From Rhodovulum sp. MB263 (GTDB taxonomy: Bacteria; Pseudomonadota; Alphaproteobacteria; Rhodobacterales; Rhodobacteraceae), in assembly GCF_002073975.1 (NCBI RefSeq), contig NZ_CP020384.1:1798001-1862000 (forward strand): a stretch of DNA of 64,000 nt. Reading direction: 5' to 3'. The position numbers and the translations under genes are program-made. Shown piece after piece: positions 1 to 64,000 of this stretch. The notes below the pieces were generated by a model. It saw only the letters and a list, made by a program, of their open reading frames with translations, did not search any database and had not been told where the DNA came from. The stretch's first letter is position 1. Each line of letters opens with the position of its first letter.

Positions 1-1042
1 CGGCCAGGGGCGAGGGGCCGAGACGGTCTAGGATGCGGGCATGAAGTGCGGCCGTGTCGGGCGGCGCGGCGCGGCGGGCCGCGGGCGGGGTCTCGGGGAT
101 GGCGGTCATCCGCGGCGGCGGCGCCTCGGCCGGGCTGTCGGCATCCGGCCGGGGCACGGGGCCAAGCGCCTCGAGCACATCCTCTGGATGGCGCACCAGC
201 ACCGCGCCGTCGCGGATCAGCATGTTGCAGCCCGAGGCCCGGGCGTCGAAAGGATGGCCCGGGACGGCCAGCACCTCGCGGCCCTGATCGAGGGCGGCAC
301 GGGCGGTGATCAGGCTGCCCGAGCGCGAGGCGGCCTCGACCACGATGACGGCGCGGGCGAGCCCCGAGACGATGCGGTTGCGTTGCGGAAAATGGCGGGC
401 CTGCGGGGCAAGCCCGGGCGGCTGTTCGGAAAGCCGCAGCCCCTTTTGCCCGATCTCCTCGGCGAGCCCGGTATTCTCGACCGGGTAGGGCATGTCGATC
501 CCGCCTGCCTGCACCGCGACGGTCCCGGTCTCCATCGCGGCGATATGGGCGGCGCGGTCGATGCCGCGGGCGAGCCCCGAGACGATCACATAGCCGGACG
601 CGGCCAGCCCCTCGGCCAGCCGCCGCGCCATGCGCAGCCCCAGCGAAGAGGCGTTGCGCGCGCCGACCAGCGCCACCATCGGGCGCTGTACGAGATCGGT
701 ACGGCCAAGGGCCCAGAGCACGGGCGGGGCGTCTGCAAGGTCGCGCAGGGCAAGGGGATAGGACGGGTCGTCATGCAAAAGCGCGACCGCGCCCAGCTTG
801 CGGGCCCGGGCGATCTCGGCCTTGGCCAGATCCTCGGGAAAGGGGGTGTAATCCTTGACGCCCGCCGCGCTGGCGATGTCGGGCAGGGCCTCCAGCGCCG
901 CTGCGGCGGTGCCATGATCTTCGATCAGCCTGAAGAAGGTGGTTGCGCCGACACGGCGTGACCGGATGAGACGAAGCCACGTAACCAGGGTGTCTTCCCG
1001 GGTGGGTGGTGCGAGGGGGTGGTAGGAAGAAGCAATCTCCAC
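1..1042 (-). CDS. dprA: DNA processing protein DprA (3' end outside window)
   Basis: DprA/Smf protein, which binds incoming single-stranded DNA and loads RecA during natural transformation. The reading frame stays open to the left edge, so the C-terminus is missing. Seen: an N-terminal helical segment, then the Rossmann-like fold with 'VSGLARGIDAAAH' and downstream 'PGHPFDARASGCNML', both hallmarks of the family. The frame has no ATG. An in-frame TGA lies a few codons upstream, so I place the start at the GTG at 1042 (protein begins 'MEIASSYHPLAPPTRED'). Other frames over this stretch are out of register with the family. About 347 codons are visible, close to the usual length, so only the tail is lost. 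The identification is firm; the exact start is not. Confidence 0.85.
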   Translation of the reverse strand, partial: MEIASSYHPLAPPTREDTLVTWLRLIRSRRVGATTFFRLIEDHGTAAAALEALPDIASAAGVKDYTPFPEDLAKAEIARARKLGAVALLHDDPSYPLALRDLADAPPVLWALGRTDLVQRPMVALVGARNASSLGLRMARRLAEGLAASGYVIVSGLARGIDRAAHIAAMETGTVAVQAGGIDMPYPVENTGLAEEIGQKGLRLSEQPPGLAPQARHFPQRNRIVSGLARAVIVVEAASRSGSLITARAALDQGREVLAVPGHPFDARASGCNMLIRDGAVLVRHPEDVLEALGPVPRPDADSPAEAPPPRMTAIPETPPAARRAAPPDTAALHARILDRLGPSPLA

Positions 1043-1354
1043 GTTTCGCAGCTCCGCTCATCCGTGATCCCAATCTGCGGTGAAATGGGTTAATGGAAGG
1101 TGAACGAATTCCAAAAATTCTCCTTATGCGCGAAAATTCGGGATTGGCGATACTGTTGAAACCGCGCTTGCGGGGCGGCATGGCCCAAGCCCCGGGAAAT
1201 GGATCCGGTTTTCGCGCCCCCACCTCGCAGGCGGACCCCCTTTGCCCCTGTGAGGACCGCCATTCCAAACCCGGGCGACCTCTCGGCCGCTGCCGGAGTT
1301 TCTTGCCGCAACCGGCCCCGGCAAGCCACCGGACTGTCGGAGAACGGCCGGGCC
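1043..1354. other. Intergenic region between dprA and tldD
   Basis: About 310 bases without a recognisable gene. It should hold the dprA promoter, since dprA reads leftward from 1042, and the end of the tldD transcript. I see no clear terminator hairpin with a T-tract and no RNA gene. The open frames that cross it do not look like any family and have no ribosome binding site. Confidence 0.5.
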
Positions 1355-2776
1355 TCAGGCCGCGGCGCCCCCCACCGTCAGCCCGCCGATCAGCAGCGTC
1401 GGCTGGCCCACGCCCACCGGAACCCATTGCCCTGCCTTGCCGCAATTGCCGATCCCGGGATCCAGCGCCATGTCATTGCCGATGGCGCGTATCTGCTTCA
1501 TCGCGGCCGGGCCGTCGCCGATCAGCGTGGCGCCCTTGACCGGGGCCCCGACCTTGCCGTTCCTCACCCGGTAGGCCTCGGTGCAGCTGAAGACGAACTT
1601 GCCATTGGTGATGTCGACCTGCCCGCCGCCGAAGCCTACCGCATAGATCCCGTCCTTCAGCCCGGCCAGTATGTCGGCAGGATCGGTGTCGCCGCCCAGC
1701 ATGCAGGTATTGGTCATCCGCGGCATCGGCGGATGGGCATGGCTTTCGCGCCGGCCGTTGCCGGTGGGCGCGAGCCCCATCAGCCGTGCGTTCTGGCGGT
1801 CCTGCATGTAGCCGACAAGCACGCCATCCTCGATCAGCACGGTGCGGTTCGAGGGCGTGCCCTCGTCATCGAAACTGATCGAGCCGCGCCGGTCGGGAAT
1901 GGTGCCGTCGTCGATCACGGTCACGCCCCTGGCCGCCACCTGCTGCCCCATCAGCCCGGCAAAGGCCGAGCTGCCCTTGCGGTTGAAATCGCCCTCGAGC
2001 CCGTGGCCCACCGCCTCATGCAGCAGGATGCCGGGCCAGCCCGGCCCCAGCACCACATCCATCATTCCGGCAGGCGCGGGCTCGGCCTCGAGATTGACCA
2101 GCGCGATGCGCAGCGCCTCGCGCGCCGAGGCCTCCCAGCCGGCCCGGTCGATCCGCCCGGCCAGCCCGGTGCGGCCGCCGCCGCCATGGCTGCCCGATTC
2201 GCGATGCCCGTTCTCCTCGACGATCACCGAGACATTGAGCCGGGTCATCGGCCGGATGTCGGAAAGAAGCGTGCCGTCAGGGCGCAGGATGACCACCTCC
2301 TGCAGCGAGGCTGCGAGCGTGGCGGTCACCTGCACCACGCGGGGGTCGAGCGCCCGGGCGAAATCGTCGATTTCGCGGAGCGTCTCGATCTTGAGCGCGA
2401 AGGGCGCCTCGGCCAGCGGGTCGGCATCGCTATAGAGCCGCCGGTTGGTGGGCTGCGGTCCCAGCGCAAGCGTGCCGCCGCCCTCGGCCACGGCAAGCCG
2501 GGCGGTCTCGACCGCGCGTTTCAGCGCCGCTTCCGAGATGTCGCTTGAATGGGCATAGCCCGAGGCCTCGCCGCGCACCGCGCGCAGGCCGAATCCTTCA
2601 GTGGCATCGTAGCTTGCCGTCCTGAGCCGGCCGTCATCGAAGCTCAGCATTTCCGAGCGGCGCCGCTCGAGAAACAACTCGCCATCCTCGGCGCCCAGCG
2701 TGGCGGCCTGCAACAGCAGCAGCGCCCGGTCGCGGTCGAGTGCGGTCTCGAATGGGCGGAACGGGGGGTGTTGCAT
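1355..2776 (-). CDS. tldD: Metalloprotease TldD
   Basis: TldD subunit of the TldD/TldE (PmbA) zinc protease, a cytoplasmic enzyme that trims peptides. 473 residues, normal length. The zinc motif is visible as 'HEAVGHGLEGD' (HExxxH) in the middle, with the conserved 'KDGIYAVGFGGGQVDITNGKF'-type segment and a C-terminal 'GNDMALDPGIGNCGKAGQ' region. The start chosen is the ATG at 2776 ('MQHPPFRPFE'), with a strong AGGAGG about five bases upstream; a longer frame exists but its extra N-terminus does not resemble the family. In several Rhodobacteraceae this gene sits beside the cytochrome aa3 oxidase genes; here its upstream neighbour is thrC, divergently oriented. Very likely a functional gene. 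Confidence 0.95.
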   Translation of the reverse strand: MQHPPFRPFETALDRDRALLLLQAATLGAEDGELFLERRRSEMLSFDDGRLRTASYDATEGFGLRAVRGEASGYAHSSDISEAALKRAVETARLAVAEGGGTLALGPQPTNRRLYSDADPLAEAPFALKIETLREIDDFARALDPRVVQVTATLAASLQEVVILRPDGTLLSDIRPMTRLNVSVIVEENGHRESGSHGGGGRTGLAGRIDRAGWEASAREALRIALVNLEAEPAPAGMMDVVLGPGWPGILLHEAVGHGLEGDFNRKGSSAFAGLMGQQVAARGVTVIDDGTIPDRRGSISFDDEGTPSNRTVLIEDGVLVGYMQDRQNARLMGLAPTGNGRRESHAHPPMPRMTNTCMLGGDTDPADILAGLKDGIYAVGFGGGQVDITNGKFVFSCTEAYRVRNGKVGAPVKGATLIGDGPAAMKQIRAIGNDMALDPGIGNCGKAGQWVPVGVGQPTLLIGGLTVGGAAA

Positions 2777-3297
2777 GAGGCCTCCTGACATGGTGCGGAC
2801 GGGCTTGGGGAAAAGCGGCGGAATGTCGCAGGTTTCGCTTGTGCCGCCCCGCTCAATATGTTTGTCTTGGGTCAAGATGCAACGGTGCGACGCGAACCGG
2901 GCCCGAACCGGGCGCGATCCACCGCAAGGATGCCGCAAGGCGCCATAGCAGGGAACCGGGAGATCGGCTCATGTCGCTCCACATGGGCCACAGGGTTCCG
3001 GCGGATGCCGGGTCCAAGCCAGCAAGAGTCCGGCGCCGCGCGCTCCCGCGGTGCCGGATATCTTGTTTCCAGGCATAGCTCTTCCGGTTCGCGACCATCG
3101 CCCCGTTTGACATCGCCCGGTTTCACGATCATCGCCCGGACAGGCCGTCCCGCGTCCCATGACGCCCCCGCGACGCGCCGCCGCCGGCAGCTTCGTGGGG
3201 CATCGACCCGGTTTCATGGCATATCGGCCGTTCGCCCCGGGGTGACATGGCCCGATCTGTGGCGTATCAGGCGGCAGGTTGAGGGAAAGAGCAGGCA
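2777..3297. other. Intergenic region tldD-thrC, no cox genes
   Basis: About 520 bases between two divergent genes, so it must carry promoters for both. No protein family is recognisable in any frame. The segment around 2850-2890 is less GC-rich and lies where a tldD promoter would be expected. In some relatives this interval contains coxII, ctaB, ctaG, coxIII and surf1; none of them is here, not even as fragments I can recognise. Confidence 0.5.
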
Positions 3298-4689
3298 ATG
3301 CGCTATGTATCGACCCGGGGGCAGGCCCCGGTTCTGAATTTCGAAGAGGCAATGCTGACCGGGCTGGCCCGCGATGGCGGGCTTTACGTGCCCGAGACCA
3401 TTCCGGCGATGTCCGCCGACGAGATCGCGGCACTGGCCGGTCTGTCCTATGAGCAGGCCGCGTTCCGGGTGATGCGGCCCTTCGTGGGCGACACCTTCAC
3501 GGATGCCGAATTCGAGGCGATCATCGCCCGCGCCTATCGGGGCTTCAACCATGCCGCCCGGGCGCTCCTGGTCCAGATCGGCCCGAACCACTTCCTGCTT
3601 GAACTCTTCCATGGGCCCACGCTCGCGTTCAAGGATTTCGCGATGCAGCTGATCGGCCAGCTGTTCCAGGCCGCGCTCGAACGCTCGGGACAGCGGGTGA
3701 CGATTGTCGGGGCCACCTCGGGCGATACCGGCTCGGCCGCGATCGAGGCCTTCCGCGGGCTGCCCAATGTCGATGTCTTCATCCTCTTCCCCGAGGGCCG
3801 GGTTTCCGAGGTGCAGCGGCGCCAGATGACGACGCCCGCCGAGGACAATGTCCATGCGCTTGCCCTGAAGGGCGATTTCGACGATTGCCAGGCGCGGCTG
3901 AAGGACATGTTCAACCATTTCGAGTTCCGCGACGCGGTCGGGCTTGCGGGCGTTAACTCGATCAACTGGGCGCGGGTGCTGGCCCAGGTCGTCTATTACT
4001 TCACCTCGGCGGTCTCGCTGGGCGCCCCGCACCGGCCGGTCAGCTTCACCGTGCCGACCGGCAATTTCGGCGACATCTTCGCGGGCTACATCGCGCGCCG
4101 CATGGGCCTGCCGATCGGGAAGCTGGTGATCGCCACCAACCAGAACGACATCCTGCACCGCGCGCTGACCGGCGGCGCCTATGAGACGAAGGGCGTTGCG
4201 CCCTCGATCAGCCCGTCGATGGATATCCAGGTCTCGTCCAACTTCGAACGCGCCCTGTTCGAGGCCTATGGCCGCGACGGCGCCGCCGTCGCGGGCCAGA
4301 TGGAGGATCTGAAGGCCAGGGGCGGTTTTTCCATCAGTCAGGGTGCTCTGGAATTCCTGCGCGAAAGCTTCGCCTCGGGCCGTGCCTCCGAGGCCGAGAC
4401 CTCCGGGACGATCCGTGCGACCTTCGCCGCGACCGGTCTGACGATCTGCCCGCATACGGCGGTCGGCGTGAAGGTCGCGGCCGAGCAGCCCGCCTCGGCT
4501 GTGCCGATGGTGACGCTCGCGACCGCGCATCCGGCGAAATTCCCCGATGCGGTCGAGGCCGCCACCGGCGCGCGGCCCCCCCTTCCAAAATCGATGGCCG
4601 ATCTGTATGAGCGGCCGGAACGGGTGAGCCCGGTCGAGAACGACCTTGCCGCCCTCGAAGCCCTCATCAATGAAAGGCGCAAGCGTTGA
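3298..4689 (+). CDS. thrC: Threonine synthase
   Basis: PLP-dependent threonine synthase converting O-phosphohomoserine to threonine. 463 residues, the usual length of the long (class I) bacterial form. The PLP-binding lysine lies in 'GPTLAFKDFAMQ' (about K112) and the phosphate-binding loop in 'GATSGDTGSAA'. The N-terminus 'MRYVSTRG' is typical. A GAGGGAAAGAG-like ribosome site precedes the ATG. The stop codon overlaps the start of the M16 peptidase gene by four bases, so the two are translationally coupled. This thrC-peptidase-acetyltransferase order is common in Rhodobacteraceae. Function is secure. Confidence 0.97.
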   Translation: MRYVSTRGQAPVLNFEEAMLTGLARDGGLYVPETIPAMSADEIAALAGLSYEQAAFRVMRPFVGDTFTDAEFEAIIARAYRGFNHAARALLVQIGPNHFLLELFHGPTLAFKDFAMQLIGQLFQAALERSGQRVTIVGATSGDTGSAAIEAFRGLPNVDVFILFPEGRVSEVQRRQMTTPAEDNVHALALKGDFDDCQARLKDMFNHFEFRDAVGLAGVNSINWARVLAQVVYYFTSAVSLGAPHRPVSFTVPTGNFGDIFAGYIARRMGLPIGKLVIATNQNDILHRALTGGAYETKGVAPSISPSMDIQVSSNFERALFEAYGRDGAAVAGQMEDLKARGGFSISQGALEFLRESFASGRASEAETSGTIRATFAATGLTICPHTAVGVKVAAEQPASAVPMVTLATAHPAKFPDAVEAATGARPPLPKSMADLYERPERVSPVENDLAALEALINERRKR

Positions 4690-5948
4690 GCGTCGAGCTG
4701 CACAGGCTGCCGAACGGATTTCGTATCGTCACCGAGCGGATGCCCGGTCTGAAATCGGCCGCCATCGGGATCTGGATCATGGCCGGCGGGCGCGACGAGC
4801 GGCCCGAGGAAAACGGCATCGCCCATTTCCTCGAACATATGGCCTTCAAGGGCACCGAGAAGCGCACCACGCTCGAGATCGCCGAGGCGATCGAGGATGT
4901 GGGCGGCTATATCAATGCCTATACCTCGCGCGAGATGACGGCCTATTACGCCCGCGTGCTCGAGGCCGATGTGCCGCTGGCGCTGGACGTGCTGGCCGAC
5001 ATCCTGATCAATCCGGTCTTTGCCGAGGATGAGATCGAGGTCGAGCGCGGGGTGATCCTGCAGGAAATCGGGCAGGTGCTCGACACCCCCGATGATGTGA
5101 TCTTCGACTGGCTGCAGGAGGTTGCCTATCCGGGGCAGGCGCTGGGCCGCTCGATCCTGGGGCCTGCCGAGCGCGTGCGCGGCTTTACCCGCGAGGACCT
5201 GTTCCGCTTCATCGGCACGCATTACTCGCCCGACCGGATGATCCTGTCGGCCGCGGGCGCCGTCGATCATGCCGAGATCGTGCGCCTGGCCGAGGGGCTG
5301 TTCTCGGGGCGCGAGGCAACCCCGCGCGGCCCGCTCGAACCGGCCCGTTTCGCCAGCGGCGAGCGGCGCGAGGTCAAGCCGCTCGAGCAGGCGCATATGG
5401 CGCTGGCCTTCGAATGCCCGGGCTATCGCACCCCCGAGATCTATACCGCGCAGGTCTTCTCGACCGCGCTGGGCGGTGGCATGTCCTCGCGTCTGTTCCA
5501 GGAGCTGCGCGAGAAGCGTGGCCTGTGCTATACCGTCTTCGCCCAGACCGGCGCCTATGCCGATACCGGGATGATGACGCTTTACGCGGGCACCAGTGCC
5601 GAGCAACTCGGACCGATGGCCGAGCTGACCATGGCGGAACTCGCCCGTGCCGCCCAGGACATGACGCCCGCAGAGGTGGCGCGCGCCCGGGTGCAGATGA
5701 AGGCGGGCCTGCTGATGGGGCTGGAAAGCCCCTCGAACAGGGCCGAGCGGCTGGCGCGGCTGGTCTCGATCTGGGATCGCGTGCCCGGGGTCGAGGAGAC
5801 GGTGGCCAATATCGACGCGGTCACGACCGAGGCCGTGCGCGACTTCGCCGCCCGGCTGACCCTTGACGGCCGTCCGGCGCTGGCGCTTTACGGCCCCGTC
5901 TCGGGGGCACCGGCGCTTGACGCGCTGCAAGGCAGGCTGGCTGCCTGA
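4686..5948 (+). CDS. M16 family zinc peptidase (mitochondrial processing peptidase-like)
   Basis: 420-residue single-chain M16B metallopeptidase related to the beta subunit of mitochondrial processing peptidase. The inverted zinc motif HxxEH is seen as 'HFLEH' (H47, E50, H51), followed by 'MAFKGT' and the downstream glutamate region 'EVERGVILQEI'. The second half has the usual 'SSRLFQELREKRGLCY' segment of the substrate chamber. The start is a TTG at 4686 that overlaps the thrC stop (TTGA); no better start exists in frame. The stop overlaps the next gene's ATG by one base. The natural substrate is unknown in bacteria. Confidence 0.93.
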   Translation: MSVELHRLPNGFRIVTERMPGLKSAAIGIWIMAGGRDERPEENGIAHFLEHMAFKGTEKRTTLEIAEAIEDVGGYINAYTSREMTAYYARVLEADVPLALDVLADILINPVFAEDEIEVERGVILQEIGQVLDTPDDVIFDWLQEVAYPGQALGRSILGPAERVRGFTREDLFRFIGTHYSPDRMILSAAGAVDHAEIVRLAEGLFSGREATPRGPLEPARFASGERREVKPLEQAHMALAFECPGYRTPEIYTAQVFSTALGGGMSSRLFQELREKRGLCYTVFAQTGAYADTGMMTLYAGTSAEQLGPMAELTMAELARAAQDMTPAEVARARVQMKAGLLMGLESPSNRAERLARLVSIWDRVPGVEETVANIDAVTTEAVRDFAARLTLDGRPALALYGPVSGAPALDALQGRLAA

Positions 5949-6538
5949 TGCTGGGCCTCAGGCGCAAGGTCCGGATCGAGACCGAGCGCATGACCCTGCG
6001 CCCGCCGGCACATGCCGATTTCCAGGCCTGGACGATGCTCCGGGCCGAAAGCATCGCCTTTCTCACGCCCTGGGAACCGACCTGGTCGCCCGACCATCTG
6101 GCGCGCAAGGCCTTCACCAACCGGGTCTACTGGGCGCAGCGGGCGTTGGGCTCGGGCTCGGCGGTGCCGCTGTTCCTGTTCCGCCGCTCGGATGACGCGC
6201 TGCTGGGCGCGATCACGCTCGACAATATCCGCCGCGGTCCGTCGCAATCGGGCACGCTCGGCTACTGGATCGGTGCCTGCCATGCCCGCCGGGGCTATAT
6301 GCGCGAGGCGATCGAGGCCGTCGTGCATTACGCCTTTGCCCAAAAGGATCTGAGCCGGATCGAGGCCGCCTGCCTGCCCGAGAATGCCGCCTCGCGCGGG
6401 GTGCTGGAGAAATGCGGCTTCAAATACGAGGGCGTGGCGCAGAGCTACCTGCAGATCAACGGGCGCTGGCGCAATCACGTGCTTTACGCGAATCTGCGCC
6501 GCGACCGGCGCGGTCGGACCGAGACCGGGCTGGCCTGA
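5948..6538 (+). CDS. GNAT acetyltransferase, RimJ/RimL type
   Basis: 196-residue GNAT-fold acetyltransferase of the ribosomal-protein N-terminal acetylase type. Seen: 'RIETERMTLRPP' at the start, the acetyl-CoA loop region around 'GYWIGACHARRGYMREA' and the RimJ-like C-terminal stretch 'RIEAACLPENAASRGVLEKCGF'. It is the third gene of the thrC operon, its ATG overlapping the peptidase stop (TGATG). Family assignment is strong; the actual substrate, ribosomal S5/L12-like proteins or something else, cannot be read from the sequence. Confidence 0.9.
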   Translation: MLGLRRKVRIETERMTLRPPAHADFQAWTMLRAESIAFLTPWEPTWSPDHLARKAFTNRVYWAQRALGSGSAVPLFLFRRSDDALLGAITLDNIRRGPSQSGTLGYWIGACHARRGYMREAIEAVVHYAFAQKDLSRIEAACLPENAASRGVLEKCGFKYEGVAQSYLQINGRWRNHVLYANLRRDRRGRTETGLA

Positions 6539-6869
6539 GCCGGGTCCGCCCCCGGGGGGGGGCGTCGGTCCCGGATCCTGACGGGTCGGAAGCGGGCAGG
6601 GCCTGCTCGCCTATCGACCCGTGATGATCTTTGAGACGGGTGACGTTTCCGCCGCAGCAACCGCCCGAACCACAGGTCAGGCGCGGCCAGCGCCCAGCCG
6701 ATCGGGGGCAGATCGGCGCGCGGGACCTTTTGCGGCGCCGCGGAGAGCGTCCGCAGCCTTCAAAAGCCCGAGAACCGCGTCGCGACGCGGGCATCAGGGG
6801 CAGGGCATTTCTGCACAGGGCATGAGACGGGGCGCGGCATCCGCATGCAGGAAGGACCGCAGGGCCGGA
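6539..6869. other. Non-coding stretch after the thrC operon
   Basis: About 330 bases with no recognisable gene. A G-rich run (nine G's) occurs near 6560. Short open frames exist in both directions but lack ribosome sites and family resemblance. Together with the decayed segment to its right it separates the thrC operon from the metallo-beta-lactamase-fold gene. Confidence 0.4.
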
Positions 6870-7290
6870 TCAGGCGCGGGAAAACCCGGTCGCCAGATGG
6901 TTGACCACGATCCTGGCCGCAGTGGCAGGGTCGTGGCCGCATTGGGTGGAAACGATATCGCGCGGGACCGCGCGAGCGCTCGCAAAGGCAGGATATAGCA
7001 CCGCCAAACCGCGTCCCGGTCTATCGCGCGATCGCTCGGCCGGACGACCAAGAAGGGCTGCTCGCCGAACATCGACTTGTTCCGCCCCAAGCCGAGGAAA
7101 CGGCCTGCGAAATGCACGCCGCCCTTGTTATCCTCGGCATCGGGCGCGGTCGGGAGGACCGGAACGAAGAACGCCTGCGGATCGGCAGATTGCGGAAGCT
7201 GCGGCAGGGCATGAAAGGCCTCTGCCTCCGCCCGGCCCTCGGATCGGACCCTCTGCTGCGGATCGTCAGCTTTTATGCGCGCCGGGAGAA
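6870..7290 (-). pseudogene. Possible decayed coding segment, unidentified
   Basis: On the minus strand a stretch with protein-like codon use (GC-rich third positions) reads 'NKGGVHFAGRFLGLGRNKSM' near 7060-7120, then shifts frame near 7000. It continues as 'VSTQCGHDPATAARIVVNH' to a stop at 6870. No start or ribosome site is evident upstream, where it runs into the next gene's leader. I do not recognise the family. It may be a frameshifted remnant of a real gene, or a chance open region in GC-rich DNA; the second part looks more convincing than the first. Confidence 0.3.
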
Positions 7291-7353
7291 CTTGTCCCCC
7301 GGGCCCTGACGAAGACCCGGGAAACGCTAATTCCTGACAGGGAGGTCAAAGCC

Positions 7354-8169
7354 ATGTTGCGATCCTGTCTGATCCTGCTTGCGGTCCTGACCGTCTTGCC
7401 AGCCCTCGCCGAAGGGCGGCGGCTCAGCCATTGCATCGCCATCGCCGATGCCGCGCCCGGCCTGCGGTTCCTGCACCCTGCCGGTTTCGGCACGCCGCTC
7501 GGCGAGAACACGGTGCGGCTGACCTTCGTTTCTCACGCGACCTTTCTGCTCGAGACCCCGGGCGGTCTGGTGGCGGCCACCGACTATACCGGCTATCTCG
7601 GCCCGACCCCGGTCACGCCCGATCTGGTGACCATGAACAATGCCCACGAGACCCATTTCACCGCCTTTCCCGATCCCGCCATCCCACATGTTCTCGAGGG
7701 CTGGGCCAGGGGCGGAGAGGCCGCCGATCATCATCTCGATCTGGGCGAGATGCTGGTGCGCAATGTGCCCACGGACATTCGCGGTCATGACAGCGCGGCC
7801 GTGCGGCCCGACGGCAATTCGATTTTCGTCTTCGAGGTGGCGGGGCTCTGCATCGGGCATCTGGGCCATCTGCACCATATCCCGGACGAGGCGCAATTCG
7901 CGGCCCTCGGGCGGCTCGACGTGGTGATGGCTCCGGTCGACGGGCGGCTGACGCTGGATCTGCCCTCGATGATCGCTGTGCTGACCCGGCTGAAAAGCTC
8001 GGTCGTGATCCCGATGCACTGGTTCGGCCCCCGGACGCTCGAGCGCTTTCTCGCCGGCATGTCGGATGATTTCGAGATGCGCCGGCCGGGCTCATCCTCT
8101 CTCGAGGTCTCGCTCCGGACGCTGCCCTCCCGCCCGACCGTCGTGGTGCTGGAGCAGCTCTCTGACTGA
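7354..8169 (+). CDS. Secreted MBL-fold metallohydrolase-like protein
   Basis: 271 residues with an N-terminal signal peptide (hydrophobic core 'CLILLAVLTVLPALA', cleavage near residue 20), so probably periplasmic. The body resembles the metallo-beta-lactamase fold of the UPF0173/L-ascorbate lactonase type: 'VSHATFLLETPGG', 'AATDYTGY', 'HLGHLHHIPDE' and 'VVIPMHWFG' near the C-terminus. The classical HxHxDH motif is not intact; 'NNAHETHF' stands in its place, so metal use is uncertain. An AGGGAGG ribosome site precedes the ATG at 7354; a longer frame starting upstream lacks the signal peptide at its start and is not favoured. Confidence 0.8.
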   Translation: MLRSCLILLAVLTVLPALAEGRRLSHCIAIADAAPGLRFLHPAGFGTPLGENTVRLTFVSHATFLLETPGGLVAATDYTGYLGPTPVTPDLVTMNNAHETHFTAFPDPAIPHVLEGWARGGEAADHHLDLGEMLVRNVPTDIRGHDSAAVRPDGNSIFVFEVAGLCIGHLGHLHHIPDEAQFAALGRLDVVMAPVDGRLTLDLPSMIAVLTRLKSSVVIPMHWFGPRTLERFLAGMSDDFEMRRPGSSSLEVSLRTLPSRPTVVVLEQLSD

Positions 8170-8244
8170 GCCGTCCGGCGACATGTCCGACTGGCTTGCC
8201 AGCGGGCGCCCGGCCATGCTTCACCGGTGAGGAAAGGAGCGCCC

Positions 8245-9657
8245 ATGCTGAACCCCGTCACCGATGCCTTTGCCGCCGATCTGCGCGCGCGGCTGCCCGC
8301 CGCCGTCTTTCGCGAGCTGACGCCCGCCTATCTGGAAGAGCCGCGCGGCCGGTTCCGGGGGCAGGGGGGGCTTCTGCTGGCGCCCGGCGGGGTCGAGGAG
8401 GCGGCCGAGATCCTGCGCGCCTGTGCCGCCGCTCGGGTCGGGATCGTTCCCTATGGCGGCGGCACCGGGCTGGTCGGCGGGCAGATCATGGAAACGGGGC
8501 CTGCCCCGGTCATCGTGACGCTGGAACGGATGCGGGCCATTCGCGCGGTCCATGCCGACGAGAATGTGCTGGTGGCCGAAGCGGGCTGCATCCTCGCCGA
8601 GGTGCAGGCGGCGGCCGAGGCGGCGGGGCGGCTGTTTCCGCTGTCTCTGGCCTCCGAGGGCTCGGCCCGGATCGGCGGGCTTCTGTCGACCAATGCGGGC
8701 GGGCTCAACGTGTTGCGCCATGGCAATGCGCGCGATCTGTGCCTCGGCATCGAGGCGGTGCTGCCCGATGGTTCGATCCTGACGGGGCTTAAGCGGCTTC
8801 GGAAGGACAATACCGGCTATGACCTGCGGCATCTGCTGATCGGGGCCGAGGGCACGCTGGGGCTGATCACCGCGGCGGCCCTGAAGCTCGTGCCGCGGCC
8901 CGCAGCCACGGGGGCCGCGTTGCTGGCGGTGCGCGATCCGGCGGCGGCGCTGACGCTTCTGGCCATGGCGCGGGACCGGGTCGCCGAGGGGGTCTCGGCC
9001 TTCGAGCTGATCCACCGTGCGGGTCTGGACTTTCTCGCCGAGACCCTGCCCGATCTGCGCCGCCCCTTCGCCGATCCGCCCGAGTGGATGGTGCTGATCG
9101 AGCTCGGGCTCGGCGCGGGGCAGGACCCGGGCGCGGCGCTGGAAGATCTCTTTGCCGCGGCCTTCGAGGCCGGGCTGGTCCCGGACGGGCTGGTCGCCCG
9201 ATCCGAGGCGCAGCGCCAGGATTTCTGGGCAATGCGCGAGGCGATCCCGCTGGCCAATCGGCGGATCGGGGCCATCGCCTCGCATGATATCGCGCTGCCG
9301 CTCTCGGCGATCCCCGATTTCATCGCCACGGCCGGGCCGGCGCTGGCCCGGATCGGGCGCTTCCGGATCAACTGCTTCGGCCATCTCGGCGATGGCAACC
9401 TGCATTACAACGTCTTCCCGCTGCCCGGAGAAACCCGTGCCGATCACGAGGCACGGCGGGAGGCCATCACCAGATGCGTTCACGATCTGGTGGCCCGGTT
9501 CGAAGGCTCGATCAGTGCCGAGCACGGGATCGGACGGCTCAAGGTGGCAGAGCTCGCGCATTATGGCGATCCGACCCGGCTGGCGGTGATGCGGGCGATC
9601 AAGGCCGCGCTCGATCCCGCCGGCATCATGAATCCCGGCGCGGTGCTGCGGGCCTGA
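8245..9657 (+). CDS. FAD-binding oxidoreductase (GlcD / D-2-hydroxyacid dehydrogenase type)
   Basis: 470-residue flavoprotein of the vanillyl-alcohol-oxidase fold. The N-terminal PCMH FAD domain has 'PYGGGTGLVGGQ' and 'SLASEGSARIGGLLSTNAGG'. The C-terminal cap has 'CFGHLGDGNLHYN' and 'SAEHGIGRLK', typical of D-2-hydroxyglutarate / D-lactate / glycolate dehydrogenases. It probably oxidises a D-2-hydroxyacid and passes electrons to a carrier. The sequence most resembles the D-2-hydroxyglutarate dehydrogenase branch, but the substrate cannot be fixed here. The ATG at 8245 follows GGAAAGGAG; a GTG 18 bases upstream is less likely. No glcE/glcF partners are adjacent. Confidence 0.92.
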   Translation: MLNPVTDAFAADLRARLPAAVFRELTPAYLEEPRGRFRGQGGLLLAPGGVEEAAEILRACAAARVGIVPYGGGTGLVGGQIMETGPAPVIVTLERMRAIRAVHADENVLVAEAGCILAEVQAAAEAAGRLFPLSLASEGSARIGGLLSTNAGGLNVLRHGNARDLCLGIEAVLPDGSILTGLKRLRKDNTGYDLRHLLIGAEGTLGLITAAALKLVPRPAATGAALLAVRDPAAALTLLAMARDRVAEGVSAFELIHRAGLDFLAETLPDLRRPFADPPEWMVLIELGLGAGQDPGAALEDLFAAAFEAGLVPDGLVARSEAQRQDFWAMREAIPLANRRIGAIASHDIALPLSAIPDFIATAGPALARIGRFRINCFGHLGDGNLHYNVFPLPGETRADHEARREAITRCVHDLVARFEGSISAEHGIGRLKVAELAHYGDPTRLAVMRAIKAALDPAGIMNPGAVLRA

Positions 9658-9696
9658 TCCTGACCGAGGGCACGGATGGCGCGGTTGTGTCGTGGA

Positions 9697-9773
9697 TATT
9701 TCCGCCAGGAAGACGCCGCTGTTCCCTTCTTCCTGGCAGAAATACCCCGGGGGTCCGGGGGCAGAGCCCCCGG
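9697..9773. repeat. REP-like double inverted repeat between convergent genes
   Basis: First an imperfect 17-bp inverted repeat: TATTTCCGCCAGGAAGA at 9697-9713 pairs with 9728-9744 with one mismatch, loop of 14 bases. Then a perfect GC hairpin, CCGGGGGCAGAGCCCCCGG at 9755-9773. It lies between the 3' ends of the FAD oxidoreductase gene and apt, so it can serve both transcripts as a terminator or mRNA-end stabiliser. Similar hairpin pairs downstream of genes are, to my knowledge, dispersed in Rhodobacteraceae genomes; I see no second copy in this window. Confidence 0.65.
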
Positions 9774-9781
9774 CGCTGTCT

Positions 9782-10321
9782 TCAGGCGCCCGCGTATTCG
9801 CAGAGCGTGTGCACGTCCATGCCCATCTCTTCCAGCCGCTTGCGGCCGCCGAGTTCGGGCAGATCGACGATGAAGGCGCAGCCGATCACCTCTGCGCCGA
9901 GCCGTTCGCACAGCCTGATGCCCGCCTCGCATGTGCCGCCGGTGGCCAGAAGGTCGTCGACGATCAGCACCTTCTCGCCCGGGGCGAGCGCATCGTCATG
10001 GATCTCGACCACGGCCTCGCCATATTCGAGCTTGTATTCCTCGGCGATGGTCGCGGCGGGCAGCTTGCCCTTCTTGCGGATCGGAACGAAGCCCTTCGAG
10101 AGCTGGTGGGCGATGGCGCCGCCCAGGATGAAGCCGCGGGCCTCGAGGCCCACGACCTTGTCGATCTGCGCCCCGGCATAGGGGTTCAGCAGCTGGTCGA
10201 TCGCCATCCGGAAACCGCGCGGATCGGCGAAAAGCGTGGTCACGTCGCGGAACATGATCCCCTCATGGGGGAAGTCGACGATGGTGCGGATGTAGTCCTT
10301 GACGCTGCTGCTGGCGATCAT
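9782..10321 (-). CDS. apt: Adenine phosphoribosyltransferase
   Basis: Purine-salvage enzyme making AMP from adenine and PRPP. 179 residues, usual length. The PRPP-binding motif is '[13 protein letters not shown]', and the N-terminus '[20 protein letters not shown]' with '[10 protein letters not shown]' is diagnostic for APRT. The start chosen is the ATG at 10321 ('[10 protein letters not shown]'); an upstream in-frame ATG would add residues not seen in the family. The ribosome site is weak. It is convergent with the FAD oxidoreductase gene and shares its termination region. Confidence 0.96.
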
Positions 10322-10415
10322 CCCGGGGGCCCTCTGCTTCAGATCCTTCGGGGCCCGCTTCTGGCGCAAGGCTTTGCCCCCCGCAAGGGCGTGGTTTGAC
10401 GCAAGGGGGGGGCGT

Positions 10416-10532
10416 TCAGCCGCGCGAGGTCATGAAGGCGCGGTAGAACCGTTCGGAAATCCAGGAGAGATGCGGCTTGCGCCAGTCCATCCGGTCCCGT
10501 CTCAGCAGGCATTGTGCGACGTGAAGATTCAT
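10416..10532 (-). CDS. Small basic protein of 38 residues, unknown
   Basis: A 38-codon reading frame beginning '[17 protein letters not shown]' and rich in Arg, Trp and His. A good GGGAG ribosome site stands seven bases before the ATG, in an A-rich leader, which is the main reason to believe it. It lies divergently from the 60-residue gene at 10639 with a palindrome between them. The frame continues upstream past the ATG but that part is lysine-run/low-complexity and unlikely to be translated. I do not recognise a family. It could be a genuine small protein or a leader peptide. Confidence 0.4.
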
Positions 10533-10590
10533 TTTCGAACTCCCTTTCTTTTTCTTCTTGTGGACCCGTCCCGGGTTGAGGTTAATGCAT

Positions 10591-10602
10591 ATGTATATAC
10601 AT
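10591..10602. promoter_or_regulatory. Perfect 12-bp palindrome, possible operator
   Basis: ATGTATATACAT is a perfect palindrome and an AT-rich island in very GC-rich DNA. It sits in the gap between two divergent small genes, 36 bases before the likely start of a ribbon-helix-helix-like protein. An autoregulatory operator is a natural guess; nothing in the sequence proves it. Confidence 0.4.
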
Positions 10603-10638
10603 CGCATAGGCAAAAGGCAACGGTGGGACGCGCAGGGC

Positions 10639-10821
10639 ATGGGCAAGAAGGGCGGAAAGAAGGACAGCCAGCTGGTGCTTCGGCTCGACAAGGAGCAGCG
10701 CGACGAGTTCGTGGCGCTCTGCAAGACGCTCGATACCAGTGCCGCGCGCGAGATCCGGGCCTTCATCCGGAGCTTCGTCAAGCAGCATGGCGGCGAGGCC
10801 GGGAGCGGAAAGAAGAAATAG
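10639..10821 (+). CDS. Small ribbon-helix-helix-like protein
   Basis: 60 residues. A short strand 'SQLVLRLDKEQRDEF' followed by two helices ('VALCKTLDTSAAREIRAFIR') fits a ribbon-helix-helix (Arc/MetJ/CopG) DNA-binding fold. Both ends are lysine-rich ('MGKKGGKKD' and a GKKK tail). The start at 10639 gives the compact domain; in-frame starts at 10558 (GTG) or 10591 (ATG) would overlap the palindrome and add an unrelated leader. Ribosome site is weak. Probable DNA-binding protein, perhaps autoregulatory or the antitoxin-like half of a pair with the 38-residue protein; that last point is speculation. Confidence 0.6.
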   Translation: MGKKGGKKDSQLVLRLDKEQRDEFVALCKTLDTSAAREIRAFIRSFVKQHGGEAGSGKKK

Positions 10822-11063
10822 GACGACGCCCAGGTCACGCGAGCCTGGCGCCGGGGCGTCATCCAGCCCGGATTCTATGGGCAGAGGGTGGCGGGGATGT
10901 CCCGAACTGTCCCAGAGCGCGACCGGGCCTCTGCGCGCTGCCGTTGCCGGGCCGGGCGGACGCTCCGGAAACCGGTCGGGCGGATCGCGACCGCCGGAGC
11001 CGACCGCAAGGGCGGACCGGCGGACCCGGCCGTCCGGGCCGGATCCGTGCTTTCAGGGTCCGC

Positions 11064-11936
11064 TCAGCTGCCGAGCACGCGACCCGCAACCGCGTCGAGC
11101 CGGGCGATCAGGGCCGGGTCGCGTTTTTCGGGGGCGGTGATCAGCGCGTGATCCAGCGCGGTGTCGCAGCCCTTGTCGCAGGGTTTGTGGGCGCCCAGAA
11201 GCCGGGGCAGGCGGCTGACCATGCCGCGCGCCTTTTCGGCATTGCCGATCAGGGTCCGGACGATATCGGCCACCTCGACCGCATCGTGGTCGGGATGCCA
11301 GCAGTCGTAATCGGTGACCATGGCGATCGAGGCATAGCAGAGCTCGGCCTCGCGGGCGAGCTTGGCCTCGGGCATGTTGGTCATCCCGATCACGTCGCAG
11401 CCCCAGTTCTCGCGATAGAGCTTCGACTCGGCGAGCGTCGAGAATTGCGGCCCCTCCATCGCCAGATAGGTGCCGCCGTCATGCACGGTGATGCCCTCGT
11501 CGCGCGCGGCCTGCAGGCAGGCGGCCGACAGCCGGGCGCAGGTCGGATGCGCCATGCTCACATGCGCCACGCAGCCCTCGCCGAAGAAGCTCTTCTCACG
11601 GGCGAAGGTGCGGTCGATGAACTGGTCGACCACCACGAATTCACCGGGCGCGAAATCCTCGCGGAACGAGCCGCAGGCCGAGACCGAGACGACATCGGTG
11701 GCGCCGATCCGCTTCAGCGCGTCGATATTGGCGCGGTAGGGCACGGAGGTCGGCGAATGCACATGTCCGCGGCCATGGCGCGGCAGGAAGGCCATCTTCA
11801 TCCCGTCGAGCGTGCCGGTCAGGATCTCGTCCGAGGGCTTGCCCCAGGGCGTTTCCACTGCCTGCCAGCGCGCGTCTTCCAGCCCGTCAATGTCGTAGAC
11901 GCCCGAGCCGCCGATCACCGCGATCATTCGTTCCAT
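11064..11936 (-). CDS. mtnP: S-methyl-5'-thioadenosine phosphorylase
   Basis: Phosphorolysis of methylthioadenosine (by-product of polyamine and homoserine-lactone synthesis) to adenine and methylthioribose-1-phosphate. 290 residues, usual length. Family marks: 'IAVIGGSGVYDIDGLED', 'GHVHSPTSVPYRANIDALK', 'DQFIDRT' and 'YLAMEGPQFSTLAES'. ATG at 11936 has GAGGGA upstream; a longer frame reaching 12251 crosses into the neighbouring gene and is rejected. The adenine released could be salvaged by the nearby apt product, though the two are separate transcripts. Confidence 0.96.
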   Translation of the reverse strand: MERMIAVIGGSGVYDIDGLEDARWQAVETPWGKPSDEILTGTLDGMKMAFLPRHGRGHVHSPTSVPYRANIDALKRIGATDVVSVSACGSFREDFAPGEFVVVDQFIDRTFAREKSFFGEGCVAHVSMAHPTCARLSAACLQAARDEGITVHDGGTYLAMEGPQFSTLAESKLYRENWGCDVIGMTNMPEAKLAREAELCYASIAMVTDYDCWHPDHDAVEVADIVRTLIGNAEKARGMVSRLPRLLGAHKPCDKGCDTALDHALITAPEKRDPALIARLDAVAGRVLGS

Positions 11937-12055
11937 GTCATCCGTCCCTCTTGTTGGTTCTGGCATGCCGGCGCTCCTTTTAGGCGCCTCGTCGGGGAAT
12001 GGAAACGGCGCCTGGGCGCGCAGGGGGGCAAAAAATGCCGCTGCCGGGCCCGGTT

Positions 12056-12655
12056 TTACGGCCGCTGCAGCGCGAAGATGTCGCGGATCGCGGCGTAATC
12101 GCGATAGCCCAGCCGGGCGAGCGGCCGGAAGCGGGTCACGTCGAAGCGCCCGTCGACCAGACAGTCCTCGCGCAGATGGATGCCGGTGACCTCGCCGAAG
12201 ACCACGAGATTGGCCGCACCCGGCAGCACGACGATCTGGCTCAGCCGGCATTCGAGCGCGGCCGGGGCATCGGCGACCCGCGAACAGGCGATGGTCTCGC
12301 AGCGGGTGCGGCCGATCCCGGCCAGGGTAAATTCGTCCTCGCCGCGCGGGGCGGGGACCGAGGTCGCGTTCATGGCATCGGTCGCGGCCTCCTCGACGAT
12401 GTTGACGCAGAAGACGCCGGTTTCACGGATATTGGCGACGCTGTCCTTGGTGCCGTCGCGGTCGGGCTTGACCGAGGTCGAGGCGAACATCACCTGCGGC
12501 GGCTCGTAGGCCACGGCATTGAAGAAGGAATAGGGGGCAAGGTTGTCCCGGCCCTCGCCGTCGCGGGTCGAGATCCAGCCGATCGGCCGCGGCGCGACGA
12601 TGGCGCCGAACGGGTCATGCGGCAGGCCGTGGCCCTCTTCGGGACGATAGAACAT
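12056..12655 (-). CDS. Flavin reductase family / FMN-binding split-barrel protein
   Basis: 199-residue protein of the flavin reductase-like FMN-binding split barrel family. The conserved opening 'GAIVAPRPIGWISTRD' with 'NLAPYSFFNAVAYEPPQVM' and 'GVFCVNIV' is characteristic. Proteins of this group bind FMN and reduce flavins or act on unknown substrates. The ATG at 12655 ('MFYRPEEGHG') has AAAGGA upstream; an in-frame ATG ten codons earlier is an alternative. Divergent from the acetyltransferase gene to the right. Confidence 0.9.
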   Translation of the reverse strand: MFYRPEEGHGLPHDPFGAIVAPRPIGWISTRDGEGRDNLAPYSFFNAVAYEPPQVMFASTSVKPDRDGTKDSVANIRETGVFCVNIVEEAATDAMNATSVPAPRGEDEFTLAGIGRTRCETIACSRVADAPAALECRLSQIVVLPGAANLVVFGEVTGIHLREDCLVDGRFDVTRFRPLARLGYRDYAAIRDIFALQRP

Positions 12656-12727
12656 GACATTCCTTTCTGCCATTTCCCCCGACATAACCTCGTGCTAGGG
12701 GCGGTTCCAGCAGGAAGGGAGAGCGGC

Positions 12728-13282
12728 GTGATCCGGGTGGCGGAAGAAACGGCCGGGGATTGGTGGGAAGTCGAGGCGCTTTACGATCTCTGCTTTGCGC
12801 CGGGCCGCAATGCGCTGTCTTCCTACCGTCTCAGGGATGGGGTGGCGCCGGTTGCCGGGCTCTGTCTGACCGCGCGCGATGCCGAGGGCATTCTGGCTGC
12901 CGCAATCCGGTACTGGCCGATCCGGGTCGGAGAGGCCGAAGCGCTGCTGCTTGGGCCGGTCGCCGTCCACCCCACGCGGCAGGGTGAGGGGCTGGGCGGG
13001 CTTCTGATCCGAAATTCGCTGGCCCGGGCCGAGGAGCTGGGCGTGGAACGGGTGATGCTGGTGGGCGATGCGCCCTATTATGCGCGCTTCGGTTTCTCGC
13101 GGCTGACCGGCGTCGAGATGCCACCGCCGACCAACCCCGACCGCGTGCTGGGGATAGAGCTGCGACCCGGCGCCTGGGCGGGCATCTGCGGTGCGGTGAC
13201 CCGTGCTCAGACGGACGCGCAGACGGAAGGGCAGACGGGCGGGCAGACCGGCGGGCAGGGGGACGAACCGCCGTCCGATTGA
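12728..13282 (+). CDS. GNAT acetyltransferase with repetitive C-terminus
   Basis: 184 residues starting at GTG 12728 with AGGGAG upstream. GNAT fold: acetyl-CoA loop 'VHPTRQGEGLGGLLI' (motif A) and 'VMLVGDAPYYARFGF', as in the YhbS-like group of predicted acetyltransferases. The last 25 residues are a low-complexity tail built of QTxx units, encoded by four 12-bp tandem repeats. The tail is not part of the GNAT fold and probably varies between strains. Substrate unknown. Confidence 0.87.
   Translation: MIRVAEETAGDWWEVEALYDLCFAPGRNALSSYRLRDGVAPVAGLCLTARDAEGILAAAIRYWPIRVGEAEALLLGPVAVHPTRQGEGLGGLLIRNSLARAEELGVERVMLVGDAPYYARFGFSRLTGVEMPPPTNPDRVLGIELRPGAWAGICGAVTRAQTDAQTEGQTGGQTGGQGDEPPSD
13208..13255 (+). 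repeat. 12-bp coding tandem repeat (4 units)
   Basis: Four direct 12-bp units, each beginning CAGAC, at 13208, 13220, 13232 and 13244. They encode QTDA, QTEG, QTGG and QTGG in the acetyltransferase gene. Because the unit is a multiple of three, copy-number change would not break the frame. Confidence 0.8.
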
Positions 13283-13549
13283 GTGGGCCATCTCTTCCGG
13301 CATGCTGGCACCCGGCGCGCCGCAGCGTCCTTTCTCGCGGCATTGGGCGAGGCCGGGCGGGATCGTAGCCCTGCGATTCGGCGAGAGAGGACGGATCGCG
13401 GGCGGGCGGCGCCTTTCCGGGGCAGCCCCCGGAATTCCCATGTCTTTGAAGAACGGCCCGAATTCAGATTTTCCGGGTAAAAGCCCATGTTCTGTGGTAA
13501 CCAAGGGTTGTGGGCGATTTGAGTCACACAATTCAGGGAGGATGTTTTG

Positions 13550-13939
13550 ATGAAGGTTTTTCTCGTTGCCTCTGCGCTGGTTCTTTCCGCGACGGCCGCA
13601 TCTGCTGCCGATCCGAGCAGCTTCCAGAACACCTGCTCCAATATCTGGTTCCACTATACCGATGACGGCGGTGCCGAAATCGTCGCGACCTGCCTGACTG
13701 CCGATGGCATGCCGAAAGAGACCTCGATCGCCATGCCGGGGATCGGGAACAAGGACGGATCGCTGGTCATGGAGGGCGGCAGCGCGAGCTTTCAGAAAAG
13801 CTGCGGCAGCATCATGCTTCACCCGTCCATCGATGGTGTGGAGCTGACCGCGTCTTGCCGCAAGGTCGACGGCTCCTTCGAGGAGGCGTCGATTTCGATC
13901 GACGGAATCAGCAACGAAAACGGGACCCTGTCGAACTGA
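13550..13939 (+). CDS. Secreted cyanovirin-N homology (CVNH) domain protein
   Basis: 129 residues. A signal peptide (hydrophobic core 8-18, cleavage near 'ASA-A' at 19-20) is followed by two homologous repeats, residues about 25-73 and 80-129. Each repeat has the CVNH pattern: 'SFQNTCSNI' / 'SFQKSCGSI', then a second Cys ('ATC' / 'ASC'), 'DG', a 'TSI/ASI' strand and 'IGNKDGSL' / 'ISNENGTL'. The four cysteines (about 29, 48, 85, 103) sit as in cyanovirin-N, where each repeat has one disulfide. CVNH proteins are small lectins, several binding high-mannose glycans; exported ones from bacteria are little studied. A GGGAGG site precedes the ATG and a strong terminator follows, so it is monocistronic. 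Confidence 0.85.
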   Translation: MKVFLVASALVLSATAASAADPSSFQNTCSNIWFHYTDDGGAEIVATCLTADGMPKETSIAMPGIGNKDGSLVMEGGSASFQKSCGSIMLHPSIDGVELTASCRKVDGSFEEASISIDGISNENGTLSN

Positions 13940-13961
13940 GGCCGGGGCCGGACATCCAAGG

Positions 13962-13989
13962 CGGGCAGTCCGGAGGGCTGCCCGTTTTT
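13962..13989 (+). terminator. Rho-independent terminator of the CVNH gene
   Basis: A 7-bp stem CGGGCAG / CTGCCCG (13962-13968 and 13978-13984) with a nine-base loop, followed directly by TTTTT. It lies 23 bases after the CVNH stop codon. Confidence 0.85.
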
Positions 13990-14043
13990 CTGCCTGGCTG
14001 CCGGATCCGCGGATCGCTTGGCGCGCCGGGCGCTGCCGGAGGG

Positions 14044-16287
14044 TCAGTCGCGCCGCCGCAGCCAGTCGATGATGGCCGGGCGCACCGACTGGGCGCCGCT
14101 GGCCCGGGCGGTGTCGATCACGGCGCGGGCCTCGGCGAGATTGCTGCGGCGGAGCATGTGCTTGACCGGGCCGATCGAGGCCGGGCGCATCGACAGGCAA
14201 CGCAGGCCGATGGCCGCGAAACACAGCGCCTCGACCGGGCGGCCTGCATCCTCGCCGCAAAAGGACAGCGGCGTGCCGGTATCCTCGCAGCGTTTCACGA
14301 TCTGCTCGAGGAAGCTCAGAAAGCTGACATTCAGCGTGTCATAGCGCCGCCGGACGCGTTCGTTTTCGCGATCCGCGGCGAAGAAGAACTGTTTCAGGTC
14401 ATTGCCGCCGATCGAGATGAAATCGGCTTCCTCGTAGAATTGCCGGGGCGAGAACGCCATCGAGGGGGTTTCCAGCATCGCGCCGATCTCGACCCGTTCG
14501 GGCAGGGGCCGGCCCAGCCGTCCCTCGCGGTCGATCTCGCGCAGCAGGTGGTCGCGCGCGGCGCGGAATTCGTCGAGCTGCGCCACGAAGGGGAACATCA
14601 CCGAAAGCGGCCGGCCATTGGCGGCCCGGATCAGCGCCTGAAGCTGCATCCGGAGCACGCCGGGCCGGTCGAGCCCGACCCGGATCGCGCGCCAGCCGAG
14701 GGCGGGGTTCGGCTCGTCCTGCGGCTTCATGTAGGACAAGACCTTGTCCGAGCCGATATCGAGCGTGCGGAAGACGACGCGGCGGCCTTCGGCTGCGTCC
14801 ATCACCCGGGCATAGAGCGCGGCGACCTCGCTGCGTTTCGGCACCTTGGAGCGGACGAGGAACTGCAGTTCGGTGCGAAACAGGCCCACGCCCTCGGCGC
14901 CCGAGCTTTCCAGCGAGGGCAGGTCGGCCATCAGGCCCGCATTCATGTGCAGCGCGATCCGCTGGCCGCAAAGCGTCAGTGCCGGTTCCTTGCGGATCGT
15001 GGCATAGCGCTGCTGCGCCTTGGCCTGCATCGCGATCTTGTCGTTGAAGGCGGTCGCGACGGTCTCTTCGGGGCGCAGATGCACGATGCCCTGCTCGGCA
15101 TCTACAAGGATCGGGTCCCCGTTCAGCGCCTCGGTCGTGATCCGCCGGGCATTGACGATCAGCGGGATTGCCAGCGCCCGCGCGACCACCGCGGCATGGC
15201 TGCCGACCGAGCCTTCCTCGAGCACGATGCCGCGCAGGCTCCGGCCGTAATCCAGAAGCTCTCCGGGGCCGATATTGCGCGCGATCAGGATCGGGTCCGA
15301 GGGGCGCTCGGCGCCGGTATGCTCGCCCTGGCCGGTCAGGATGCGCAGCAGCCGGTTCGACAGGTCGTCGAGATCGTGCAGCCGCTCGCGCAGATAGGGG
15401 TCGGGTACGGTCTGCATGCGCGCGCGTGCTGCGGATTGTTCCTTCTCCACCGCCGCCTCGGCCGAGAGACCGCGGGCGATGTCCTCTTCCATCCGGCGCT
15501 TCCAGCCGCGCGAATTGGCGAACATCCGGTAGGCTTCCAGCACCTGAAGCTGATCCTTGTCGCCACCCGGCGCTGCGCTCAGCATCTCGTCGACGGTGAC
15601 GCGCAACCGGTCGACGGCCTCGGCCAGCCGCTGCATCTCGGTCTCGTAATCGTCGGCGATGGGGTTTGTCACGACCACGCGCGGTTCGTGCAGCCAGACA
15701 TGGCCGACTGCCACCCCTTCCTGGCCGACAGTGCCCTGAAACATCACCGGCCGCTGGTGCAGCGCGGCCAGCGCCTCGCCTTCGCCGACAAAGGCGCCAA
15801 GCTCGGTCATCTCGGCCAGCACCATGGCCACGACCTCGAGCGCGTATAGCTCGTCATCGGAATACTGCCGCGCGTCCCGGGACTGCACGACCAGCACGCC
15901 CAGCCGTTCGCCCAGGCGCTGGATCGGCACGCCGAGGAAGGCCGAGAAGATCTCTTCGCCGGTCTCGGGCATGTAGCGGAAGCCGCGTTCCTGCGGAGCG
16001 TTGCCGGAATTGATCGGATGCGCGGTCTTGGCGACGCGACCGACCAGCCCCTCGCCGACCCGCAGCCGGGTCTTGTGCACCGATTCCGGGTTCAGACCCT
16101 CGGTTGCACAAAGCTCCAGCGTATCGGCATCGCGAAACAGATAGACCGAGCAGACATGGGTGCCCATCTGCTCGGCGATCAGGGTCGTGATACGATCCAG
16201 CCGCTCCTGACCCGCCGCCGGCTCGGCGAGGGTCTCGCGCAAGCTGACAAGCAGCTTGCGGCTTGCACTCTCAGTCGGGTCGGGCAT
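14044..16287 (-). CDS. ptsP: Phosphoenolpyruvate-protein phosphotransferase PtsP (EI-Ntr)
   Basis: 747 residues. First enzyme of the nitrogen PTS relay, taking phosphate from PEP to NPr. N-terminal GAF sensor domain (about 25-165), then the PTS phosphohistidine domain with H364 in 'GSVGSHAAVVARALAIP', then the PEP-binding barrel ('GLFRTELQFL', 'LDIGSDK', 'IGAMLETPSMA', 'ISIGGNDL', 'LSFCGEDAGRP'). In proteobacteria the GAF domain lets glutamine/2-oxoglutarate tune the relay. It lies 11 bases downstream of lysC in the same direction, so lysC-ptsP is probably one transcript, an order common in Rhodobacteraceae. Confidence 0.96.
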   Translation of the reverse strand: MPDPTESASRKLLVSLRETLAEPAAGQERLDRITTLIAEQMGTHVCSVYLFRDADTLELCATEGLNPESVHKTRLRVGEGLVGRVAKTAHPINSGNAPQERGFRYMPETGEEIFSAFLGVPIQRLGERLGVLVVQSRDARQYSDDELYALEVVAMVLAEMTELGAFVGEGEALAALHQRPVMFQGTVGQEGVAVGHVWLHEPRVVVTNPIADDYETEMQRLAEAVDRLRVTVDEMLSAAPGGDKDQLQVLEAYRMFANSRGWKRRMEEDIARGLSAEAAVEKEQSAARARMQTVPDPYLRERLHDLDDLSNRLLRILTGQGEHTGAERPSDPILIARNIGPGELLDYGRSLRGIVLEEGSVGSHAAVVARALAIPLIVNARRITTEALNGDPILVDAEQGIVHLRPEETVATAFNDKIAMQAKAQQRYATIRKEPALTLCGQRIALHMNAGLMADLPSLESSGAEGVGLFRTELQFLVRSKVPKRSEVAALYARVMDAAEGRRVVFRTLDIGSDKVLSYMKPQDEPNPALGWRAIRVGLDRPGVLRMQLQALIRAANGRPLSVMFPFVAQLDEFRAARDHLLREIDREGRLGRPLPERVEIGAMLETPSMAFSPRQFYEEADFISIGGNDLKQFFFAADRENERVRRRYDTLNVSFLSFLEQIVKRCEDTGTPLSFCGEDAGRPVEALCFAAIGLRCLSMRPASIGPVKHMLRRSNLAEARAVIDTARASGAQSVRPAIIDWLRRRD

Positions 16288-16298
16288 TTGCCCCCGTA

Positions 16299-17537
16299 TC
16301 AGGCTGCGTTTTCCAATCCGAACGCATCATGGAGGGCTTGCACGGCAAGTTCCATATATTTCCGGTCGATCAGAACGGAAATTTTGATCTCGGAAGTTGT
16401 AATGACGCGTATGTTGATCCCTTCGGCGGCGAGTGCCTCGAACATGGTCGAGGCGACGCCGGCATGGCTGCGCATGCCGATCCCCACGACCGAGACCTTG
16501 GACACATCGGTATCGGCCACGACCTGGCGGAAATTGACCTCGCCCGCTTCCATGGCCTTTTCCATCGCCTCGCGGGCGCGCGGAACCTGGTTGACCGGAC
16601 AGGAGAAGGTCATGTCGGTGCGACCCTCTTCCGAGATGTTCTGCACGATCATGTCGACATTGACCCCGGCCTTGGCCAGCGGCCCGAAGATGGCGGCGGC
16701 GATGCCGGGGCGGTCGGCCACCGAAATCAGCGTGACCTTGGCTTCGTCGCGCGAATAGGCGACGCCGGAGACGACGTTCTGTTCCACAATATCCTCCTCG
16801 TCGCAGACGAGCGTGCCCGAGGTCTCGTCAGTGTCTTCGAAACTCGACAGGACCCGCAATTTCACCTTGTAGCGCATCGCCAGCTCGACCGAACGGGTCT
16901 GCAGCACCTTGGCGCCGAGACTGGCAAGTTCCAGCATCTCCTCGAAGGCGATGCGGTCGAGCTTGCGCGCCTTGTCCTCGATCCGCGGGTCGGTGGTATA
17001 GACCCCGTCCACATCGGTATAGATGTCGCAGCGCTCGGCCCCGAAGGCGGCGGCGAAGGCGACGGCGGTGGTGTCCGAGCCGCCCCGGCCCAGCGTGGTG
17101 ATCCGGCCCTCGGGGCTGATGCCCTGGAAACCCGCGACCACGGCGACGCGCATGCCTTCGGCGAATTTCTGGTCGATATTGGCGCGCGGGATATCGACGA
17201 TTCGCGCCGCGGAATGCGCCGAGCTGGTTTTCAGCGGCACCTGCCAGCCCTGCCAGCTGCGCGCGGGCACGCCCATTTCCTGCAGCGTCAGCGCCATAAG
17301 CCCGGCGGTCACATTCTCGCCCGAGCTGACCACGGCGTCATATTCGCGTGCATCGAACAGCGGCGAGGTCTGTTCGACCCAGCCCACCAGCTCGTTCGTC
17401 TTGCCGGACATCGCCGAGACCACGACGATGACGTCATAGCCCCGCTCGACCTCGCGCCTGACCTTCTCGGCGGCATTCGAGATGCGCGCCAGATCGGCCA
17501 CCGAGGTGCCCCCGAATTTCATTACCAGAACCGGCAT
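16299..17537 (-). CDS. lysC: Aspartate kinase
   Basis: 412 residues. Catalyses the first step of the aspartate family pathway (Lys, Thr, Met). The N-terminal kinase domain opens with 'VMKFGGTSVADLARI'; 'GRGGSDTTAVAFAAAFGAERCDIYTDVDGVYTTDPR' marks the nucleotide/aspartate site. Two C-terminal ACT domains (about 270-410) are the usual feedback sites. First gene of the lysC-ptsP pair. Feedback specificity cannot be read from the sequence. Confidence 0.97.
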   Translation of the reverse strand: MPVLVMKFGGTSVADLARISNAAEKVRREVERGYDVIVVVSAMSGKTNELVGWVEQTSPLFDAREYDAVVSSGENVTAGLMALTLQEMGVPARSWQGWQVPLKTSSAHSAARIVDIPRANIDQKFAEGMRVAVVAGFQGISPEGRITTLGRGGSDTTAVAFAAAFGAERCDIYTDVDGVYTTDPRIEDKARKLDRIAFEEMLELASLGAKVLQTRSVELAMRYKVKLRVLSSFEDTDETSGTLVCDEEDIVEQNVVSGVAYSRDEAKVTLISVADRPGIAAAIFGPLAKAGVNVDMIVQNISEEGRTDMTFSCPVNQVPRAREAMEKAMEAGEVNFRQVVADTDVSKVSVVGIGMRSHAGVASTMFEALAAEGINIRVITTSEIKISVLIDRKYMELAVQALHDAFGLENAA

Positions 17538-17839
17538 CTTTGCCCGTCTCGTCCCCGCGCTTTCGTTTCGGGGATGCCTTATGGGATGGCGCGGCAGAGG
17601 GCAAGTTCAATAGGGAGGCGCTTGCCTCTCGGCGGCCCCGGTCGCGTCGGGATCGCTGTCGCCTTCGACGCGCGGTCCCATGGGGAAGCCGCCCGCTGCG
17701 AGGCTCAGGACCCGTCCGCGATGCGGGGATGTCGATCCGGGGCCGCGACCGTTCCGAAGCCTCGGCCATGAAGGCCAGGTTTCCCTCTGGTGTCGGCGAT
17801 CCGGGCCGCAGGGGCGGCGCGTCTTCAGGTCCTCTTGCG
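17538..17839. other. Gap between DUF1178 gene and lysC
   Basis: About 300 bases lying upstream of lysC. It must hold the lysC promoter unless transcription reads through from the DUF1178 gene. I recognise no gene, repeat or RNA element in it. Confidence 0.4.
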
Positions 17840-18313
17840 TCAGTTTCTCTTGCGACCGGGCAGGAAGGGCAGGGGCGCGACGGGGATGCCGTCCTCGATC
17901 AGCCGGATCGCCTCGTCGGGGCGGGCTTCGCCATGGATCGGACGGTCGGGGCGGAGCCCGGCATGAATGTCGCGTGCCTCCTGGGCGAATCGCAGGCCGA
18001 CATGTTCGGAGGTCTCCTCGATCCGTTTGCGCAGTGCCGTCAGCGCCTGTTCGGCCGGGCTCGCGGGGGCTGAAAGCGGGCGCTCGGCCGGGGGAGCGTT
18101 CTGTCCGGGGCCGTCCTCCGGCGCCGGCGCGCCGGAGCCTGCGGGCCGGTCGGTCGCGACGCTCGGGGCCATCAGCGCCTTCGAGACGTTGCGGCTGCCG
18201 CAATGGCTGCAGGCGACATGGCCACCCTTCAGGAGCGTGTCGAAGGCAGAGGCCGATTGGAACCAGCTGTCGAAGCGGTGCCCTTCGGCACAGGTAAGCG
18301 CATAGCGGATCAT
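17840..18313 (-). CDS. DUF1178 family protein
   Basis: 157 residues with the family's fixed pattern: N-terminus 'MIRYALTCAEGHRFDSWFQSA', one 'CSHCGS' pair that may form a zinc knuckle with the N-terminal Cys/His, a variable Pro/Ala-rich linker (about 60-95), and a conserved C-terminal part ending 'IPVAPLPFLPGRKRN'. Function unknown in all species I know of. It is the last core gene before the zone of mobile-element debris. Confidence 0.9.
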   Translation of the reverse strand: MIRYALTCAEGHRFDSWFQSASAFDTLLKGGHVACSHCGSRNVSKALMAPSVATDRPAGSGAPAPEDGPGQNAPPAERPLSAPASPAEQALTALRKRIEETSEHVGLRFAQEARDIHAGLRPDRPIHGEARPDEAIRLIEDGIPVAPLPFLPGRKRN

Positions 18314-18367
18314 TCGAAAATCCTGTGGCAGGACCGGGAGATACCTAAGCTCCGGAGTCGTTCCCCA

Positions 18368-18528
18368 TCATTGCCAGAAGATGAGCGCCGCTGCGAGGAG
18401 GATTGCCCAGAAAAGGTTTCCGGGCAGCGATCGTCTCGGGCTGGCAAATCGTATCTGCTGGCAACAGGGCGCCAATCCTTCCATCGGCCCGACATGATCG
18501 GGATGAGATCCCGGCATTTGTCCCGCCG
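18368..18528 (-). pseudogene. IS5-family transposase, 3' remnant
   Basis: Only the last ~55 codons remain, split over two frames: 'IMSGRWKDWRPVASRYD' followed by 'RCPETF', then 'LFWAILLAAALIFWQ' ending at a stop at 18368. This matches the C-terminal pattern of IS5 (IS427-group) transposases, whose end reads like GRLKDWRRVATRYDRCPK and a hydrophobic tail. Extra bases lie between 'RYD' and 'RCP'. No inverted repeats of the element are evident. Dead fragment. Confidence 0.6.
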
Positions 18529-18597
18529 CTTGTCGTCTCTCATGTCCTTCCGGTGCTCCATCCTCCCGGGAATGAAGGTCTATATCTTCCATGTCTT

Positions 18598-18999
18598 TCA
18601 GGATCTCCCGGTGGCGATACCTGTCATGCCCCGGTCTGCCAACCCGCCAATCGGCCCGTTGCAGACCGCTCGGAAGCGCTGCTGGACCCGCGTCATTCCG
18701 CGCCCGGTCTCGGGCCGCAGACGGATGCAGGATCCGTCGCTCGGCCAGAGCCGCCCCGTCTTCGGCTGCTTGTGCGGCACCTCAAACCGCCAGATCCGCT
18801 CAACGCGCTTCACGTTCACGGGCCTCCCGGCATCCAGCAGCATGGCCGCGATCCGGCGATCGCCGGATCGCCCATACCGGCTGGCGAACGCGATGATATC
18901 TGCAGTCAGTGCGTCGTCGTCAGCCCGGCCTGGCGCCACTTTGCCCTGAGTGGGCCGATGCCGGCCGGGCACCCGACAGGCTGAAATTCTGCCGGACAT
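18598..18999 (-). pseudogene. IS3-family transposase OrfB, N-terminal remnant
   Basis: About the first third of an IS3-family OrfB: 'LTADIIAFASRYGRSGDRRI', 'VKRVERIWRFEVPHKQPKTG' and 'LWPSDGSCIRLRPE' match the region before the catalytic DDE domain. After 'RLRPE' the frame degenerates and stops at 18598, so the DDE domain is absent. It directly follows the OrfA remnant on the same strand. Non-functional. Confidence 0.8.
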
Positions 19000-19029
19000 G
19001 CGCGACGCAGGCCAGGCGGCTGGCGGGGC

Positions 19030-19308
19030 TCAGACGTTTCCCGAGGCGGCCTCTCTCAGGATCAGTTTTCCGGACGTGAGATCGGAGACGGCGTTGCGAA
19101 GCCGCTCGTCCTTCTTCTCGAGCTCGTCCAGAGGCTTCGCCTGGCCGGTCTTCCACCCGCCGAACGCCTTGCGCCACAGGGAGCAGGTGACCCGCGTCAT
19201 CCCGATCGACCACAGGGCCTCCGCCACCGGGCGAGCCCGCGATAGCGGCACGTCGACCCGCCGAAGCTTCGCGACGATCTGCTCCGGCTTGTGCCTCTCT
19301 TGCCTCAT
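19030..19308 (-). pseudogene. IS3-family transposase OrfA remnant
   Basis: 92 codons resembling IS3-family OrfA: 'HKPEQIVAKLRRVD', 'LWRKAFGGWKTGQAKPLDEL', 'KKDERLRNAVSDL' and 'LILREAASGN' match the helix-turn-helix and leucine-zipper parts. The frame is intact but several conserved positions differ, and OrfB is truncated, so the element cannot move by itself. Whether this piece still makes a protein is unknown. Confidence 0.75.
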
Positions 19309-19458
19309 TCCTCCATCCGGCTCGCAAGCCCACTCCAGGGAGGACCAGGTCTCCGGGGGCAGACCATCATGCCCTGCCGCTTTTCCGGTTCCTGGGCGAA
19401 AGGGAATGGTTGAAAAACAGAATGTGACCTAAAGGTTAGGATCTCGTCCAACGTTTGC

Positions 19459-20085
19459 TCAGTCCCTTTTTACAGGGATCAGAACCTCGTTGCGGCGATG
19501 GGAGGGCAACGTCCAGGGCGGGTTATATCCTGCAACCTCGGCCGGCCCCGCCGGAGTCAGGTCCTTGCTCGCAATCCAGTTGCGCAGGCGGGTTTCTTCG
19601 GCAGAAGCTCTTTTGCTCATCGAACCAGAGTAGCGCACTACCGCAACCCTGCGCGGCGGGATCGTGGCCAGAGAGACACGCGGGTCGGTCGGCGCGGGCG
19701 CAGTGTCCAGCGTCAGCGAGTCGGGCAAGATAAAGACCATCTCGCGCGAAGCTTCCTGAGTCTGCAGGACCGGCACGGTCATGGCAATCTTGGCCCCATT
19801 GGCGGTGTCGGTATTCAGGACGGGTGCGGTCATGGCGATTTCACGCGCGCCGCTGTTGGCGCCCGAGATGTAATCGAATAGACGACCGAAGGCGGCGCGG
19901 GAGCCGTCGTTGACTGTTGTCCTGACGACCACGAGTTCGCCGTAATCGCGCAGTTCGAACGGTGGTTCGGCAAGGGCCAGGCTGTAGTCGGGTTCCGGCG
20001 CTGCCGCACTTCCGAGAATAGAGCAGGCGGTGACGCTCAGGAGGCCGGCAAAGGCGGTGATCGCTTTTGTGGCGCGGGACAACAT
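19459..20085 (-). CDS. SOUL-family heme-binding-like lipoprotein
   Basis: 208 residues. A lipoprotein signal with lipobox 'SVTAC' (Cys21) is followed by a SOUL/HBP domain: 'PPFELRDYGELVVVRT', 'GSRAAFGRLFDYI', 'IAMTAPVL', 'IAMTVPVL' and 'RRVAVVRYSGS'. SOUL proteins bind heme or tetrapyrroles in eukaryotes; bacterial members are uncharacterised. Predicted to be anchored in a membrane facing the periplasm. AAGGAG precedes the ATG at 20085. It lies 57 bases after the DUF2177 gene on the same strand, likely one operon. It survives between transposon remnants, so it may be cargo of the accessory zone. Confidence 0.85.
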   Translation of the reverse strand: MLSRATKAITAFAGLLSVTACSILGSAAAPEPDYSLALAEPPFELRDYGELVVVRTTVNDGSRAAFGRLFDYISGANSGAREIAMTAPVLNTDTANGAKIAMTVPVLQTQEASREMVFILPDSLTLDTAPAPTDPRVSLATIPPRRVAVVRYSGSMSKRASAEETRLRNWIASKDLTPAGPAEVAGYNPPWTLPSHRRNEVLIPVKRD

Positions 20086-20142
20086 ACTTAACTCCTTGCA
20101 TTTCAAGGGCCGCAACGGCTTGTCCGACGGTCTACCTGTTTC

Positions 20143-20535
20143 TCAGTCCTGCAAGCGCAACATGATCATCACGCCAGCCCAAGCGGAAAAGCCCGTAAGA
20201 ACCGCGCCCCAGATCGTGTCCGTGGCGACCATCGTCCAGGACCAGTCTTTCATGATCGACATCGAGGTGAATTCATAGGTGCCATAGGCCATCGCCCCGA
20301 GCACGGCCCCGTGCAGTGCCGCCCGCTTCGGCACTGCATCGCGCAATGCAGGTGCCGCGACGAGGAACACGAGCCCCGCCACGTAGGCCAGATAGAACAG
20401 GCCTGCCGGGGCCATCATCGGGCTGTCGCGCATCGCATCCCCGATATGGCGGGTAAAGAGCGGCTTCATCATGAGGGTCAACATGACGGCATCGATGAAA
20501 AGGAAAAGAACGGCGGTGATGGCGTAAAGTTTCAT
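20143..20535 (-). CDS. DUF2177 family membrane protein
   Basis: 130 residues with four predicted membrane helices (about 3-24, 42-62, 72-90, 105-126). The pattern 'FLFIDAVMLTLM', 'MMAPAGLFYLAYVAGL' and 'YGTYEFTSMSIMKDWSW' is diagnostic for DUF2177. Function unknown. GGAG lies six bases before the ATG. First gene of a probable two-gene operon with the SOUL lipoprotein; DUF2177 and SOUL-like genes co-occurring suggests a shared envelope role, but this is inference. Confidence 0.9.
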   Translation of the reverse strand: MKLYAITAVLFLFIDAVMLTLMMKPLFTRHIGDAMRDSPMMAPAGLFYLAYVAGLVFLVAAPALRDAVPKRAALHGAVLGAMAYGTYEFTSMSIMKDWSWTMVATDTIWGAVLTGFSAWAGVMIMLRLQD

Positions 20536-20697
20536 TCGAGCTCCAGGCGTGAGTTCGAGCCATTAGATAGCGCCAAAGATCCCGTTGCCTATGACTGCGA
20601 GCTGTTCCGCGTGAAATTGCGTTACCGGCCGGGCGGCCAATGTCCGCGGGGTTCGCTCGGTTGTGACCCGCGCTTCAGCTCGGTTGGGATCTGCCTG

Positions 20698-21030
20698 CTG
20701 CTCAATGCCGCCGCCCATGACCGGCTCGACGGCGTGGTCTTCGAGAACCTGCCCTGGCAGGACGTGCTGGCGCGCTATGACGGGCCGCAGGCGCTGTTCT
20801 ATCTCGATCCGCCCTATTGAGGCGGCGAGGACGATTACGGCGAGGGGCTCTTCGACCGCGACCAGTTCGCCGAGCTGGCCGAGCGCCTCGACCGGATCAA
20901 GGGCGCCTTCGTGCTGTCGATCAACGACCGACCCGAGATCCGCGCGCTGTTCGGGGCCTTCCGGATCGAGGAGGTGCGGCTGACTTACTCGGTCTCGAAG
21001 AGCGGCGCGACTGCGGCCCGGGAGTTGTGA
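20698..21030 (+). pseudogene. DNA adenine methylase (phage type), truncated and with nonsense codon
   Basis: One continuous frame encodes the central and C-terminal part of a Dam-like N6-adenine methylase. It has 'RLDGVVFENLPWQDVL', the catalytic 'LFYLDPPY', then an in-frame TGA (20818-20820) where the family has Trp (DPPYWG). It continues with 'GGEDDYGEGLFDRDQFAEL', 'IKGAFVLSINDRPEIR' and 'RIEEVRLTYS', ending at 21030. The N-terminal third is absent and the last residues are missing. A phage or mobile-element gene, now dead. Confidence 0.8.
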
Positions 21031-21076
21031 GCTTGCCCCCGGATCCCGGACTGGGGTGATGTTCACTATGCGGCCA

Positions 21077-21259
21077 TCAAGGCGGCCATGTCGATCCTTG
21101 CCTGTTCGGGCGTGCGGGACGCGGCACCGTGCCGACCGGCCAGCGCGCACGATAGGCGTCGATCTCATCGGGCGTCCATGGCGGGTGTCCGGCGGTCTTG
21201 CGCCTCTTCGGCGCGCGGACACCGACAGTCGGATCGAGATCGAGCAGCGCCGCAGCCAT
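21077..21259 (-). pseudogene. Phage-type tyrosine integrase fragment
   Basis: About 60 codons reading 'LDLDPTVGVRAPKRRKTAGH', then 'WTPDEIDAYRARWPVGT', which matches the linker between the core-binding and catalytic domains of phage integrases (NPTRxVK..., WTxxEIxxFxxxHPxG). Catalytic Arg/His/Tyr residues are not included. A scrap of an integrase next to the Dam remnant, suggesting an old prophage or island end. Confidence 0.6.
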
Positions 21260-21354
21260 GCCATGGGCTGCCAGAAACCGTGACCTGCGGCCCGGTGGTC
21301 CCTCGTTCCTAACGATAGTCCCTGGGGGTGATGGTGGTCGGTTTCGAGTTGGTC

Positions 21355-21711
21355 ACCGCCGGCGGTGGCCATGACACGCGCCGCTGCCATACCGCCATCC
21401 CCGCGCCTGAGGCCACGCCGATCATTCCGATCCGCAAAATCGGCCGCCTTTGGAAAGACGATGGCCCAGCGGCACGCGCCCACAACGAAACACGAAGCGC
21501 CACCCGACATTACGGCCGGGCGTTCTGGACGCGCAAGACCGGAGCCCACGCCCGCAGCCGGATCGAGACGAGAAGGCGCGGCCTGAAATCCTTCGGCACA
21601 CCCATCATGGCCAGAGATCCAGAGCGCCAGATCTCCGAAATCCAGATCAGCATCTCACTCATGAACCGCGTCAACGCTTTCGGCGCCGCCGAGATCCTTC
21701 GCGTGACATGA
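21355..21711 (+). pseudogene. IS5-family transposase, 3' remnant
   Basis: C-terminal part of a transposase: 'IIPIRKIGRLWKDDGPAARA', 'NETRSATRHYGRAFW', 'SRIETRRRGLKSFG', 'MARDPERQISEIQIS' and 'LMNRVNAFGAAEIL'. The same pattern, from a different copy, appears at 36053-36398. The frame is intact here but the N-terminal two thirds are missing. Same strand as the efflux operon that follows. Confidence 0.65.
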
Positions 21712-21921
21712 GGTCAGCCGGGTGAAGGGCAGTCATGTCTGAGGCGCGGCCTGCGCAACAACGCCCCACCGGTCCGTCAATTTCCAAAGGGCAGGCAAAC
21801 GCTTCCGTCCGGATTGGTCAGCCTTACGCGATGCGATCTTCACGATATCTCCACGAAATCTCGGCGGTTCGTCCACCGTCCGATGCGATTTGCCCGCAGT
21901 GTGACATCGACTGGACGATAC

Positions 21922-23079
21922 ATGACGCGCCGAAATCTACTGATCCTCTGCTTTCTCGGGCTGATGGCCGGGACGCTGACCCTGTTCCAGTTCGGAGACC
22001 GCACCGATGCGGCCCTTGAGGAAAATGCGGTGGGGGCCGCGGTCCGGTTGACCACCCGGACGATCCGGCCCGAGCCGATCGTCCTGGAGGCCGAGCATTC
22101 CGGCCGGGTCGCGGCGTTTCGGCGGGTCGAGATCCGGCCGCAGGTCGGCGGCCTGATCCTGGAACGGCTGGTGGAAGAAGGCGCCCGGGTCTCGGCCGGG
22201 CAGATCCTGTTCCGCATCGATCCGGCGCCGCTGAAGGCCGATCTCGTCATGGCAGAGGCCGCCCTCGCGCGCGCCGAAGCGGCCGAGGCCCATGCCCGCC
22301 GCGCGGCCGAGCGCTCGGATGCATTGCTTGCGAGGAAGGCCGTCAGCCGGGAAAGGAACGATACCGCCCATAACGATCTGCGGCTTGCTGTGGCAGGCGT
22401 CGCCGAGGCGCGCGCCCTGGTCGAGCGCAAGAGGCTGGATCTGGATTTCGCGACGCTGCGGGCGCCCATCGACGGCCATGTGACGGCGGATCTGGCCGAT
22501 GCCGGCGCGCTGGCATCGGCCGGGGCCGACAAGCCGCTGGCGGTGGTGCAGGATCTCGGGAAGGTCTTTGTCGACATGCGCCTGCCGGCCGGGGAACTGG
22601 ATGCCATCCTGAGGGCTGCAAGGGAGGGGCTGGGACCGGTCCGGATCCTGGCGGATCGCGAGGGCGCAGAGCCCGTGACGGGGGTGGTCAAATTCACGGA
22701 TCTGATCGTCGATCCGGGGACCGGCTATGTCACCATCCGCATCGGGGCCGCAAATCCCGACCTCGCCCTGCTGCCCGGGATGTTCGTGCGTGCACGCCTG
22801 CCGCGCGGAAGGCTGCCTGACGCGCTGCTGGTGCCCGAGGAGGCCGTTCTGCGTACCGGCGGCGGCAGGACGCAGCTTGTCGTCGTCTCGCCCGAGGGGG
22901 AGGCGATGCGCCGCGACGTGGGGCTTGGGGACCGGGTCGGCACCCGCTTCATCGTCACATCGGGACTGATGCCCGGCGAGGTCGTGGCGATCCGCGGGCA
23001 GGACCGCGTGCCCGAGGGCCGCGCGGTATCGGTCGACGCCAGCCCCGCCGAGGCTCCATCTTCACATCCCCAATTCTGA
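21922..23079 (+). CDS. RND efflux periplasmic adaptor (HlyD/AcrA family)
   Basis: 385 residues. An N-terminal membrane anchor (about 5-22; no lipobox) precedes a periplasmic adaptor: lipoyl half-motifs 'EIRPQVGGLILERLVEEGARV' region and 'LDFATLRAPIDGHV', with an alpha-helical hairpin rich in Ala/Glu/Arg between them (about 110-165), then beta-barrel and membrane-proximal domains. It bridges the RND pump to an outer-membrane channel. ATG at 21922 is chosen because the anchor follows directly; a longer frame from 21814 has no signal. First gene of a coupled operon, 12 bases before the pump gene. Confidence 0.92.
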   Translation: MTRRNLLILCFLGLMAGTLTLFQFGDRTDAALEENAVGAAVRLTTRTIRPEPIVLEAEHSGRVAAFRRVEIRPQVGGLILERLVEEGARVSAGQILFRIDPAPLKADLVMAEAALARAEAAEAHARRAAERSDALLARKAVSRERNDTAHNDLRLAVAGVAEARALVERKRLDLDFATLRAPIDGHVTADLADAGALASAGADKPLAVVQDLGKVFVDMRLPAGELDAILRAAREGLGPVRILADREGAEPVTGVVKFTDLIVDPGTGYVTIRIGAANPDLALLPGMFVRARLPRGRLPDALLVPEEAVLRTGGGRTQLVVVSPEGEAMRRDVGLGDRVGTRFIVTSGLMPGEVVAIRGQDRVPEGRAVSVDASPAEAPSSHPQF

Positions 23080-23091
23080 GAGACGGGCGCA

Positions 23092-26000
23092 ATGCCGCAA
23101 TTCTTCATCCTCCGCCCGGTCTTCGCCTGGGTCATCGCGATCTTCATCGCGCTGGCCGGGATCGTCGCGATCCCGCAACTGCCGGTCGCGCGGTTCCCCG
23201 ATATCGCGCCGCCCAGCGTCAGCATCTTCACCACCTATGCCGGGGCCGACGCCCAGACCGTCAGCAACAGCGTGGTCAGCCCGATCGAGAAGGAACTCTC
23301 CAGCGTCAAGAACGTGCTGTATTACGAATCGAGCGTGGATTCGACCGGCGGCGCGAGCATCTCGGTCACCTTCAAACCGGGCACGAACCCGGAGATGGCC
23401 CAGGTGGAGGTGCAGAACCGGCTGAAGAATGCCGAGGCGCTGCTGCCCGACCCCGTGCGCCGCGCCGGTCTCGGGGTCGAGGCGGCGGAGTCGGGCTTTC
23501 TGATGGTCGTCACGCTGAGGTCGCGGACTGGGGCCACCGACGAGCTGAGCCTGGGCGATTACCTGTCCCGCAACCTGGCCGAAGAGCTGAAACGTGTCCC
23601 CGGTGTCGGGCGCGTGCAGCAATTCGGCTCGGAACGCGCGATGCGGGTCTGGGTCGATCCGGCGAAGCTCTCGGCCCATGGCCTGAGCATGGCCGATGTG
23701 ACCGAGGCGATCGCGCGCGAAAACGCGCAGGCCACGCCCGGCCGGGTGGGCGATGAACCGACGGTGCCGGGCACCCGGGTTTCGACCCCGCTCACCATCC
23801 AGGGCCAGATGAGCACGCCCGAGGCCTTTGCCGGGATCACGCTGCGCGCCAATGCCGACGGCGCGCGCCTCGTTCTGGGCGATGTCGCGCGGCTGGAGCT
23901 GGGCGCGCAGACCATGGCCTTCAGCGTCAGCAGCAATGGCAAGGGGGCCGCCGCCGCCGCCATCCAGATGTCCCCCGGCGCCAATGCCGTCCGCACCTCG
24001 GCCGCGATCGAAAAGCGGCTGGCCGAGCTGCGCCTCGCCATGCCCGAGGATATCGAGGTTTCGATCTCCTACAACACCGCGCCATTCGTGAAGGTCTCGA
24101 TCACCAAGGTGATCCACACGCTGATCGAGGCAATGGTTCTGGTCTTCCTGGTGATCCTGCTGTTCCTGCAGAAGGTCCGCTATACGCTGATCCCGACCAT
24201 CGTCGCGCCTGTGGCGCTTCTGGGCACCTTTGCGGTGATGTGGCTGGCGGGCTATTCGATCAACGTGCTGACGATGTTCGGCATGGTTCTCGCCATCGGC
24301 ATCATCGTCGACGATGCCATCGTGGTGGTCGAGAATGTCGAACGCATCATGGCGCGGCAGGGCCTCTCGCCCCGGGCCGCGACACAACAGGCGATGCGCG
24401 AGATCTCGGGCGCGATCGTCGGCATCACGCTGGTCCTGTCGGCCGTCTTCATCCCTATGGGGCTGGCCGGGGGCTCGGTCGGCGCGATCTACCGCCAGTT
24501 CACGCTGTCGATGGCGGTGTCGATCCTGTTCTCGGCCTTTCTCGCGCTGACTCTGACGCCGGCGCTTTGCGCCACGCTGCTGCGCCCGGTGGAAGGGCAT
24601 GGCAACGGGCACGGCTTCTTCGGATGGTTCAACCGCCGCTTCGACGCGCTGACCCGGCGCTATACCGGCTGGGTCGGGTGGACCCTGCGGCGCGGCGGGC
24701 GGATGCTGGTGATCTATGCGGTGCTGATCGGAGTGATGTGGGCGGGCTTCACGAGACTTCCGACCTCGTTCGTTCCCGACGAGGATCAGGGCAGCTTCAT
24801 GGCCATGTTCGAGCTTCCCGCAGGCGCCACGGCCGAGCGCACCCGTGCCGTGATCGCTGCCTATGAGGCCCATACCGCGACCCGCCCCGACATCACCGAG
24901 AATACCGTGATCCTCGGCTTCGGCTTCTCGGGCTCGGGCCCGAATGCCGCGCAGGCCTTCACCAGCATGAAGGACTGGAGCCTGCGCAAGACCAGCGTGG
25001 ATGAGGAGATCGCCGCCGCCGAGGCTGCCATGGCCGATATCCCCGAAGGGATGGCCATGATCATGAAGCCCCCGGCGATCGAATCCCTGGGCACCACCTC
25101 GGGCTTTTCGTTGCGGCTCGAGGATCGCGCCAATGCGGGCCCGGCGGCGTTGAAAGCGGCAGAAGATCAGCTGATCGCCCTGGCCGAGGCCAGCCCTCTG
25201 CTGACCGGGGTGATGAGCGAGGGTCTGCCCGACGGCATGAGCATCGCGCTGAAGATCGACCGGGAGAAAGCCCAGGCATTCGGGTTGCGGTTCGACACGA
25301 TCAGCGAGACGATCTCGACAGCCATCGGGTCGACCTATGTGAACGACTTCCCCAATCAGGGGCGCATGCAGCAGGTGATCGTGCAGGCGGATGCCGCGGC
25401 CCGGATGCATGTCGAGGACGTGTTGCGGCTGGAGATGCGCAATCTCGACGGCGGCATGGTGCCGCTCTCCGAGGTGGTCACCCCGGTCTGGGAAAACACC
25501 CCGCTGCAACTGGATCGCTATAACGGCTATCCGGCGGCGCGGATCTCGGGCGAGGCGGCAAGCGGTGTGTCGAGCGGCGCGGCCATGGCCGAGATGGAGC
25601 GGCTGGCAAAGGCGCTGCCGCAGGGCTTTGCGGTGGAATGGACCGGGCAATCGCTGCAGGAACGGCAATCGGCCGATCAGGCCTCGATATTGCTCGCGGC
25701 CTCGATGCTGGTGGTGTTTCTGGTGCTGGCAGCCCTTTACGAAAGCTGGTCGGTACCGTTTGCGGTGATGCTGGTCGTGCCGCTGGGTCTTCTCGGGGCG
25801 GTGACCGCCGTGCTGCTGCGGGGCGCGGATAATGACGTGTTCTTCAAGGTGGGCCTTGTCACCATCATCGGATTGTCCGCCAAGAACGCGATCCTGATGG
25901 TCGAATATGCCCGCCATCTGCGCGAGCAGCAGGGCATGGGGCTGCATCGCGCGATCCTGCAGGCCGCGCGCCTGCGCCTGCGGCCGATCCTGATGACCTC

Positions 26001-26205
26001 GCTGGCCTTCATCCTGGGCGTCGTGCCGCTGATGCTGGCACAGGGGGCAGGTTCGGAGATCCAGAATGCCATCGGCACGGGCGTCTTCGGCGGCATGGTC
26101 TCGGCGACGGTGCTGGCGGTTTTCTTCGTGCCGGTGCTTTATGTCACGGTCAGCCGCCTGACGCGGAGGACGCCACAGGACACGATGCGAAAGGCCGCGC
26201 CATGA
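23092..26205 (+). CDS. RND multidrug efflux permease (AcrB/MexB, HAE-1 family)
   Basis: 1037 residues, standard length. Inner-membrane trimeric proton/drug antiporter. Seen: TM1 'PVFAWVIAIFIALAGIVAI', the FPDIAPP opening, the two large periplasmic loops, proton-relay aspartates in 'GIIVDDAIVVVENVER' (TM4), and 'GLSAKNAILMVEYARHL' with its lysine (TM10). Ends with the usual cytoplasmic tail. No outer-membrane factor is encoded beside it, so it may use the TolC encoded at 43-44 kb. The stop overlaps the response-regulator ATG by four bases. Confidence 0.96.
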   Translation: MPQFFILRPVFAWVIAIFIALAGIVAIPQLPVARFPDIAPPSVSIFTTYAGADAQTVSNSVVSPIEKELSSVKNVLYYESSVDSTGGASISVTFKPGTNPEMAQVEVQNRLKNAEALLPDPVRRAGLGVEAAESGFLMVVTLRSRTGATDELSLGDYLSRNLAEELKRVPGVGRVQQFGSERAMRVWVDPAKLSAHGLSMADVTEAIARENAQATPGRVGDEPTVPGTRVSTPLTIQGQMSTPEAFAGITLRANADGARLVLGDVARLELGAQTMAFSVSSNGKGAAAAAIQMSPGANAVRTSAAIEKRLAELRLAMPEDIEVSISYNTAPFVKVSITKVIHTLIEAMVLVFLVILLFLQKVRYTLIPTIVAPVALLGTFAVMWLAGYSINVLTMFGMVLAIGIIVDDAIVVVENVERIMARQGLSPRAATQQAMREISGAIVGITLVLSAVFIPMGLAGGSVGAIYRQFTLSMAVSILFSAFLALTLTPALCATLLRPVEGHGNGHGFFGWFNRRFDALTRRYTGWVGWTLRRGGRMLVIYAVLIGVMWAGFTRLPTSFVPDEDQGSFMAMFELPAGATAERTRAVIAAYEAHTATRPDITENTVILGFGFSGSGPNAAQAFTSMKDWSLRKTSVDEEIAAAEAAMADIPEGMAMIMKPPAIESLGTTSGFSLRLEDRANAGPAALKAAEDQLIALAEASPLLTGVMSEGLPDGMSIALKIDREKAQAFGLRFDTISETISTAIGSTYVNDFPNQGRMQQVIVQADAAARMHVEDVLRLEMRNLDGGMVPLSEVVTPVWENTPLQLDRYNGYPAARISGEAASGVSSGAAMAEMERLAKALPQGFAVEWTGQSLQERQSADQASILLAASMLVVFLVLAALYESWSVPFAVMLVVPLGLLGAVTAVLLRGADNDVFFKVGLVTIIGLSAKNAILMVEYARHLREQQGMGLHRAILQAARLRLRPILMTSLAFILGVVPLMLAQGAGSEIQNAIGTGVFGGMVSATVLAVFFVPVLYVTVSRLTRRTPQDTMRKAAP

Positions 26206-26900
26206 CCGATGCCCTGATCCTGATCGTCGAGGACGAGCCCGAGATCGCCGAGATCCTCGAGAGCTACTTCGCGCGCGAGGGCTTTCGCGTGATCTGTGCG
26301 CGCGATGGCGCGACGGGCCTCGCTCATCACCAGCGCCTGCGCCCCGATCTGGTGGTTCTCGACATCAAGCTGCCGGGGCAGGACGGCTACGAGGTGCTGG
26401 CCGCGATCCGGCGCCGGGGCGAGACACCGGTCATCATGGTCACGGCCCTGGCTGAGGATCTGGACAAGTTGCAGGCGCTGCGGATCGGGGCCGACGACTA
26501 TGTCGTCAAGCCCTTCAACCCGCTTGAAGTGGTGGCCCGCGCCCGCGCCGTGTTGCGCCGGACGATGGGGCGGGGGCCTGATCACCTGCTGCGCGTGGGG
26601 CCCCTGACGGTCGATCCGCAGGCCTATCGCGCCGTGCTCGACAATGATGCGGGGCCCGCCGCGCTGGAGCTGACCCCGACCGAATACCGCATCCTCGCCC
26701 ATATGGCGCGCTTTCCGGGGCGGGCCTTCAGCCGGGCCGATCTGGTCGATGCCTGCCTGCCCGAGGGATCCGCGCTCGATCGCACCGTCGACAGCCATGT
26801 CAGCAATCTGCGCCGCAAGCTCGCGGCGGCGGGCGCGGACGGCATGCTCGAGGGCGTGCGCGGGGTCGGCTACCGTCTGGACGCGCCCCATGTCCGGTAA
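26202..26900 (+). CDS. OmpR-family response regulator (BaeR/AdeR-like)
   Basis: 232 residues. Receiver domain with acidic pair 'VEDEPEIAEIL', phospho-acceptor D54 in 'LVVLDIKLPG', and 'YVVKPFNPLEV' (conserved Lys). C-terminal winged helix with 'LTPTEYRILAHMA', 'DRTVDSHVSNLRRKL' and 'GVRGVGYRL'. Likely controls the efflux operon it is part of, as AdeR and BaeR do for their pumps. Overlaps the pump gene (ATGA) and the kinase gene (11 bases). Confidence 0.95.
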   Translation: MTDALILIVEDEPEIAEILESYFAREGFRVICARDGATGLAHHQRLRPDLVVLDIKLPGQDGYEVLAAIRRRGETPVIMVTALAEDLDKLQALRIGADDYVVKPFNPLEVVARARAVLRRTMGRGPDHLLRVGPLTVDPQAYRAVLDNDAGPAALELTPTEYRILAHMARFPGRAFSRADLVDACLPEGSALDRTVDSHVSNLRRKLAAAGADGMLEGVRGVGYRLDAPHVR

Positions 26901-27969
26901 TCTGAACGCACGGATCACCAAGACGATGGTCGCGCTGACGCTGATCGCGGCGTTTGTCGTCTGTCTGGGGATGATGGCCTATTTCCTGTTCATCTACGAC
27001 TGGATCTATCCCGAAAGCGACGAGCTTGCCGGTTGGCGGACGGCCGACACCGTCATGGTCCTGCTGCTTCTGGCCTTCGGGTTGCTGACCGCCTCGGGGA
27101 TCGGCTGGCGGCTGGCCTGGCGGATCGTCGAGCCGCTGAAATCGGTGGCGGCCGCCGCACGGCGGATCGCGACCGGCGATTTCTCGGCACGGGCCGCGCT
27201 GCCGGCCGGCAGCTTCCGCGAAGCGGCGGACCTGCTGGCGGATTTCAACACCATGGCCGAGCGTCTGGAACGCGCCGAGGCCGAGCTTGCCTATTCCAAT
27301 TCGGCCATCGCGCATGAGCTGCGCACGCCGCTGACCATTCTGCGCGGCCGCCTGCAGGGGATGTCGGATGGCGTCTTCGATCCGACGCCCGAGCTTTATG
27401 CGCGGCTGATCGCGCATGTAGATCATCTCTCGGCCATCGTCGAGGAGCTGCGCACGCTGGGGCTCAGCACCGCGGGACAGCTGGAGCTGACCTGTGATCC
27501 GCTCGATCTGGCCGAGGAGGTCGGGGCCGCGCTGAACGGGCTGGAGGCGGAACTGGCCGCGGCCGGCATCACCCTGACCCGCGCGCTTGCGCCGGCCCGG
27601 ATCCAGGCCGACCGGACCCGGCTGCGCCAGGCCTGCGTCACGGTGCTGGAGAACTGCCGCCGCTATGCGCCGCAGAGCCATGTCCATGTCGAGACCCGCA
27701 CGGAGGGCGATGAGGTGGTCTTTCGCTGTTCCGATACCGGGCCGGGCCTGTCCGCCGAGGATCAGGCCCGTGCTTTCGAGCGGTTCTGGCGGGCGGAAGC
27801 CTCGCGCGGGCGCAGCCTGGGCGGCTCGGGCCTCGGCCTGCCCATCCTGCGCGCGATTGCCCGCGCCCATGGCGGCGAGGCGCGGATCGTTCCGCATCCG
27901 CCGCCGGGGCTGACCGTGGAACTCCGCCTGCCGAAACGTGCCCAACCCGCCGGAAAGACCGATGACTGA
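26890..27969 (+). CDS. Sensor histidine kinase (BaeS/AdeS-like)
   Basis: 359 residues. Two membrane helices (about 13-36 and 54-78) with only a short periplasmic loop, a HAMP domain (about 80-130), phospho-acceptor H142 in 'IAHELRTPLTILRGRLQGM', and an ATPase domain with 'DTGPGLS', 'FERFWR' and 'GGSGLGLPI'. The H-box neighbourhood is very like AdeS/BaeS. The tiny sensor loop suggests it senses signals within the membrane. ATG at 26890 overlaps the regulator gene; the stop overlaps the ABC transporter start by eight bases. Confidence 0.94.
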   Translation: MSGNLNARITKTMVALTLIAAFVVCLGMMAYFLFIYDWIYPESDELAGWRTADTVMVLLLLAFGLLTASGIGWRLAWRIVEPLKSVAAAARRIATGDFSARAALPAGSFREAADLLADFNTMAERLERAEAELAYSNSAIAHELRTPLTILRGRLQGMSDGVFDPTPELYARLIAHVDHLSAIVEELRTLGLSTAGQLELTCDPLDLAEEVGAALNGLEAELAAAGITLTRALAPARIQADRTRLRQACVTVLENCRRYAPQSHVHVETRTEGDEVVFRCSDTGPGLSAEDQARAFERFWRAEASRGRSLGGSGLGLPILRAIARAHGGEARIVPHPPPGLTVELRLPKRAQPAGKTDD

Positions 27970-29734
27970 CGATCCCGAGACCTATGACGATCTGGCCGCG
28001 CGGCATGTGTCGATGCGGCGCATCCTGCGGCTCTTCGCCCCCTACCGGGCACGGATCGTGGCGGTGGTCGCGCTGATGATCCTTGCCTCGGCCATTGGGC
28101 TGGCCGGGCCGTTCCTGCTGCGCGCGATCATCGACATCGCCCTGCCGCAACAGGATCTTTCGCTTCTGGTCTGGTTGGCGGGCGGCATGATCGCGGCGGC
28201 GCTGGTCTCGGCCGGGATCGGCGCGCTTCAGATCGTTCTGAGTGCGCGCATCGGACAGGCGATCTTGCACGATCTGCGGGTCCGGCTTTACGCGCATCTG
28301 CAGACGCTGTCCTTGCGGTTCTTCACCGGCACCCGCACCGGCGAGGTGCAGTCCCGGATCGCGGGCGACATTGCCGGGCTGCAATCGCTGATGACCGAGA
28401 CCGCGAACGAGCTTGGCCGCTCGCTCAGCGCGGTGGCGATGGCGGCGGTGGCGATCGTCATTCTGGACTGGCGGCTGGCCCTCTTCGTGCTGGTGATCGT
28501 GCCCCTGACCGTGCTGATCAGCGCCCGGGTCGCCCGGCTGCGCGAGGCCCTGACCTTCCAGCAGCAGGCCCGCGCGGCCGACATGTCGGCCGCGGTCGAG
28601 GAGACGCTGTCGGCGCCCGGCATCATCCTCGCCCGCACCATGGGGCGCGGTCCCTGGCTGACGCAGCGCTTTGCCCGCATCTCGCGCGATCTGGCGCAGC
28701 TCGAGGTCCGCTCGCATACGGCAGGCGAATGGCAGTGGTCGCTGATCGGCTTTGCACTCGCCACCCTGCCTGCCCTGACGCTGCTGGCGGGCGGGCTGTT
28801 GATGGAGGGCGCCAATCCGGCCAGCATCGGCACGCTGGTCGCGATGATCGCGCTTCAGGAACAGCTTCTGTGGCCCTTCGAGCAACTGCTCGAGGTCGGC
28901 CGCGACGCGCGCAAGACCCGCGCCCTCTTTGCCCGCGTCTTCGAGTATCTCGACAAGCCGGTCGAGATCACCGAACGCGCCGATCCGGTGACCATTCCCC
29001 GGTCTGCCATGCGCGGCGAGGTGCAGCTCGACCATGTCCGCTTTGCCTATGCCGAGGGGCGCGGCCCGGCGCTGAACGATGTGAGCCTGACCATCCCGGC
29101 GGGCAGCCATGTCGCCATCGTCGGCCCGACCGGCTCGGGCAAGACCACGCTGGGTTACCTTCTGGCGCGGCTTTACGATGTCGAGAGCGGCGCGATCCGC
29201 TTCGACGGGGTGGACCTGCGCGATCTGAGCCTTGCGACGCTGTCGCAGATGCTGGGGGTCGTGTCGCAGGAGCCCTATCTGCTTCATGCCTCGGTGGCCG
29301 AGAACCTGCGCTTCGCCCGCCCCGAGGCGACCGAGGCCGAGATGATCGCGGCCGCGCGGGTGGCCCAGATCCATGACCATATCGTGGCCCTGCCCGAGGG
29401 CTATGCGACGCTCGTCGGCGAGGGCGGTTTCCGCTTCTCGGGCGGCGAGAAACAGCGCCTGGCGCTGGCCCGCACCATCCTGCGCGACCCGCCGGTCCTG
29501 CTGCTGGACGAGGCGACAAGCGCGCTCGATACCCGGACCGAACGCGCGATGTCCGAGGCCCTCGATACGCTGTCCAGGGGTCGCACGACCATCACCATCG
29601 CGCATCGGCTCTCGACCGTCCGCGAGGCGGACCTGATCGTCGTCCTGCAGCACGGGCGGGTGGTCGAGACCGGCACCCATGCGGCGCTGGCGGCGAAAGG
29701 CGGTGTCTATGCCGGGCTTCTGAGCGGCGCGTGA
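27962..29734 (+). CDS. ABC exporter, fused membrane and ATPase domains
   Basis: 590 residues, half-transporter expected to act as a homodimer. Six-helix membrane domain (about 25-310) with 'RFFTGTRTGEVQSRIAGDI', then the ATPase: Walker A 'GPTGSGKTT', Q-loop 'VVSQEPYLLHASV', signature 'FSGGEKQRLALAR' (Phe-Ser-Gly-Gly-Glu instead of LSGGQ), Walker B 'VLLLDEATSALD' and H-loop 'TIAHRLSTV'. Belongs to the lipid/multidrug exporter type. Its start overlaps the kinase gene, so it is a true part of the RND/two-component operon, which is unusual. Substrate unknown. Confidence 0.94.
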   Translation: MTDDPETYDDLAARHVSMRRILRLFAPYRARIVAVVALMILASAIGLAGPFLLRAIIDIALPQQDLSLLVWLAGGMIAAALVSAGIGALQIVLSARIGQAILHDLRVRLYAHLQTLSLRFFTGTRTGEVQSRIAGDIAGLQSLMTETANELGRSLSAVAMAAVAIVILDWRLALFVLVIVPLTVLISARVARLREALTFQQQARAADMSAAVEETLSAPGIILARTMGRGPWLTQRFARISRDLAQLEVRSHTAGEWQWSLIGFALATLPALTLLAGGLLMEGANPASIGTLVAMIALQEQLLWPFEQLLEVGRDARKTRALFARVFEYLDKPVEITERADPVTIPRSAMRGEVQLDHVRFAYAEGRGPALNDVSLTIPAGSHVAIVGPTGSGKTTLGYLLARLYDVESGAIRFDGVDLRDLSLATLSQMLGVVSQEPYLLHASVAENLRFARPEATEAEMIAAARVAQIHDHIVALPEGYATLVGEGGFRFSGGEKQRLALARTILRDPPVLLLDEATSALDTRTERAMSEALDTLSRGRTTITIAHRLSTVREADLIVVLQHGRVVETGTHAALAAKGGVYAGLLSGA

Positions 29735-29751
29735 CCCCGGGCGCGCCCCGG

Positions 29752-31272
29752 TCAGTGCTGGAAGGTCACGGCCCGACGCCCCTGAGCCAGCAGGAAATAC
29801 ACCAGGACCGCCAAGAGCCCCATCAGCAGGGCCGCAGTTGTCAGAAGCACCGAATGGGTCGCGGAAAACGCGGCCTTGCCGGCGGAGATCACCGCCGCCC
29901 CCTGATCGGCTTCCAGCTGCCGGGCGGCGATGTAGACATCGCCGATCGAGCGGGCCGCCTGATCGGCCAGCGCCTCCGGCACGCCCTCGGGCAGGACGAG
30001 ATGGCGTCCGAACACCACCGACATGAAGACCCCGAACAGCGTGATCCCCAGACCGCTGCCCAGCTCATATCCCGTCGCCTCGAGCGACCCCGCGGCCCCG
30101 GCCTCATGGGCTTCCGCCGCGCCCATGATCGCGACCGACGACGCGGTAAGCCCGATGCTCAGTGCCAGACCGAGGAGGACCAGAAGCACCGGAACGATCA
30201 GCCCGGGATCGTGGAAATCGGTGACGGCAAGGCCGCCAAGCGCTCCGGCCGAGATCGCCAGCGACAGGCAGGCCACCGGCCGCAGACCGAAGCGCTCCGA
30301 CAACCAGCCCGCGACGGGCCCGCCAAGTGCCGCGGCCGCCATGATCGGGATCATGAAAACCCCGGCCTGCAGCGGTGTCTTGTCCAGGACATATTGCAGC
30401 TCCTGCGCCAGCGTCAGTTCGACCCCTGCCAGAGAGCCGCTGGCCACGATCGCCATGATGATCCCGGCCAGGATCGCCGGGCGTGCAAACAGCGACAGAT
30501 CCAGCATCGGCTGCGCGCTGCGCAGCTGCAGGCGGGCAAAGACCGACAAAAGCGCCCCGCCGAGGATCAGGACCGGCAGCACGAGCGCGACCGGCTGTTT
30601 GGCGCCGAACCCCGCCTTGATCGCATAGACGGTGGCGATCATTCCTAGGATCAGCAGCACCGCCTGGCCGATGGCCCAACGGCCGGGGGTGAGCACCTCA
30701 TGGCGCGGCAGCAGAAACCAGCAGACGGGCAGGACGAGCAGCATGACCGGCACGTTGATCAGGAAGACCGAGCCCCACCAGAAATGCCCCAGCAACGCGC
30801 CGCCGATCAGCGGCCCCACGGCAGCCCCTGCCGCGCCTACGGTGCCCCAGAGCCCAAGGGCCAGACCGCGCTCGGCCGGGTCGTCGAAGGTGCGGCGGAT
30901 GACGCCGAGCACGCAAGGCATTATCATCGCTCCACCAAGCGCCAGCAGCATCCGTGCAGCGATGAGCAGTCCGGGGGTTGGCGAGACGCTCGCCAGGGCC
31001 GAAGCAAGGCCGAAGATGGCCAGCCCCGTCAGCAGGATGCGCCTCGTGCCCACGCGATCAGCCAGAGTGCCCATCGGCACCAGCAGCCCCGCCATCAGCA
31101 GCGGATAGATGTCGATGATCCACAAAACCTCGGTGTTGCTCGCCCCCAAGGCCTGGGTGAGCGTCGGCACCGCCACATGCAGGATCGTCATGTCCAGCAC
31201 CACCGGCAGAAAGGCCAGCATCACCGCCAGCAGGACCAGCCAGCGTTTCGGATCGGGTCGGGGAAGGGACAT
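29752..31272 (-). CDS. MFS drug efflux transporter, DHA2 (QacA/SmvA-like)
   Basis: 506 residues with about 14 membrane helices, the DHA2 layout. Motif A-like 'GTLADRVGTRRILLTGLAIF' after helix 2, helix 1 motif 'LDMTILHVAVPTLTQALG' (motif D1), and 'LGLWGTVGAAGAAVGPLIGG' (motif C, exporter). Closest in pattern to SmvA/QacA exporters of quaternary ammonium compounds, a family-level guess. Convergent with the ABC gene (17-base gap) and divergent from a TetR regulator that likely represses it. Confidence 0.93.
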   Translation of the reverse strand: MSLPRPDPKRWLVLLAVMLAFLPVVLDMTILHVAVPTLTQALGASNTEVLWIIDIYPLLMAGLLVPMGTLADRVGTRRILLTGLAIFGLASALASVSPTPGLLIAARMLLALGGAMIMPCVLGVIRRTFDDPAERGLALGLWGTVGAAGAAVGPLIGGALLGHFWWGSVFLINVPVMLLVLPVCWFLLPRHEVLTPGRWAIGQAVLLILGMIATVYAIKAGFGAKQPVALVLPVLILGGALLSVFARLQLRSAQPMLDLSLFARPAILAGIIMAIVASGSLAGVELTLAQELQYVLDKTPLQAGVFMIPIMAAAALGGPVAGWLSERFGLRPVACLSLAISAGALGGLAVTDFHDPGLIVPVLLVLLGLALSIGLTASSVAIMGAAEAHEAGAAGSLEATGYELGSGLGITLFGVFMSVVFGRHLVLPEGVPEALADQAARSIGDVYIAARQLEADQGAAVISAGKAAFSATHSVLLTTAALLMGLLAVLVYFLLAQGRRAVTFQH

Positions 31273-31307
31273 GCATCACCTGAAATCGCGTTGCATCCGC
31301 CATATAA

Positions 31308-31319
31308 ATACGTTCGTAT
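31308..31319. promoter_or_regulatory. Inverted repeat, likely TetR operator
   Basis: ATACG-TT-CGTAT is a perfect 5-bp inverted repeat with a two-base centre. It lies 36 bases from the MFS start and 38 bases before the chosen TetR start, in an AT-rich patch of the divergent promoter. Its position and shape suit a TetR-family operator controlling both genes. Confidence 0.65.
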
Positions 31320-31356
31320 GGATTGCAATCTTGCGGTGGCCGCATCGAGGAGGCTC

Positions 31357-31893
31357 ATGGGCAGAAAACCGACGATCACCCGCGAGGGATTGCTCGACGT
31401 TGCCGAAGATCTCGTGCGCCGGCGCGGCGCCGGCGCATTGACCATCGGCGCGCTGGCGCAGGCGGCGGGCGTGTCGAAAGGCGGCGTGCAATATGCCTTC
31501 GCCAGCAAGGACGATCTCGTCCGCGCGCTTGTCGGGCGATGGACGGCCCAGTTCGACGCATTGCTGGAGGTCGGGCCCGATGCCGATCCGGTGACCTTCG
31601 TCCGGCGTTTCATCGCGGCGAACCGCGCATCAGGAGAGGTCATGGATGCCAAGATGGCGGGGCTTCTCGTCAGCTATCTGGAAAACCCCGACAACCGGCA
31701 GGAAACACGCGATTGGTATCGCGATATCTTCGCCCGGCTTGACGGAACCTCGGCCGATGCACAGGCCGCGAGGGTCGCCTTCCTCGCGGTGGAGGGGATC
31801 TTCCTCATGCACATGAACGGGATCGACGAACACCGGGAGTGGCTGAGCTTTCTCGACGACGTCGAAGCGCTGCTCGTCAGGGTGACGACCTGA
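31357..31893 (+). CDS. TetR-family transcriptional regulator
   Basis: 178 residues. N-terminal helix-turn-helix: 'TITREGLLDVAEDLVRRRGA', 'LTIGALAQAAGVSKGGVQYAF' and 'SKDDLVRALV'. The C-terminal ligand domain (about 55-178) resembles TetR_C family members tied to drug exporters. GAGGAGG precedes the ATG at 31357; an in-frame ATG at 31318 lies inside the operator and is rejected. Divergent from the MFS exporter, which is the expected target together with itself. Confidence 0.92.
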   Translation: MGRKPTITREGLLDVAEDLVRRRGAGALTIGALAQAAGVSKGGVQYAFASKDDLVRALVGRWTAQFDALLEVGPDADPVTFVRRFIAANRASGEVMDAKMAGLLVSYLENPDNRQETRDWYRDIFARLDGTSADAQAARVAFLAVEGIFLMHMNGIDEHREWLSFLDDVEALLVRVTT

Positions 31894-31936
31894 GCGCGAG
31901 TGACTGCCATCGAAACCACCGATGCCGCGTTCCACT

Positions 31937-32163
31937 GACCTTCCCCCCGCAAGCCGGGCCATGGCGCGCTGGAGTTTCCCACCTTTGACCGGATGAAGGA
32001 GGAAGGCCCGTGAAACGGAAGCGGTTCACCGAGTCGGAATGGGACCGTGGCCCCGGTGGGACTGCGCAAGCGCATGGATCCGAGAGCATCGGCGTGCTGA
32101 AGGAAGGCGAAGGACGACGAGATCTGCCGCTGCGACGGGATCAGCACGGCCAGGTGCTATGAG
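31937..32163 (+). mobile_element. IS3-family left-end fragment with OrfA scrap
   Basis: The sequence from about 31937 (TGACCTTCCCCCCGC) resembles an IS3-family end. It is followed at 31998 by a short OrfA start, 'KRKRFTESE', and then, after frame changes, 'IGVLKEGE' and 'DDEICRCDGISTARCYE', which match OrfA of the IS407-like type. The remainder of the element is absent. It marks the right flank of the TetR gene. Confidence 0.55.
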
Positions 32164-32264
32164 GCGCCATTGCTCGCCACTGATGAAGTGGATGGGGCCC
32201 GCTCTCGGCCTCGCAATGTGCCGGATTGGGTGCTGTGAGACTTCCCCGATGACACGAACGATGT

Positions 32265-33180
32265 TGGGTCGATCCTGCGAAGACCGTTTTCCATCTGCGC
32301 GCTGCGGACTCGGAGGGGCGACCGGTCCTGCGTCGACACCTCCGGCGCGGCCAGATGCCGGAGGTCTTTCAGAACCTGCCGGCCTGTCCGGTGGGGCAGG
32401 GAGGTGTGTGCCAGGGCGCCTTCCCGGGCGCGGGATTTGACGAAGCGCGGGCATGAGCTGCTGTTGATGCAGCCCGACGACGTGAAGGGGTAAGTGACGC
32501 GCGGAAAGACCGGCAAGGCGGATGCGGAGGCAATCTGCAAGGCGGTGTCACGGCCGTCCATGGGCTTCGTTCCGGTGGAAATCGGGAAGAGGCAGGCCCT
32601 GATGTCCCCCAAAACCCGGGAGGTCCTTGTCCGCCGGCAGACCCGGACCGTGGGCGCGATCCGGGCTTATTTGGGGGGATTCGGCATTTCGTGGCGAAAG
32701 GCCTCCATGATGCAGACAGGTTGATTGCAGCCTGCGCCCGGGCCGACCAGCCGGCTCCGGCGTGCAAGGCGCAGAACCTGCTGGCCGATCAGGGGGTCGA
32801 CACGCACAGGAGGATCGCGCAACTGACCGCCGATATCCAGGCCGATGCGAAGGCGAACGAAGCCGCCCAACGCTTGCATAAGATTTCCGGCATCGTCCCG
32901 GTCACGGCCAGCGCATTGGCGACGCCGCCGTCCGGGTGCGCCTGCCTTCAGGCCGGGTCGTGACCTGCCGGCCTCGATCGGGCTCACGCGAAACCCCATC
33001 CGGCGGGGGGCAGGGGGCAGGGGGCAGGGGGCAGGGGGCAGGGGGCAGGGAAAGGCTGGGGCGTATCCCGAAACTGGGTAACCGGTATAAGCGGCACCTG
33101 CTTTCCCCCGACGCTATCGCGCAGATCAGCGCGCGGCGAACCGGGCGAGGACGGGCCGTGGAAGATCCTTCAGCGCCGCA
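32265..33180 (+). pseudogene. IS110-family transposase pseudogene
   Basis: Spread over several frames: 'AKTVFHLRAADSEGRPVLRR' (N-terminal DEDD nuclease region), 'TRGKTGKADAEAICKAVSRP', 'MGFVPV', 'DRLIAACARADQPAPACKAQ' and 'DTHRRIAQLTADIQADAKAN', 'ISGIVPVTASALA' (helix-hairpin-helix), 'RLGRIPKLGNRYKR' and 'AIAQISARR'. At least four frame breaks and a heptamer-repeat insertion at 33006. It runs up to the 3' end of the LysR gene. Non-functional; same strand as TetR. Confidence 0.8.
33006..33047 (+). repeat. Heptanucleotide tandem repeat GGGGGCA x6
   Basis: Six perfect direct copies of GGGGGCA followed by GGG, placed inside the IS110 transposase remnant between the segments coding 'TRNPIR' and 'RLGRIPKLGN'. 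Intact IS110-family transposases have no such low-complexity run here, so it is an insertion or expansion. The G-runs could form a quadruplex. Confidence 0.9.
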
Positions 33181-34042
33181 AGCCGAAACATGCCGCCACC
33201 GCAGGGTTTGGCTCGATGACGGCCAGACATAGCGGGAAATCCGCGGCGGCTGCGGCAATGGATCGGTAGGCGATCTGGTCAGGCCGGAATTGCCTCATGC
33301 TTTCGGGGACCACCGACACACCTGCGCCGACCGCGACGAGCGACAGGACGGCATGCATTCCATGCGCCTCCTGCGTCACCCGAGGCACGAATCCCGCATC
33401 GGCGCACAGACGAATGACCTGGAGGTGAAACCCACGGCCCTCGGCCATCGGCCAAAGCACGAAATCCTCCTCTGCGATGTCGGAGAGGCAAAGCTCGGCC
33501 TTCCCGGCCAGAGGATGCTCGGAGGGCAGGGCGATGCAGAGCCGGTCACGGTCGAAATCCCGGAGCTCGATGCCTGCGAGCTGCGCGATCGGAGGGATGA
33601 CGATGCCGGCATCCAGAGAGCCCTCCCGCAGCCCCGCGATCTGAGTGGCCGTCGTGGCCTCACGCAATTCCAGCCGAACGTCTGGCCGCGCCCGTCTGAA
33701 CGCCCGGATGGTTTCGGGCAGCCGCCCATAGAGCGCGCTTCCGACATATCCGAGCCGGATGAGCCCGGTGCGGCCTGCGGCCACCTCGCGCGCCGTCGTG
33801 ATCGCATGATTGGCCTGGCGCAGCGTTTCGCGGGCGTCGCGAAGAAAGCTCTGCCCGGCCGCGGTCAGGCCCAGGACACGGTTCTGCCCCCGTTCGATCA
33901 GCGCGACGCCGAGATCCTCCTCGAGCTTCCGGATTGCGACCGTCAGGGGCGGTTGCGACATGCCCAGCCGGTTGGCGGCCCGGTGGAAATGACGCTCCTC
34001 TGCCAGGGCGACGAACTGCTCCATCTTGCGAAGATCGATCAT
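33170..34042 (-). CDS. LysR-family transcriptional regulator
   Basis: 290 residues. Winged helix-turn-helix 'RHFHRAANRLGMSQPPLTVAIRKLEEDLG', then the substrate-binding domain ('IRLGYVGSALYGRLPETI', 'GSLDAGIV', 'SEHPLAGK', 'GAGVSVVPE'). Resembles the BenM/CatM-like branch that responds to small carboxylates. Start at 34042 ('MIDLRKMEQF') fits the family; earlier in-frame ATGs at 34084 and 34099 would add non-conserved residues. It is divergent from the SDR/SMP-30 pair and likely regulates it. The 3' end abuts the IS110 remnant but the protein looks complete. Confidence 0.9.
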   Translation of the reverse strand: MIDLRKMEQFVALAEERHFHRAANRLGMSQPPLTVAIRKLEEDLGVALIERGQNRVLGLTAAGQSFLRDARETLRQANHAITTAREVAAGRTGLIRLGYVGSALYGRLPETIRAFRRARPDVRLELREATTATQIAGLREGSLDAGIVIPPIAQLAGIELRDFDRDRLCIALPSEHPLAGKAELCLSDIAEEDFVLWPMAEGRGFHLQVIRLCADAGFVPRVTQEAHGMHAVLSLVAVGAGVSVVPESMRQFRPDQIAYRSIAAAAADFPLCLAVIEPNPAVAACFGLRR

Positions 34043-34189
34043 TCCGCGCCCGGCGGCAGGGTCCCCCTTCGATATATCCGACATATCAATTGGCCACATA
34101 AGTCATATTGGACGTATCATATGGCCATGGCCATCTTGCCCGCAATGGAGGATGCCATGATGATCTAACCGGATTTCACAGGACAGGCC

Positions 34190-35032
34190 GTGCTCATCAC
34201 CGGCGCGGGCCGAGGCCTGGGGCTGGCCTATGCCCGCAGTATCGGCCGTCTCGGGGCGACGGTCCTGCTTCATGATGTGGGCGCGACGTCCGATGGCCAT
34301 GGCCGGGACGGCACGGTTGCGGAAACCGCGGCGGCCGCACTTCGCGCGGAGGGGATCGACGCCCATCCCTTCGCCACCGAGATAGACAGGCCGGTCGGTT
34401 GCCATGCGCTTGTCCGCGACTGTCTCGAGATGCGCGGCCGACTGGATGCGGTGATCCACAATGCCGGCTGGGTCGCTTATGAGCGGATCGAGAACCTCGA
34501 GGAGGCCTCCTTCGACCACATGATGACGATCATGGCGAAGGCACCGCTCTGGCTCGCCCAGGCGGCATGGCCCGTCATGCGCAAGGCCGGATATGGCAGG
34601 CTCGTTCTCACCACCTCCTGCCGGGCGCTTTACCCGCAATATGTCCAGAAGGGCCTTGCCTCCTATGCCGCTGCCAAGATGGCTGCTGTGGGGATCGTCA
34701 ACGTCCTGGCCGAAGAGGGGATCGGGCATGGCATCGCCGTCAACGCAATCTCGCCGGTGGCCAAGACCCGCATGTGGGGCGTCGAGGGGAAACCGGAAGA
34801 CCTGAAGCCGTCGGCCGTCGCGCCCGGTGTCGCGTTCCTGGCCTCCGGTGCCTGCAAGGAAGGCGGCTGGATCCTGCGCGCGGCGAACGGGCAGTTCCAC
34901 GCCACCCGTGCACTCGAGGCGGAGGGGGTCGATTACCCCCGCGACCTGCGCGCGGTTGCCGCCGATACGCCCGGCGCGGTGGCGGCGGCGTGGAACAGGA
35001 TCGCAATCGCCGCACCGGAGGCAAGAGGATGA
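34190..35032 (+). CDS. Short-chain dehydrogenase/reductase, start damaged
   Basis: 280 codons from the GTG at 34190. NAD(P) motif 'LITGAGRGLGLAYA' at the N-terminus, 'IHNAGW', catalytic Ser in 'LVLTTSCRALYP' and 'SYAAAKMAAVGI' with Tyr-x3-Lys. The C-terminal 40 residues extend beyond a minimal SDR. The natural start looks to be the ATG at 34157 after a strong GGAGG, but codon 4 there is TAA (34166-34168), in frame with the rest. Translation now would need the GTG, which lacks a good ribosome site and gives a protein short by about ten residues. Overlaps the SMP-30 gene (ATGA). Probably oxidises a sugar or polyol. Confidence 0.75.
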   Translation: MLITGAGRGLGLAYARSIGRLGATVLLHDVGATSDGHGRDGTVAETAAAALRAEGIDAHPFATEIDRPVGCHALVRDCLEMRGRLDAVIHNAGWVAYERIENLEEASFDHMMTIMAKAPLWLAQAAWPVMRKAGYGRLVLTTSCRALYPQYVQKGLASYAAAKMAAVGIVNVLAEEGIGHGIAVNAISPVAKTRMWGVEGKPEDLKPSAVAPGVAFLASGACKEGGWILRAANGQFHATRALEAEGVDYPRDLRAVAADTPGAVAAAWNRIAIAAPEARG

Positions 35033-35724
35033 AAAGCACTATTCCAAGCGTGTCCGTCGCGTTCATGGCCGAGGCGAGCATTGGAGAAAGCCCGGTATGG
35101 AGCGCGCAGCGCGCGCGGTTGCTGTGGATCGACATCATGGGACATCAGGTCCATGCCCATGATCCTGCTGCGGGGGGGAACGAGGTCGTCGCGACCCCTT
35201 CTACCGTCGGGCTTCTGGCGGAAGGCCCGTCGGGGGAGATCATCCTGGGTCTTGAGGATGGGCTTGCCCGCCTGGGCGCTCGCGGTCAGATCGAGCGCGT
35301 GGCCGGCGCTCCGCACACCGACCCGGCTTTCCGCTTCAACGACGGGAAATTCGATACACATGGCCGGTTGTGGACCGGGCTCATGAACAGGGAGGGAAAG
35401 AAGGGCAGCGGCCGTCTCTGCCGGTTCGATCCCGATGGCAGGTGGCATATTGCCGATACCGGTTTCGACCTGCCCAACGGGCTGGAATGGAGCAGCGACG
35501 GCCGGACCTTCTACTTTACGGATTCGCACAAGGGGGAGATCTACGCCTACGATTTCGACGCCGCCTCGGGCGCAATCGAAAACCGGCGATTGTTCTTCGG
35601 CATGGATCCGGCCGAGGGCAAGCCGGACGGGCTGACGAGGGATGCCGAAGGCTGTTTTCTCAGCGTTCTGTTCGATGGATCCGCCATCGCCCGGATCGCG
35701 CCGGACGGGTCGCTTGGGCGTTGA
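35029..35724 (+). pseudogene. SMP-30/gluconolactonase-like protein, C-terminally truncated
   Basis: 231 codons of a six-bladed propeller sugar lactonase: 'GESPVWSAQRARLLWIDI' (metal Glu), 'RFNDGKFDTHGRLWTGLM' (Asn/Asp site), 'DLPNGLEWSSDGRTFYFTDS' and 'KPDGLTRDAEG'. Family members have about 290 residues; the frame ends after 'APDGSLGR' at the junction with phage/IS DNA, so the last propeller blade is lost. Coupled to the SDR gene, consistent with a dehydrogenase-lactonase oxidative sugar pathway under the divergent LysR gene. Probably inactive. Confidence 0.8.
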
Positions 35725-36061
35725 GCCGGGCGCCCCGGGCCGGAACCACCGACTCGATATGGTCGTCATGGGCGACATTGCCGATGATCAGCCGCTCGAT
35801 CCCGGTCTTCGGCCGGGCGCCGCCGCGCTCCTCGACTTCGAGGTAATGCCGTCCGCGCGGGGCATCCTTGCGCTCGACCGTCGCTTCCTGCTTCCGCTTG
35901 GTCGCGCGCCGCAGGAAGAATGCGTTCAGCGTCCAGCGCGTCGGCCGGTCGAACACCTTGCGCATCAGCGTCTTGTTCTCTTCCAGCACCGCCTCGCCGG
36001 TGGCGTTCAGCGCCAGCATCGTCGCGTAAGGCATCTGCTTGCGTTCCACATCCCGAAGCCA
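35715..36061 (-). pseudogene. Prophage structural-type protein fragment
   Basis: On the minus strand about 115 codons read 'VERKQMPYATMLALNATGEA', 'VFDRPTRWTLNAFFLRRATK' and 'RGRHYLEVEERGGARPKTGI'. The pattern resembles small phage tail/capsid-associated proteins that start with VERKQ-PYA and have a 'RPTRFTLNAF' segment; I cannot name the exact family. No start codon or neighbours of a phage module are present. Joined on one side to the broken SMP-30 gene and on the other to an IS5 remnant, so it is probably moved debris. Confidence 0.45.
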
Positions 36062-36398
36062 TGGAAGACTGTCACCGCTGGCGCGGCCGCGCGAAACGAG
36101 GCACTGCGCGCATCGAAATACCTCGGTGGGTCCATTTGGCGACGATGTAGTGGCTACCACCGCCGGAGTCGCGCCGAGGCAAAGATGCCCTCGCCGGTTC
36201 GCTCGAACCGGTGGCGCTGAACCGGCTCGACCTCAAGTCCTTCGGAGAGCGCATCGCCGCGAGAGACCCAGACCGCCAAACCACCGAAATCCACATCCGC
36301 GTCATTCGCCATTGTCGCTCGGACCAATGGCGCGACATGGCTCATTCATCAACCGCCTCAATGCTCTCGGCACCGCCGAGAGCGTCCGCGTGGCTTGA
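36053..36398 (+). pseudogene. IS5-family transposase, 3' remnant (frameshifted)
   Basis: Begins 'PKPWKTVTAGAAARNEALRA', then 'GYHRRSRAEAKM', shifts frame to 'LKSFGERIAARDPDRQTTEI' and again to 'FINRLNALGTAESVRVA', ending at 36398. Same family of pieces as the remnant at 21355-21711, but a different copy. N-terminal part missing. Two frame breaks prove inactivity. Confidence 0.75.
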
Positions 36399-36967
36399 AC
36401 CTGAAGGGGAAAGTGCAAGTCACGCCTCAAGCCGCCTTTCTACAACAATGCCGTGTAGACCTGATATGGCACCGCTTCGAGCATGTGTTTCAGGAACTCC
36501 CGGGCCGTCTTCCTGTCCGCCTTCTCGACGAGCTGGGTCACGGCAAACTTGCTCGTGCGGTCGATTCCGACGAACAGGAAGAGCTTTCCTTCAGCAGTCT
36601 GCACCTCGGCAATGTCGATGTGGATCGAGCCTGCGTGGTCGCCATCGGTTCGAGACCCGCTGGCGAGGGCCGATAGGGTCGCGCTTGAACTTCGACCGCT
36701 TCGGCTTGTCGTCCTCGACCTCTGGCAGGCGCGAGAGGCCATGGCGTTGCAAGCATCGATGCAGTGTTGAGCTTGTCAAGTGCGGGATGGAAGGCCGCAG
36801 TGCATGGTGGCAGTCATCAAGCGGCAGCAGCGTGTGGCGCCGAAACGCGACGATGGCCGCCTCCTCGGCCTCCGTCAGGACCGTCGAACGTGGTTCCTTT
36901 TGACCTGTCTTGAGATCATCGACCGTCTGGCGTTTGCGCCACTTCGCAACGGTCTTGGGGGTCGTCG

Positions 36968-36994
36968 GGAAAACGATTCACTGGATCGTTTTCC
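36968..36994. repeat. 10-bp palindromic hairpin inserted in IS481
   Basis: GGAAAACGAT (36968-36977) and ATCGTTTTCC (36985-36994) form a perfect 10-bp stem with a seven-base loop. It is part of an insertion of roughly 60 bases that splits the IS481 transposase between the codons for 'SRELG' and 'PKTVAKW'. Looks like a REP/MITE-type palindromic unit. Confidence 0.75.
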
Positions 36995-37010
36995 GATCCT
37001 CCTCACTCCC

Positions 37011-37034
37011 CAGCTCCCAGCTCCCAGCTCCCGG
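37011..37034. repeat. Heptanucleotide tandem repeat CAGCTCC x3
   Basis: Three direct copies of CAGCTCC starting at 37011, 37018 and 37025, followed by a partial fourth. It stands at the edge of the palindromic insertion in the IS481 remnant. The unit may have been copied from the transposase's own sequence coding 'REL', since the flank has GGAGCTG. Confidence 0.8.
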
Positions 37035-37145
37035 CTCAGCTGCGCGAGCGAAGCCTGCGATCGCTGTATTGCTGCTCCGACGGCGGGCGAGGTCGCGGCG
37101 CAGCCGTGACGAACTTGTCCCATAGGGCATCCTTACACTCCTTCG

Positions 37146-37718
37146 AAAGGACCGCACCATTAAACCCTAGGGGCAAACACCTAGGTGGCCTCCGTCCTCA
37201 TTGCCAGCGCCTTTGCGCGACCCATCATGTGGCGGCGATGGGCCCTGTGGCGTCTCGTGGCGGATGAGAGGCTCGCCAGGCGTCCGAATCTCGCAACGCT
37301 CATGGAACGCCAGGGGACGTCCCGGCCGATATGACCTGCCCGGCCGGGCAAAGCGGCGGGACACGGCCCCAATCCGGTCGGGCGTCTGAATGGCGCGCGC
37401 AAGCGCCGCAAGGACGGTGCCGGGCTCTTGCCGAACGAGGCTTCAATCCGACGCCGCATCGGCGCGGTTCCGAGGGAGCCGACCGGGGAAACGAGGCCCT
37501 CGTGGCAGAGAGACGCCGGAGACGCTCGTGCCCGTTTGCCGTAATACCGCTATCGGCCAGCCTGGAGCGCGGAGTATTCGACCGGTTCGGTCCGGCTGGA
37601 CGCGAAGGGCGGGCCGCCAGCGACGCGACCTTCAGGGAGATCATCCCCTGCCGGGCTTGACCCTCTCGCATCGTGAAATAGGTCCTTTTCCATAGATACA
37701 GCATTGGGATGTCTGCGC
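37146..37718. other. Unassigned stretch at the right end of the accessory zone
   Basis: About 570 bases before the glutathione peroxidase gene. Two CCTAGG sites occur near 37150-37185. Open frames exist on both strands but none resembles a known protein, and none has a convincing ribosome site. It may contain further unrecognisable transposon debris; the last ~100 bases should carry the glutathione peroxidase promoter. Confidence 0.4.
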
Positions 37719-38246
37719 ATGCGCCCTGCCATTCTTCCGGTTGTCGCCGCCCTGTTGTTCGGTGCGGGCTCTGCCTCTGCCGCCGAGAGCTTCCGGTTTT
37801 CCTCGATCGATGGCGGCGAGATCGACCTCGCGGCGTTCCGCGGCCGGCCGGTGCTGGTGGTCAATACCGCCTCGCAATGCGGTTTCACCCCGCAATATGA
37901 CGGGTTGCAGGCGTTGCAGGACAGCTACGGCCCGCGCGGGCTGGTGGTGCTGGCCGTGCCCTCGGACGATTTCAATCAGGAACTGGCCGATGAGGCCGCG
38001 GTGAAGGATTTCTGCGAGGTCAATTTCGGACTGACGCTGCCGATGACCGAGATCACCCATGTGAAGGGGGCCGAGGCGCATCCGTTCTATCGCTGGATGG
38101 CTGAAGAGCACGATTTCAAGCCGGGCTGGAATTTCAACAAGGTCCTTCTCGATGGTTCCGGGAATCCGGTTGCCACATTCGGCGCTTTCACCAAGCCGCA
38201 ATCGGCGAAGCTGACCTCGAAAATCGAAACCCTTCTGTCGCAATAA
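37719..38246 (+). CDS. Glutathione peroxidase, exported
   Basis: 175 residues. Signal peptide 'MRPAILPVVAALLFGAGSASA', so the enzyme is periplasmic. Thioredoxin-fold peroxidase with the catalytic Cys in 'NTASQCGFTPQYDGLQAL', the conserved 'FGLTLPMTEI' segment and Trp-Asn in 'PGWNFNKVLLD'. A Cys-type (not selenocysteine) enzyme that reduces peroxides, more likely with thioredoxin-like donors than glutathione. ATG at 37719 gives the signal peptide directly; a TTG at 37704 would add five residues and is less likely. Confidence 0.92.
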   Translation: MRPAILPVVAALLFGAGSASAAESFRFSSIDGGEIDLAAFRGRPVLVVNTASQCGFTPQYDGLQALQDSYGPRGLVVLAVPSDDFNQELADEAAVKDFCEVNFGLTLPMTEITHVKGAEAHPFYRWMAEEHDFKPGWNFNKVLLDGSGNPVATFGAFTKPQSAKLTSKIETLLSQ

Positions 38247-38548
38247 CGACATGTGTTATCGGGCGACGACCTGACCGGATCCTTTCGGGAGGGCGTTCTG
38301 TTGCGCTTTGTCGGGGCGGGCGGAATTTTCAATTCTTTTCTGGAATTTGAAAAATTATCTGCATATTGCATTCCATGTGACGTGAAATTCCTATTCCGAA
38401 AGTGTTTCTCGCATTTGCAGCACGGATCAGCTGCATTGCGGCATAACTCCCCCGCGATATCGCCGCGCCTTGAACCGCGCAGTTCCGGTCCCATCTGCCA
38501 GACAGATCGAGCCGCCATTGCTTGAGGCCCTGTCACCGGAGCGTTCGC
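38247..38548. other. AT-richer leader before thpR
   Basis: About 300 bases. The part 38320-38410 is distinctly AT-rich for this genome and contains an imperfect inverted repeat (AATTTTCAA ... TTGAAAAATT, about 38327-38355), likely a promoter or regulatory region for thpR. No gene is recognisable. Confidence 0.4.
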
Positions 38549-39115
38549 ATGATCCGCGCCTTTTCTGCCATCGCCCTGCCGCCGGAAATCCGCGCCCGCC
38601 TGGCAGAGGTGCAGGCGGGCCTGCCCGAGATCCGCCCGGTCCCGACCGAAAATCTTCATCTGACCCTTGTTTTCCTGGGCAGTCTGCCCGAACCGCAACT
38701 GGGTGACCTGGACATGGAATTTGCCGGCATCCGGGCCCCGGAACTCGAGCTGACCTTGTCCGGCCTTGGCCTGTTCGGGGGCGACAGGCCGCATAACCTG
38801 CATGCGACCCTGACCGAAAGTGCTGCGCTCCGGCATTTGCAGGCCAGGCTCGAAACCGCCGCCCGGCGGATCGGGGTCGCGCCGGAGCGGCGCCGTTTTA
38901 CGCCCCATGTCACACTTGCCAGATTGGGGCACGACCGCCGCGCCAGGAAATGCGCGGAATTGGCCGTAGCGCAGTCGGCCGATTTTCGCGCCGGCCCGTT
39001 CAAGGTCGGCTTTTTCGGACTTTACCGTTCTGAAACAGGAAGAAATGCTGCGCATTATACGGAAATGTCGCGATATACGTTATTCTCTTCGCAGGGTGCC
39101 TCTTCTGGGGCATAA
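38549..39115 (+). CDS. thpR: RNA 2',3'-cyclic phosphodiesterase (2H family)
   Basis: 188 residues. The two HxTx motifs of the 2H phosphoesterase fold are present as 'HLTL' (in 'PTENLHLTLVFLG') and 'HVTL' (in 'RRFTPHVTLARLG'), at the normal spacing. ThpR/LigT opens 2',3'-cyclic RNA ends in vitro; its biological role is unsettled. N-terminus 'MIRAFSAIALP' is typical, which supports the ATG at 38549. Followed after 21 bases by a hypothetical gene on the same strand. Confidence 0.93.
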   Translation: MIRAFSAIALPPEIRARLAEVQAGLPEIRPVPTENLHLTLVFLGSLPEPQLGDLDMEFAGIRAPELELTLSGLGLFGGDRPHNLHATLTESAALRHLQARLETAARRIGVAPERRRFTPHVTLARLGHDRRARKCAELAVAQSADFRAGPFKVGFFGLYRSETGRNAAHYTEMSRYTLFSSQGASSGA

Positions 39116-39136
39116 TACCGTAAAAGGGGAGGAGAC

Positions 39137-39622
39137 ATGATCTGGACCGTTCAACCCGGGCGCGGGCTCGGGGCATTGGCCTTTGGGATGACGCCCGAAG
39201 ACGTTCAGGCGCATCCCGATCTCGGGCGCCCTGGGCATGTCTATCGCGGCAGCCGGGGGCGGGTTATGGAATATCGTGGCCTTTCGGTGCCGATTTGCGA
39301 ATATGGCCCGAACGGTCTCAATTGCATCATTGCCGGAAGGAAGGTCTCGGGGGTGCGCTATCAGGGGGCGTCGCTGTTCGACGCGGACCCGCAGGCCGTC
39401 GTCAAGCTGATGGAGGCCCAGCTTGGTCCGGCACGGCTCTGCCAGGAGCAGCTTTGCTTTCCCGCGGCGGGCCTGCTGCTGGGCGGCTTCTTCGACCCGC
39501 ATGACCAGTGCTTCATCCGTCCGGAGGTCGAATATCACGACGAGCGCAGCATCACGGTCTGCCTGCCCGGAGCCTGCGTCGCGGTCTGCGCCGAAGAGCG
39601 CGAGCTGGTCAGCTTCCTCTAG
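39137..39622 (+). CDS. Hypothetical protein
   Basis: 161 residues with a strong GGGGAGGAG ribosome site eight bases before the ATG. No signal peptide or membrane helix. Begins 'MIWTVQPGRGLGALAFGM', where the 'LGxLxFGMTPxEV' pattern is typical of short proteins that bind or mimic immunity-like folds. Four to five Cys lie in the second half ('RLCQEQLCF', 'VCLPGACVAVCAEE'). I do not recognise a named family. Probably co-transcribed with thpR. Confidence 0.75.
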   Translation: MIWTVQPGRGLGALAFGMTPEDVQAHPDLGRPGHVYRGSRGRVMEYRGLSVPICEYGPNGLNCIIAGRKVSGVRYQGASLFDADPQAVVKLMEAQLGPARLCQEQLCFPAAGLLLGGFFDPHDQCFIRPEVEYHDERSITVCLPGACVAVCAEERELVSFL

Positions 39623-39647
39623 CCCGTGCGGTCCGGCAGTCGCGCCC

Positions 39648-40631
39648 TCAGGGGGTGGGCACGCCGCCCCCGAGCACCGTTGCAAGGCGCGGACTGTCGA
39701 TATTGCCGCCGCAGAGAATGACGCCGACCTTGCGGCCCGCCATCATCTCGCGCTCTTGCATCAGGGCGGCCAGGGGGGCCGCGCCGGCGCCTTCGGCCAC
39801 ATTATGCGTGGCGCTGAAGTAAAGCCGGATCGCCTCGGCGATCTCGGCATCCGAGACCGAGACGATGCGCTCGGCCCCGGCCGAATAGATCGCGAGGGCC
39901 TCGGCCACCGGCACCCGCACCGCCAGCCCGTCGGCGAAGGTTCGCGCCGTCGGGGTTTCGACCAGATCTCCGGCCGCCATCGAGCGCAGGACGCAATCGG
40001 CCTGGTCCGAGACAACACCGACGATCCGGGTCGACAGCCCCAGCGCATCGCGCGCCGCGATGGTGCCGCAGATGCCCGAGCCGCAACCGATCGGCACATA
40101 GACGCTGTGCAGGTCGTGCTGGGCGGTGAACAGTTCCAGCGCATAGCTTGCGACACCCCGCACCAGCTCGCGGTGGAAGGGCGGCACCGGGTAAAGCCCC
40201 TCGGCCTCGGCCACGCGGAAGGCCTCTTCGCGGGCGCTGTCGAAATCGGACCCGAAGATGCGCAGATCGGCGCCGAAGGCTCGCATCGCGGCGTTCTTCT
40301 CGGCCGAATTGCCCTCGGGAACATAGATCCGGGCGGTCAGCCCGGCGGCGCGGGCCGCCAGCGCCTGACCTTGGCCATGATTGCCGCGGGTCGCGGTGAC
40401 GATGCCGGTGCAGTCGGGGCGGGTGCGGGTCAGCCAGTCGATGAAGGTGTAGGCGCCGCGCAGCTTGAAGGCGCCGGTGGGCCCGTGGTTCTCGTGTTTG
40501 ACCCAGACCTCGGTGCCGATCGCCTCGGCCAGGAGCGGCCAGGCATAGTGCGGCGTCGGCGGCATCCTTGCATGGACGAGCCGTGCGGCCTGTTCCAGAT
40601 CGTCGAGCGAAAACTGCGGCTCAGCCATCAT
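39648..40631 (-). CDS. Threonine/serine dehydratase-like PLP enzyme
   Basis: 327 residues. Fold type II PLP enzyme without the C-terminal ACT domain, so resembling catabolic threonine dehydratase or hydroxyaspartate/serine dehydratases. PLP lysine in 'TGAFKLRGAYTFI', 'TATRGNHGQGQALAARAAG' and the phosphate loop 'IGCGSGICG'. Annotated products of such genes usually deaminate Thr to 2-oxobutyrate. Its start overlaps the end of waaA by 11 bases, so they are translated from one message even though their roles seem unrelated. Confidence 0.9.
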   Translation of the reverse strand: MMAEPQFSLDDLEQAARLVHARMPPTPHYAWPLLAEAIGTEVWVKHENHGPTGAFKLRGAYTFIDWLTRTRPDCTGIVTATRGNHGQGQALAARAAGLTARIYVPEGNSAEKNAAMRAFGADLRIFGSDFDSAREEAFRVAEAEGLYPVPPFHRELVRGVASYALELFTAQHDLHSVYVPIGCGSGICGTIAARDALGLSTRIVGVVSDQADCVLRSMAAGDLVETPTARTFADGLAVRVPVAEALAIYSAGAERIVSVSDAEIAEAIRLYFSATHNVAEGAGAAPLAALMQEREMMAGRKVGVILCGGNIDSPRLATVLGGGVPTP

Positions 40632-41907
40632 CGGGGTCCTTCTTGTCGGGGGCCTTGTCGGGGGGCGTGCCGATCAGGCGCTCGAGCGCGTCGATCAGCG
40701 TGTCGGGGCCGGGGGCCCGGGCGCGAAGCCCGGCCAGCACATCGCTGGCGCAGGCCGCCCGGCGGATCTGCTCGGGGCCATCGAGCGCGGCCAGCGCTGT
40801 GACAAGCCCGTCGGCCCCGGCAACGGCCTCGGCGGCCCCGGCGCGGTCGAGCGCGGCATAGGCGGCGGCGAAATTCGCCACATGCGGGCCGTGCAGGATC
40901 GCAGATCCCGCGGCGGCGGGTTCGAACGGGGTATGGCCGCCCTTGTCCACCAGCGAGCCGCCGACGAAACTGACCCCGGCCAAAGCATACCAGAGCGCCA
41001 TTTCGCCCATGGTATCGGCCAGCAGCACCGGCTGCTCGGGCCCCGGGAGACCGCCGCTCGAGCGCATGGCATGGCCGAGCCCGGCCCGCTTGATCAGCGC
41101 GGCGATCTGGGCGGCGCGCCGGGGGTGGCGCGGGGCGAGGATCAGGCGCGCGGCCGGATCGGCGCGCCAGCGCCGGGCGAAGGCTTCCAGGACCGGCGCC
41201 TCTTCGCCCTCATGGGTCGAGGCCGCCAGCAGGGTGCTGGCGCGGGGCAGGAGGGGGGCGAGGGCCTTCAGCGCGTCCGGATCGGGCCGGGCCGCGGGGG
41301 CGAAGGCCTTGAGATCGATCACCGGGCCGCTCCGCTCGGGGGCGAGGCCGAGGGCCGCGAAGCGCTCCTGCGAGGCCGGGTCCTGGGCCGAAAGATAGGC
41401 GATGGCGCCGGTCAGGCGCCGCGCCAGCGCGGGCATCCGCCGCCAGCGCCCCGCGCTTCGTGCCGAAAGCCGTGCGCCCAGCAAAAGCACCGGCCGGCCC
41501 CGCTGCGCCACCTCGAAGATCCGGTTCGGCCAGAGTTCGCTTTCGATCAGCACCAGCGCCCGGGGCTGCCAGCGCCCGATGAACAGGCGCAGCGCCCAGC
41601 GGTAATCATAAGGCGCGAGCCGCGCCGAGACCCGGGGCAGGGCCCAGCTCTCGACCAGCGCTCGCCCGGTCCGGGAATTGCTGGTCGCGACGATTGCGAG
41701 ATCGGGGCGACGCTCGGTCAGGCGCTCGATCAGCGGCCGTGCCGAGGCCAGCTCGCCATTCGAGGCGCCATGCAGCCAGATCGCAGGGCCGGGCGCCCGG
41801 TCCGGCCCGTTCAGGCCGAGCCGCTCGCGCGCGAAGGGCCGCTCGCGCAGCAGGCGCAGCGCGAGGCCGGGGGCGGCCAGGGAAAGGAGGATCCGGTAGC
41901 TCAGCAC
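40621..41907 (-). CDS. waaA: 3-deoxy-D-manno-octulosonic acid transferase
   Basis: 428 residues. GT30 glycosyltransferase adding Kdo to the lipid A precursor; inner-membrane associated through an N-terminal helix ('YRILLSLAAPGLALRLLRER'). Family marks: 'IWLHGASNGELASARPLI' (the catalytic region, with Glu), 'LVLIESELWPNRI' and 'VSFVGGSLVDKGGHTPFEP'. I place the start at GTG 41907 because the family begins with this hydrophobic stretch; the frame extends to 42069 with an unlikely leader. The C-terminus is a Pro/Lys/Asp-rich tail. Confidence 0.92.
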   Translation of the reverse strand: MLSYRILLSLAAPGLALRLLRERPFARERLGLNGPDRAPGPAIWLHGASNGELASARPLIERLTERRPDLAIVATSNSRTGRALVESWALPRVSARLAPYDYRWALRLFIGRWQPRALVLIESELWPNRIFEVAQRGRPVLLLGARLSARSAGRWRRMPALARRLTGAIAYLSAQDPASQERFAALGLAPERSGPVIDLKAFAPAARPDPDALKALAPLLPRASTLLAASTHEGEEAPVLEAFARRWRADPAARLILAPRHPRRAAQIAALIKRAGLGHAMRSSGGLPGPEQPVLLADTMGEMALWYALAGVSFVGGSLVDKGGHTPFEPAAAGSAILHGPHVANFAAAYAALDRAGAAEAVAGADGLVTALAALDGPEQIRRAACASDVLAGLRARAPGPDTLIDALERLIGTPPDKAPDKKDPDDG

Positions 41908-42148
41908 GGCAATTCGGGGCGGTGGGATGAAGAATGCGGGATGCAGGAACAAGGGCTCGGCACAGCCGGAAGACCGGATCTGTGCCGAAAGGGTTACGCG
42001 CCCGGTGCCGGGCTGGCAAGGCGGCACGGCCTGCGTCCTGTTTCGCTCTTGCCATACCTCGTCCGACATGGGGTGTCAGGCCATTGCCGTGCCCGGACTT
42101 CTGTGGCATCACCAAACCTGATTATATCGAACTGGAGAGTTCAGCCGC

Positions 42149-42802
42149 ATGGCCGATTACGCTGCCCGCCGCGAAGCGATGGTCGACACCCAGGTCCGTC
42201 CCTCGGACGTCACGCGTCTGCCGATCATCGAGGCGATGCTTGCCGTCCCCCGCGAAGCCTTCGTTCCCGCCCGCCTGCGCGAGGCCGCCTATATCGGCGA
42301 GAACCTTCCGCTGGCGCATGACCGCGTCCTGCTCGAGCCGCGCACCTTCGCCAAGATGCTCGAGGCGCTCGATCTGGGGCCGGGCGACATGGTGCTCGAT
42401 CTGGGATGCGGGCTGGGCTATTCGGCGGCTGTGATGGCGCGGATGGCCGATGCGGTGGTGGCTCTGGAAGAGGACGGCACCATGGCGCGCGAGGCCGAAG
42501 CCATGTTCGGCGAGCACGGTGTCGACAATGTCGCGGTCGAGATCGGCGCGCTGACCGATGGCGCGCCCAGGCACGGCCCTTATGACGCGATCGTGATCGA
42601 GGGCGCCATCGAGGAATTGCCGCAGGCCATCGCCGATCAGCTCAAGGACGGCGGCCGGATCGTCGCGCTCTTCATGGAGGGTACGCTTGGTGTGGCCCGC
42701 ATCGGCTGGAAGGTCGAGGGCGCGCTGAGTTGGCGTTTTCTGTTCAATGCGAGCGCCCCGGTTATGCCGGGCTTCGCGCGCGCGGCAGAGTTCGAATTCT
42801 GA
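42149..42802 (+). CDS. pcm: Protein-L-isoaspartate O-methyltransferase family protein
   Basis: 217 residues. SAM-dependent methyltransferase of the PCMT group: '[20 protein letters not shown]', 'VPREAFVP' and the SAM motif '[18 protein letters not shown]'. Proteins of this subgroup in Rhodobacteraceae are annotated as Pcm, although the C-terminal part differs from the E. coli enzyme and repair activity is not certain. Gene order pcm-tolC is typical of the family; the two are 74 bases apart on the same strand. Confidence 0.88.
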
Positions 42803-42876
42803 CACGTGAAAGACATACAAGAGCCGCATCGAAGAAACGCGGTCTGATAATGGCAAAAGCCAGACGAGGCACGGAT

Positions 42877-44253
42877 ATGAGTAGTTTCCTACGTAACTTC
42901 GCCGGTACGGCTCTGTCGGCGACGCTCGCCCTCTGGGCGGCCGGGGCGGCACAGGCGGAGACGCTGACCGATGCCCTGATCGCGGCCTACAAGAACTCGC
43001 ATCTTCTCGATCAGAACCGGGCGCTGTTGCGCGCGGCCGACGAGGATGTGGCCCAGGCGCTGGCGACGCTGCGCCCTGTGATCGCCTTTGCCATGAACGG
43101 GAACTATGTCGACCCGGCCTCGGCGGCGAACGGCAACAAGCATACCAGCGCCTCGGCCGAGCTGACCGCAACTCTCACGATCTTCGATAGCGGCCAGAAC
43201 CGGCTGGCGCTGGATGCCACCAAGGAAACCGTGCTCGCGACCCGGGCCGCGCTGATCGGGATCGAGCAGGATGTGCTGCTTTCTGCGGTTCAGGCCTATA
43301 TGGACGTCTTCGCGGCGCTGCAGACCGTGAGCCTGGCCGAGAACAACAACCGGCTGATCGCCGAAGAGTTGCGGGCCACCCAGGACCGCTTCGAGGTTGG
43401 CGAGGTGACCCGGACCGATGTGTCGCTGGCGCAATCGGCGCTGGCCGCGGCCCGCTCGAACCTGGTCGCGGCCAATGGCAAGCTGGCGACGGCGCGCGAA
43501 TCCTACAAGCTGGCGGTCGGGCATTATCCGGAACGGCTCAGCGGCATTCCCAATCTGCCCAGCATTCCCGGATCGCCCGAGGCGGCGCGTTCGGTTGCGG
43601 TGAAGACCCATCCCGACATCTTCCAAGCGCAGCACAATGTCACCGTCTCCGAGCTGAACCTCGCCCGGGCCAAGGCCGCGCAAGGCCCCAGCCTGACCGC
43701 CTCGCTCGGTTATGAACGCGACGATAATTCAAACGAGGGCACGAAGGCCCAGCTGCAACTGTCGCAGACGATCTATGCCGGCGGGCGCCTCTATGCGGCC
43801 GAGCGTCAGGCCATGGCCAACATGCAGGCCTCCCGCGCGGGGCTTCTGCAGACCGTGCGGCTGGTCGAGCTCGATGTCGGCAATGCCTGGTCGAGCCTTG
43901 CGGTGGCGCGGGCCCAGGTCACGGCCAGCGACCAGCGGATCCAGGCGGCGCAGCTTGCCTTCGACGGCACCAAGGAAGAGGCCAGGCTCGGTGCGCGTAC
44001 CACGCTTGATGTGCTCGATGCCGAACAGGACCTGCTCGATGCCCGGACCGCCCGGGTCGAGGCCGAGGCCACGCAATATACCGCGATCTACAGCGTGCTG
44101 GCTTCGATGGGGCTGCTGACGGCCGAGCATCTGGGACTGGGCATTCCGACCTATGATCCCAATGCCTATTACAACGCGGTCAGCTCTGCGCCTGCGAAAA
44201 GCCTTCAGGGCGGCAAGCTCGACCGTGTGCTGCAAAGCATTGGGCGCAACTGA
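42877..44253 (+). CDS. tolC: Outer-membrane efflux channel TolC
   Basis: 458 residues. Trimeric outer-membrane channel for type I secretion and RND/ABC efflux. Signal peptide 'FAGTALSATLALWAAGAAQA', then two structural repeats with 'RALLRAADEDVAQALATLRP', 'TDVSLAQSALAAARSNLVAA' and 'RTTLDVLDAEQDLLDARTAR'. I choose the ATG at 42877 (GAGG eight bases before); the ATG at 42850 lacks a ribosome site. The only outer-membrane factor in the window, so a candidate partner of the RND pump at 21.9-26.2 kb. Confidence 0.94.
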   Translation: MSSFLRNFAGTALSATLALWAAGAAQAETLTDALIAAYKNSHLLDQNRALLRAADEDVAQALATLRPVIAFAMNGNYVDPASAANGNKHTSASAELTATLTIFDSGQNRLALDATKETVLATRAALIGIEQDVLLSAVQAYMDVFAALQTVSLAENNNRLIAEELRATQDRFEVGEVTRTDVSLAQSALAAARSNLVAANGKLATARESYKLAVGHYPERLSGIPNLPSIPGSPEAARSVAVKTHPDIFQAQHNVTVSELNLARAKAAQGPSLTASLGYERDDNSNEGTKAQLQLSQTIYAGGRLYAAERQAMANMQASRAGLLQTVRLVELDVGNAWSSLAVARAQVTASDQRIQAAQLAFDGTKEEARLGARTTLDVLDAEQDLLDARTARVEAEATQYTAIYSVLASMGLLTAEHLGLGIPTYDPNAYYNAVSSAPAKSLQGGKLDRVLQSIGRN

Positions 44254-44337
44254 GCCTCGTGCCCGGTTGTGTCCGCAGGGCGGAGGGGCTAGCATTCTGC
44301 CCTGTGATTAACCGTATTTCCGGTCCGGAGCCGTGCC

Positions 44338-44943
44338 ATGGTTGAACTGCGCAGCATCGCCGACACTGCCGGGGTCCGCCCGGCAGAGCCGTCGCAGGAG
44401 CCTGCGCCGCCGCGCAACGAGCCGCGTCTGGCGCGGCTGGTGCTGACGCCCAACCTGCGTGTCCGTCCGGAACCAGAGAACCAGCCCGCTCCGGCGCGGC
44501 CGATGCCGGTGCTGCTGCGCGGGCCCCTGCCGCATGATCCCGGCGCGCCGGCCCTGCGGGCCACCCGGGAGGCGGTTCCTCCCGGGCCGCGGACCGTTTC
44601 GGTGGCCGATCTGGCCGAGGCGAACCGGCGCGACGCGGTTACGCTCGAACGCCGCATCGCCGAGCTCGAGGCCGCCATGGCCGGGGTCGATGCCGATTGG
44701 GACCCCGAATGCGAAGAGGGTTTGCCCTCGGTGCCCTGGGTCGGGAAGGCGCAGGTTGTGTCTGCCGGTCCGGCAGCGGCAGGCGGCGACGAGGCCGCGC
44801 TTCGCGTGATGGTGTCCGATATCGTGCGCGAGGTCGTGCGGCAGGAGCTGCGCGGTACGCTGGGCGAGGGCATCGGTCGCAACCTGCGCAAGATGGTGCG
44901 CCGCGAGATCGCCCGCGCGCTTGCCGAACGCGATCTCGACTGA
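44338..44943 (+). CDS. PopZ-like (DUF2497) protein
   Basis: 201 residues. A long Pro/Arg-rich disordered N-terminal part (1-85), an acidic stretch ('DADWDPECEEG', about 118-128), and a helical C-terminal domain: 'LRVMVSDIVREVVRQELRG', 'LGEGIGRNLRKMVRREIARA'. This layout and C-terminal pattern match DUF2497/PopZ, the polar scaffold of alphaproteobacteria that gathers chromosome-partition and cell-cycle proteins. Its place after tolC is usual in relatives. The PopZ name is by family resemblance; Rhodobacteraceae members are divergent. Confidence 0.65.
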   Translation: MVELRSIADTAGVRPAEPSQEPAPPRNEPRLARLVLTPNLRVRPEPENQPAPARPMPVLLRGPLPHDPGAPALRATREAVPPGPRTVSVADLAEANRRDAVTLERRIAELEAAMAGVDADWDPECEEGLPSVPWVGKAQVVSAGPAAAGGDEAALRVMVSDIVREVVRQELRGTLGEGIGRNLRKMVRREIARALAERDLD

Positions 44944-45087
44944 TCTTTTCCCGACGTATTATTGCGGTCAGCCGCCTCGACGCCCGCGGATGATGCACGC
45001 CCGCGTGGCCGATCCCCGGTCCGACTGGCGCTGATCTCGCCGGGCCCGGATCGTCCCGGACGATCAACCTTGTCAGAAACGCGAAAA

Positions 45088-45107
45088 GCGCGCCCTTTTG
45101 GGCGCGC
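45088..45107 (-). terminator. Rho-independent terminator of the DUF6280 gene
   Basis: Perfect 8-bp stem GCGCGCCC / GGGCGCGC with a four-base loop. Read on the minus strand it is followed by TTTTC and lies 28 bases after the stop of the DUF6280 gene. Confidence 0.85.
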
Positions 45108-45134
45108 CATTCGCATGGAAAGCTCGCAGGCGGG

Positions 45135-45455
45135 TCAGGCGGCTTCGGCCTGTTCCTGGCTGTGGCGTCGTTCGCTTTCTTCGCGCGACAGGGCAACAGA
45201 GGTCCGGACGCCGCGTGCGACGAACTCCATCAGGCCGCGCACAACCCGTTCGTTCGGGTCGATACCGGCGCAGGACAGGACTTCGCGGCCATCGCGGGAC
45301 CGCGCCCAGCGCGCGATCTGTTCAGGGCCGTTGCCATATTTCTTGTCGTCCGCGATCGCGTCGTCCAACGCGGCGAGCACCACAGCAGCGAACAATTTTC
45401 GGGCACGATGCCCCTGTTCGTGATTGAACGCCGTGCCATCAACGAAATCGACCAT
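45135..45455 (-). CDS. DUF6280 family protein
   Basis: 106 residues, highly conserved in Rhodobacteraceae: 'DGTAFNHEQGHRARKLFAAV', 'ALDDAIADDKKYGNGPEQIA', 'RWARSRDGREVLSCAGIDPN' and 'TSVALSREESERR'. Soluble and helical by appearance; function unknown. Divergent from efp, with its own strong terminator, so it is a single-gene unit. Confidence 0.9.
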   Translation of the reverse strand: MVDFVDGTAFNHEQGHRARKLFAAVVLAALDDAIADDKKYGNGPEQIARWARSRDGREVLSCAGIDPNERVVRGLMEFVARGVRTSVALSREESERRHSQEQAEAA

Positions 45456-45669
45456 CTCGTCGTCCTTTTATTCTTGCTCTTGCATTTCGGGCGTGCGGCC
45501 GAATATGACGCATTTGTCGTGATTCGGTATTCTTCATTTTGCAGGTCGGCCATGCGCTCAGTGCATGGCTTGCAAAAGACAGTCCCCGATCTAGTCGTCT
45601 TGCCAGCCCAGCTCCCGCAAGATATAGGTCCGGCGCAATTCCTATCAACCGTCTGTTAAGGGTTTCCGT

Positions 45670-46233
45670 ATGGCGAAGATCAACGGTAATGAAATTCGTC
45701 CGGGCTATATCCTCGACCATGACGGCGGGCTCTGGGCCGCGGTGAAGGTGGATCACGTCAAGCCCGGCAAGGGCGGGGCCTTCGCCCAGGTTGAGCTGCG
45801 CAACCTGCGCAGCGGCAGCAAGTTGAACGAGCGGTTCCGCAGTGCCGACAAGGTCGACCGGGTCGAACTCGAGCGCCGCGACCAGCAGTTCCTTTACGAA
45901 GCCGATGGCATGCTCGTGGTGATGGATACCGACAGCTACGAACAGACCGAGCTGCCCGCAGATCTTCTGGGGGATCGCCGGGCCTTCCTGCAGGATGGCA
46001 TGACCGTGGTCGTCGAATATTACGAGGCCGAGGCGCTGAATGCGACGCTGCCGGCCAAGGTCACCTGCCGGATCGCCGAGACCGAGCCGGTGGTGAATGG
46101 CCAGACCGCCGCCAAGAGCTTCAAGCCCGCCATGCTGGAAAACGGCGTCCGGGTGATGGTCCCGCCCTTCATCGGCCCGGGGGAAGACATCGTCGTCAAT
46201 ACCGAGACCATGGAATACTCGGCCCGCGCCTGA
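45670..46233 (+). CDS. efp: Translation elongation factor P
   Basis: 187 residues in three beta-barrel domains. EF-P relieves ribosomes stalled at polyproline. The tip loop reads '[14 protein letters not shown]' with Lys34, the position modified by EpmA-type enzymes in many bacteria. C-terminal signature '[23 protein letters not shown]'. ATG at 45670 with AAGGG upstream. Confidence 0.97.
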
Positions 46234-46266
46234 GGCCGCATCCCCGCATCCTGCCGGGGCCCCGGC

Positions 46267-47067
46267 TCAGGCCCCGAGCGTTTCCAGGCAGCGCTCGACC
46301 AGACCGCGATAACCGCCGCCGAACAGCCGCAGATGAACGAGCGCGGGCCAGAGCTGATAGACCGCGCGCCGCTCGGGCCAGCCCGGGGCAGGGGAGCCAT
46401 ACGCGGCGCGAAAGGCGGGGTCGGGGCTGCCGAAGAGGTCCAGCATCGCCAGATCGACCTCGGCATCGCCGTAATAGCAGGCAGGGTCGATCAGCGCGGC
46501 CCCCTGCTGTGTGAACAGCACGTTCCCCGTCCACAGATCGCCATGCAGCAGGGCCGCCGGAGGATGGCGCGGGACCAGCCCGTCGAGCCGGGCAGCCAGG
46601 GTTTCGGCCCTCAGGGCAATGTCGGCGGGCAGCGCTTCGGGCCAGGCGAGAAGCCTGCGCTCGGCCCAGAAGCCGGGCCAGTCGGCGCAGGCGGCATTCG
46701 GGATCTTGGCCGGACCGAAGCCGTGATCCTCGTCCCAGCCATAGGTCTCTCCCGTCGCCCTGTGCAGTCGCAGAAGCGCCAGGCCGAGCGCGCCCCAGCC
46801 CGGGGCCGAGGCCGGCGCTTCGTCGAGATGCTCGAGCAGGAGCCAGCCGCCGCCTTCGGCCATGACCGCGGGTGTAGGCACGCCCGCCCGGGCGATGGCC
46901 CGAAGCATCCGTGCCTCTGTCGCGACCCGGGGGCCCGATTTCGCGACCATCCGGCGGCCGTCTTCAAGATCGAGCCGCAGCACCCGGGAAAGATCGCCGC
47001 CCTGCAGGGGCAGGCTGCGGGCGATGGCGGCGCCGACCAGTGCCTCCAGCGCCGCCCGTTCAGCCAT
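46267..47067 (-). CDS. Fructosamine kinase family protein
   Basis: 266 residues, protein-kinase-like fold of the fructosamine/ketosamine-3-kinase family, which phosphorylates glycated lysines to aid their removal. Marks: 'GGDLSRVLRLDLEDGRRMVAK', the catalytic 'LLHGDLWTGNVLF' and metal-binding 'LIDPACYYGDAEVDLAML'. Overlaps the ygfZ-like gene (stop and start overlap by eight bases), so both are co-translated. Confidence 0.9.
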   Translation of the reverse strand: MAERAALEALVGAAIARSLPLQGGDLSRVLRLDLEDGRRMVAKSGPRVATEARMLRAIARAGVPTPAVMAEGGGWLLLEHLDEAPASAPGWGALGLALLRLHRATGETYGWDEDHGFGPAKIPNAACADWPGFWAERRLLAWPEALPADIALRAETLAARLDGLVPRHPPAALLHGDLWTGNVLFTQQGAALIDPACYYGDAEVDLAMLDLFGSPDPAFRAAYGSPAPGWPERRAVYQLWPALVHLRLFGGGYRGLVERCLETLGA

Positions 47068-47818
47068 CCGGCCAGAGCACCGTCGCCGCCCCCGCCGTCA
47101 TCCGGGGCGCGACCCGGTCGAAGCGCAGATAGGCGATGGCCAGATCGCCGGCCTGGGTGAAGAGCCGCCCGGCCTCCTTGCCACCGGCCTCGATCGGTGT
47201 GCCGGGCGGGGCCGAGCCCTCGACGCCCACCGTGGCCAGGCCCTTGCGCAGCTCGGTCTTGTGCTTCATCCGCGCGGTGACCTCCTGGCCGACATAGCAG
47301 CCCTTGCGGAAATCGACGCCGTTCAGCCGCTCGAACCCGGCTTCGAGGATGTAGCTTTCCTCGGGGATCAGCTCGATCCCGGTCTCGGGAATGCACTCGG
47401 CCACCCGGATCCTGTCCCAGTCGATGGCGGGGGCGGTGCCGGGTGTTCCGGCATAGGCGCGCCAGCCAAGCGACGCGTGGCGCGGATCGGGCAGGGCGCC
47501 TTCGGGCGGCTCGTCAAGCCCGCGATGGACATGGAGCCCGGCCGGGGCGATCCGGACATCGGCCCGGAGCTTGTAGAGCGACAGCCGCCGGGCCAGCGCC
47601 TCGGCGATATCGGCCCTGACGTCGAGCAGGATCGTGTCGTCGCGCGCGCTCAGCAGGAAATCGGCAAGATACTTGCCCTGCGGCGTCAGCATCGCGGCAT
47701 AGACAAGCCGTCCCTCGGGCGCCGTGATGTCATTGGTCACGAGCCCTTGCAGGAATTTCACGCGATCCGCGCCGGTGATCGCAAGCACCGTCCTGTCCGC
47801 TGCCTCTTCGCCTGTCAT
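47060..47818 (-). CDS. Folate-binding YgfZ/IbaG-type (GcvT-like) protein
   Basis: 252 residues. YgfZ-family protein, tetrahydrofolate-dependent, needed for iron-sulfur cluster enzymes such as MiaB. The diagnostic motif KGCYxGQE appears in 'DFRKGCYVGQEVTARMKHK'; 'ITGADRVKFLQGLVTNDI' and 'YAAMLTPQGKYLADFLL' form the N-terminal signature. First gene of the pair with the fructosamine-kinase-like gene. Confidence 0.93.
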   Translation of the reverse strand: MTGEEAADRTVLAITGADRVKFLQGLVTNDITAPEGRLVYAAMLTPQGKYLADFLLSARDDTILLDVRADIAEALARRLSLYKLRADVRIAPAGLHVHRGLDEPPEGALPDPRHASLGWRAYAGTPGTAPAIDWDRIRVAECIPETGIELIPEESYILEAGFERLNGVDFRKGCYVGQEVTARMKHKTELRKGLATVGVEGSAPPGTPIEAGGKEAGRLFTQAGDLAIAYLRFDRVAPRMTAGAATVLWPDG

Positions 47819-47856
47819 GGCTGTCTTCTCCCCGTGCCGTTCTCGGCCCGAAGGTG

Positions 47857-49599
47857 TCAGGACTCGGTGGCGAATTGCAAGCGGTAGAGCCCGGCATAAA
47901 GCCTGCCCCTGGCCAGAAGATCGTCATGGCGGCCTTCTTCGCGCACCCGGCCCGCCTCCATCACCACGATCCGGTCGGCGTCGCGGACGGTGGCCAGCCG
48001 GTGCGCGATCACCAGCGTGGTGCGGCCCTGCGCCAGATGGCTCAGCGCTTCCTGCACGGCGCGTTCGGATTGCGCGTCAAGCGCCGAGGTGGCCTCGTCC
48101 ATCAGCAGGATCGGGGCGTCGCGCAGCAGCGCGCGGGCGATGGCCACACGCTGGCGCTGCCCGCCCGAGAGGTTCGAGCCGCGCGGCCCGGCAGGGCTGT
48201 CGAGCCCCGCGGGCAGTCCGGACAGGAATTCGTCGATATGGGCCGCCTCGATCACCTCGCGCAGACGTGCCTCGGAGACGTCGCGGCCGAGGCAGATATT
48301 GTCGCGCAGGCTGTCATCGAACATCGGCGCCTCCTGGGTGACGACCGAAAACAGATCGCGCAGATCGGCCTGCGCCAGATCCCCCACCGCGACGCCGCCG
48401 ATGGCGACGCGACCCGATTGCGGCTCGATCAGCCGGGTCAGCAGGTTGAAGACGGTCGACTTGCCCGCGCCCGAGGGACCGACCAGCGCAGTCATCTCGC
48501 CCGCCTTCGCGGTCAGGTCGAGGCCGCGCAGCACCGGCGTCTCGCCATAGCTCAGATGCACATCCTCCAGCGCCAGATCGCAGCGCTCGGCCGGGGCGGG
48601 CAGCGGTTTCGGCCGGGCCGGATCCAGAATGGTGGCGCGTTCCTCAAAGATGGCATGGATGCGTTCGAGACTGGCCAGCGCGGCCTGCCAGGCACCCGAC
48701 ACGTTGCCGAGCCGCCGCAAGGGTTCGAAGACCAGCGCGATGGCGGTAAAGAAGGCCATGAAGTCGCCGACGGTCTTGTCGCCCTCGATGATCTGCAGGC
48801 CGCCGAAGATCAGCACCGCGGCAAAACCGAGCCCGCCGACGATATCGACCAGCGCGGGCATGCCGGCCTGGCCCGCCTGGGCGCGCAGCTGCGAGGCGAT
48901 GAAGCCCGCGACGCTGGCGCCGAAACGGCCCTGCTCGCGCCGCTCCATCCGGTTCAGCTTGATGGTGACGATGCCGTGGAACATCTCGTCGAGCCGGCCC
49001 GCGATCTCGGCCGCCTGCACCCGGGCCAGCCGGGCGGTGTGCCTGATCCAGCGCTGCAGCACCATGATCGGCACGACCAGAAGCGGGATGCCCGCCATCG
49101 CGATCAGGGTCCAGGCCCAGTCGATCGAGAGCGCCACCGCCATCAGCGAGACCAGCGAGACGAAATCGCGTCCCGAGGCCGTCAGCACCGTGTTCCAGAC
49201 ATTGGCGGCGGCGGTGGTGTCGCCCCGCACCCGCTCGATCAGCCCGCCGGGGGGAGTGCGCTGGAAATAGGAGCCGTCGAGCCCGAGCAGATGCTCGACC
49301 ATGTCCTTCTGCAATTCGCCGGTGATCGAAAGCCCGGCGCGGGCCATCAGCACGCGCTGGCCGAAGCCGCTGAGCGCGCGGGCCAGGAAGATCGCCAGCA
49401 CCGCCCCCGCCACCAGCGGAATGGCATTCCGCTCGCCCGCGACGAAGATCCGGTCGAACATCGGCTTGAAGCTGTAGCTGAGCAGCCCGAGCGAGGCGCC
49501 CTCGATGGTCATCAGCGTCAGCGCGATGCCGATGGTCAGGGAATGGCGGCGCAGATATCCGCGCCAGAGCCAACCGAAGATTTGGGCGCCGCCCGCCAT
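47857..49599 (-). CDS. ABC exporter, MsbA/lipid-type
   Basis: 580 residues, membrane domain plus ATPase in one chain. Membrane part about 15-310 with 'YFQRTPPGGLIERVRGDTTA'. ATPase: Walker A 'GPSGAGKSTV', Q-loop 'VVTQEAPMFDDSLRDNI', signature 'LSGGQRQRVAIARA', Walker B 'ILLMDEATSALD' and H-loop 'VIAHRLATV'. Of the MsbA-like group exporting lipid A or phospholipid-linked compounds or drugs. It begins five bases after the tyrosine-phosphatase stop; the ATG at 49599 is used because the longer frame runs through that gene. Confidence 0.93.
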   Translation of the reverse strand: MAGGAQIFGWLWRGYLRRHSLTIGIALTLMTIEGASLGLLSYSFKPMFDRIFVAGERNAIPLVAGAVLAIFLARALSGFGQRVLMARAGLSITGELQKDMVEHLLGLDGSYFQRTPPGGLIERVRGDTTAAANVWNTVLTASGRDFVSLVSLMAVALSIDWAWTLIAMAGIPLLVVPIMVLQRWIRHTARLARVQAAEIAGRLDEMFHGIVTIKLNRMERREQGRFGASVAGFIASQLRAQAGQAGMPALVDIVGGLGFAAVLIFGGLQIIEGDKTVGDFMAFFTAIALVFEPLRRLGNVSGAWQAALASLERIHAIFEERATILDPARPKPLPAPAERCDLALEDVHLSYGETPVLRGLDLTAKAGEMTALVGPSGAGKSTVFNLLTRLIEPQSGRVAIGGVAVGDLAQADLRDLFSVVTQEAPMFDDSLRDNICLGRDVSEARLREVIEAAHIDEFLSGLPAGLDSPAGPRGSNLSGGQRQRVAIARALLRDAPILLMDEATSALDAQSERAVQEALSHLAQGRTTLVIAHRLATVRDADRIVVMEAGRVREEGRHDDLLARGRLYAGLYRLQFATES

Positions 49600-49604
49600 G
49601 ATGT

Positions 49605-50288
49605 CTAGCTCCGTCCCGCCTTGAAATCGCTCTTGATGGCGTCCGGATCGTAGCGGGTGGAGATCCAGTCGCGCAGCGTCATCGGGCTGCGGGCGGTGTC
49701 GGCCTCGTAGCGGTCGAGCACCAGATCGAGCACGCCCGCCTTCGAGCGGCGGTTGTGCAGAAAGCGCCAGCTCAGCATCCGGCGCGCCTCGGCGACCGGT
49801 GTGCCCCCGGCATGGATGAGATACAGCGCGGCGGCAAGGCCCGCCCGGTCCGAGCCCGACTTGCAATGCATCACCATCGGGCGTTCGGCCCGGTCGAAGA
49901 GGTCGAGCAGCATCAGCAGCGTCTCTCGGGGGACCAGTCGGCGGGCCTTCAGCGTCACCGCCTCGAGCCGGAGCCCCAGCGCGGCGCAGGCCTCTTCTTC
50001 CAGCAACCAGTGCGAATGCGGTCGCTCGCTGCCGCGCAGCGAGATCACGGTGCGGATGCCCATGTCGCGATAGCGCCGCAGCCGCGCGGGCGAGGGCTGG
50101 TTCGAGCGCCAGACCCCGGGCGCGATCTCGACGAGATTGGTCCAGAGGATGCGCAGCAAGCCGTGATCCATCAGATGGAAATGCCAAAGCGCGGCCCGGC
50201 GCGCGCCCGGGACGCTCAGATCTGTGCCGTGGCGCTCGGTCATCCGACGTTCGAGCGCCGCGAACCGGGTTTTCAGCTGGTCGAACAT
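49605..50288 (-). CDS. Tyrosine/dual-specificity phosphatase family protein
   Basis: 227 residues. Cys-based phosphatase with the CX5R loop in 'VMHCKSGSDRAGLAAAL' and an upstream 'GVWRSNQPSPARLRRYRDMG' segment seen in bacterial DSP-like phosphatases. Two C-terminal helices follow. Operon partner of the MsbA-like exporter, spaced by five bases; possibly dephosphorylates a lipid or protein tied to that exporter, which is inference. Confidence 0.87.
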   Translation of the reverse strand: MFDQLKTRFAALERRMTERHGTDLSVPGARRAALWHFHLMDHGLLRILWTNLVEIAPGVWRSNQPSPARLRRYRDMGIRTVISLRGSERPHSHWLLEEEACAALGLRLEAVTLKARRLVPRETLLMLLDLFDRAERPMVMHCKSGSDRAGLAAALYLIHAGGTPVAEARRMLSWRFLHNRRSKAGVLDLVLDRYEADTARSPMTLRDWISTRYDPDAIKSDFKAGRS

Positions 50289-50748
50289 CGCAGGCCTTCG
50301 GTTCGGGGGCACGAGGCCGCGAGATAGCCCGAAACCATGGCCCTGACAAGCAACTGGTGGCGAGGGGCCGCCCGCCCGCCCGGGGTCCGGTCCGGGGCGG
50401 GGGCAGAAGCGAGGGAAACCCGGAGGCCGTCCGACGGGGCTCGGACCCGCCTCTTGGGGTATCCAGTAGGCGGCCACTGTCGTCTTGCGATGCCCGGTTT
50501 GTCATGCCGGTGCGGGTTCGCGCGCGTCTCTTCCGGGGGATTCCTCGCCCGCTCTGGGCGAGGGTCTCCTGAGATCTCGTCGCAGGGGCCGGAGCCACGG
50601 CAAGGCGGGAAAGACAGCGCAGCTTAATCGCAGGGCCAAGGCGTCCGCCGGGAGGCCGGTGTTCTGGCGGTTCCGTGGCGCCCGGTCGCCGCTGCGGCGG
50701 GAGGAAAACCGGCCCGGTTCGGTTTTCGCTGACAGGGGCTTGGGCCGG
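50289..50748. other. Intergenic stretch with a GC hairpin
   Basis: About 460 bases. Holds a perfect 8-bp hairpin CCTCGCCC / GGGCGAGG (50543-50563, five-base loop) with no T-tract, possibly terminating or stabilising the transcript of the gene at its right. The end next to 50288 should carry the phosphatase-operon promoter. No gene recognised. Confidence 0.45.
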
Positions 50749-51693
50749 TCAGGGCAGGGTGATCTCTGCCAGCAGGCCGCGATGATTCGAGCCGAGATCC
50801 TCGCCGAAGGGGCTGAGGCGCACCAGCCGCGCGCCACCGCCGACCAGCACCTGATCGATGGGCACCCCGAACCGGCCTGCGGCCACGGGCCAGGTCGCCC
50901 TAGGCAGGCGGGCGGTGGCCATGCCGGTGTCGCGATGGATCAGCGAGAGCGTCCGGCTCCAGGGCGCGGCGTTGAAATCGCCGATGGCGACGGCGGGGCC
51001 GGGCAGCCAGCCAAGCTGGGCGGTCAGCCGCTCGAGCTCGGTATCCGCCAGTCCCGACATCCAGGGCTTGAGAAGCTGGAGGCCCGCCAGAAAGACCCGC
51101 TTGCCGCCCGCCGTCTCGATCTCGGCCACGGCATAGCGGTCGGGCCAGGCCGGATTCAGCGACATCGTCCAGAACCGCCTGGGCCGGCTGCGCGCGGCCA
51201 GCACGATCTGGCAGGCGCCGGGCTGGCAGGGCGAGACGAAGTCGTAGCGCGCCTGCAGCAGCGGCAGCGCCGCGGCGATCGCCTCGGCCTCGGCAAAGAT
51301 GATGATATCGGGGTCCGGCCCCAGCGCGGCCCTGACGATGGTCTCGGCGGGCAGCTCATTCTCGATACAGGCATTGAAGAAAAGGATGCGCAGGTCGGGC
51401 GTCTGACCGGGCAGGGCGGGCAGGCTCTGGCGCAGATGGAGCGCTCCGAGCCCGGCCAGCGCGACCAGAGCGGCCGCCATGAGCCCCGGGCCGAGCCGGC
51501 ACAGCCCGAGAGCCGTGGCGCCCAGCGCAAGCATCAGGGCGCCGGCCAGGAGCCAGGGCGCAAGCGAGTCGAGGATGCGCGCCAGCGGCCCGGCCGCGCT
51601 GCTGCCGGGGATGAACCGCGCCCCGGCGCCCGCGACCAGCGCAAGCGCCGCCGCCATCGCCAGTGCTCCCGATAGCTCAGGCTTCCAGATCAA
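50749..51693 (-). CDS. Endonuclease/exonuclease/phosphatase family membrane protein
   Basis: 314 residues. Three N-terminal membrane helices (about 8-28, 42-62, 68-88) anchor an EEP-fold domain that faces the periplasm: 'LRILFFNACIENELP' (Asn), 'IIIFAEAEA' (metal Glu), 'AIGDFNAAPWS' (Asp/Asn) and 'GSNHRGLLAEI' (His). Domain architecture matches the YafD-like/vancomycin-resistance-VanJ-like group. Substrate unknown; could hydrolyse a lipid or nucleic acid phosphodiester. Confidence 0.88.
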   Translation of the reverse strand: MIWKPELSGALAMAAALALVAGAGARFIPGSSAAGPLARILDSLAPWLLAGALMLALGATALGLCRLGPGLMAAALVALAGLGALHLRQSLPALPGQTPDLRILFFNACIENELPAETIVRAALGPDPDIIIFAEAEAIAAALPLLQARYDFVSPCQPGACQIVLAARSRPRRFWTMSLNPAWPDRYAVAEIETAGGKRVFLAGLQLLKPWMSGLADTELERLTAQLGWLPGPAVAIGDFNAAPWSRTLSLIHRDTGMATARLPRATWPVAAGRFGVPIDQVLVGGGARLVRLSPFGEDLGSNHRGLLAEITLP

Positions 51694-51763
51694 GGCCCGC
51701 CTCCAGCCGCCGCCCCTTCTTCCGCACTGACCGAGCGCAGGCCCCTCGTCAAGCCGGCGCCGC

Positions 51764-53545
51764 TCAGAACGGCCAGACCAGCAGGATCATCGGCACCGAG
51801 ACCGCGATCACGATCAGCTCCAGCGGCAGCCCCATCCGCCAGTAGTCGCCGAAGCGATAGCCGCCGGGCCCGAGGATCAGCGTGTTGTTCTTGTGCCCGA
51901 TCGGGGTGAGAAAGGCGCAGGAGGCCGCGACCGCCACCGCCATCAGGAACGGGTCGGGGCTGACCCCCAGCGTCTGGGCCATCTGGATGCCGACGGGGGC
52001 CGCGACCACCGTCGTCGCGGTATTGTTCAGCACATCCGACAGGCACATCGTCGCCACCATCAGCGCGGTCAGGATCACCCAGGGCGGCATGTCGCCGGTC
52101 AGCCCGATCAGGGTCTCGGCGATCAGCCGGGTGCCGCCGCTCTCCTCGAGCGCCACCCCAAGCGGGATCATCGAGCCCAGCAGCACCACGACCGGCCATT
52201 CGATATGGGAATAGACCTCGTTGATGGGGATGATCCGGGCCAGGACATAGCCCAGCACGACCAGCCCGATGGCGATGGTCAGATCGACCAGCCCGAAGCT
52301 GGCCGCCGCCACCGCCGCCGCGAACAGCCCGATGGCGATCCAGGTCTTGCGGGTATCGGTCACCGCCAGCCCGCGATCGGCCAGGGTCAGGCAGCCGAGC
52401 CACTCGACCACGTCCTGGGCCACGTCCTGCGGGGTCAGGAGCAGCAGGATGTCGCCGGGCCTGACCTTGGTCTTGCGGATCTGCTGGCGGACAGGGCGGC
52501 CCTGGCGCGAGATCCCCAGAAGCACCGTGCGTCGTCGCCAGGCGAGCCCCACAAGCTGGGCCGAGCGTCCGGCGATCCGCGCCTGTTCGGGCACCACGAC
52601 CTCGATCACGCTCAGCCCGGCCCCCTCGGCCTTGAGCCGTTCCTGATTGGCCCCTTCGGCGAAATCGAGCGAGAGCGCCGCGCGGAACTCGTCCAGCGCC
52701 TCGGGACTGGCCTCGATCACCAGCGAGTCGCCCGCGGCCATCGCGGTGCCGCGTTGCAGCCCGTAAAGCCGCTTGCCGCCCCGGACCAGTCCCAGCAGGG
52801 CGACGTCGTTGGTTTCGGCCTCGGGGTCGAGATCGGCAAGCCGCTGGCCGATCAGCTTCGAGCCCTCGGGCACCGTCAGCTCGGCGATATAGGAGGAATA
52901 GTCCGACATCGGGTCGGCCGAGGCGTCGAGCCCGGCGCTTTTGGGGATCAGCCGCCAGCCCACCAGCGCGACGAAGGCAATACCCGCCAGCGCCGCGACG
53001 CCCCCCACGGGGGCGAAGTCGAACATGCGGAAGGCCTGGCCGGTCGCGTCCTGGCGGAAGGTGGCGATGATGATGTTGGGCGGCGTCCCGATCAGCGTGA
53101 CCATGCCGCCCAGGATGGTGGCGAAGGACAGGGGCATCAGGCTCAGCCCCGGCGCGCGGCCGGCCTTGCGCGCGGTCTGGATGTCGACCGGCATCAGCAG
53201 GGCCAGCGCGGCCACATTGTTCATGAAGGCCGAGAGCAGCCCGCCGATGCCGCCCATGATCGCGATATGGGGCCCGAGCCCGCGGGCGCTGTTCACCAGC
53301 GTCCGCGTGATCAGATAGACCGCGCCCGAGCGCACCAGCCCGGCCGAGACCACCAGCACCAGCGCCACCACCAGCGTCGCGGGATGGCCGAAGCCCTCGA
53401 AGGCGCGGTCGGGTTCGATCACGCCCAGCAGCACCGCGGCCATCAAGGCTCCGAAGGCCACCAGATCATAGCGCCAGCGGCCCCAGATCAGGGCGACGAA
53501 GACGGTGGCGAATAGGGCGAACAGAATGAACTGGTCCTGGGTCAA
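51764..53545 (-). CDS. SLC13-type permease with RCK_C domains
   Basis: 593 residues. Two halves of membrane helices (1-185 and about 400-593) with an internal pair of RCK_C (TrkA-C) domains (about 205-370; '[20 protein letters not shown]', '[16 protein letters not shown]', '[10 protein letters not shown]'). Transport motifs '[16 protein letters not shown]' and '[14 protein letters not shown]' match the divalent anion:sodium symporter family (dicarboxylate, sulfate, phosphate). This exact layout is often annotated as a sulfur-compound permease; substrate not determinable. Divergent from yebC-like gene. Confidence 0.92.
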
Positions 53546-53681
53546 TCAGGGGTCTCCCGGCTGTCCGGCGCCCGGGCGCCGGAGGGTTTCGCCTTTCCCA
53601 ACGCCCCGAGCAGGCTTGCAGGTCCATGTCCGCCTGACATATAGAGAGCCCCGTCAATTTCAGAAAGCCAAGTGGGGATCC

Positions 53682-54422
53682 ATGGCAGGCCATTCCAAAT
53701 GGGCGAACATCCAGCACCGCAAGGGGCGGCAGGATGCGGCGCGCTCCAAGCTGTTCTCCAAGTTCAGCAAGGAGATCACCGTTGCCGCCAAGATGGGCGA
53801 CCCGGACCCTGACAAGAACCCGCGCCTGCGTCTGGCGATCAAGGAAGCCAAGGCGCAGTCCATGCCCAAGGACAATATCGAGCGTGCCATCAAGAAGGCG
53901 ATGGGCGGCGAGGGCGACAATTACGAGGAAATCCGCTACGAGGGTTACGGCCCCGGCGGGGTGGCAGTGATCGTCGAGGCGATGACCGACAACCGCAACC
54001 GCACCGCCTCGAACGTGCGCTCGACCTTCACCAAGTTCGGCGGCAATCTCGGCGAGACCGGCTCGGTCGCCTTCATGTTCGAGCGGATGGGCGAGATCGT
54101 CTACCCGGGCTCGGCGGGCGATGCCGACACGGTGATGATGGCTGCGATCGAAGCGGGCGCGCAGGATGTCGAAAGCTCGGATGACGAGCATGTGATCTAC
54201 ACCGCCGATACCGACCTGAACGAGGTCGCCACCAAGCTCGAGGCCGATCTGGGCGAGAGCGAGTCGACCAAGCTGATCTGGAAGCCCGCGAACACGACCG
54301 AGATGGATCTCGAGGGCATGCAGAAGCTTATGAAGCTGATCGACGCGCTCGAGGATGACGATGACGTCCAGCACGTCACCAGCAATTTCTCGGCCAGCGA
54401 CGAGGTGCTCGAGCAGCTCTGA
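53682..54422 (+). CDS. YebC/PmpR-family protein
   Basis: 246 residues, standard length. '[20 protein letters not shown]' and '[20 protein letters not shown]' are invariant family marks. Proteins of this family act as DNA-binding regulators, and recent work places some at the ribosome, easing proline-rich stalling; both readings are possible. The strongly acidic 'ALEDDDDVQ' near the end is usual. In many alphaproteobacteria yebC sits near ruvC; that context is not seen here. Confidence 0.95.
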
Positions 54423-54445
54423 GCCGGACGGCTTTGCAAGATCGT

Positions 54446-54475
54446 GCCGCGCGGGTCCGACCGGGTCCGCGCGGC
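54446..54475 (+). terminator. Strong hairpin after the yebC-type gene
   Basis: A perfect 9-bp stem GCCGCGCGG / CCGCGCGGC with a 12-base loop, 24 bases after the stop. It is followed by TGTCATTTC, a weak T-tract, so it is a probable but not textbook terminator. Confidence 0.55.
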
Positions 54476-54951
54476 TGTCATTTCAGCTTCTGCAACGTCG
54501 AACCCGAAGGCGGGGTCGGCGGTAATCTCTGCCCATCGCGGCCGGCACCGGACTGCCGGGCATGCCTGCCGGAGACAAGCCGTGGTTCTGATCGGGCCAG
54601 ATCTGCCCGCGGCCAGACCGCGCGGGTCCCAACCCGCCTTCCAACCCACCGCCCGGCCGGGCGCGGGCAGTGTCTGGCACGGGATCGGCAGCGCCGCGCT
54701 CATGCCTCGCCCGAAAACCTCCGAGGATGGATCATCCCCCGGGGTACATCGCCCCGATCTCAAGCCCTTGCCCTGGCGACAGGATATCCGTCGGCGCAAC
54801 GGACCCGGCATGGCGCGACCGCCCTGGCGATCCCAAAGGCCGTCCTGTTTCCGGGCCGCGCCGCGAAGGGGCAAAATTCCCGCTTGGCGTGTGCGGTGGC
54901 GGCTGCCTAAACTGAAAGAGGTGACCGGGCCGGGCAGGGGGGACAGGGTCG
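54476..54951. other. Intergenic stretch before the heme-motif membrane protein
   Basis: About 475 bases without a recognisable gene. GC-rich throughout. The last ~60 bases should hold the promoter and ribosome site of the next gene. No repeat or RNA element seen. Confidence 0.4.
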
Positions 54952-56196
54952 ATGGGCGAGCGTACCAGCCACGCGATCGGACGTTTCGACAAATCGTTCC
55001 TGATCCACATGATCAAGGACTTCTTCCTGGTCCTCCTGGCGGTGACGGTGCTTGAATTCGCGCTGAAGGCGGCATTGGTCTATTACAGTTTCGAGACCCG
55101 CGGCGCCGAGGACGCCCAGAACGTGGCCGAGGATCTGGCCGAGAGCGTCCGTGCCATCATGCGCAACGAGGGCGGGCCGGTCGCGGCGCGCACGATGTAT
55201 CCGATCCTCAGGCGCAACTGGGACGATCTGGGCTACAAGATCGTGATCGAACCCGCGCCGGTCACGGTGCGCTCGATCGAGGCGTTGTTCGGCTTCACGC
55301 CCGCGGGCATTCCGGCCGGGACCTGGCCCGAGGGCCGGTTCCGCGAGGCAGAGGTCGAGATCGCGGCAGAGACCTTCTGCCTGACCTGTCATGCCGAGGC
55401 CGAGGTCGGGCAGGTGCTGGGCCGGGTGACGGTGCGCGATTACCTGTCGCGCGACATCGCCGCCTGGCTTGACGAGGTGACGCTCAGCGCGGGGCTCGCT
55501 CTGGGCAAGATCGTGCTGCATTCGGTTCTGCTGTTCCTGATCCTCAGGGTACGGATGGAGCCGCTTCTGCGGTTGCGCGGCACGGTGGCGGGGCTTGCCC
55601 GCGCCTTCGGGACGCTGAGCGAGCGGGCCGAGGTGCGCAGCGCCGACGAATTCGGCGCGCTCGCGCATGACCTCAACCTGTTTCTCGACCGCATCAACCG
55701 CCTGATCGACGAGTTGAACGCGGTTCTGGGCAAGGTGGTGCGGGTCAATGACGACATCGTCTCGGTGCAGGGCGATCTGCGTGCTCAGGTCGACCGGCTG
55801 GTCTGCGGCATGCGGCGGCTCGAACGCGAGGCGATGCTGAACGCCAAGTGCGAGCCGCTGCTGTCGCGGGCCTGGTTCGAGGCGATGCGGGGCGCGGTTG
55901 CCGATCTCGACGCGGCACTGGAACGCGCGGGCGAGACGCCGCAGGCGGCCGGTCTGCTCGAGCATCTCTCGGCGGTGATCGTCAATGCCGAGGCCCAGAT
56001 CGCGGCGAGCCAGCGGCTTTTCGAGGGGCTCGCAGCGCTGGGCGACGACACCGAGGCGCTGAAGGGCGCCATCGCCGAGATGGTGCGGATGGAAGAGCGC
56101 ATGAAGCTGATCGTCGAGACCGGCGGCACGCTGGTCCAGCGCCTGCGCCCGGACCTGGCCGATCCGCCCTCCGCAGGCGCGGCCGTGACCGCGTGA
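54952..56196 (+). CDS. Membrane protein with periplasmic c-type heme motif, HAMP-like region and coiled coil
   Basis: 414 residues. Order: TM1 (about 22-46), a periplasmic domain (47-175) resembling DUF3365/Tll0287-like sensor domains, TM2 (about 178-200), a HAMP-like linker ('LRLRGTVAGLARAFGTLSER', 'DEFGALAHDLNLFLDRIN') and a long alpha-helical tail (about 230-400). The periplasmic part ends in C143-L-T-C146-H147, a CxxCH c-type heme site, as in Tll0287-like sensors. No kinase, cyclase or chemoreceptor signalling tip follows; there is no conserved MCP hairpin. So the output is unknown: perhaps a redox/NO sensor acting through protein partners. GTG/ATG choice: ATG at 54952; GGACAGG upstream is a weak site. 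Single gene. Confidence 0.75.
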   Translation: MGERTSHAIGRFDKSFLIHMIKDFFLVLLAVTVLEFALKAALVYYSFETRGAEDAQNVAEDLAESVRAIMRNEGGPVAARTMYPILRRNWDDLGYKIVIEPAPVTVRSIEALFGFTPAGIPAGTWPEGRFREAEVEIAAETFCLTCHAEAEVGQVLGRVTVRDYLSRDIAAWLDEVTLSAGLALGKIVLHSVLLFLILRVRMEPLLRLRGTVAGLARAFGTLSERAEVRSADEFGALAHDLNLFLDRINRLIDELNAVLGKVVRVNDDIVSVQGDLRAQVDRLVCGMRRLEREAMLNAKCEPLLSRAWFEAMRGAVADLDAALERAGETPQAAGLLEHLSAVIVNAEAQIAASQRLFEGLAALGDDTEALKGAIAEMVRMEERMKLIVETGGTLVQRLRPDLADPPSAGAAVTA

Positions 56197-56227
56197 AAGG
56201 CGCGGCAGTTGCGCCGGGCGCGTCGGC

Positions 56228-57160
56228 ATGGCAAGCCGGGGCATGGCTATGCAGTCGGTGCCCGGAGAGGGCGGGAATCCGGTCGCGGGGATCCTCTGGA
56301 TGCTGGTGACCGGGATCAGTTTCGTCGCGGTGACCGCGTTGGTGAAGCTCTCGGCACAGGGGCTTCCGGCGGCCCAATCCGCCTTTCTGCGCTATTTGCT
56401 GGGGCTCGTCTTCCTGCTGCCGATGCTGGGCCGGCTTTCCGATGCGCGGATCGACCGCGGGCGGCTCGCTCTTTACGGCGGGCGTGGCCTTGCGCATGCG
56501 CTGGGGGTCATGTGCTGGTTCTTCGCGATGACCCGGATCCCGGTCGCCGAAGTGACGGCGATGAACTATCTCAACCCGATCTATGTGACCATCGGGGCGG
56601 CGCTCCTGTTCGGCGAGCGGCTGGCCGCGCGCCGCATCCTGGCCATCGCGGTTGCTTTCCTCGGGGTTCTGGTGATCCTGCGCCCGGGCTTTCGCGAGAT
56701 CTCGGACGGCCATGTCGCGATGCTGTTCACGGCCGTTCTGTTCGGGATCTCCTATCTTGCCGCCAAGCGGCTGAGCGAGCGCGACGAGGCCTCGGTGGTG
56801 GTGGCGATGATGTCGCTCACGGTCACCATCGTGCTGGCGCCGCTGGCGCTTGCGGTCTGGGTGGCGCCGAGCTGGCAGCAGGTGCTGGGGCTGTTCTTCG
56901 TGGCCTTCTTCGCCACCGCCGGGCATTACGCCATGACCCGCGCCTTCCGCGCGGCGCCGCTGACGGTGACCCAGCCCGTCACCTTCCTGCAGCTGGTCTG
57001 GGCCACGCTGGTCGGCTGGCTTGCCTTCGGCGAGGCGGTCGACGGCTGGGTGCTGCTGGGCGGGGGACTGATCATCGGATCGGTGGTCTTCATCACCTGG
57101 CGCGAGGCGGTCCGCAAGCGCCGCATCGTCACGCCGCCTGCCGGAGCGCCCGAAACGTAG
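56228..57160 (+). CDS. EamA/DMT-family exporter
   Basis: 310 residues, ten membrane helices in two EamA repeats (about 22-150 and 165-300). Patterns 'RYLLGLVFLLPML', 'AEVTAMNYLNPIYVTIGAAL' and 'PVTFLQLVWATLVGWLAFGE' are typical of RhaT/YdcZ-like DMT transporters. Probably exports a metabolite. The first 12 residues contain three in-frame ATGs (56228, 56243, 56249), so the exact start is open. Confidence 0.9.
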   Translation: MASRGMAMQSVPGEGGNPVAGILWMLVTGISFVAVTALVKLSAQGLPAAQSAFLRYLLGLVFLLPMLGRLSDARIDRGRLALYGGRGLAHALGVMCWFFAMTRIPVAEVTAMNYLNPIYVTIGAALLFGERLAARRILAIAVAFLGVLVILRPGFREISDGHVAMLFTAVLFGISYLAAKRLSERDEASVVVAMMSLTVTIVLAPLALAVWVAPSWQQVLGLFFVAFFATAGHYAMTRAFRAAPLTVTQPVTFLQLVWATLVGWLAFGEAVDGWVLLGGGLIIGSVVFITWREAVRKRRIVTPPAGAPET

Positions 57161-57198
57161 GGTAACATGGGCTTGCGATGCGCGGGTGCGGCGCTAAC

Positions 57199-57215
57199 AT
57201 GCATGGAAATGCATG
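57199..57215. promoter_or_regulatory. Direct repeat of ATGCATG at a start codon
   Basis: ATGCATG occurs twice (57199-57205 and 57209-57215), each containing the ATGCAT palindrome, in an AT-richer patch. It overlaps the beginning of the hemerythrin gene. The shape recalls NsrR-type operators, which have two ATGCAT-like halves, but the four-base spacing differs from the usual. Only a suggestion. Confidence 0.3.
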
Positions 57216-57775
57216 ATATTTCCGTACTCGATCCTCGCGAGGATCTGCCGGAGGCGTTGCGCGAACTGCTCGATGCCTGCCCGCGGGCGGTCTGGGCCAG
57301 CCGGCCCCCCGACCACGCCTCCACCCGTTTCTGGCTCGACCGGCACAGGATGTTCCGCATGCTTCTGGCGCGGATGGAGGACGGCGCCCGGGACCTGGCA
57401 AGCGCCGGGGCGCCGCCAGAGGCCGGGATCCGGGCGGTTCGGCGCGATGCGGCCATCCTGCTGAACGAGGTTCACGGTCATCAGAAGGTCGAAGAGCTGC
57501 ATTACTTCCCTCGCCTCGTGACCTTCGAGCCCGGCCTCGGGGCGGCTTTCGCCATGCTGGATGCCGATCATCAGGCCCTCGACCTTCACCTGAAGGAACT
57601 TGCCGCGGCGGTGGCAGAGCTGATCCGGGTCGGGCCTGCGGATCTGGAGAGGCGTATCGGATGGCTGCAGCTTCGGCTGGCGCGCTTCGGCTCCTGTCTC
57701 GACCGCCACCTGACCGACGAGGAGGATATCGTCCTGCCGATCCTGCTGCGCCATGGCGTGGCGCTGGAGGCCTGA
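57203..57775 (+). CDS. Hemerythrin-domain protein
   Basis: 190 residues, four-helix bundle with di-iron ligands: 'RHRMFRMLLARMED' (His), 'HGHQKVEELHYFPRL' (His-x3-Glu-x-His type), 'LDADHQALDLHLKEL' (His) and 'RHLTDEEDIVLPILL' (His, Glu/Asp). Such proteins bind O2 or act in nitric-oxide and iron-sulfur repair responses. Start taken at ATG 57203 ('MEMHDISVLDP'); the ATG at 57209 is equally possible. Confidence 0.85.
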   Translation: MEMHDISVLDPREDLPEALRELLDACPRAVWASRPPDHASTRFWLDRHRMFRMLLARMEDGARDLASAGAPPEAGIRAVRRDAAILLNEVHGHQKVEELHYFPRLVTFEPGLGAAFAMLDADHQALDLHLKELAAAVAELIRVGPADLERRIGWLQLRLARFGSCLDRHLTDEEDIVLPILLRHGVALEA

Positions 57776-57805
57776 GCGGCGGCTTGCGGGCCCCGGCCCG
57801 GTCAC

Positions 57806-59209
57806 TCAGTCCGCGACCTCATAGGGCAGCAGGCCGCGCCGGTTCGCATCGACCGTGAGCCGTCTTTCCAGCGGTGGCACCGCGCGCTGGTGACAGTCGC
57901 GGCGCTCGCAGATCCGGCAGGAGATTCCGATCGGCTCGTAGGCGGCGGCATTGTCGATATCCAGATCGTCGGCATAGACGATCTGATCGGCATGGCGCAC
58001 CTCGCAGCCCAACCCGATGGCATAGCGCCGGACCGGCGCGCGCCAGGCGCCGCCGGGCTTCGAGACGTCGCGGGCCAGCGAGATATAGCGCAGCCCGTCC
58101 GGGGTCTCGGCCAGCTGGCGCAGGAACCGGCCCGGGGTCTCGAAGGCGCGGTGCACGTTCCAGAGCGGGCAGGCCCCGCCGAAACGCGCGAATTGCAGCC
58201 TTGTGGTGGAATGGCGCTTGGTGATGGTGCCGGCCTGGTCGACCCGCACGAAATAGAAGGGCAGCCCCTTGGCACCCGGGCGCTGCAGGGTCGAGAGCCG
58301 ATGCGCCACCTGCTCTATCGAGGCGCCGAAACGGTCGGCCAGCAGTTCCAGATCGTGCCGGGTCTCCTGCGCGGCCTCGAGGAAGCGGTTATAGGGCAGA
58401 AGCGCCGCCCCGGCGAAATAGTTCGCCATGCCGATCCGGGCGATGGCACGGGCGGCGGGGCTCTGGAACCGGGCAAGATCGAGCGTGGCCTCGAGCAGTT
58501 GCGACTGGGTCAGAAGCGCAAGCTGGTGCAGCAGCTGAAAGCGCCGTGTCGGGCCGCGCAGATGGTTGGACAGGGTCAGCGTGCGGGTGTTCTCGTCATA
58601 CTCCCTGAGCCCGGGAATATCCTTCAGGCACAAGGAGATACCCTGTGCCTCGAGGGCGGCCATGGCACGCTGCTCGGGGTCGGCGCCGGTATCTGATCCG
58701 CGCGCGAAGCGCTCGGCCGCACGGTCGACCGCGTCGATATAGTTGTCGCAATAATGGAAGAAGTCGCGCACGTCTTCCCAGGGCGACGGGCCCAGCGGCG
58801 CGTCCTCGCGCCCCAGCGCCTCGTCGAGCGAGGCCAGCCGCTCATGGCTCTGGCGATAGGCGCGGTGCAGCTCCAGAAAGGCGCGCGCCAGCGCCGGCGC
58901 GTTCGAGGCGGCCAGCCGCAGATCGGCCAGCGGCGGCGCCAGATCGCCGAAGACCGGATCGGCCAGCGCCTCGCGCATGTCGCTGACCAGCCGCTCGGCA
59001 TCGCCCTCCGACAGCTCGGTCACGTCGAAGCCGAATTCCGAGACAAGCGCCAGCAGCACCGTCGAGGAGAGCGGACGGTTGTTGTTCTCCATCTGGTTCA
59101 GATAGGGCAGCGAAATCCCCAGCCGGATTGCGAAATCCTTCTGGGTCAGCCCCATCCGCGACCGCGTCTCGCGCAGCTTGACGCCTGCATAGAGTTTGCG
59201 CGTCGCCAT
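57806..59209 (-). CDS. pccR: Short-chain fatty acyl-CoA regulator PccR
   Basis: 467 residues. N-terminal XRE helix-turn-helix ('SRMGLTQKDFAIRLGISLPYLNQMENN'-type segment, about 17-45), a middle IrrE/ImmA-like peptidase-fold domain without an obvious zinc motif, and a C-terminal ScfR domain with Cys-rich 'ISCRICERRDCHQRA' near residue 430. Family members sense propionyl-CoA (or other short acyl-CoAs) and control the matching genes. PccR of Rhodobacter sphaeroides activates pccB. Located two genes from pccB, and TTTGCAAA-type sites lie before both, which supports that role here. Confidence 0.92.
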   Translation of the reverse strand: MATRKLYAGVKLRETRSRMGLTQKDFAIRLGISLPYLNQMENNNRPLSSTVLLALVSEFGFDVTELSEGDAERLVSDMREALADPVFGDLAPPLADLRLAASNAPALARAFLELHRAYRQSHERLASLDEALGREDAPLGPSPWEDVRDFFHYCDNYIDAVDRAAERFARGSDTGADPEQRAMAALEAQGISLCLKDIPGLREYDENTRTLTLSNHLRGPTRRFQLLHQLALLTQSQLLEATLDLARFQSPAARAIARIGMANYFAGAALLPYNRFLEAAQETRHDLELLADRFGASIEQVAHRLSTLQRPGAKGLPFYFVRVDQAGTITKRHSTTRLQFARFGGACPLWNVHRAFETPGRFLRQLAETPDGLRYISLARDVSKPGGAWRAPVRRYAIGLGCEVRHADQIVYADDLDIDNAAAYEPIGISCRICERRDCHQRAVPPLERRLTVDANRRGLLPYEVAD

Positions 59210-59252
59210 CGCGACCCCTCGCTTTGCCGATTAGCTGAGGTCTTTCCTAGCT

Positions 59253-59260
59253 TTTGCAAA
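59253..59260. promoter_or_regulatory. TTTGCAAA site upstream of pccR
   Basis: A perfect TTTGCAAA palindrome 44 bases before the pccR start, with a TTTGC half at 59223-59227. The published R. sphaeroides PccR motif uses TTTGCAAA half-sites, so this probably mediates autoregulation. Confidence 0.6.
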
Positions 59261-59279
59261 GCCGGCACGCAAGCGCGGC

Positions 59280-60524
59280 TCAGGGCGTGTCCTTGGGCGG
59301 CATCGCCAGGATCGGCCCGGCGCGACGGTCTACCCAGCGGACGTAAAGCACGGTAATCACCGCCAGCGCCGAGGTCGTGGCCATGATGACCAGGAGCGGC
59401 CAGGCGCCGGTGCCGGGTTTCAGAAGAGCGCCCGCCAGCGCCGAGAGGGCCGCGCCGCCGCCGATCATGATCGCGCCGCCAAGCCCGCTTGCCGTGCCCG
59501 CCAGATGCGGCCTGACCGACAGCGTGCCCGCGATCGCGTTGGGCAGGACCATGCCATTGCCGATCCCGAGCAGGGCCATCGCGCCGAAGAAGGCGATGGG
59601 CTGGGTCGTCCCCGTCGCGAAGAAGGTCATCGACAGCAGGGGGGCTGCCAGCGTGATCAGCGCGCCCCAGTAGATCATGCCGTTTATGCCGACCCGGACC
59701 GAATAGCGCCCCGAGATGAAATTGCCCGTCATGTAGCCCAGCGCGACGATGCCGAAATAGAGCCCGAGCAGCGAGGGCGACAGGGCAAAGACATGGCTGC
59801 CGACGAAGGGGGCGCCGCCGAGATAGGCGAAGAACGCGCCCGAGGACAGCGCCGCGGTCAGCGCATAGCCCCAGAAGCGGCGCGAGCGGACCAGTTCGGG
59901 ATACTGGCGGAACTGGTCGATCAGGTTCACGTCGCGAGGGGTGGCGGTCTCGCCCAGATCGGCCCAGGTCAGCGCCAGCACGCCCACGCCTGCCAGCAGC
60001 AGCGCGAGGAAGGTGGCCTGCCAGCCCCAGAGCTCGTCCAGCACCCCGCCGATGGTCGGGCCGATCATCGGCACCAGCGCCATGCCCATGGTGACATAGC
60101 CGATCATCGAGGCGGCCTGGGTGTCGGCCACCATGTCGCGCACCACGGCGCGGCTGAGGACCATGGCGGTGACGACCACTGCCTGTGCCATGCGGAAGCC
60201 GAGAAAGGCCTCGGCCGAGGGCGCGAGGATGCAGCCAAGCGTCGCCAGCAGGAACAGCGCGATCGAGATCAGAAGCACCGGGCGGCGGCCATAGCGGTCG
60301 GAAATCGGGCCGATGAACAGCTGCAGCACCGCGTTCGCGGCCAGATAGGTCGCGACCGACAGCTGCATCACCGCGTAATCGGTGTCGAAATGCACGGCCA
60401 TGTTCGACAGCGAGGGCAGGAAGATGTTGATGGTCAGCGCGGGCAGGCCTGCCAGCGCAACCAGGGTGATCACATGAGGGGGGGTTGTGCGGTCCAGGAA
60501 ACGGACCCGGGGGTGCGTCGACAT
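59280..60524 (-). CDS. MFS transporter, Bcr/CflA type
   Basis: 414 residues with 12 membrane helices. 'ALTINIFLPSLSNMAVHFDT', motif A 'GPISDRYGRRPVLLISI', and 'FRMAQAVVVTAMVLSRAVVR' are typical of the Bcr/CflA drug-export branch. Convergent or tandem genes do not couple with it; it lies between pccR and the DUF486 gene on the same strand. Whether it is related to propionate metabolism is unclear; drug or metabolite export is the family expectation. Confidence 0.92.
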   Translation of the reverse strand: MSTHPRVRFLDRTTPPHVITLVALAGLPALTINIFLPSLSNMAVHFDTDYAVMQLSVATYLAANAVLQLFIGPISDRYGRRPVLLISIALFLLATLGCILAPSAEAFLGFRMAQAVVVTAMVLSRAVVRDMVADTQAASMIGYVTMGMALVPMIGPTIGGVLDELWGWQATFLALLLAGVGVLALTWADLGETATPRDVNLIDQFRQYPELVRSRRFWGYALTAALSSGAFFAYLGGAPFVGSHVFALSPSLLGLYFGIVALGYMTGNFISGRYSVRVGINGMIYWGALITLAAPLLSMTFFATGTTQPIAFFGAMALLGIGNGMVLPNAIAGTLSVRPHLAGTASGLGGAIMIGGGAALSALAGALLKPGTGAWPLLVIMATTSALAVITVLYVRWVDRRAGPILAMPPKDTP

Positions 60525-60572
60525 GTCTTGGGATTAGGCTCTGGCCGGGGGCTTGTCCAGCGACATCGGGAC

Positions 60573-60923
60573 TTACCAGCGGTGGAAGATGAAAAACGCG
60601 CCGAGCGCGATGAAACCGAAGCCGAGCGCATGGTTCCACTGCAACGGCTCCTTGAGGTAAAGGACTGAAAACCCGCAAAATACGGTCAGGGTGATGACTT
60701 CCTGGATGGTCTTCAGCTGGGCTGCCGAGAAATGCCCGTAGCCGATTCTGTTCGCCGGCACCTGCAGCAGATATTCGAAGAAGGCGATGCCCCAGCTTAT
60801 GAAGATGACGGCGACCAGCGGCGCGGCCTTGAACCTGAGATGACCGTACCAGGCAAAGGTCATGAAGAGGTTGGACAGGACGAGAAGGCCGATCGTGACG
60901 ACCGGTACTGGCAGGGCGGGCAT
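60573..60923 (-). CDS. DUF486 / small DMT-like membrane protein
   Basis: 116 residues with about four membrane helices. Family marks 'LLVLSNLFMTFAWYGHLRFK', 'ISWGIAFFEYLLQVPANRIG' and 'AQLKTIQEVITLTVFCGFSV' are diagnostic for DUF486, members of the DMT superfamily with unknown function. ATG at 60923; an upstream ATG at 60959 would add 12 residues rich in Pro/Cys and is unlikely. Divergent from pccB, so its promoter shares the region with the TTTGCAAA sites. Confidence 0.9.
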   Translation of the reverse strand: MPALPVPVVTIGLLVLSNLFMTFAWYGHLRFKAAPLVAVIFISWGIAFFEYLLQVPANRIGYGHFSAAQLKTIQEVITLTVFCGFSVLYLKEPLQWNHALGFGFIALGAFFIFHRW

Positions 60924-60994
60924 GGGGTGGCTCCGGCAACAGGGGGGGGCGGGCCTCACGCGATATGGTATGCCGGTCGGTATCGTCCAGTTGC

Positions 60995-61042
60995 TTTGCG
61001 AATTTGCAATATGCAGGAGGGTGGCGGAAAATGATTTGCAAA
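60995..61042. promoter_or_regulatory. Cluster of TTTGCAAA-type sites in the pccB promoter
   Basis: Three octamers: TTTGCGAA (60995-61002), TTTGCAAT (61003-61010) and a perfect TTTGCAAA (61035-61042; within palindrome ATTTGCAAAT). They lie 74-121 bases before the pccB start in a strikingly AT-rich patch. Given the pccR gene nearby and its known motif, this is likely the pccB operator. The first two may also affect the divergent DUF486 gene. Confidence 0.65.
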
Positions 61043-61115
61043 TTTACCGTTTAACACTTTGATGAAGCTCATTGCATGGGTAGGTTGCCGAAAATTTCCG
61101 CAAGGGGCATCGCCG

Positions 61116-62648
61116 ATGAAAGATATCCTCAACGAACTCGAGCGCCGCCGCAGCATCGCCCGTCTGGGCGGCGGCCAGCGGCGCATCGACAGCCAGCACG
61201 CCAAGGGCAAACTGACGGCGCGCGAGCGGATCGAGCTGCTGCTGGACGAGGGCTCGTTCGAGGAATTCGACATGTTCGTCGCCCATCGCTGCACCGATTT
61301 CGGCATGGAGGAAAGCCGTCCCTATGGCGACGGGGTGGTGACCGGCTGGGGCACGATCAATGGCCGCATGGTCTATGTCTTCAGCCAGGACTTCACCGTC
61401 TTCGGCGGTTCGCTTTCGGAAACGCATGCCCAGAAGATCTGCAAGATCATGGATATGGCGGTGCAGAACGGCGCCCCTGTGATCGGGCTGAACGATTCGG
61501 GCGGGGCACGCATCCAGGAGGGCGTGGCCTCGCTGGCGGGCTATGCCGAGGTGTTCCAGCGCAATATCGAGGCCTCGGGGGTGATCCCGCAGATCTCGGT
61601 CATCATGGGGCCCTGCGCGGGCGGCGCGGTCTACAGCCCGGCGATGACCGATTTCATCTTCATGGTGCGCGATTCCTCCTACATGTTCGTCACCGGCCCC
61701 GATGTGGTGAAGACCGTCACCAACGAGGTGGTCACCGCCGAGGAGCTGGGCGGGGCCTCGACCCATACCAAGAAATCCTCGGTGGCCGATGGCGCCTTCG
61801 AGAACGATGTCGAGGCGCTTTACGAGGTGCGCCGGCTGGTCGATTTCCTGCCGCTGAACAACCGCGAGAAACCGCCGGTCCGGCCCTTCTTCGACAAGCC
61901 CGGCCGGGTGGATGAAAGCCTCGATACCCTGATCCCCGATAATGCCAACACGCCCTATGACATGAAGGAGCTGATCCTGAAGGTCGCGGATGAGGGCGAT
62001 TTCTACGAGATCCAGGCCGATTTCGCCAAGAACATCATCACCGGCTTCGTCCGGCTCGAAGGCCAGACCGTGGGCGTCGTGGCCAACCAGCCGATGGTTC
62101 TGGCCGGCTGCCTCGATATCGACAGCTCGCGCAAGGCCGCGCGCTTCGTGCGCTTCTGCGACTGTTTCGAGATCCCGATCCTGACCTTCGTCGACGTGCC
62201 GGGCTTCCTGCCCGGGACGGGGCAGGAATATGGCGGGGTCATCAAGCACGGCGCCAAGCTGCTCTTTGCCTATGGCGAGGCGACGGTGCCGAAGGTGACC
62301 GTGATCACCCGCAAGGCCTATGGCGGGGCCTATGACGTGATGGCCTCGAAGCACCTGCGGGGTGATTTCAACTATGCCTGGCCCACCGCCGAGATCGCGG
62401 TCATGGGGGCCAAGGGCGCGACCGAGATCCTGTACCGCTCGGAGCTGGGCGATGCCGAGAAGATCGCGGGCCGTACGAAGGATTACGAGGACCGCTTTGC
62501 CAACCCGTTCGTGGCGGCCGAGCGCGGCTTCATCGACGAGGTGATCCAGCCGCATTCGACCCGCCGCCGCGTCAGCCGCGCCTTCGCCTCGCTCCGCGGC
62601 AAGCGCCGCGAGACGCCGTGGAAGAAGCACGGTAACATTCCGCTTTGA
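61116..62648 (+). CDS. pccB: Propionyl-CoA carboxylase beta subunit
   Basis: 510 residues, usual length. Carboxyltransferase subunit, passing CO2 from biotin to propionyl-CoA to give methylmalonyl-CoA (ethylmalonyl-CoA and propionate pathways). Crotonase-like oxyanion-hole segments: '[20 protein letters not shown]', '[17 protein letters not shown]' and '[16 protein letters not shown]'. Start at ATG 61116 ('[20 protein letters not shown]') fits the family; a longer frame from 61059 lacks support. Followed by four small genes, with pccA expected beyond the edge. Confidence 0.97.
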
Positions 62649-62687
62649 GGCAAGGGCCCGCAGAAAGGGCCGAGGCAGAGGACTTCC

Positions 62688-63038
62688 ATGGACTCCAGGG
62701 GCTGGCACATGCTGCGGGAGGAGGGCGCGCTGACGATGGCGCGGCAGCTTCCCGTGCGCTTCGACCTGTGCGCGAGCGCGGCCTTCCCGCGCGCCCGCAA
62801 GGGACGGCTGGCCCTGCAGATCCGTCAGGATCTGTGGCGGATGCTGCAGGATCTGCGCGGGTTTTCGCCCGTGGTCACGGTTGAGGAGGAGGGGCAGGGG
62901 CTGCGGGTAAGCGCCGGAGGTCGCGCCGCAGCCCCTTTCCCGCGATCCGATTGCGAGCGGAAAATCGCCGCCCTGCTGACCAGCCCGTCCCATCGCGCCC
63001 GCTGGCTGGCACAGGCGCGGCTGGAGCCCGGGGCATGA
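62688..63038 (+). CDS. Hypothetical protein between pccB and pccA
   Basis: 116 residues, soluble, rich in Arg. 'VRFDLCASAAFPRARKGRLALQIRQDLW' type segment and a C-terminal 'SPSHRARWLAQA' helix. No domain recognised. GAGG about ten bases before the ATG at 62688. It overlaps the next gene (ATGA), so a coupled unit. Genes of this sort are conserved at this place in some Rhodobacteraceae pcc loci, hinting at a shared role that I cannot name. Confidence 0.65.
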   Translation: MDSRGWHMLREEGALTMARQLPVRFDLCASAAFPRARKGRLALQIRQDLWRMLQDLRGFSPVVTVEEEGQGLRVSAGGRAAAPFPRSDCERKIAALLTSPSHRARWLAQARLEPGA

Positions 63039-63430
63039 TCCTGCGCGGGCTCCTTCTGGCCGGGGCGGTGCTGGCTCTGGGGGCGACCGGCGAGGTCGTC
63101 GAGCTGCCCTCGGGGCAGTCGGCCACCCATTTCGACACCATCACCGGCGAGCCGGGACCGGCCGGTCTGACGGTGCGGTTCCGCTTTCTCGTCCCCGGTA
63201 TCGCGCGTGACCTGGCCAGGATGCCGGCCACGCTGGCGCAGGGCGACATGGACTATCTCTGCGCGGAATACGCGCTGCCGCGGCTGGCCGACTCCGGCCC
63301 CGAACCGGCGCAGATCGTCATCACGCTCATGGACCGCCCGGTGCCCTTCGGGCAGCCCGATCCCGAGGCCACGCAGTTCTTCGAGGCCTACCGCCCCGAG
63401 GCGGGACGCTGCATCTGGGAAGGGTTCTGA
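63035..63430 (+). CDS. DUF6497-type exported protein
   Basis: 131 residues. N-terminal signal ('MILRGLLLAGAVLALGATG', cleaved near residue 18) and a compact domain: 'ELPSGQSATHFDTITGE', 'LTVRFRFLVPGIARDL', 'QGDMDYLCAEYALPRLAD' and 'PFGQPDPEATQFFEAYRP'. Matches the pattern of DUF6497, unknown function, with two Cys that could pair. ATG overlaps the stop of the preceding gene by four bases. Confidence 0.75.
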   Translation: MILRGLLLAGAVLALGATGEVVELPSGQSATHFDTITGEPGPAGLTVRFRFLVPGIARDLARMPATLAQGDMDYLCAEYALPRLADSGPEPAQIVITLMDRPVPFGQPDPEATQFFEAYRPEAGRCIWEGF

Positions 63431-63628
63431 GACGATGCCGCATTCCCTTCGTCCGGCCGCTGTCGCGCCCGGCCATGCGCCGGTTTTGCCACAACCTTCG
63501 CGTGTTGCAGCGGTGGCATGTGCAAAGCTGAAAGATTGGGCTATCCTCCCGGGAGGTCGCGGCAAGGCGGCCTTTCCACAGGCAGGTGTCGGGTTCGGTC
63601 CCGCGCCAGAAACAGACGGGAGTGTCCC

Positions 63629-63754
63629 ATGTCCAAGAGTGTCAAAACCCTTTTCGCCTTCTCGCTCGTCGCCTTCGTCGCGGCCTGCGCCCAGAAGGAA
63701 GAAGTGGTCTATGTCGAGCCGGTCCAGCCCGAGCCGACCTACAACAAATACTGA
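63629..63754 (+). CDS. Tiny lipoprotein (41 residues)
   Basis: 'MSKSVKTLFAFSLVAFVAAC' carries a signal peptide and lipobox VAAC (Cys20). The mature part is only about 22 residues, acidic and Pro-rich: 'AQKEEVVYVEPVQPEPTYNKY'. Short lipoproteins of this kind occur in the pcc locus of relatives. GGGAG lies seven bases before the ATG. Function unknown. Confidence 0.75.
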   Translation: MSKSVKTLFAFSLVAFVAACAQKEEVVYVEPVQPEPTYNKY

Positions 63755-63820
63755 TCTGGGCGCGGGGCGGGCCTGTCCCGCCCCAGCTTTGCCGCGCCCC
63801 GATCCTTACGGAGGCGCGTC

Positions 63821-64000
63821 ATGCTGAAACACAAGGGCTTTCCCTCCCGTCTGCCGGGAACCGATTTCCAGTTCACCATCCGCCGCGCGAACAAGGACGG
63901 GGCCACCCGTCTGATCGCGCGCGAGCGCTATGCCGACCGGCGCCCTGCCGATCGCCGCGCCGATGCGGGCTTTCTGGCCGCGCTGATCGAGCAGTTCGGC
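63821..64000 (+). CDS. Hypothetical protein (3' end outside window)
   Basis: First 60 codons of a gene cut by the right edge, starting at 63821 with ACGGAGG seven bases upstream. Basic (Arg/Lys) and soluble so far; 'FQFTIRRANKDGATRLIARE' is visible. I recognise no domain. Its spacing suggests it belongs to the pcc operon-like set. pccA might follow beyond the edge. Confidence 0.5.
   Translation, partial: MLKHKGFPSRLPGTDFQFTIRRANKDGATRLIARERYADRRPADRRADAGFLAALIEQFG

Follow-up and report, generated by a model that had tools for sequence, protein, structure and literature searches.

An exported-looking CVNH lectin gene in Rhodovulum sp. MB263 with a sporadic distribution among proteobacteria

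Introduction

Does a short gene in an alphaproteobacterial chromosome encode a genuine cyanovirin-N homolog (CVNH) lectin, and what could such a protein do for the bacterium that makes it? The question was raised by an initial annotation of a 64,000-nucleotide stretch of the Rhodovulum sp. MB263 chromosome (hereafter, the window), which described a secreted CVNH protein encoded as a single-gene unit. According to a review, the role of cyanobacterial lectins in the bacteria that produce them is almost unknown (PMC4390846). We analysed the gene, its product, its relatives and its distribution.

Results

Gene layout and predicted export

The open reading frame had been called correctly in its start, stop and coordinates (13550–13939, 129 aa), and the ribosome-binding site claimed for it was found upstream of the ATG. 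The features of the locus are as follows.

12686..13282, + strand: neighbouring GNAT acetyltransferase gene, ending 267 nt upstream of the CVNH gene; start codon approximate
13536..13541, + strand: ribosome-binding site GGGAGG, 8 nt 5' of the ATG, read from the sequence
13550..13939, + strand: CVNH lectin gene, 129 aa plus stop; ATG at 13550, stop codon ending at 13939
13550..13606, + strand: signal-peptide-like segment, residues 1–19, MKVFLVASALVLSATAASA, with the cleavage motif ASA before AD, by inspection
13619..13768, + strand: CVNH repeat 1, approximately residues 24–73, with Cys29, Cys48 and a long beta1-beta2 hairpin
13787..13936, + strand: CVNH repeat 2, approximately residues 80–129, with Cys85, Cys103 and a long beta1-beta2 hairpin
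about 13958..13988, + strand: hairpin with its 3' arm running into a T run, a possible terminator, without a terminator-scan call
14044..16287, − strand: neighbouring ptsP-like gene with GAF and PEP-utilising domains, convergent with the CVNH gene

The layout, with GNAT 267 nt upstream and ptsP on the opposite strand, makes a single-gene transcription unit likely, and as far as can be told the GNAT gene lies outside it; that part of the annotation held on layout, although the promoter and terminator scans around the gene each returned 0 sites. The hairpin with its T run lies between the stop codons of the CVNH gene and ptsP, and could possibly terminate both convergent genes. It had been described as a strong terminator, which overstates it: the 56-nt stretch folds at −29.2 kcal/mol with a z of only −1.63, equalled by 10 of 200 shuffles. 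At the 3' end of the GNAT gene (13203–13256), short 12-bp direct repeats encode a Gln/Thr/Gly-rich tail (TQTDAQTEGQTGGQTGGQ).

By eye, the N-terminus of the protein has K2, a hydrophobic stretch and an ASA motif before AD. These features agree with the proposed signal peptide, and we infer from them that the protein is exported through Sec.

Family and predicted fold

The protein matched Pfam CVNH (PF08881) with an E-value of 1.6e-11 and 45.3 bits against a cut-off of 24.5, residues 25–127 covering profile positions 1–101 of 102, and the Pfam scan found no further domain beyond the CVNH repeats. The NCBIfam equivalog NF052356 ('mannose-binding lectin') agreed over residues 23–128, with 83.9 bits against a cut-off of 80. 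This margin is thin, and the same cut-off splits the relatives, 7 of the 10 scanned lying above it and 3 below (79.2, 79.7 and 73.8 bits); a search of 11 genomes with the NF052356 profile gave matches in 10, over the cut-off in only 2. The best matches in a PDB sequence search were cyanovirin-N constructs and CVNH proteins. In its own genome, the window protein was the one CVNH match reported.

Structure was predicted with AlphaFold from an alignment (A3) of 12 sequences, 11 of them relatives taken from public contigs and the twelfth the window protein; two of the 13 relative loci (L054 and L058) were excluded. The model had a mean pLDDT of 83.7 and a pTM of 0.70, with secondary structure repeated twice, and pLDDT fell below 50 over at least 3 residues only at residues 8–22, in the signal-peptide-like start. 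All 19 PDB chains found by Foldseek at E ≤0.001 were cyanovirin-N or CVNH proteins, some of them designed or mutated. TM-scores were moderate (0.51–0.59 by query length, the signal peptide counted, and 0.48–0.72 by target length) with an rmsd of 3.2–4.7, so the fine details of the model should be taken with caution. Two tandem repeats of about 50 residues with the CVNH double fold are thus found in the predicted model and by Foldseek. The initial annotation had named a missing CVNH profile match, or another predicted fold, as what would overturn its assignment to the CVNH family with two repeats; the profile search and the prediction gave neither, and family and fold are near certain.

Cysteines, sugar sites and hairpins

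Cys29, Cys48, Cys85 and Cys103 align with C8, C22, C58 and C73 of cyanovirin-N and occupy the same columns in all 12 rows of the alignment. The cyanovirin-N disulfides are C8-C22 and C58-C73, as given in PMC3645700. The four cysteines had been noted as standing at lectin-like positions, and they do align with both pairs; from this alignment two disulfides probably form in the window protein.

The core of both sugar sites is also kept. Asn67 and Asn122 stand at the positions of N42 and N93, which hold Asn in 12/12 aligned proteins; Ser84 and Thr28 stand at those of T57 and T7, where 12/12 have Ser or Thr. The site-A positions of this core are placed by symmetry. By NMR, the long-lived hydrogen bonds of cyanovirin-N site B involve the backbone of N42, D44, S52, N53 and K74 and the hydroxyl of T57, and none was detected from the side chains of Glu41 or Arg76 (PMC8091458). 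Since these bonds are mostly from the backbone and the T57 hydroxyl, an Asn plus Ser/Thr core is the part expected to be conserved. Another paper describes dimannose as hydrogen-bonded by Glu41, Ser52, Asn53 and Glu56 (PMC11112747); between these two papers the weight of such contact side chains is disputed.

The window protein lacks the cyanovirin-N-like contact side chains Glu41, Glu56, Arg76 and Glu23. In the alignment, the site-B contacts E41, E56 and R76 are replaced by Gly66, Lys83 and Val106, and E23, presumably a site-A contact, is replaced by Leu49. These changes bear on specificity, not on CVNH membership. A glycan site is likely from the conserved residues; mannose specificity is uncertain because several contact side chains differ, and high-mannose specificity in particular is not assured by the sequence.

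Between the paired cysteines lie 18 residues in repeat 1 and 17 in repeat 2, vs 13 and 14 in cyanovirin-N. An insertion ('HYTDDGGAE') had been ascribed to repeat 1 and thought to alter the sugar site. Neither point was supported: both beta1-beta2 hairpins are long, as they are in 9 of the 11 aligned relatives (one only is long in L057, neither in L055), and the equivalent of the long-hairpin turn is absent from the site-B residues listed in PMC8091458, site A being judged by symmetry. The side-chain changes at E41, E56 and R76 are better ground than the loop for supposing another specificity, although this is uncertain.

Proposed function

Microvirin is reported to bind the LPS of its producer, with a proposed role in colony formation (PMC4390846). 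As this is the only precedent we have read for a bacterial CVNH protein acting in its own host, we favour surface-glycan bridging for the window protein. The lectin would be exported through Sec and lose its signal peptide, and the mature domain of about 110 residues would form two swapped half-domains with two disulfides and two sugar sites. It would bind mannose-like termini, perhaps Man-alpha-1,2-Man, on an envelope polysaccharide, on LPS or on exopolysaccharide, whether of the producing cell or of its neighbours. Bridging of two glycans could then give cell-cell attachment or matrix cohesion, as proposed for microvirin in Microcystis. We give roughly an even chance to this reading, in which the protein leaves the cytoplasm and bridges mannose-like glycans on cell surfaces through its two sites, the identity of the sugar and the bridging itself being the conjectural parts. 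The family, the predicted fold, the conserved core of both sites and purifying selection on the gene speak for it. Against it stand the changed contact side chains, the lack of a glycan-related gene among the window neighbours scanned, neighbours of relatives that recur only in narrow pairs, the split copy in the nearest relative and the absence of the gene from most genomes searched.

Gene neighbourhoods

The three window neighbours scanned (GNAT, ptsP and a flavin reductase gene) include no glycan-related gene. Among the 11 relatives, neighbours recurred only in narrow pairs. leuD lies beside the CVNH gene in two genomes of the family, Antarctobacter heliothermus (leuD/leuC) and G226 (on the other side of leuD), and a YjeF_N/Carb_kinase gene adjoins it in two Rhizobiales MAGs; the Nitrosovibrio gene is flanked by transposase genes. 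Such pairwise recurrence hints at no pathway, and among the neighbours scanned no broad shared neighbourhood was found that could serve as a clue to function. The scan left out three loci (L050, L055 and L058), and 9 of the 20 neighbouring ORFs scanned in the 11 relatives had no Pfam match; these had been chosen for their length and may be shadow ORFs.

These neighbourhoods bear on the possibility that the protein stays in the periplasm and binds glycans there, for instance in oligosaccharide capture or sensing, without bridging cells. The signal-peptide-like start, the lack of any domain past the CVNH repeats and a gene that stands alone by layout all suit this reading. However, none of the scanned window neighbours is a transporter, sensor kinase or polysaccharide gene, no partner recurs beyond the narrow pairs (with the above 9/20 ORFs lacking a Pfam match), and two conserved sites suit bridging better than capture. 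We regard a periplasmic role as possible but on the unlikely side.

Distribution and history of the locus in the genus

Genomes were surveyed with the Pfam CVNH model in overlapping sets, each including the window's own genome. Matches were sporadic: the gene turned up in 4 of 61 relatives, in 2 of the 16 genus members and in 4 of 394 genomes from the family. At class level 9 of 385 genomes matched, and in a sample of the phylum 5 of 398, 4 of these last 5 coming from one other genus. Several of the class and phylum matches cover just half of the profile. The model had no match in 14 control genomes.

The second match in the genus was in G001, the nearest member by ptsP (98%), where the CVNH gene lies between the same neighbours as in the window genome (G000) and is interrupted by an IS3-type element carrying HTH_Tnp_1 and rve ORFs (L039, about 1121–2332). 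The two G001 DNA matches share 6 bp at window positions 13660–13665, an overlap that fits a target duplication. In 5 of the 16 genus members GNAT adjoins ptsP without a CVNH gene; the gap between them is −4 to 196 nt in four and 703 nt in the fifth, vs 761 nt in the window, and the CVNH model had no match in the 703-nt gap. Nine members are uninformative about the site: eight have no GNAT match within 1.5 kb, among them G015, where homology is lost beyond ptsP, and in G005 the contig ends there. The simplest reading is that the gene was gained before the split of G000 and G001 and later damaged in G001; repeated loss elsewhere is possible.

Between G000 and G001, dN/dS for the CVNH gene was 0.37 over 36 codons and 0.22 over 89 codons, together 0.25 over 125 codons, compared with 0.06 for ptsP (218 codons), 0.10 for GNAT (176 codons) and 0.33 for the flavin reductase (209 codons). 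The CVNH gene is under purifying selection, weaker than that on ptsP, and some of the change counted may postdate the insertion in G001. Its G+C is 0.597 vs 0.637–0.71 in six nearby genes, and its third-position G+C of 0.783 lies under that of 5 of the 6 (0.833–0.876) and equals that of GNAT; this is weak evidence for transfer.

The gene could also be a recent acquisition that brings the cell hardly any advantage, or none, and is on its way to being lost by drift. Presence in only two genus genomes, with one copy split by the IS3-type element, and the low G+C, overall and at third positions, are what such a history would leave. The dN/dS of about 0.25 speaks against it, as does a window copy with its reading frame, cysteines and site residues intact, and we consider drift unlikely.

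Relatives and probable lateral spread

Searching genome contigs with the single protein confirmed 0 of 41 stretches, whereas searching with an alignment (A1) confirmed 13 of 30. Within the window's family, a CVNH protein of G226 (L041) had 49% identity. More distant relatives came from Nitrosovibrio, gammaproteobacterial and Rhizobiales MAGs, Aureimonas, Sphingomonas, Sphingobium and a Nostoc plasmid.

Shorter and rearranged forms were seen as well. In Maliponia aquimaris (L054, 6001–6231), 77 residues comprise a signal-like start and one CVNH-like repeat, with no Pfam match at E 0.001; the protein ends like the second repeat of its relatives and looks like a collapse between two repeats. Four proteins of genus g455 (L014, L016, L017 and L018) begin with a signal-like segment and a single CVNH half and continue into a C-terminal part, which is a beta/gamma-crystallin domain in L014, the one scanned. 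Two of genus g431 (L012 and L013) have one half-repeat and then a stretch of some 100 residues, in which L012, the one scanned, gave no Pfam match. In G377, a protein (L008) reads as three CVNH-like repeats.

A tree of 20 rows was built without the single-repeat, three-repeat and partial proteins (L008, L011–L014, L016–L018 and L054), L058, in which the reading frame stops early, and the interrupted copy of G001; the rows L053 and L059 do not begin at a start codon. By identity and by path the window protein is nearest to Ensifer. Only 4 of 17 inner branches were well supported, however, and the window protein falls in none of the supported clades, so we do not propose Rhizobiaceae as the donor. 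Similarity that crosses orders, together with the patchiness, points to horizontal spread of the gene.

A broader reading is that laterally spread, exported CVNH proteins of alpha-, beta- and gammaproteobacteria form a group, marked by long hairpins and altered side chains at the sites, that shares recognition of a surface glycan with a specificity other than high mannose. Their job might be self-adhesion, host contact in Sesbania-associated rhizobia or the blocking of phage adsorption, as alternatives within the same reading, which we judge distinctly unlikely as a whole.

A phage or virus origin was rejected: 0 relatives were found among 81 and 103 candidate stretches in viral contigs, no phage record matched, and a PHROG search gave two matches, only at E 0.035 and 0.068. 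We also think it very improbable that the protein is an anti-phage or anti-competitor factor, which would prevent adsorption or recognition by attaching to glycans of phages or cell surfaces. The very patchy distribution, the signs of horizontal spread given by nearest relatives that belong to another order and the IS element in the nearest relative's gene would suit it, but the protein had no match in the defence library and the scanned window neighbours are not defence genes. The lack of relatives in viral contigs and phage records has no direct bearing on defence.

The initial annotation had also held that a CVNH protein was not described in this context. Our literature searches, judged by titles and abstract openings, found no publication on a proteobacterial CVNH protein. 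The claim nevertheless went somewhat too far, since an NCBIfam equivalog already covers the protein and a Sinorhizobium relative is annotated as CVNH. One review table labels several bacterial lectins, some of them proteobacterial, as 'CVN-fold' (PMC6359319). We take these lectins to have other folds, and the table was not relied on.

Discussion

The window gene is a real gene for an exported-looking CVNH lectin, an ordinary member of its family, found in few and scattered genomes of the proteobacteria sampled. Research on CVNH lectins has dealt with their antiviral sugar binding; a short, apparently exported proteobacterial member, with close Sinorhizobium relatives of which one comes from a root nodule, would let the native role be tested by deletion. 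The protein would also add a natural CVNH variant with different side chains at its sites. That the gene is rare in its bacterial family and akin to those of Sinorhizobium is of mild interest, and the finding is modest.

Compared with cyanovirin-N of Nostoc ellipsosporum, the window protein has in common the fold, the two repeats, the two cysteine pairs and the Asn plus Thr/Ser of the sugar sites; it differs in the longer beta1-beta2 hairpins of both repeats and in not keeping E41, E56, R76 and E23. The cyanovirin-N chains that Foldseek aligned, several of them mutants, had 26–30% identity to it. Microvirin of Microcystis aeruginosa (PDB 2y1s; E 1.8e-6, 29% identity) and Cyt-CVNH of Cyanothece (PDB 5k79; E 1.3e-6, 34% identity) share the CVNH fold by Foldseek. 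Microvirin has a reported LPS-binding role, whereas the window protein is known here from its sequence and predicted structure.

Closer to the window protein is that of Antarctobacter heliothermus (L048), currently placed by NCBI in Roseobacteraceae, order Rhodobacterales. It has 56% identity with the same architecture and cysteine spacing, and scores 79.2 bits to NF052356, slightly under the cut-off of 80. Its gene (region 3174–6097) lies antisense between leuD and leuC, vs beside ptsP in the window. Genome G421, assigned to the same family as the window, carries this very protein, and the placement in Rhodobacteraceae made by the initial annotation is consistent with the data.

The closest named relatives are in Rhizobiaceae, which belong to another order than the window. 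CVNH proteins of Ensifer sesbaniae CCBAU 65729 and Ensifer sp. MPMI2T have 68% and 64% identity, respectively, and both have the cysteine spacing of the window protein. That of Sinorhizobium alkalisoli YIC4027 (WP_069456571.1, annotated 'CVNH domain-containing protein') has 66% identity over 107 residues and 61% over 128; it is encoded on a 456-kb plasmid in a strain from a Sesbania nodule. Our literature searches found no characterisation of these Ensifer and Sinorhizobium proteins. Their gene neighbourhoods differ from that of the window, and transposases lie near the S. alkalisoli gene. The proteins themselves are built as the window protein is, with a signal-like start followed by two repeats.
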